From a virus, in IMG/VR virus record IMGVR_UViG_3300001750_000028, positions 2,339-22,873 of that record: a stretch of DNA of 20,535 nt. One strand, written 5' to 3'. Position 1 is the stretch's first letter; each line of letters starts with the position of its first letter. Under the pieces are notes generated by a model. That model was not told the origin of the DNA. It did not search any database and saw nothing but the letters and a program-made list of their open reading frames with translations. Positions 1-20,535 of the stretch are shown here, piece by piece. The position numbers and the translations under genes were made by a program.

Positions 1-798
1 TTTCCAATGCCAGTGCGTGAACCTTCGACTGTATTGTTTCAATTATTAAATCTCTTAATCACTGCTGGAAAAGAACTTGCTGGCATGACAGAAATCCTTG
101 CAGGTAATTCACCTGGAGCAAATGTTCCGGCTGAAAGTGTGCTTGCATTAATCGAACAAGGGCTTCAAGTCTATTCAGCTATTCATAAGAGAATTTATCG
201 TGCTCAATATAAAGAATTCAATAAGTTGCGTCGTTTAAATGCTTTATATCTTGACCAGATGACTTATAGTACTGTATTAGATGATGAAGCTGCAAATATT
301 CAAGCTGATTTTGCTACAAATGATTTTGATATTATTCCTGTATCTGACCCGAATAATACTACTATGTTGCAACGACTAATGAAAGCAAAAGCTATGTTAG
401 AGTTGCGAGGTCAAGGATTAAATGACCAAGAAATCAATCGACGTTATTTACTCGCAATGGATATTAATGATATAGAAAAGATTATTCCAGATGAACAATC
501 AGAACAACCAGATCCAATAGAACAAATACAAGAGCAAAAGATGCAAGGTGATTTAGATGAATTATATGCAAAGATCGAAAAGTTGAAATCAGAAACTGCT
601 CTTAATTATGCCAAGATTGAAAGTGAATATCAAGGACATGAAAAAACATTGGCTGGAATTGTCAATGATGAAAGAAAAGTTGATATTAGTGAGGCACAAG
701 TAGTAAATCAAATTGAATTAGGTAGGAGTCAGCAATCAATTGGAAAAGCTCCAGAAGGGGTAACAGAAAGTACTATAAAAAGAGAATATGAAAAATAA
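1..798 (+). CDS. Portal protein, C-terminal part (5' partial)
   Basis: The frame is open from base 1, and the first Met (base 7) lies inside a conserved motif (PVREPSTVLFQLL), so this is the C-terminal ~265 residues of a longer protein. The segment from about residue 8 to 75 (FQLLNLLITAGKELAG, then ALIEQGLQVYSAIHKRIYRAQ) matches the helical stem and barrel region of P22-type portal proteins, the dodecameric ring through which DNA is packaged and ejected. Residues ~165-235 are Gln/Glu/Lys-rich and probably coiled coil, as in portal C-terminal tails. The position, upstream of GroES-like, scaffold and capsid genes, fits a head module. It ends at TAA 796-798, followed in the same frame by a relic of another gene. 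The family call is from memory of portal sequences; the catalytically relevant N-terminal two thirds is outside the window. Confidence 0.85.
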   Translation, partial: FPMPVREPSTVLFQLLNLLITAGKELAGMTEILAGNSPGANVPAESVLALIEQGLQVYSAIHKRIYRAQYKEFNKLRRLNALYLDQMTYSTVLDDEAANIQADFATNDFDIIPVSDPNNTTMLQRLMKAKAMLELRGQGLNDQEINRRYLLAMDINDIEKIIPDEQSEQPDPIEQIQEQKMQGDLDELYAKIEKLKSETALNYAKIESEYQGHEKTLAGIVNDERKVDISEAQVVNQIELGRSQQSIGKAPEGVTESTIKREYEK

Positions 799-861
799 CA
801 ATCAGGATGGTTTGCAACTCAAAGTGATATGTTAGCTGAAGATTGGATGATTATAGAATAG
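799..861 (+). pseudogene. C-terminal relic of a DUF2829/Tad2-like gene
   Basis: Directly after the portal TAA, and in the same frame, 20 sense codons run to a TAG at 859-861. They encode GWFATQSDMLAEDW near the end, which matches the C-terminal signature of DUF2829 (W-x-x-[ST]-x-x-D-[ML]-LA-x-DW). DUF2829 is the family of the Thoeris anti-defence protein Tad2, which sequesters the signalling molecule of the Thoeris system. The rest of the gene (normally roughly 70-100 residues) is absent. The only in-frame Met, at 829, would give a 10-residue peptide, so this is not a functional gene. Seen: the motif and missing N-terminus. Inferred: a deletion fused the portal 3' end to the tail of a Tad2-like gene. 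A short chance match is possible. Confidence 0.55.
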
Positions 862-868
862 GATAAAG

Positions 869-1090
869 ATGACAATTAGGACGAAAATGAAAGAATATCA
901 AGAAAGAGTTATTCAGGAGCAAAAAGAACTTGGTGAAAAGATTATTAAATTAACTACTTTTCTTATGTTTTTTGATTTACAAAATGCTGATATTGATATT
1001 GATAACTGGCAATTATTATATCATCAATTATCTGATATGTTAAGTTATAATCAAATCTTACAAAAAAGGGTTTATTTATTTACGCATTAA
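869..1090 (+). CDS. Small helical protein, crAss001_48-like
   Basis: A 73-residue protein with the pattern MKEYQERVIQEQKELGEKIIKL, then a Leu/Gln-rich second helix ending in Y-x-x-x-L-x-x-R. From memory this matches the small 'crAss001_48-related' family found in many phages, whose function is unknown. It is predicted to be two helices with no catalytic motif. Two starts are credible: ATG 869 (AGGA at 860-863) and ATG 887 (AGGA at 878-881). The second would begin MKEYQERV, the usual start of the family, so the true protein may be 67 residues. It sits directly after the Tad2-like relic and before the scaffold genes, so the pair looks like a small accessory islet behind the portal. Confidence 0.6.
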   Translation: MTIRTKMKEYQERVIQEQKELGEKIIKLTTFLMFFDLQNADIDIDNWQLLYHQLSDMLSYNQILQKRVYLFTH

Positions 1091-1105
1091 AGGAGGTTTT
1101 CAGTC

Positions 1106-1339
1106 ATGCTTTCAAAAGAATCTTTTGAAGAATGGAAAACGCACATAGTAACAATTGAGATTTATAAAGAAATTAAAAAAGCTAAACAGATATTGCAACA
1201 TAACATATCGGAAGGATTAACAATCGGACAATCTGCAGATATCACGCATGGCTTAACAAATAAAGCAATTGGCCAAATAGAAGGACTTAATCAATTATTG
1301 AACATTACTTACGAGGATGAAGAATCTACATTAGAATAA
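1106..1339 (+). CDS. Small phage protein of unknown function, head region
   Basis: A 77-residue protein preceded by a strong AAAGGAGG (1089-1096), 9 bases from the ATG. The N-terminus (MLSKESFEEWKTH) and the middle (NKAIGQIEGLNQLLNI) recall small helical proteins encoded between portal and scaffold genes in other phages, often with an AIGxIxGLxxLL segment. It is acidic at the C-terminus (YEDEESTLE). No enzyme motif, signal peptide or membrane segment is visible. The very good ribosome site suggests it is made in quantity, and its location suggests a head-assembly role, but both are inferences. No function can be assigned. Confidence 0.7.
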   Translation: MLSKESFEEWKTHIVTIEIYKEIKKAKQILQHNISEGLTIGQSADITHGLTNKAIGQIEGLNQLLNITYEDEESTLE

Positions 1340-1351
1340 GGAAGGTAATTT

Positions 1352-1672
1352 ATGAAAAAAGTTAATAAATCAGGCATAATCCCAACTGGTGGTCATATCC
1401 TAGTATTACCAGACAAGGTTAAGGAAAAAACTTCTGGTGGAATTTTTGTTCCAGTGACAGTTCGTGACAAAGAACAAGCAGCAGCGACTTCTGGAAGAGT
1501 TATATCTATTGGAACTTCTGCCTGGAAAGATCTTGACAATGGTGAGCCATGGGCTATGGTTAGTGAACGAGTAAGTTATGCTCGTTATGCTGGTGTTGTC
1601 ATGAAAGGCAATGATGATGTTGATTATGTTTTAATTAATGATAATGATGTTTTAGCAATATTATTGGATTAA
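1352..1672 (+). CDS. GroES-like co-chaperonin (Cpn10 fold)
   Basis: This 106-residue protein has the Cpn10 core: IIPTGGHILVLPDKVKEKTSGGIFVP at residues 9-34 (in two pieces, IIPTGGHILVLPDKV and KEKTSGGIFVP), then a loop, SGRVISIGTSAWKD, and a C-terminal strand with YVLINDNDVLAILL. That is the order expected for GroES: N-terminal strand, mobile loop with GGI, roof, and a closing C-terminal strand. Phage GroES analogues such as T4 gp31 partner with host GroEL to fold the major capsid protein, and this gene sits between portal and scaffold/capsid, as expected for that role. The GGIFVP segment would be the GroEL-contacting mobile loop. No GroEL gene is in the window, so the host chaperonin would be used. 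The start has AAGGAAGG just upstream. Confidence 0.88.
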   Translation: MKKVNKSGIIPTGGHILVLPDKVKEKTSGGIFVPVTVRDKEQAAATSGRVISIGTSAWKDLDNGEPWAMVSERVSYARYAGVVMKGNDDVDYVLINDNDVLAILLD

Positions 1673-1682
1673 AGGAGTTATT

Positions 1683-2642
1683 ATGCCAGAGGAATTTATT
1701 GAAGATATATTAGCTGAAACAAAACCAATTGAAGATTCAGAAGATCCAGAAGATTCAGAAGATTTGAATAGTCCTAATGAAGAAACAATTGATAATAAGA
1801 CTGAAGTTAGTACTGGTGATGAAAATACTGATAATAAGTCTGATGATGTGCCTGAAGTAACTATTGAAGATTTAGCAACTCAAATTGGTTGGAATGCCAA
1901 TTATAAGGGTAAAGAATCTATTGATGCAGCTACTTATATTTTAAAATCCCGTGAAATTCAAGATACAATGAAAGGGCATAATACAGATCTCAAGACTCAA
2001 TTGTCTGATGTAAAAAATTCTATTAATGATTTAAAAGAGCATAACAAAAGAGTTTATCAAACTGAAATAACACGTATGCAGACTGAATTAGACTCTCTTA
2101 AAAAACAAAAACGTGCTGCTGTTGAAGTTGCCGATGTCCCTAAAGTTGATGAACTTGATAAACAAATTGATGATCTTCAAAAAGATTTAAATCTGCCAGA
2201 ACCAAAAAATACATCTTCGTCAAATCCAGTATTTGATGAATGGGTGAAAGATAACCAATGGTATTTAACTGATTCTGAAATGGCTACATATGCTGAAACT
2301 GTAGCAGATCAATATAAAGGTGCTCCCGCAGATAAGATATATAAAGTAGTTAGGCAAAAAGTAATGGAAATCTTTCCTGAAAATTTTGAAGATAAAGAAT
2401 CTAAGCAATCCAAACAATCTGATCAATCAAAAGACGGAGAAAATCTTCAATCAAATAATGTTAAACCTATTGGACCGAAAAGTCCAGTTGAAGCAGCAAA
2501 GAATAATAAAGTTGCATCAACCTTTACTAAGGCCGATCTTACTCCAGAACAGACTACTATTATGAATCAATTTACAAAACTTGGAGTAATGACTGAAGAA
2601 CAATATATCAAGGATATTCTAAAGATGCAGGGGGAAGGTTAA
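1683..2642 (+). CDS. Capsid scaffold protein
   Basis: A 319-residue, very acidic and low-complexity protein. Residues ~1-55 are an Asp/Glu-rich tail with repeated EDSEDPEDSED. Residues ~60-90 contain GWNANYKGKESIDAATYILKSRE, and ~95-165 form a heptad-rich coiled coil (LKTQLSDVKNSINDLKEHN and onward). A conserved-looking FDEWVKDNQWYLTDSEMATYA segment lies near 182-202, and the C-terminus has TPEQTTIMNQFTKLGVMTEEQYI. This mix of acidic N-terminus, long coiled coil and short conserved C-terminus is typical of phage scaffold proteins, which guide procapsid assembly and then leave. Position two genes upstream of the decoration and capsid genes supports it. No protease active site is visible. Confidence 0.75.
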   Translation: MPEEFIEDILAETKPIEDSEDPEDSEDLNSPNEETIDNKTEVSTGDENTDNKSDDVPEVTIEDLATQIGWNANYKGKESIDAATYILKSREIQDTMKGHNTDLKTQLSDVKNSINDLKEHNKRVYQTEITRMQTELDSLKKQKRAAVEVADVPKVDELDKQIDDLQKDLNLPEPKNTSSSNPVFDEWVKDNQWYLTDSEMATYAETVADQYKGAPADKIYKVVRQKVMEIFPENFEDKESKQSKQSDQSKDGENLQSNNVKPIGPKSPVEAAKNNKVASTFTKADLTPEQTTIMNQFTKLGVMTEEQYIKDILKMQGEG

Positions 2643-2644
2643 AA

Positions 2645-3082
2645 ATGCCAGATAATAAAGAAAAGTTGGCAGATAATAAAGAGAAGGTTGATCTTACAAA
2701 AGTTAACAAAGATCAATCGAGAAAAAGAATACCTTTAGGAACACGAAATATCTTAACTGCACCGAAAAAAGCTGGTTTCGTGCGCCGATTTGTTAATGAT
2801 AAAGGTGATAGACTCCAACAATTTATAAACGCTGGATATGCAGTTGTTAAGGAAGATATTATGGTTGGTGATCCTCAGGCTGGAAAACCAAAACAACTCG
2901 GAAACAGTGTAAGTGCTCAAGGAGATGGTCAGCGAAAAGTTCTTATGGAAATTCCTGAGAAATATTACGAAGAAGACAATAAAAATGCACAGGATAAAAT
3001 TACAAGTGTTGAAAATGAGTTGCGAAGAAACTTGGTAAATCCTGGTGTTGATGGTCTTCATGGAAAAGTACAAATTTCTTAA
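2645..3082 (+). CDS. Head-associated basic/acidic small protein, unknown function
   Basis: A 145-residue soluble protein starting 3 bases after the scaffold stop, so probably translationally coupled. Residues ~1-25 are Lys/Asp-rich and likely disordered. A well-formed block follows: RIPLGTRNILTAPKKAGFVRR, then FVNDKGDRLQQFINAGYAVV, and later VLMEIPEKYYEEDNKNAQDKI with a helical end and GLHGKVQIS at the terminus. I recognise this block from proteins encoded just upstream of capsid genes in podovirus-like and related phages, where it is annotated only as structural or hypothetical. A minor head or scaffold-partner role is inferred from position. No enzyme motif was seen. Confidence 0.7.
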   Translation: MPDNKEKLADNKEKVDLTKVNKDQSRKRIPLGTRNILTAPKKAGFVRRFVNDKGDRLQQFINAGYAVVKEDIMVGDPQAGKPKQLGNSVSAQGDGQRKVLMEIPEKYYEEDNKNAQDKITSVENELRRNLVNPGVDGLHGKVQIS

Positions 3083-3107
3083 TTTTTTTATTTTAATGAG
3101 GTGACTT

Positions 3108-3695
3108 ATGTCAAATCTTGATATACCGGCTGGATTTAAACCAGTCAAAAATTTAAATGGTTCTCCCTGGAATGGGAAACCTAATGTTTATTATATTCCA
3201 GTTGGGAATACCGCAACACTCTTTATTGGTGATGCTGTTAAAAGTGGTGGTGCAGCAGATGCTACTGGAATGTATCCAACTGTGACAAAAATCGCTGCTG
3301 GTAACGCTATTCGTGGTGTTATTATCGGCTTTGGTCTCGATCCATATATTATGGTAAATCCAGATAACTTAAATATGAAATATTGTCCCGCCGCTACAGC
3401 AATGTATTGCCTGGTTGTGGATGACCCGGATGTAATTTTTGAAGTGCAAGAAGATAGTGTTGGTGGTGCTATTGCCGCAGAATCTGTAGGACTATCTGTT
3501 GATGTGACAGTCCCTACTGGATCTACTACGACCGGCAAGAGTGCAATGGAACTTGATTCCAGCGGTGTTGTTGCTACTGTTGCACAATGTAAAATTCTTC
3601 GTGCAGTTAATCGGCCAGATAATGAGCTTGGTAACAATTGTAAATGGGAAGTACTCATTCGTGAACACGAAATGCTCTTGGCCACTGGTGTTTAA
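3108..3695 (+). CDS. Capsid decoration-like protein
   Basis: This 195-residue protein has a GAGGTGA site upstream. It begins IPAGFKPVKNLNGSPWNGKPNVYYIP and continues with Gly/Ala/Val-rich beta segments (TLFIGDAVKSGGAAD, AIRGVIIGFGLD). That start (AGFxPVxxLxGxPxNG) and the 'FxGDxVxxxG' element recur in phage proteins encoded immediately upstream of, or next to, major capsid genes, usually called decoration or head-fibre proteins. An all-beta fold is predicted. Adjacent to the major capsid gene 28 bases downstream, it probably binds the outside of the capsid. The specific role is inferred; no carbohydrate-binding or enzymatic motif is evident. Confidence 0.65.
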   Translation: MSNLDIPAGFKPVKNLNGSPWNGKPNVYYIPVGNTATLFIGDAVKSGGAADATGMYPTVTKIAAGNAIRGVIIGFGLDPYIMVNPDNLNMKYCPAATAMYCLVVDDPDVIFEVQEDSVGGAIAAESVGLSVDVTVPTGSTTTGKSAMELDSSGVVATVAQCKILRAVNRPDNELGNNCKWEVLIREHEMLLATGV

Positions 3696-3709
3696 TTATC
3701 GTATCAATT

Positions 3710-3717
3710 AAGGAGGT
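3710..3717 (+). promoter_or_regulatory. Strong ribosome site that sets the capsid start
   Basis: AAGGAGGT lies 6 bases before ATG 3724. A TTG at 3721 directly precedes that ATG, but it would sit too close to the site, so translation should start at 3724 (MGIISTSNF). The near-perfect anti-16S match fits a highly expressed capsid gene. Confidence 0.8.
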
Positions 3718-3723
3718 GTCTTG

Positions 3724-4644
3724 ATGGGCATTATCTCAACAAGTAATTTTGCAAAAGATCTCGTCCCAGGTGTAAAAACTTGGTTTGGGCAAAAGTATAA
3801 AGAATATCCAATTGAGTATTTGGATATTTTTGAAAAAGTAAACTCTACTCGGGCTTTTGAAGAAGAAGCTGGTATTACTGGTTTTGGTCTTGCAGCTATA
3901 AAAACTGAGGGTAATGGAATTGCCTATGATTCTCAGGAACAGGGTTTTGTTTCTCGGTATACTCATATTACTTATGGTCTGGGTTTTATTATCACTCGTG
4001 AGATGTATGAAGATGGTATTGCTGTTACTATTGCGTTACGGCGAGCAAATGCTTTAGCTTTTTCAATCCGGCAGACTAAAGAAATCATTGGTGCTAATGT
4101 ACTTAATCGAGCATTTAACTCTGCCTATACTATGGGAACTAATTCTGATAATATAGAGCTATGTTCTGATGCTCATCCAAATAAATCTGGTGGTACGTGG
4201 CGTAATGAGCTTTCAACGGCTGCTGATTTAAGTGAAGATGCATTAGAACAGGCATGTATTGATATTGCTGGATTTACAACTGATCGTGGTCTTACAATTG
4301 CGATTATGCCTCAGCAGTTGATCATTCCGCCTAATTTGGAATTTGATGCTTTTCGTATTTTGGAATCTATTGGACAGTCACATACTGATCTTAACGCCAT
4401 CAATGCTCTTCGGGCTTCTAAGAAGTTTCCAAAAGGTGTTGCTGTAAATCATTATCTTACAGACAATGATGCATGGTTTATCAAAACTAATTGTCCTGAC
4501 GGCCTAAAATACATGAATCGTCGGGCTGATTCTTTTGGAACTGAGCAGGATTTTGATACTGAAAATGCTAAGTTTAAAGCCACATTTCGAGGTAGTTTTG
4601 GTTGGTCTGATCCAAGAGGAATCTTTGGTTCACCTGGAGCGTAA
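3724..4644 (+). CDS. Major capsid protein (HK97-like fold expected)
   Basis: A 306-residue protein with one of the best ribosome sites in the window. Sequence features fit a capsid subunit: an N-terminal FAKDLVPGVKTWFGQKYKEY, then FEKVNSTRAFEEEAGITGFGLA, TYGLGFIITREMYEDG, an ADLSEDALEQACIDI helix, and AIMPQQLIIPPNLEFDAFRIL followed by WFIKTNCPDGLKYMNRR and a C-terminal RGSFGWSDPRGIFGSPG. The 'ytlGfxiTrEmyeD' and 'xxPxxLivPpxLexxA' elements recur in HK97-fold capsid proteins of the Mu-like and podovirus groups. It lies after the scaffold and decoration genes and is followed by a structured non-coding gap, as is usual for the most expressed phage gene. The HK97 fold itself is inferred, not seen. 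A possible TTG start at 3721 would add one residue. Confidence 0.85.
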   Translation: MGIISTSNFAKDLVPGVKTWFGQKYKEYPIEYLDIFEKVNSTRAFEEEAGITGFGLAAIKTEGNGIAYDSQEQGFVSRYTHITYGLGFIITREMYEDGIAVTIALRRANALAFSIRQTKEIIGANVLNRAFNSAYTMGTNSDNIELCSDAHPNKSGGTWRNELSTAADLSEDALEQACIDIAGFTTDRGLTIAIMPQQLIIPPNLEFDAFRILESIGQSHTDLNAINALRASKKFPKGVAVNHYLTDNDAWFIKTNCPDGLKYMNRRADSFGTEQDFDTENAKFKATFRGSFGWSDPRGIFGSPGA

Positions 4645-4650
4645 TGATTT

Positions 4651-4678
4651 AATTGTCGTTCATAAATGAACGTCAATT
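4651..4678 (+). repeat. Inverted repeat after the capsid gene
   Basis: The arms AATTGTCGTTCAT (4651-4663) and ATGAACGTCAATT (4666-4678) are complementary over 13 positions with one mismatch, separated by 2 bases, so the RNA would open the last pairs to form a small loop. It begins 6 bases after the capsid stop. No T-tract follows on the plus strand, so it is not a classic Rho-independent terminator; a role in mRNA 3'-end protection or partial termination is inferred. Confidence 0.6.
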
Positions 4679-4691
4679 ATAAAGAGCTAAC

Positions 4692-4752
4692 TTGTTTATC
4701 AGAACAGGAGTTTTTTCCTTTTTTCTCCTTTTCCCTCTTGTTCTGATAAATA
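4692..4752 (+). terminator. Long hairpin with an all-pyrimidine loop, possible terminator or processing site
   Basis: The arms TTTATCAGAACA (4695-4706) and TGTTCTGATAAA (4739-4750) form 12 perfect base pairs. A G-T wobble (4707 with 4738) and GAG-CTC (4708-4710 with 4735-4737) extend the stem to 16. The 24-base loop (4711-4734) consists only of T and C, and the pyrimidine run reaches 4739. The location directly after the major capsid gene suggests partial termination or protection of its mRNA. The T-run is inside the loop rather than after the stem, so this is not a standard terminator; an origin or protein-binding site is an alternative. Together with the repeat at 4651 it fills most of the 4645-4798 gap, in which I see no gene. 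Confidence 0.5.
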
Positions 4753-4798
4753 ACTCAAAACTAAGTTTATTACATTAAATTTCTTATCGAGGTAACAG

Positions 4799-5110
4799 AT
4801 GGGATATGATTATCAAACAGCGAGTCTTACTGCACAGAATACTTTTACAGATTGGTTAGCCACACCTAAAAAATCTCAGGGCGGTGCTGGTTACATAGAT
4901 CTTGCTATCACTGGAACATGGGAAGGGACAATAACTGTTCAGAAACGATATGATCGGGGTGGGGTATATACAGACCCGATAGATGTCAAAGAATATACTG
5001 AAAATGTGGCAGAGCTTATTGAAGATCACGTTTGGAAAGTTGAATATAGAATTGGTTTTAAGACAGGAGATTTTACGTCAGGAACTGCTATTGTGAGATT
5101 GGATAGATAA
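4799..5110 (+). CDS. Small beta-sandwich virion-type protein
   Basis: A 103-residue protein with a GAGGTAA ribosome site. It reads as a single beta-sandwich: FTDWLATPKKSQGGAGYIDLAI, GTWEGTITVQKRYDRGGVYTD, then EYTENVAELIEDHVWKVEYR and IGFKTGDFTSGTAIVRLDR. The 'GTWxGTxTxQkrxDxGxxYxD' and 'YRIGxKTGDxTSGTxxVRL' elements are familiar from small phage structural proteins encoded after capsid genes. It could coat the head or sit on a fibre; the role is not known. The stop codon shares a base with the ATG of the next gene (TAATG at 5108-5112), so the two are translationally coupled. Confidence 0.65.
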   Translation: MGYDYQTASLTAQNTFTDWLATPKKSQGGAGYIDLAITGTWEGTITVQKRYDRGGVYTDPIDVKEYTENVAELIEDHVWKVEYRIGFKTGDFTSGTAIVRLDR

Positions 5111-5787
5111 TGATACGATCACATATTAGAAATCATATCAGAAAACATATTTACAGTCATATGAACAAATATGAAGAGGTTGAAGATGACGGTCTGTTCC
5201 ATTTCACCAACACTGGTGCAACATTATCGCCTTACATCGAGGTTGCTGGAACGCCAGATATTCTTTGGACTTGGGCAGATGGTACGACAGACAATAAAGC
5301 CAATCCTGATGATGTTACTTGTATTGGCGATAATACTTTATCTGTCAGCGACTGGGATGCCGTAACAGTTTTCGATTTTAGGGATCAACATTTAACCGGC
5401 GAGCTTGTTACAAAAGAATGGCCTGAAGCTACAAAAATATATTTTCATATAAATAGTTATTTAGGTAATATACAAATATTTCCCTGGATAAAAGCAGAAC
5501 GAATAAGTTTTCGTGATAATGATTTTACGAGCATATCTGGCAGTCTTCAAACACAAATTAAAATGATACTTTGTTATTTTAATAATAACGCTATTTCTTT
5601 ATCCGCCCAAATCGACAAAGCCATGTCTGATCTTGTGGTCAACGCTGGCGCCGCTGGCAGAACAGCAGTTTGCAATGTTAATTTTTCAGGTATTAATATG
5701 TCCGGCCCAACATCAGCCGGAACAGTAAATAAAGATATTCTGGTCAATACATATAGTTGGACAGTAACTTTAAATCCTGAGGTATAA
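5110..5787 (+). CDS. LRR-like phage surface protein, function unknown
   Basis: A 225-residue protein coupled to the previous gene. Residues 4-18 show a strict 4-residue period of H-[IM] (SHIRNHIRKHIYSHM), basic and probably helical. Then a beta domain begins (FHFTNTGATLSPYIEVAGTPDILWTWADGTT). Residues ~75-185 have leucine-rich-repeat-like spacing, with strand/turn units such as VTVFDFRDQHLTGEL, ERISFRDNDFTSIS and MILCYFNNNAISLS. LRR-like phage proteins are often surface-exposed adhesion or decoration proteins; that is inference. An internal ATG at 5161 would remove the His-rich start, but it has no ribosome site, so 5110 is preferred. No signal peptide is present, so it is presumably a virion component. 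Confidence 0.55.
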   Translation: MIRSHIRNHIRKHIYSHMNKYEEVEDDGLFHFTNTGATLSPYIEVAGTPDILWTWADGTTDNKANPDDVTCIGDNTLSVSDWDAVTVFDFRDQHLTGELVTKEWPEATKIYFHINSYLGNIQIFPWIKAERISFRDNDFTSISGSLQTQIKMILCYFNNNAISLSAQIDKAMSDLVVNAGAAGRTAVCNVNFSGINMSGPTSAGTVNKDILVNTYSWTVTLNPEV

Positions 5788-6129
5788 ATGATAAAGCTTA
5801 AAGAAAAGAAATTTAGAATTGAAACAGATGCAGATGCTAAAAAGCATCCAGCATTTCCCAAAGAAGATACAATCTACAATCCATTAACAAGAGAGTTTAT
5901 CATCAAGCAAAAGAAAATCTCCGGTAAAGATTGGCGCTTAGTCCATAATGGCAAAAAAGTCATTGATCTCATAGAAGGCAAGGGGATAACTTATACTCTT
6001 GAGAAATGTGTAGAATTTAAAACCAGGGTAGAGGCTTTGAAAGAAATTAAGATATTGAATTTAGATACTAAGGAATTTGAGATATTGAATTTAGATTCTA
6101 AAGACCTTGAAGGAATGGTAATATCATGA
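5788..6129 (+). CDS. Hypothetical protein with C-terminal tandem repeat
   Basis: A 113-residue, Lys-rich protein with GAGGT before the ATG, starting directly after the preceding stop. The N-terminal ~65 residues (FRIETDADAKKHPAFPKED, then YNPLTREFIIKQKKISGKDWRLV) look like a small beta domain. The C-terminus contains a 10-residue duplication (ILNLDTKEFE / ILNLDSKDLE) from a 30-bp tandem DNA repeat. Its stop overlaps the ATG of the lipoprotein gene (ATGA at 6126-6129), linking it to the envelope genes that follow. I do not recognise the family; no enzymatic motif is visible. Confidence 0.6.
   Translation: MIKLKEKKFRIETDADAKKHPAFPKEDTIYNPLTREFIIKQKKISGKDWRLVHNGKKVIDLIEGKGITYTLEKCVEFKTRVEALKEIKILNLDTKEFEILNLDSKDLEGMVIS
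6051..6110 (+). repeat. Two-copy 30-bp tandem repeat inside a gene
   Basis: Bases 6051-6080 and 6081-6110 are adjacent 30-bp copies that differ at 4 positions. Because 30 is a multiple of 3, the duplication is in frame and adds ten residues to the C-terminus of the encoded protein. The four differences suggest it is not brand-new. Confidence 0.85.
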
Positions 6130-6293
6130 AGAGAATTATTATCCTTGTATGTCTTTTCCTATCTGGTTGTACATATAATGTGAGCTTGGTAAATGGGAAT
6201 AAGAACGAAACAGGTGTGAATGCACCTGTAGATAAAAATATTCCTGTCTCAACTGATATTAAAGTTCCAGCTTCAATGGTTGGAGGTTTGTAA
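6126..6293 (+). CDS. Small lipoprotein, possible outer spanin-like protein
   Basis: A 55-residue protein. Its start is set by AGGAA at 6111-6115 and the ATGA overlap with the upstream gene. It begins MKRIIILVCLFLSGC: two basic residues, a hydrophobic stretch and a lipobox LSGC with Cys15 as the expected lipidation site, giving a mature peptide of about 41 residues. The mature part is polar (NKNETGVNAPVDKNIPVS). Small phage lipoproteins next to a short membrane protein and a peptidoglycan-type hydrolase are often outer-membrane spanin subunits (Rz1-like), which complete lysis of Gram-negative hosts. However, it is not Pro-rich and no Rz-like inner subunit is evident, so a different envelope role, such as surface exclusion, is equally possible. 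Confidence 0.7.
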   Translation: MKRIIILVCLFLSGCTYNVSLVNGNKNETGVNAPVDKNIPVSTDIKVPASMVGGL

Positions 6294-6294
6294 G

Positions 6295-6459
6295 ATGAAA
6301 ATCACAGATCAGCAATTATGTATTATAGGACTTTTTATTCTTGCCATAGTTTCTTTAATTGTAGCTTTTTGGATGAATGAAAAAAATCAGGCGGTGATGA
6401 TCACAATAACCTCCAGTGTCGTTAGTGGTATCTTGGGTTATCTAAAAGGAAAAGAATAA
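6295..6459 (+). CDS. Small two-TM membrane protein, holin-like
   Basis: A 54-residue protein with GGAGG at 6282-6286, 8 bases before the ATG, one base after the lipoprotein stop. Residues ~8-26 (LCIIGLFILAIVSLIVAFW) form one clear membrane helix. After MNEKNQ, residues ~33-50 (AVMITITSSVVSGILGYL) form a second, weaker one, and the tail KGKE is basic. Two short helices joined by a tight polar turn with a basic C-terminus is a class II holin-like plan, and its neighbours (lipoprotein and hydrolase) would suit a lysis cassette. Many phages carry similar small membrane proteins of unknown role, so 'holin' is only a hypothesis. Confidence 0.65.
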   Translation: MKITDQQLCIIGLFILAIVSLIVAFWMNEKNQAVMITITSSVVSGILGYLKGKE

Positions 6460-6479
6460 TTATAAAAGATCGGATAATC

Positions 6480-7004
6480 ATGAAAATTTTAACAAAAGAT
6501 GAAATCCTGGATGTTGATATTAACCAATTGCCAATGTTAGTGTTAAGTTATAATTACCGGGATATAGTTTCGAGTTTAATTAACATTAGAAAAAAGAGTC
6601 ATTACAATCATTTAATGTGGTATTACAGGCCAGGCTGGTTCGCAAGTCAAGGGATGTTTTTCAGCTTAGATAAGGCTGAAAAATTTTTAGATCATCACAG
6701 GTTAAAATTTTGGTATAATCCTGATTGGACTGTATTCGACAAAGCAGAATTATTTACAAATATCAAGACTGATTTAGAAAAGCCAAAGTTTAGAACTCGT
6801 TACGATTGGCTTGCAATAATTGGACAACTTGTTGGATTAACAGGAATTCAAAATCCAATGACCAAGATTTGTAGCGATTATGGTGGATACCTAAAAAGAG
6901 TTGATTCTACTTATAACTTAAAACACCCTGCACCTTCAGATGTGAATGAATGGTTGAAGGGACAAAGTCAATATAAAATTTGGGGAAGATATTTAAAGGA
7001 TTAA
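6480..7004 (+). CDS. Permuted NlpC/P60 (YiiX/C92-like) cysteine hydrolase
   Basis: A 174-residue protein. The order His then Cys is that of the circularly permuted papain-like NlpC/P60 superfamily: His44 in SHYNHLMWYYR, a polar residue after the next strand (SQG, 56-58), the linker RYDWLAIIGQLVG (107-119), and Cys131 in KICSDYGGYLKR, followed by HPAPSDVNEWL (149-159). In the family the Cys sits at the start of a helix (FCSE-type), and the 'YDxLxxxGxL' helix precedes it, as seen here. Members are amidases, peptidases or lipid acyl hydrolases. There is no signal peptide, so access to peptidoglycan would need a holin or delivery in the virion. A lysin or virion-associated hydrolase is inferred; substrate unknown. 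The polar third residue of the triad is not certain. Confidence 0.6.
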   Translation: MKILTKDEILDVDINQLPMLVLSYNYRDIVSSLINIRKKSHYNHLMWYYRPGWFASQGMFFSLDKAEKFLDHHRLKFWYNPDWTVFDKAELFTNIKTDLEKPKFRTRYDWLAIIGQLVGLTGIQNPMTKICSDYGGYLKRVDSTYNLKHPAPSDVNEWLKGQSQYKIWGRYLKD

Positions 7005-7010
7005 AAGATT

Positions 7011-7484
7011 ATGAAAAAAATTATTATTTTTGCATGTCTCGTGTTGCTCATATCAAGCGTTGCTTTAGCCGATCCCGTAAGAACAACCACTTGGTTGTCG
7101 TTCAAATGGGATGCGGTGACAGAAAATTCAGATGGAAAACCTTGTACAGACCTGGGCGGATATGCCATCTATAAAAGCCGAACAGATGATGAGGCTATAT
7201 GGAAAGACTTGACTGGCATGGACAAAGCTTGTAAAATTGTTGCTCCAGAATATACAACAACAAGTTTTTGGTGTTATGAACCTGGTACTTGGTTTTTTAT
7301 GTTTCGAGCATTTGATAAAACTAAAAATTTTGGTGTAAAGTCTGATGTTCTTGAGGTTTTTGTAGATATCACTGCGCCTGGATGCGTAACTGGTGCAGAA
7401 GTCATAACTCCTGGCGATTTAAATAATGATGGCGATGTAGATGGAGATGATCTGGCTATTATGGCAGAAAATCTTGGAAAATAA
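7011..7484 (+). CDS. Secreted Fn3-like protein with C-terminal dockerin-like calcium loop
   Basis: A 157-residue protein with AAGG upstream. A Sec signal peptide (MKKIIIFACLVLLISSVALA, cleavage before DPVRT) is clear. Residues ~25-118 read as a fibronectin type III or related beta-sandwich (LSFKWDAVTE, GGYAIYKSRTDDEAIW, GTWFFMFRAFDKTKNFG). The last 23 residues hold a textbook EF-hand/dockerin-type loop: Asp136, Asn138, Asp140, Asp142, Asp144 and Asp147 fill positions 1, 3, 5, 7, 9 and 12 of the Ca loop, followed by a short helix (DLAIMAENLG). A full dockerin has two such loops, so this is a half. Sec-exported phage proteins of this kind could act in the periplasm or at the cell surface; the role is unknown. 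The arrangement is more like a bacterial extracellular protein than a virion part, so recent host acquisition is possible. Confidence 0.7.
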   Translation: MKKIIIFACLVLLISSVALADPVRTTTWLSFKWDAVTENSDGKPCTDLGGYAIYKSRTDDEAIWKDLTGMDKACKIVAPEYTTTSFWCYEPGTWFFMFRAFDKTKNFGVKSDVLEVFVDITAPGCVTGAEVITPGDLNNDGDVDGDDLAIMAENLGK

Positions 7485-7510
7485 ATTGGCATGGAAAATA
7501 AATTGGCATG
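7475..7510 (+). repeat. 17-bp tandem duplication across a gene junction
   Basis: GGAAAATAAATTGGCAT occurs at 7476-7492 and again, with no gap and no mismatch, at 7493-7509, with one more matching base at each side. The first copy carries the stop of the secreted protein (TAA 7482-7484) and an ATG at 7491; the second supplies the ATG (7508) of the next gene. The ATG in the first copy opens a six-codon frame (MENKLA) ending at TGA 7509-7511, overlapping the next start by ATGA. Confidence 0.9.
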
Positions 7511-7753
7511 ACTTTAAATTATAAACAAAAATATGATCGTTTATTAACAAAAATTAATGAAATTGTTTTTGATGTGTTTATTGAAGAGGTTGCAAAAACA
7601 TGGTCAAATCCGGATAATATAACATGCTTAGATTCAAAAGAAAAATATAAAAAGGTTTGCCTCTTAATAAATGAAGTAGATAAACTTATGATATCACAAG
7701 TGGAATTTCTTGATCATGCTATTAAGACAAAAAAAAGAGGTGGTGTTGTTTAA
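7508..7753 (+). CDS. Small hypothetical protein
   Basis: An 81-residue, Lys/Asp-rich, probably all-helical protein (NYKQKYDRLLTKINEIVFDVFIEEV, then a CLDSKEKYKKVCLLINEVDKLM helix and a basic end KTKKRGG). There is no strong Shine-Dalgarno; the start lies in the second copy of the 17-bp duplication and overlaps the stop of a six-codon frame, which may supply translational coupling. No family is recognised. It contains two Cys (in ITCLD and KVCLL) but no metal-binding pattern. Confidence 0.55.
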   Translation: MTLNYKQKYDRLLTKINEIVFDVFIEEVAKTWSNPDNITCLDSKEKYKKVCLLINEVDKLMISQVEFLDHAIKTKKRGGVV

Positions 7754-7776
7754 TAAAAATTTTAATAGGATTTATT

Positions 7777-8085
7777 ATGTCTTATAAACCTGGTGATTAT
7801 AAAGTCATTTGTGATAGATGTGGTTTTGCAAGATTGGCATCTGATTGTCGAATGACTTGGGATGGTTGGTTTGTCTGTGCAGATACTTGCTGGGAACCCA
7901 AACACGAACAATTTACTCCTCCTAAACCACTTGGAGAAAAACAATCTGTTCCAGTATTGAGGAAAGAAGAGCCGTTAAATTTTATTATCTCTGTTGATGA
8001 TGAAACTTTGGAATCAGATGTTACTCCAATAGATCCTGAAGAAGGTTATTTTATCACTACCCCAATTACTGGAGATGATTTATAA
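7777..8085 (+). CDS. Zinc-ribbon-type small phage protein
   Basis: A 102-residue protein beginning MSYKPGDYKVICDRCGF. Cys12 and Cys15 (CxxC) pair with Cys34 and Cys38 (CADTC) as a likely zinc site; Cys24 and His43 (WEPKH) are extra candidates. The block CDRCGF...RMTWDGWFVCADTCWEPKH is a familiar small phage protein found among connector and tail genes, usually annotated as structural or hypothetical. The C-terminal half is acidic and probably flexible. An AGGA site precedes the ATG, and the stop shares a base with the next ATG (TAATG at 8083-8087), coupling it to the head-tail adaptor. A structural or assembly role is inferred from position only. Confidence 0.7.
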   Translation: MSYKPGDYKVICDRCGFARLASDCRMTWDGWFVCADTCWEPKHEQFTPPKPLGEKQSVPVLRKEEPLNFIISVDDETLESDVTPIDPEEGYFITTPITGDDL

Positions 8086-8732
8086 TGATTTTATCAGAGT
8101 TAGTTGCTGCTGTAGAAAGAGTCATCCAAGATAGTTCTTTTACAGAGAGTGATATCATAGCTCGTTTAAATGAAGCACAATCTGAAGTCTCTGGTGGAGT
8201 TCAATCTACTTTAGGCTCTTGGTTAACTCCTCCTTTACCAGAATTGTTAACTATTGGGACAATTGAAACCTTGGTTGATGCTGCTCATGTCGCAATGCCT
8301 GACAATTTTCAACGTACTCTACAATTTGTTGCTTCATCTGAAGGAAATGAAATTGACATCGCTGAATCTTTCATCTCTTTTGTTGAAGTATATCCGTTAC
8401 TTGATAAATCTGGTGCAATAGTTGAATGTTGCGAGACTGGTAAGAATTTTTATTATCAAGGAATCCCTACTTCTTCTGCCGAGATTACGATTCATTATTA
8501 TAGATTTCCAGTCGCTATGACCGTTGATGCTGACCTTCCAGATGGGATTCCAAGTCATTTGCATCGTGGATTATTAGTTAATCATGTCTGTTGGAAAATT
8601 TTTGAATTAATTGAAGATGGTATTGATGAAGCTAAAACAAATACTGAAAAATATATGACTTTATTTTTTAATGCTGCTCGAATACTTGAACTTTTTATTC
8701 CTTATGAAGATAGAAATTTTAACTTATTTTAA
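8085..8732 (+). CDS. Head-tail connector / adaptor protein (P22 gp4-like type)
   Basis: A 215-residue, mainly helical protein. The N-terminus (ILSELVAAVERVIQDSSFTESDIIARLNEAQSEV) is the typical opening of head-to-tail connector proteins, which form a ring under the portal: an amphipathic helix, a loop with xFTExDI and a second helix LNEAQ. Residues ~60-150 have beta strands (VDAAHVAMPDNFQRTLQFV, EITIHYYRFPVAM), followed by HLHRGLLVNHVCWKIFELIEDG, a helix also seen in this family. It starts in an overlap with the upstream gene. Located just before the nozzle-like gene, as in P22 (gp4 then gp10). The family assignment is by pattern, and other connector families could fit. Confidence 0.65.
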   Translation: MILSELVAAVERVIQDSSFTESDIIARLNEAQSEVSGGVQSTLGSWLTPPLPELLTIGTIETLVDAAHVAMPDNFQRTLQFVASSEGNEIDIAESFISFVEVYPLLDKSGAIVECCETGKNFYYQGIPTSSAEITIHYYRFPVAMTVDADLPDGIPSHLHRGLLVNHVCWKIFELIEDGIDEAKTNTEKYMTLFFNAARILELFIPYEDRNFNLF

Positions 8733-8771
8733 TTTATTCCAAATTAGTTATAAAACACTAAAAAGATAATT

Positions 8772-9662
8772 ATGCTATTATTTAAAGGTACAAAAGGTTT
8801 AAATATTGAAACTGATCCTGCAAGAATCAACTTTAATCCTGAAACTGGAGTTCAAGACTTAGCTGCCAGTAAAAATATAGATATTGATGATACTGGTAGA
8901 ATTTCAAGAAGAAAAGGTTTTGAAAGAAAAATCATTGGAAATTATCATAGTGGTTTTTCTTGTAATAATTATGCTCTTTGTGTAATTGGTGATGCCTTAA
9001 CTGTTTTGGAAGCAAATTATAGTACTAATGCTATTAGGCAGGTAACAATCGGAAGAAGGATGAAATATGTTAAGATTGGAGAAGATGTTTATTATTGTAA
9101 TGGAGTAGAAACTGGTAGAGTCAATGATAGAGTGTCCTATCCTTGGATAGCTACCTCTTATAATACTGTTGAGACAAGAATTTTATCTGGTCCAGTAGTT
9201 GGAGATATGTTGGGATTTTATAAAGGTAGGATTTACATTATCACAGATAAGATTATTTATTTTAGTGAAGCAAATTCCAGAAATCATTTTGATCTTGCAA
9301 GAAATGTAATCATAGAAAGTTCTACTATTAGAATGTTTGCTCCGGTAATGGATGGTATCTATATCTCAAACGAAAAAGAAATTGTATTTTATAGAGGTAA
9401 TTCAGTTAATGAATTTGAAAGAGTAGTAGTAGCTGACTATCCTGCAGTGGAAGGATCTGACATTACTGTTATGATGTCTCAAATTGGAGAGGCTGAAGAA
9501 GGTGGAAAGGCTGTATTAATGGCCACTGGGAAAGGACTTGCAGCAGGTTTTAAAAGTGGAAATTTTGTAAATCTTTCTGAAGATAAAGTAACTTATCCAG
9601 GAGTTGCTTTTGGAGCAGGAATTTTTAAAAATAGAAAATATATTGTGACATTACAACCATAG
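8772..9662 (+). CDS. Tail nozzle-like beta-propeller protein (gp10-type)
   Basis: A 296-residue protein rich in beta strands. It opens LLFKGTKGLNIETDPARINF, then GVQDLAASKNIDIDDTGRISRRKGFE, a segment recurring in phage proteins encoded after the connector. Repeated strands with aromatic/Gly turns (YALCVIGDALTVLEAN, MKYVKIGEDVYYCNG, GFYKGRIYIITDKIIYFSEA, GIYISNEKEIVFYRG) fit a beta-propeller like P22 gp10, the hub of the tail nozzle. It is shorter than P22 gp10 (472 residues), so it may be a smaller relative. The ribosome site is weak. Its role in stabilising packaged DNA and docking fibres is inferred from family and order. Confidence 0.6.
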   Translation: MLLFKGTKGLNIETDPARINFNPETGVQDLAASKNIDIDDTGRISRRKGFERKIIGNYHSGFSCNNYALCVIGDALTVLEANYSTNAIRQVTIGRRMKYVKIGEDVYYCNGVETGRVNDRVSYPWIATSYNTVETRILSGPVVGDMLGFYKGRIYIITDKIIYFSEANSRNHFDLARNVIIESSTIRMFAPVMDGIYISNEKEIVFYRGNSVNEFERVVVADYPAVEGSDITVMMSQIGEAEEGGKAVLMATGKGLAAGFKSGNFVNLSEDKVTYPGVAFGAGIFKNRKYIVTLQP

Positions 9663-9670
9663 GAGGAAAG

Positions 9671-10141
9671 ATGGCATTAAGATTAAGTACTGGTTTAGTA
9701 ACAGAACTGATGGGTGATGGTACTGATGATAATTCTTTAAGAGAATTACTCAAAGATGGAGTATTGGATATTTATAGCGGCAGTCAACCTTCAAATGCTG
9801 ATGCTACTGAAACAGGTGTTAAGCTTGTCTCTATTACAGAAAGTTCTGGTGCTTTTGTAGGCGGTGCTCCTGGCAACGGTTTAGAGTTTGACGCTGCTGT
9901 TGATGGTGAACTTTCTAAGGCTGTTGCAGAGACTTGGTCAGGAAATGGTATTGCAATAGGTACTGCTGGATGGTTTAGGTTTTATAATAATGCTTATATT
10001 TTAGGAGAAAGCACAGTTGCCATAAGATTTGATGGGAATGTATCTACTGCTGGCAGTCAATTGATTCTCAGTAGCACTGCAATCCAAGTCTCTTTACCTA
10101 TAACAATAGATACTTTTACATTAACACAACCAAAGAGTTAA
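9671..10141 (+). CDS. Virion structural protein, unknown function
   Basis: A 156-residue protein with an excellent TAGGAGGAAAG site before the ATG. It begins ALRLSTGLVTELM, then GVLDIYSGSQPSNADATETGVKLVSIT, which recurs in small phage structural proteins (LSTGLxxxLL, GxLxIYSGxQPxxAD). The rest is Gly/Ser/Thr-rich beta (GNGLEFDAAVDGELSKAVAETWSGNG). I recall this type being encoded among tail or fibre genes, with no known activity. An all-beta fold is expected; no enzyme motif is visible. Confidence 0.65.
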   Translation: MALRLSTGLVTELMGDGTDDNSLRELLKDGVLDIYSGSQPSNADATETGVKLVSITESSGAFVGGAPGNGLEFDAAVDGELSKAVAETWSGNGIAIGTAGWFRFYNNAYILGESTVAIRFDGNVSTAGSQLILSSTAIQVSLPITIDTFTLTQPKS

Positions 10142-10144
10142 CTT

Positions 10145-10513
10145 ATGAAATATATATCTACTGATGCCTTAGATGCTGCACTTAATTATATTAAGACAAA
10201 TGCAACAATTATGATGATTTGTCATACTGCTCCATCAACGTATGCTCAGGCAGTTGCTTATTCTGTTGGTTCAAGCAATATTAGTACTATTAACTTTAGT
10301 GCTCCTAAAACTGGAGCTGTTTCAGGTAGGAGAATTACTTGTGAAGAGGTAGAAATAACTATTACTTCTTCGAATAATATAACATTTCTGGTACTTGGCA
10401 AGGTAAGTACTAATACTTTAATGTATGTTACAGAGACTAATTCCACAAGTGTTATTGTTAATTCAATTTATAAAAATAAACCTTGGGATATTGAGATTAA
10501 TAACCCTACATAA
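10145..10513 (+). CDS. Small virion protein, unknown function
   Basis: A 122-residue protein starting 3 bases after the previous stop, with no strong ribosome site of its own, so probably coupled. The opening YISTDALDAALNYIKTNATIM is a pattern I know from small phage structural genes that follow the preceding type (xxxxxALDAALNYIxxNA). The remainder forms alternating beta strands (NISTINFSAPKTGAVSGRRITCEEVEITITSSNN). Paired order with the upstream gene suggests they make neighbouring parts of the tail. No specific function is known to me. Confidence 0.65.
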   Translation: MKYISTDALDAALNYIKTNATIMMICHTAPSTYAQAVAYSVGSSNISTINFSAPKTGAVSGRRITCEEVEITITSSNNITFLVLGKVSTNTLMYVTETNSTSVIVNSIYKNKPWDIEINNPT

Positions 10514-10532
10514 TAAAAGGTAAGGAAAAAGT

Positions 10533-11033
10533 ATGGATATTACTGCTAAAGGTACATCTATTTATAATTGGGAACTCTGGAGAGATGGAAAACTGGTTAA
10601 AGAGGGAAATTGTCATAATGTAACCACAACGGAAGGGTTTAATTATTTACTTCAGACTGGACTTGGAAATGGGTCATCAAAAGCAATTTGGTATGTAAGT
10701 ATTTTCACTGATGACTATACACCATTACTTACTGATACTTACGCCGTACCTGGTTTTACTGAAGCTGATGCTGAATATTCTGAAAGTACAAGACCTACTT
10801 GGACAGATGATGCTGCAGCGAATGGAAGTATTGCAAATAGTAGTACAGCGGCTTTTAGTATCGTTTCCACAACTACAATTTATGGGGCAGCATTAGTAAG
10901 CATTAATACTAAGGCCGATGTAGCTGCTTCTGGTGAAGTTATGTATGGAGCGGCAAAGTTTACTGCGGGTTTACCAGTTGAAAATGGTGATACTTTGAAG
11001 GTTAGAATTACTGTTACATTACAGAATGTTTAA
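10533..11033 (+). CDS. Virion/tail protein, unknown function
   Basis: A 166-residue protein with an AAGG site. It starts TAKGTSIYNWELWRDGKLVKEG, then NVTTTEGFNYLLQTGLGNGS, and has strands AIWYVSIFTDDY and IYGAALVSINTKADVAASGEVMYGAA. The 'W-x-x-x-x-W-R-D-G-K' start and 'N-x-V-T-T-x-G-x-x-x-L-L' recur in phage tail-associated proteins. Ser/Thr/Ala-rich and likely all-beta. Lies in the run of virion genes behind the nozzle; probably part of the tail or fibre attachment. Confidence 0.6.
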   Translation: MDITAKGTSIYNWELWRDGKLVKEGNCHNVTTTEGFNYLLQTGLGNGSSKAIWYVSIFTDDYTPLLTDTYAVPGFTEADAEYSESTRPTWTDDAAANGSIANSSTAAFSIVSTTTIYGAALVSINTKADVAASGEVMYGAAKFTAGLPVENGDTLKVRITVTLQNV

Positions 11034-11050
11034 TCGAAAAGGAGAAGAAA

Positions 11051-12241
11051 ATGGCTGATATAGCTTTACACAAAACTTACGATACTTCTGATGATTGGTG
11101 GACAGATATTCAAGCATTTATGATTGCTGCTGGCTGGACAAGCCATGATACTTTAGATGCTAATAGTGAAGTATATAAGACAAATGGTAGTGCTGGTGAT
11201 CATCCTTATATTTACTTAGAGCTTGTAAGAGATACTGCTGAGATTACTTTTATTCTTTGGCTTTATTGGAATAATTCTACTCATGTGGGTACTACAAAGG
11301 CTTATGCGAGTAGCAGTTATGATAATGTAGAATGGGAGATCAGTACAAAAATGTTTATGGTAGGTAATGCTGATTTTGTTGCTATTGGTGGGTTTACAAC
11401 TAATAATCAACAATTTGTCGGTTTTTTGGATAAACTCTTTTATGATACTATTACAACAACTACAGCACTGGCAAATACTGGTGCTGGTATATCATTGCCA
11501 GTAGTGGACTCTTCTGGTTTTAATAAGGGACAGAAATTTCAAATTGTTGGGATAAATAATGAAGGAAGAGACCAATTAACTGTACAATCAATAGTAGATG
11601 GTACTCATATTGCTGTTGATTCGTTGCCAAGGGATTATGCTTCTGGAGCTTTTATTGGTGTCAATCCTTGTCCTGCAATGATAAGTAGTAATAGTTCGCT
11701 AATTACAAATCTTTCAGAACTTTGTAGATTTGATCATGTTGGAGATGAGGATGGTATTAGTACAGATTATGCACTTGGAGTTTCTGCAATATCAAGTAAT
11801 TATCTTGATCCTGATGCTGGAACAGGGCAATATGGCTTAGTACCTATGTTGGTAAGAAGTTATAGTTTTCAAGGTGTTTTAGGCTGGCTGGATTTAAATG
11901 GCTTGATTAGAATGAGTAATACTGTAACAATGCATGATATGTTTGCAGTACAAACTGGCAATCAGCCAGAACAAGGAACACCTACCAGTGTAACAAATAC
12001 AACTTTGGTAGATACATCAAAGAGTTGGACTACAAATGAATGGCAAAATAAGATGATACTTATTGTAGATGGTACTGCATCTGGAGCAGTACGGAAAGTT
12101 AATAGTAATACTACTGATACTCTTACCGTTGAAACCTGGGATAATAATCCAGATGGAACGAGTACTTATAGAATTTGTGATGCTGTTTATCGGTATCTTG
12201 AAGATGGTATTGCTATAAAAGAGGACAGAGAGGTATTGTAA
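11051..12241 (+). CDS. Virion/adhesin-like protein with C-terminal repeat-type beta domain
   Basis: A 396-residue protein with AAAAGGAGAAG before the ATG. The N-terminus (WWTDIQAFMIAAGWTSHDTLD) opens a globular domain to ~residue 135. Residues ~140-205 (SLPVVDSSGFNKGQKFQIVG, then DSLPRDYASGAFIG) look like the small beta domains of phage and bacterial surface proteins. Residues ~309-378 are another beta module: GTPTSVTNTTLVDTSKSW, then MILIVDGTASGAVRKV and STYRI, a type I associate with phage adhesin or fibre proteins. No catalytic motif. A tail fibre or tail-surface role is inferred. Its stop shares the final A with the next ATG. Confidence 0.55.
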   Translation: MADIALHKTYDTSDDWWTDIQAFMIAAGWTSHDTLDANSEVYKTNGSAGDHPYIYLELVRDTAEITFILWLYWNNSTHVGTTKAYASSSYDNVEWEISTKMFMVGNADFVAIGGFTTNNQQFVGFLDKLFYDTITTTTALANTGAGISLPVVDSSGFNKGQKFQIVGINNEGRDQLTVQSIVDGTHIAVDSLPRDYASGAFIGVNPCPAMISSNSSLITNLSELCRFDHVGDEDGISTDYALGVSAISSNYLDPDAGTGQYGLVPMLVRSYSFQGVLGWLDLNGLIRMSNTVTMHDMFAVQTGNQPEQGTPTSVTNTTLVDTSKSWTTNEWQNKMILIVDGTASGAVRKVNSNTTDTLTVETWDNNPDGTSTYRICDAVYRYLEDGIAIKEDREVL

Positions 12242-12456
12242 TGGCTACTTATGATGCAAGAGTATTAGCATTTACTTCTTTTCCGGATGTAATAATGAGT
12301 AATAAAATAGTTCCATTTTATACTGTGTATAAATGTAAAATGATTCCAGTAAAGCAATTTGAGAAATTGATTTCAGTAAGGTATCATTTTATTTTTAATC
12401 TTTATAAAGTTGCTAATTTAATTAAAAATGTAATAATAAGAAATATTAGAATATGA
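12241..12456 (+). CDS. Short paralogue of the next gene's N-terminus (possibly decayed)
   Basis: A 71-residue frame whose first ~33 residues match the start of the next protein (about 19 identities, including TYDA, FP, KIVPFY and the final CK). Beyond residue 34 it shares nothing and becomes a Lys/Ile-rich stretch (RYHFIFNLYKVANLIKN) unlike a folded beta protein. Its stop overlaps the next ATG (ATGA at 12453-12456). A partial duplication of the 5' end, with the rest lost or replaced, is the likely explanation; a real small protein is possible since the frame is intact and a GAGAGG site lies upstream. Confidence 0.5.
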   Translation: MATYDARVLAFTSFPDVIMSNKIVPFYTVYKCKMIPVKQFEKLISVRYHFIFNLYKVANLIKNVIIRNIRI

Positions 12457-13484
12457 CTACTTATGATGCAATAATATTAGATACTTTAGATTTTCCTGAA
12501 ATTATTAGCTCAAAAAAGATAGTTCCTTTTTATAATTATTATAGTTGTAAGAGTAGCAAGATTGCTCCAGAAGGTTTGGAGGTTATTTATCTTGAAGAGT
12601 TAGTTTTTTCTGGTATTGCTCAATATAATTGTTTTGCTGGTAAAGAGATTTTCAGAGAAGTGGCATTCTTAACTAATGTTGAGTTATTTACAATTGCTCC
12701 ATACTTTCATTTTGGTGAGTTACTATTGGCATGTAAAGATTTTTTGGTCTTAGAGACACCAGAATTTTATATTGAACATCTCATAGAAACTGCTGGTGTT
12801 ACTTTTTCCGTAGTTTGTCCCAACTTAAAATTTGGTTATAATACTTTACTTTCTGATGGAATACTTACTACTGAAGGATTATCATTAACGGGAAAATTAA
12901 TTTATCTTACTGATGGTCAGTTTGTTAGTTTTGGTGTTCCTGATACAGGAAAAGATATACTTATAAGTACTGCCGCAGTAGCTGTGACAGGTTTTATTAT
13001 AAAATCCATTTTTGTTTACAATGGTAATAGTGCGGTAACTAATACTATTCCCTCTTTTGAGGTTATTACACTTGCAGTTGCTGGTAATACAAATGTACAA
13101 TTAAAAATAATGACAATCTCTGCTTATGGTGGAGCTACTGGAGCAATAACTTTTCCTTTTTTAGATTGTTCTTCTACTGGATTGCTTGGAATATCTGGAA
13201 ATTATAATGATTTTCTACCTTTGATAGCATGTAATAGTTCTGGGACAGTTTCACTTACTGGGACAACTCAGGAAATTCTACCTTTATTTAATTGTAATGC
13301 TACTGCCTTTCTTGGACCACTTGGAAATGTTGCTATATTTTTGGAATTAATTGAATTAGAAAGTACAGGACAAGTAGCGATTGTCGCAAATGGAAATATT
13401 ATTTTTCCAGTAATTATTTGTTATGGTAGAGGTAGAGTGGTAGGAAGATTTACTGATGAAATATTAAGACATAGTAGGTATTAA
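12453..13484 (+). CDS. Virion protein with C-terminal 21-residue repeats, fibre-like
   Basis: A 343-residue protein coupled to the preceding frame. The N-terminal ~35 residues form the shared TYDA...KIVPFYNYY block. The middle (40-230) is beta-rich with no recognised domain. Residues 232-336 are five gapless 21-residue units, each carrying a hydrophobic strand with Pro (FPF, LPL, LPL, LEL, FPV), mostly a Cys/Asn pair and a Gly-rich turn, ending with ILRHSRY. One or two weaker units may precede (residues ~205-231). Such Leu-Pro-Leu...Gly repeats are typical of phage fibre or beta-solenoid proteins that build long, thin surface structures. A tail fibre or spike component is inferred; no enzymatic site is seen. 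Confidence 0.55.
   Translation: MTTYDAIILDTLDFPEIISSKKIVPFYNYYSCKSSKIAPEGLEVIYLEELVFSGIAQYNCFAGKEIFREVAFLTNVELFTIAPYFHFGELLLACKDFLVLETPEFYIEHLIETAGVTFSVVCPNLKFGYNTLLSDGILTTEGLSLTGKLIYLTDGQFVSFGVPDTGKDILISTAAVAVTGFIIKSIFVYNGNSAVTNTIPSFEVITLAVAGNTNVQLKIMTISAYGGATGAITFPFLDCSSTGLLGISGNYNDFLPLIACNSSGTVSLTGTTQEILPLFNCNATAFLGPLGNVAIFLELIELESTGQVAIVANGNIIFPVIICYGRGRVVGRFTDEILRHSRY
13146..13460 (+). repeat. Five in-frame 63-bp units (21-residue protein repeat)
   Basis: Five consecutive units of exactly 63 bases encode residues 232-336 of the fibre-like protein. The unit pattern is strand (x-[FL]-P-[FL]), Cys, [ST]-[TS]-G, G, G-N. The nucleotide sequences have diverged, so the repeat is visible mainly at protein level. 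Confidence 0.7.
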
Positions 13485-13486
13485 AA

Positions 13487-13954
13487 ATGGATTATTTAAC
13501 TCTTGCGATGAATTTAAAGAACCTGGCAATTAGTCAGTATATTAATTATAACTTTAATTCTTTCGCTGAAATTAATGGTACTTTTATTGGTTTTAATGAA
13601 GATGGTATTTTTGATCTTGATAATACTCAAGATGATGATAATACTAATATTGACGCATTTGCAGAATTGGTAACCAGTGATTGGGGGATACCCAACCTGA
13701 AAAGAATAAGAAAAATTAGGGCAGGTTACGAAGCAGCCGGAGATATAAGGTTAATTTTAACAGCTGATGAAGGTACTGAACAATCATTTACCCTTGCACC
13801 TACGACAACTGGGAACATACAAACAGATGGCTCTATGACAGGGAGAAGAATACAAGTAGGTAGGCATTGGAAAATAAAAATTGAAAATACTCTTGGATGT
13901 GATTTTAGTCTTGATACATTAACAGCAAAGCCTGTAATTCTATTTAAGTATTAA
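13487..13954 (+). CDS. Virion protein, unknown function
   Basis: A 155-residue protein starting 2 bases after the fibre-like gene, with a weak ribosome site and probable coupling. Residues ~1-70 contain FNSFAEINGTFIGFNEDGIFDLD and an Asp/Asn-rich turn (NTQDDDNTNIDAF). The rest is regular beta with paired strands (IRKIRAGYEAAGDIRLILTAD, GRRIQVGRHWKIKIENTLG). It resembles the small beta-rich phage structural proteins that accompany tail fibres. Candidate fibre chaperone or fibre-tail connector; the function is not established. Confidence 0.55.
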   Translation: MDYLTLAMNLKNLAISQYINYNFNSFAEINGTFIGFNEDGIFDLDNTQDDDNTNIDAFAELVTSDWGIPNLKRIRKIRAGYEAAGDIRLILTADEGTEQSFTLAPTTTGNIQTDGSMTGRRIQVGRHWKIKIENTLGCDFSLDTLTAKPVILFKY

Positions 13955-13977
13955 TAAAGCAAGAAAGGAGTTTTAAT

Positions 13978-15345
13978 ATGACAGTTTCTGTAGCAAGTGT
14001 TCCATATACAAGTTATTCCATGGGAGCTAATGAGGCAGGGCAAATTGTTGAAGATAAATTTACCAGTGCTCAAGCATATGCTGATGATGCCATTACTACT
14101 GCAAAATATTATCTTGAAACACTGGCTAATCTTTTTAATGGTATTAATACACCAGAAGCAGATATTAATTATGATTTTCAAGAAATGACACTTGAAAATA
14201 ACTTAACTTCATTAAGACCAGAAGCTCCAAGTAATGCGGAACTTACTCCAAATAGTGTAGATTCACCAAATAGACCAACTTTTACCTCTATCACTATCCC
14301 TACAATTACGATTCCTTCTTATGATGTTGTTGAACCTGATATTAATTTTAATTATGATGAGAGTGACTATTCAAGCAATTTGAATGATTTGATCATTTCT
14401 ACTGTCCAGACAGCAATTGAAGAAGGTGGAACTGGTCTTGGAGAAGATGTTGAAGAGGCACTCTGGGAAAGAGCAAGAGATAGAACGGTCTTAGAAAATG
14501 AAAGGCTTTATGCCGAGACTGAAGATTATTTTGCTTCAAGGGGTTATGAGATTCCACCTGGAATGCTTTCTGGCAGATTGTTAGAAATTTCAAAAGAGAT
14601 TAATAGAAACAACCAGCAATTAAATTTTGAAATTACTATAGAGCAGGCTAGAATTGCAAAAGAACAGAGTCAATTTATTATTACTGCGGCAACTAATTTA
14701 GAAGGTCAGGAAAAGGAACTTTTTAATGCTACTGCAAGTAGATTGCTGGAATCTGCTAAGACAGCCGCAGATGTCATTCTTAAAGTTTATACTACTAAAG
14801 TAGAAGCTTATGCCAGTAGACTTCAGGCAACTGCTTTAAATGTAGAAATTGAAAAGACTAAGGCTTCGATAGTAACTGAAAGTAATTCCAATTTAGTGAG
14901 TATTTATCAAAGTGATATAGATGCTTATAAGGTAAGAGTTGGAACTGAACTTAGTATAGTAGAGAATATTGCAAAAGTCTATGGTTATAAGATCGCAGGT
15001 TATGAGGCTGATGCTAAGTCTCTTGCCGTGACTCTGGATGCCCAGATTGAAGAGTATAAAGCAAGAATTAGTCAAGCCACTAATCAAACAGAATTATCAT
15101 TGAAAGAGGCTGAATTAGCTTTACAGAGTTATCTTGGTGGATTGTCTTTAACTATAGAAGGACAAAAGGCTATAAGTAATATTTCAGCACAGCTTGCAGC
15201 AAGTGCATTAAGTTCTGTCAACGCCAGTGCAAGTCTTGGAGATTCTGTCAGTCAAGGTATTACAAAAGGTTATAGTTACAATCATAGCCTTAGTAATTCA
15301 GCCAATCTTTCAGAACAACATTATTATCCACATGCGGAAACATAA
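13978..15345 (+). CDS. Coiled-coil virion protein
   Basis: A 455-residue protein with AAAGGAG before the ATG. Residues ~1-60 are an Ala/Thr/Asp helix (EAGQIVEDKFTSAQAYADDAITTAKYYLETLANLF). Residues ~75-115 are Pro/Ser/Thr-rich. Residues ~160-420 are almost entirely helical with Ala/Glu/Lys heptads, containing ALWERARDRTVLENERLYAET, YFASRGYEIPPGMLSGRLLE and later KTAADVILKVYTTKVEAYASR. I recall this 'W-x-R-x-R-x-R...RGxxxPPGxLxxRLxE' block from structural proteins of podovirus- and siphovirus-like phages, with no assigned function. Its length and coiled coil suit a tail fibre stalk or internal structural role. The Ser/His-rich tail (YSYNHSLSNSANLSEQHYY) could be an exposed tip. Confidence 0.6.
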   Translation: MTVSVASVPYTSYSMGANEAGQIVEDKFTSAQAYADDAITTAKYYLETLANLFNGINTPEADINYDFQEMTLENNLTSLRPEAPSNAELTPNSVDSPNRPTFTSITIPTITIPSYDVVEPDINFNYDESDYSSNLNDLIISTVQTAIEEGGTGLGEDVEEALWERARDRTVLENERLYAETEDYFASRGYEIPPGMLSGRLLEISKEINRNNQQLNFEITIEQARIAKEQSQFIITAATNLEGQEKELFNATASRLLESAKTAADVILKVYTTKVEAYASRLQATALNVEIEKTKASIVTESNSNLVSIYQSDIDAYKVRVGTELSIVENIAKVYGYKIAGYEADAKSLAVTLDAQIEEYKARISQATNQTELSLKEAELALQSYLGGLSLTIEGQKAISNISAQLAASALSSVNASASLGDSVSQGITKGYSYNHSLSNSANLSEQHYYPHAET

Positions 15346-15348
15346 ACA

Positions 15349-17295
15349 TTGTCAATAAACTTTAAATATTCAGGCGATAAATATAATGCAAACAGGTTGA
15401 AGTTCTTCGGACTTAGGCAGCTTGAAATCTTAAAAAGTGCTATGAGATTTCAAGGATTGCAGCAGAATAGAAGACTTGTTAAGTTTAGTAGTGGTGTTTC
15501 TGTGCTTTGTACATCAGTAATAGGAATAGATACTATTGATATTTATGTTCCTCCATTGTTTCCAGTTGGTGGAAAGGGAGTTATAACAGAGGAAGAATAT
15601 TGCTGGTGTACTACTTATTTTACTGAAGGTACAATACTTGGGGTTATCAATTCTGATGCTATGGAAGGAGAATACCCTAATGAAACTAATCATGAGAATA
15701 ATTATTTTTATTACCATGATATGTTTAATTCTGAAACAGAGCATGAAGACAAGTTTAATGGTATTATGTATAATGTGGAAATTTGTAGAGGTACAAAGAA
15801 AGAAGTAGTAACTTGTAGTTCTACTGACTTTACCAAATACACTGAGGGAATGAAAGTTATATTATTTTGTGTCGGAGATTATGTTAGCCCTAAAAGAAAA
15901 TATCCATTTCCTGAGGCTTTAGCAGAACCTAAAGGTTGTCCTGGAAAGTCTGGTAAATGCTATGCTTGTTCTGCATTACTCAAGTCTAAAGAAGAAGCAC
16001 CTATTTTAGAAGGTACTTATGTATTAGTACCACTAACTTTTGAAGAAGCTACTGGTGATGCAAATTTACTTCAAGTGACTCCAAGTGATTTAGAAAAGGG
16101 AGAGGTTTATAAGAGTGCTGTTAATGATTTAAAAGATATTGATTTTGAAAATAATACTATTGAGACAGGTTGGGGAACTGCAAGTATCCATATTAATTCT
16201 CAAGAACCTTTTGAATTTAAAGATGGTTGCAGGGTAGTGGCTTTGGCAAAAGCAGGATGTCTAAAGGATAAAACTTCTTTATTAATAGTAAATTGTGCTA
16301 ATGATTATTATTGCCTTGGGCATATCTTTAATACTCCAGCAAGATGTCTTTCTGATTGTCTAAAGTTTTCTACTTATGTTAATGCACTTCTCTGGGATAC
16401 ATCTAAAGATAAAGAAATTATCTTTGATCCTGATAAAAAATACGTAACTGTTTTTGGTAATTATTATATTTTTGCTATTTTTATTCCTAAGGCTGTATAT
16501 GTTATCACTACAGATACAGAAGAGAGTTCAAGTGCAGACGGGATAACTACAATAATTCGCAATAAGGTAACAGAAATTACTATAGATCAAGCTAAAAGAG
16601 GCTCACTAACAAAAGATTTGGATTCATCTTATACAGGAACAGAAATAGTAGATGATATAGAAAAAATTGGGCATATACCAGATTCAGTTTCCTCAAGAAC
16701 ATATAGTGCTACAAAAACGATATTACCTACATCTTTTTGCTTTATTAGTTATTTAGGTGATTATATTTCTCCTACTCCTATAGCATTTATTGATAAACTA
16801 CATACTATTACATCTTCCTCTACGCATGGAGCTAACAATGCTTCGATAGTAACTGGTGATGTACATAATCATTATGATAGGGATAGTTCGTTAATATTCA
16901 CAATGAACAGGAGCTTGACTGTTTCCTATGGTGATCCAAGTGGAATACCTAATATTTCTGAGAGTGGAACTAATCTTATTACGGAGCAAGATACTATAAT
17001 TGTTTCTACTTATCAAAGTAACATAGTTTATTTTGTAGATTTCTATCTTACTCTTGGTTTTACTCGAAGTGGTTATGGTACTGGGACAAATTGGGATACT
17101 ATACCAAATGCACATGTAGTAATATATAAAAAAGAAGATATTACGAACCTAAGTTCTTTTAGTTTTATGGACTGCGAAAAAATAACTTCTGGAGCATTAA
17201 TAGATGCATTAAAAGAGTTTCTTATAAATAATTATCTGCATGGTGATTTTGGTGTATCTGGAAATTTACAGTTATTAATAAATAGTGCCGATTAA
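15349..17295 (+). CDS. Large Cys-rich virion protein, unknown function (TTG start)
   Basis: A 648-residue protein. The most upstream credible start is TTG 15349 (MSINFKYSG), with GGA 10 bases ahead; the next in-frame Met is about 30 residues in, so TTG is preferred. It is beta-rich and has 17 Cys, unusual for a phage virion protein. Grouping includes EEYCWC (85-90 region), GCPGKSGKCYAC (near 200), and NCANDYYCLGHIF...RCLSDC (near 320). The CPGKSGKCYAC segment (C-x6-C-x2-C) could bind metal. Long Ser/Thr/Gly stretches are seen near 385-560. Location at the end of the virion gene run suggests a tail/adhesion role. I do not recognise the family; Cys may form disulfides only if exposed outside the cell or in virions. 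Confidence 0.5.
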   Translation: MSINFKYSGDKYNANRLKFFGLRQLEILKSAMRFQGLQQNRRLVKFSSGVSVLCTSVIGIDTIDIYVPPLFPVGGKGVITEEEYCWCTTYFTEGTILGVINSDAMEGEYPNETNHENNYFYYHDMFNSETEHEDKFNGIMYNVEICRGTKKEVVTCSSTDFTKYTEGMKVILFCVGDYVSPKRKYPFPEALAEPKGCPGKSGKCYACSALLKSKEEAPILEGTYVLVPLTFEEATGDANLLQVTPSDLEKGEVYKSAVNDLKDIDFENNTIETGWGTASIHINSQEPFEFKDGCRVVALAKAGCLKDKTSLLIVNCANDYYCLGHIFNTPARCLSDCLKFSTYVNALLWDTSKDKEIIFDPDKKYVTVFGNYYIFAIFIPKAVYVITTDTEESSSADGITTIIRNKVTEITIDQAKRGSLTKDLDSSYTGTEIVDDIEKIGHIPDSVSSRTYSATKTILPTSFCFISYLGDYISPTPIAFIDKLHTITSSSTHGANNASIVTGDVHNHYDRDSSLIFTMNRSLTVSYGDPSGIPNISESGTNLITEQDTIIVSTYQSNIVYFVDFYLTLGFTRSGYGTGTNWDTIPNAHVVIYKKEDITNLSSFSFMDCEKITSGALIDALKEFLINNYLHGDFGVSGNLQLLINSAD

Positions 17296-17296
17296 T

Positions 17297-17301
17297 AGGA
17301 G
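17297..17301 (+). promoter_or_regulatory. Ribosome site that decides the next start
   Basis: AGGAG (17297-17301) directly abuts an ATG at 17302, too close to serve it, and lies 9 bases before a second ATG at 17311. The downstream ATG is therefore the better start. Confidence 0.75.
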
Positions 17302-17310
17302 ATGCAAATA

Positions 17311-18225
17311 ATGCAAACTGGTGAAACGACAGACGAATACAGAAAAGCAAGAGATGAAACAAGAAGAAGAGAAGATAGAATTGCCGCTAAAAAAAGACAG
17401 CAAGAAATGGCATTATCTGCCAGCAGGCAAGGTGGGCAAACTGGAAGACAAGCCATGATTGAAGCTGGCAAAAATACTCGGACTACAAAAAATATTCAGG
17501 CTGCCAAAGATGCTCAATCTACTTCAAAAGGTAGTGGATTTACTCCTTTGCAAACAGCAAATATGCGAAAGGATATATATAATAAATTACAGCCAGTATG
17601 GAAAGAGAAATCATTATTAAATCAATGGACTAATCCAAGAACAGGTAAAGCATTAAGTGCTGGAGAAATCAGACAAAATCAAGATGATGAAGTCACTAAT
17701 TATATGGAAAGATATACAAGGACTTCAGGTATGGCACAACCAGCAGGGGCACGACCAGAAAGATTACAAAGAAATAATTTGCAAAGCTATGGAAGTGCAA
17801 CAACAGAAGGAGGCAGAAGATTCGAGGTTGGTTCAGATAATAGAATCCATGAAAGCAGAGCTAATTCTTTATCATCACCTTTGATGAGTCCAGCAATTCC
17901 AGAAGCAATTCCAGAAGCACCTTTAGCCCCAACTCCACCTTCAGCGCCACCTTTACAATCATTACCAAGTAGTGCTCAAAATCTATCATCAGATAAACCT
18001 CAAAATTCATTATCAGGCTATACAAATCCATCAGTCCAGGGTTCATATTTATGGGGAGAAAAAGATGGACAGCCACAACGATTATTTCAAGTTGAAGCGC
18101 CTGAAATTAAAAAATATACTTGGAGTAATGTTAATGGTCAGCCAAGAAGATCAAGAACAAAACAAAGTATTCCAAACCCTAATTATCAAGAATATCTTAA
18201 AAAATTAGATCAGATAGGTATGTAA
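17311..18225 (+). CDS. Basic, low-complexity protein before the ejection gene
   Basis: A 304-residue protein (start at 17311 chosen by ribosome-site spacing; an ATG at 17302 would add three residues). Residues ~5-80 are Arg/Lys/Gln-rich and helical (DEYRKARDETRRREDRIAAKKRQQ), a charged coiled coil. A Pro-rich linker follows around 195-220 (IPEAIPEAPLAPTPPSAPP). Near the end two similar motifs occur, YLWGEKDGQPQR and YTWSNVNGQPRR. It ends 2 bases before the giant ejection gene, so the two are probably co-translated. The composition suits an internal virion or ejected protein; no enzymatic motif is visible. Family unknown. Confidence 0.6.
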   Translation: MQTGETTDEYRKARDETRRREDRIAAKKRQQEMALSASRQGGQTGRQAMIEAGKNTRTTKNIQAAKDAQSTSKGSGFTPLQTANMRKDIYNKLQPVWKEKSLLNQWTNPRTGKALSAGEIRQNQDDEVTNYMERYTRTSGMAQPAGARPERLQRNNLQSYGSATTEGGRRFEVGSDNRIHESRANSLSSPLMSPAIPEAIPEAPLAPTPPSAPPLQSLPSSAQNLSSDKPQNSLSGYTNPSVQGSYLWGEKDGQPQRLFQVEAPEIKKYTWSNVNGQPRRSRTKQSIPNPNYQEYLKKLDQIGM

Positions 18226-18227
18226 TT

Positions 18228-20535
18228 ATGAATTTATCAGATTATAATAATGAAGACTTAGATAACCAAAAAAAGAAACAAAATTTATCTTCTTTATCAA
18301 CAGATGTTAATCCAAACCAACAATTTTTAGATGCTGGTCATCGTGCGGTTGAAGAAAAGATTAAAAATAGTCCATTATTTCGCCCAGAACGATATTTTGA
18401 AGATATGACTGATGATGATTATATCGCAATGGGGAGAGATAGTTTAAAAGAATCAAATCAACGAACATTTGGTGGAACATTAAAAGATATTGCCATCACA
18501 GGTGCTAAAGGAGTAGTTGGTGTCGGTGAATCAGTAGTTGGCTTGGCTGATATTCCTACTTTTGGCTATGTTGGTAAAGGAATGGAGAAATATCTTGGCT
18601 ATGATCCTGAAAAAACACAAGAGATGTTGTATGGACAATATTCACCAGCGCAAAAAGAAGCTTTTGAAAATGTAAGTCAAGCAAAAGGTTTTATTCCTAC
18701 GATAAAAGAAAGCATTAAAAATCCAAGCACTATTGGACATGCAATACTTGAATCAGCCCCACAAATGTTGGGAGGAGCAGCAGCAGCAAAAAAACTACTT
18801 TCCTCTGGATTGTTAAAAATGACTCCAACTTGGAGTAAGGTTATCTCTTCTGCAATGGGTGAAGGACTCGTAAGTGCAGGAGCATCAGCTGAAAGTGTTA
18901 GGCAACAAACTGATGATGGGCTTTTAACTCCAAAACAAGCAGCAATTTCTGTAGCTTCTGGTATTGGTACAGGATTATTTTCAGTTGCAGGAGGTAGAGT
19001 TGCTGAAAAATTTGGTTTTGCCGACCCAGATACTTTCTTGGCAGGCGGTAGCAATGTTACAAAGACTGGAATTATAAAAAGAATATTAGGTGGAGGTATT
19101 TCTGAAGGTGCTTTTGAAGAGCTTCCACAATCAATGCAGGAACAGGTATGGCTCAATGCTGCACTTGATAAGCCTCTATTAGATGGTGTCGGTGAAGCTG
19201 GGGCAACTGGTCTTTTATCTGGTATGACAATGGGTGCAGGATTTAATGTCTTTACTGGAGATTCAGCTACTAAAACTGGAGAGTCATCTATTGATGCTGA
19301 AAAAAATAAACAGATTGATGCACAAGCTGAAAATATTATTTCTAATGGCCCAGAAGTTATTAATAATTCACTTATTCAAATAGACAAAGATTTAACTGGT
19401 TTTAATACTTTGTTGAATAATCCAGAAGCATTAGAAGCAAAGGCTGTTGAACTTAATATGCCAATTGAAGAATTAACTGCTTCTCTAAATGATCAAATTA
19501 ATATATCGATGCAGTTGCAAGAACGATTAATGACTGAAACTAAGTTAACAGAGCCAGAAGTCGTTCCAGAGAACATACCTGAACAAGATATCATCCCACA
19601 AGACATATCACCATCAGATGAATTTATTCAAAGAGGTCAACCAAGTACAGCAGAAGAATCAGCTATGTCTTTTGGTTTACATCCTTCTCAATCGCCAGCA
19701 GCAGACTCGGCAAGGATTTTTGAAAGAGAAGGAGATATTATTAGTAATGCACAAAGAGAACGTCAACAAGTTATAAACAAAACATATCTCCCAGCAGAAC
19801 AAGAATTAGATGCTTTTGAAAGACAAGAAAGAGAAAAGAATAATATTAATCAAGATCAATTGAAAGAATTATCTATAAGGCTTGATAGATTTAGTCGTGA
19901 GGATAAGATAGAGTTACAAAAATTAAAAAAAGGAAAATTACAAATTCCTGTAGATATAAACATTGAATCTCCCACTAAGAACGATAAATATAAAATAGAA
20001 ATGGCAAAAGATTTTATAGATACTGCTACGGAAAAATTAGGTGGGAAGCTTGCTATTAATATTGTTGATCAATATGGCAGGCCAATTGAGTCAGCAGGAG
20101 TGAAAGAACTTTCTATAGGTGAAAAAAGAGACAGAGCTGCTGAATATATAGCGGCTGAAATTAAAGATCAAATTGAAAAAAAGAAAGTAATTGCCGATGA
20201 AGATACTGCTTTTAGAGACTGGCAAAGAAAAGCTGGTGATAAATATTGGAGTATAGGGCTTACAGAAGATGAGGTATTTGAACAATGGAAACAAGAAGCT
20301 AATCGATTAAGACCAAAAGACATAGTAATGTCTAATATGGCTATGTCACCAATTGAGCAAGAAGATCGTCGACAAGCAGAAATTGAAGTTGATCAAGAAA
20401 AACGGATTGCTGAACCAAGACGTATAGATACCACTCGACGTAAGCATATTGATGAAATGACGATTGATGAAATGCGAACTGAACTTAAAACAAGTCATTT
20501 AACAGGTCTTGGAAATAAAAGAGCTTATGAAGAAT
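18228..20535 (+). CDS. Giant polyvalent/ejection protein, N-terminal 769 residues, 3' partial with GGDEF-like start
   Basis: The frame runs from ATG 18228 to the window end without a stop. Residues ~84-340 are Gly/Ala-rich with amphipathic stretches: GAKGVVGVGESVVGLADIPTFG, EMLYGQYSPAQKEAFENV, NPSTIGHAILESAPQMLGGAAA, AESVRQQTDDGLLTPKQAA and LGGGISEGAFEELPQSMQEQ. This block is one I recognise as the N-terminal region of very large phage and conjugative 'polyvalent' proteins (DarB-like and relatives) carried in virions and injected with the DNA. Residues ~350-740 are Glu/Gln/Lys-rich and mostly disordered or helical. The last 12 residues visible, LTGLGNKRAYEE (758-769), match the opening motif of GGDEF domains (LTGLxNRRxFxE). 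The usual Asp two residues before the motif is Ser here. The active-site loop lies beyond the window, so diguanylate cyclase activity cannot be judged. Confidence 0.75.
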   Translation, partial: MNLSDYNNEDLDNQKKKQNLSSLSTDVNPNQQFLDAGHRAVEEKIKNSPLFRPERYFEDMTDDDYIAMGRDSLKESNQRTFGGTLKDIAITGAKGVVGVGESVVGLADIPTFGYVGKGMEKYLGYDPEKTQEMLYGQYSPAQKEAFENVSQAKGFIPTIKESIKNPSTIGHAILESAPQMLGGAAAAKKLLSSGLLKMTPTWSKVISSAMGEGLVSAGASAESVRQQTDDGLLTPKQAAISVASGIGTGLFSVAGGRVAEKFGFADPDTFLAGGSNVTKTGIIKRILGGGISEGAFEELPQSMQEQVWLNAALDKPLLDGVGEAGATGLLSGMTMGAGFNVFTGDSATKTGESSIDAEKNKQIDAQAENIISNGPEVINNSLIQIDKDLTGFNTLLNNPEALEAKAVELNMPIEELTASLNDQINISMQLQERLMTETKLTEPEVVPENIPEQDIIPQDISPSDEFIQRGQPSTAEESAMSFGLHPSQSPAADSARIFEREGDIISNAQRERQQVINKTYLPAEQELDAFERQEREKNNINQDQLKELSIRLDRFSREDKIELQKLKKGKLQIPVDINIESPTKNDKYKIEMAKDFIDTATEKLGGKLAINIVDQYGRPIESAGVKELSIGEKRDRAAEYIAAEIKDQIEKKKVIADEDTAFRDWQRKAGDKYWSIGLTEDEVFEQWKQEANRLRPKDIVMSNMAMSPIEQEDRRQAEIEVDQEKRIAEPRRIDTTRRKHIDEMTIDEMRTELKTSHLTGLGNKRAYEE

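What the first reader, a model, noticed from the sequence alone, without database searches (positions are those of the whole stretch)
20430..20535. GGDEF-like domain at the visible end of a giant ejection protein
After a polyvalent-type N-terminal region, the sequence ends with LTGLGNKRAYEE, the opening motif of GGDEF domains. If the active loop is intact, the phage would inject a cyclic-dinucleotide enzyme or receptor with its DNA, able to alter host signalling or counter nucleotide-based defences. The Asp before the motif is replaced by Ser, so a degenerate, binding-only domain is also likely.
Basis: partly seen in the sequence, partly recalled or inferred. Interest (0 to 1): 0.7.

Follow-up and report, generated by a model that had tools for sequence, protein, structure and literature searches.

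The report
Start of phage-injected GGDEF enzyme domain
The window ends inside a giant phage protein, probably injected into the host with the DNA, just where a GGDEF domain begins; in most related phages that domain is complete and looks like a working maker of the bacterial signal c-di-GMP, an idea already published in outline, but for this phage the catalytic part is not in the sequence.

Summary
The last 36 residues of the 3'-open ORF 18228-20534 match positions 1-36 of a GGDEF subfamily profile built without this sequence (32.2 bits; best of about 5000 shuffles 11.9). The contig ends there, so the window holds no catalytic residue. Relatives settle the domain type: sixty distinct complete domains, 47 of them inside giant phage ORFs, form one clade (support 0.895) apart from 18 ordinary GGDEF domains. 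AlphaFold2 gives pLDDT 93; the best structural matches are diguanylate cyclases, Z up to 17.4. The metal Asp, Lys, Asn and GDE are invariant (60/60); the guanine-contacting Asp is 54/60. The first Gly is usually Ser (SGDEF, 39/59) and the product-inhibition site is missing (58/59). So the family looks catalytically intact, not degenerate. For this phage the core stays unknown: the closest relative (L007) lacks exactly that part. Injection is inferred, not shown. GGDEF domains in injected polyvalent proteins were predicted by Iyer et al. 2017 (PMC5512222): a new member of a known kind, with a better-defined family.

The parts
18228..20534 (+). Giant late-gene ORF, first 769 aa, no stop before the contig end
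   Evidence: last gene of a structural module
18447..19340 (+). Helical N-terminal domain (residues 74-371) shared by giant phage proteins, with profile matches to N4 virion RNA polymerase and DarB-like proteins
   Evidence: PHROG 30335 E 3e-52, 2206 E 6e-9, 10089 E 1e-6; all-alpha model, pLDDT 74
20316..20534 (+). Block homologous to L007 (residues 697-769, 62% identity), reaching into the GGDEF start
   Evidence: blastp E 2e-23; DNA 79% over 20371-20535
20427..20534 (+). Start of the phage GGDEF domain, profile positions 1-36 (residues 734-769)
   Evidence: 32.2 bits versus shuffle maximum 11.9
20499..20534 (+). LTGLGNKRAYEE motif

Best explanation
The window ends about 36 residues into a phage-specific GGDEF domain carried by a giant multi-domain protein that is probably packaged and ejected into the host with the DNA. 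Where complete, the domain most likely works as a compact diguanylate cyclase without product inhibition: two copies come together on GTP, and the Asp and the Glu of (S/G)GDEF bind the metals that drive formation of c-di-GMP at the start of infection, changing host signalling or nucleotide-based defences. Shown here: family membership, fold, conservation of catalytic residues, giant-protein architecture. Inferred: packaging, ejection, catalysis, product, benefit to the phage, and that this phage's copy is complete.
For: The window fragment matches the family profile. The intact relative L010 passes Pfam GGDEF (E 2e-7, above cut-off). 60 complete domains, 47 in ORFs of at least 900 aa. Metal Asp 60/60, Lys 60/60, Asn 60/60, guanine Asp 54/60, GDE 60/60, C-terminal helix Lys 60/60, lined up residue by residue with DosC. 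AlphaFold2 pLDDT 93.3, pTM 0.86; VIA-align Z 17.4, rmsd 1.7 over 137 residues to diguanylate cyclase DgcR. Natural SGDEF (ECA3270) and AGDEF (VCA0965) enzymes are active (PMC3974145). Co-occurring polyvalent-protein domains: InPase, LPD38, helicase, RadC, weak methylase matches. L041 joins the window's N-terminal domain to a complete GGDEF in one ORF. Bordetella lysogens of a phage genus that carries the standalone form over-produce biofilm (PMC8471281; correlation only).
Against: No catalytic residue lies in the window. The closest relative, L007, lacks the core. In VCA0965 a change of the first motif residue to Ser abolished activity, so SGDEF is not always active; for KGDEF (8 members) I found no tested precedent. 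The Arg usual before the loop is mostly His (43/60). No assay of any member and no virion proteomics. The assignment of residues to metal and guanine rests on established knowledge of PleD-type enzymes.
Confidence: 0.5

Rival explanations
1. In this phage the GGDEF domain is a remnant: the catalytic core is deleted, leaving the first helices joined to the last helix, as in its closest relative L007, and the segment is only a linker or a relic.
For: L007, 79% identical in DNA over the last 165 bases, reads KRAYEESVKKPVQ directly into TAKEADEALRKSKAEREISGDRAARGEKPP: profile positions 2-44 followed at once by 139-169, in frame. The window's single base after the last codon (T) fits the TCT of L007.
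Against: The gap is seen in one contig only, within 143 bases of its end, where assembly is least reliable; none of the other members fetched shows it. The fragment in the window is well conserved.
Confidence: 0.3
2. The domain binds c-di-GMP or another cyclic dinucleotide without making it: a receptor or a sponge for host or defence signals.
For: First Gly replaced by Ser or Lys in most members; Ser abolishes activity in one tested enzyme, and degenerate GGDEF receptors are known (PMC3974145).
Against: Residues needed for catalysis are invariant in 60 of 60, more than binding should require; the classical RxxD binding site is absent in 58 of 59.
Confidence: 0.15
3. Chance resemblance: no GGDEF domain begins here.
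For: The fragment is short and Pfam alone finds nothing in it.
Against: Profile score of 32.2 bits against a shuffle maximum of 11.9; significant protein matches to independent GGDEF-bearing giant proteins such as L092 (2e-12), L010 (1e-11) and L025 (9e-11).
Confidence: 0.02

Closest known systems
GGDEF domains of phage polyvalent proteins (Iyer et al. 2017, PMC5512222; example Acetonema longum WP_004096050.1)
   Same: GGDEF embedded in a giant multi-domain phage protein with methylase, helicase, InPase or LPD domains; proposed injection and cyclic-nucleotide signalling
   Different: They called it not very widespread and, in the text read, gave no family definition; here 47 complete copies in giant ORFs with a common SGDEF-type loop and no RxxD site. 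The Acetonema sequence itself was not compared here.
YuA-type standalone phage GGDEF proteins (YuA gp44, MP1412, Bordetella CN1/CN2; phrog_5594)
   Same: Same subfamily, with the same C-terminal signature K-x-x-R-E-x-x-G-x-R-A-x-R-G-x-x-P
   Different: Single-domain proteins of about 157 aa encoded near an exonuclease and a putative anti-restriction gene, not in a giant protein; they form a separate clade (support 0.987)
Bacterial diguanylate cyclases DgcR, DosC, PleD, WspR
   Same: Fold and catalytic residues
   Different: Ser for the first Gly, His for the Arg before the loop, no RxxD inhibitory site; no sensor domain recognised
N4 virion RNA polymerase (giant ejected protein)
   Same: Related helical N-terminal region by profile (phrog_2206, E 6e-9); giant protein next to structural genes
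   Different: No polymerase domain was found in the 769 aa seen here; no structural match confirms the relation

Membership tests
GGDEF domain superfamily | Significant profile match to the start of the domain | tested here: met
   Window residues 734-769 match a profile built without them, 32.2 bits
GGDEF domain superfamily | GG(D/E)EF loop and metal-binding Asp in this protein | not testable with these tools
   The contig ends at 20535
GGDEF domain superfamily | Catalytic residues in the intact relatives | tested here: met
   Asp, Lys, Asn, GDE 60/60; guanine Asp 54/60
GGDEF domain superfamily | GGDEF fold in an intact relative (L010) | tested here: met
   pLDDT 93; Z 17.4, rmsd 1.7 over 137 residues to 6zxb
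GGDEF domain superfamily | Canonical first Gly of the motif in the relatives | tested here: not met
   S 40, K 8, G 8, A 3 of 59; SGDEF and AGDEF have active precedents, so this does not exclude membership
Diguanylate cyclase (enzyme) | Makes c-di-GMP from GTP | not testable with these tools
   Needs an assay
Diguanylate cyclase with product inhibition | RxxD site upstream of the loop | tested here: not met
   Absent in 58 of 59 relatives
Phage polyvalent protein (Iyer 2017) | Very large multi-domain protein with unrelated enzyme domains | tested here: inconclusive
   In the window only the N-terminal region and the GGDEF start are visible; relatives L041, L032 and L048 carry InPase, helicase, RadC or methylase matches
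Phage polyvalent protein (Iyer 2017) | Encoded with late packaging and structural genes | tested here: met
   Capsid, adaptor and GroES genes upstream on the same strand
Phage polyvalent protein (Iyer 2017) | Packaged and injected into the host | not testable with these tools
   Only profile matches to N4 virion RNA polymerase and DarB-like proteins

The most novel reading that the evidence does not exclude
A broad lineage of phages delivers, with its DNA, a feedback-insensitive cyclic-dinucleotide synthase, in about a quarter of cases joined to an inorganic pyrophosphatase that would remove the pyrophosphate by-product and pull synthesis forward. It would act before any phage gene is expressed, either flipping host c-di-GMP signalling or supplying decoy nucleotides against defence; members with Asn or Thr at the base-contacting position may make other products.
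Probability: 0.25. Interest if true: 0.75.

Novelty: new member of a known kind. Interest (0 to 1): 0.42.

Why it matters
If active, these domains would let a phage raise a global host second messenger the moment its DNA enters, before transcription. The proposal has stood since 2017; I found no experimental test of it in the papers searched. The set assembled here (60 complete domains, invariant catalytic residues, a confident fold model) makes it directly testable with small soluble constructs.

Tried and rejected
Own record: no sequence beyond the window end. Direct tblastn of the 41-residue tail against phage and plasmid collections: no match. A degenerate DNA pattern of the motif in viral contigs found only two other contigs and no continuation of this phage. 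L009 first looked like another contig that stops at the motif; it was a clipped locus, and L010 from the same contig shows the complete domain. Some phage-collection matches (L015-L018) and several genome loci (such as L118, L120-L123, L125) are ordinary GGDEF proteins and were kept only as outgroup. The giant proteins of L002-L006 share the N-terminal domain but show no GGDEF. InPase as a constant partner was rejected: 15 of 55 giant ORFs, none in the visible part of the window or in L007. The N-terminal domain model gave no significant PDB match, so its relation to N4 virion RNA polymerase rests on profiles alone. Alcaligenes phage QDWS535 (L127), which has a related capsid, shows no GGDEF match in the profile scan. 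Paper searches for a tested phage diguanylate cyclase found only the Bordetella biofilm correlation.

Full report
Observation. The window is bases 2339-22873 of a 22873-base viral record whose sequence stops at window position 20535. ORF 18228-20534 (+) has no stop and reads 769 aa to the end, finishing MTIDEMRTELKTSHLTGLGNKRAYEE. Pfam finds nothing in the fragment, which is not surprising for 36 residues of a 161-position model.

Is it a GGDEF start? Searches with the tail brought in L007, whose giant ORF matches the last 56 residues at 77%, and a DNA pattern brought in the contig of L009/L010. The latter passes Pfam GGDEF above the curated cut-off (E 1.9e-6 on the clipped fragment; E 2.2e-7 on the complete ORF). 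A scan of viral contigs with a first alignment (A1) and a motif scan added many more. After removal of duplicates there are 60 complete domains. A profile of these, built without the window and without L007, matches window residues 734-769 with 32.2 bits, its positions 1-36; about 5000 shuffles of the tail reach 11.9 at most.

Catalytic state of the family. Across 60 domains the first Asp of the D-x-D motif, the Lys, the Asn, the Gly before the guanine-contacting residue, the GDE of the loop and the Lys of the last helix never vary; the guanine-contacting Asp is 54/60, with Asn 5 and Thr 1. The alignment to solved diguanylate cyclases such as DosC places these residues on the known active-site positions; the roles of those positions are established knowledge of PleD-type enzymes. 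The loop is SGDEF in 39, KGDEF in 8, GGDEF in 7, AGDEF in 3, SGDEY and GGDEI in one each of 59; the RxxD inhibitory site is absent in 58 of 59. A natural SGDEF enzyme and an AGDEF enzyme are active, but Ser in place of Ala abolished activity in the latter (PMC3974145); MbaA (SGDEF) also appears to make c-di-GMP in vivo (PMC8079147). The AlphaFold2 model of the L010 domain has pLDDT 93.3, and the structures it matches best are GGDEF domains, Z 17.4 and rmsd 1.7 over 137 residues for DgcR. In BFVD the best hits are an unnamed viral protein (57% identity) and the GGDEF protein of Bordetella phage CN1.

Carrier protein. 47 of the complete domains lie in ORFs of at least 900 aa, up to 4469 aa. Pfam adds InPase, LPD38, strawberry-notch helicase, RadC and weak methylase matches in the members scanned. 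Window residues 74-371 belong to a conserved helical domain found in giant proteins of other phages, with profile matches to N4 virion RNA polymerase and to DarB-like proteins. L041 and L048 carry this N-terminal domain and a GGDEF domain in one ORF; in L041 the GGDEF is complete. Upstream genes in the window are structural: GroES, capsid, SU10-type adaptor, with capsid relatives in Alcaligenes, Caulobacter and Pelagibacter phages. N4 virion RNA polymerase is packaged and ejected (PMC12633501). Ejection of the present protein follows by analogy only.

This phage in particular. The closest relative, L007, is 79% identical in DNA over the last 165 bases. It reads from KPVQ straight into TAKEADEALRKSKAEREISGDRAARGEKPP, that is from profile position 44 to 139 in frame, so the whole catalytic core is missing. 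This occurs within 143 bases of a contig end and may be an assembly error or a true deletion. The window stops before that point. Intactness here therefore cannot be decided.

SHLTGL replaces DPLTGL, but the position is D, N, H or S in the family and is not the metal site. It is no evidence for degeneracy.

Evolution. A FastTree of 60 family members and 18 other GGDEF domains keeps the family together (support 0.895) and the YuA-type standalone proteins as one clade inside it (0.987). In cultured phages the standalone form is annotated as diguanylate cyclase in YuA, MP1412 and Bordetella phages. Lysogens of the Bordetella relative LK3 over-produce biofilm, which the authors link to this gene; in the passages read no knock-out is described (PMC8471281).

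Known versus new. Iyer et al. 2017 describe GGDEF domains in polyvalent proteins, call them not very widespread and propose interference through cyclic nucleotides (PMC5512222). What is added here is the definition of one phage subfamily with conserved catalytic residues, its frequent occurrence in giant proteins, its SGDEF-type loop and missing inhibitory site, and its neighbourhood with InPase in 15 of 55 giant ORFs, 11 before and 4 after the GGDEF. That InPase removes the pyrophosphate made by the cyclase is my inference.

Noticed in passing
L007:10090-10311: In-frame gap that removes the whole catalytic core of the GGDEF domain, joining profile position 44 to 139; near the contig end, so either a deletion or an assembly error.
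   Followed up: partly
L050:9095-9559 and L050:9989-10492: Two GGDEF domains in tandem in one 3447-aa giant protein; GGDEF enzymes act as dimers, so the pair might work within one chain.
   Followed up: no
L046, L051, L052, L054, L057, L058, L060, L061 (domain near 8000-10500 of each locus): Variant loop YH(D/L)KGDEF with Lys in place of the first Gly, most other catalytic residues kept.
   Followed up: no
L010, L041, L028, L110 and 11 other loci: Inorganic pyrophosphatase domain (PF18823) before or after the GGDEF domain in the same giant protein, in several cases within 20 to 90 residues.
   Followed up: partly
L011:9995-10528, L024:7740-8249, L082:267-752, L090:3916-4422: Thr or Asn in place of the guanine-contacting Asp; possible change of base preference.
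   Followed up: no
window 1352-1672: Phage-encoded GroES co-chaperonin before the capsid gene, in the same order as in Alcaligenes phage vB_Af_QDWS535.
   Followed up: partly
L007:7493-7900: The start of the L007 giant protein reads like a peptidoglycan-degrading domain (NNNPGNLRF...), as in ejection proteins; judged by eye, Pfam gives no match there.
   Followed up: no
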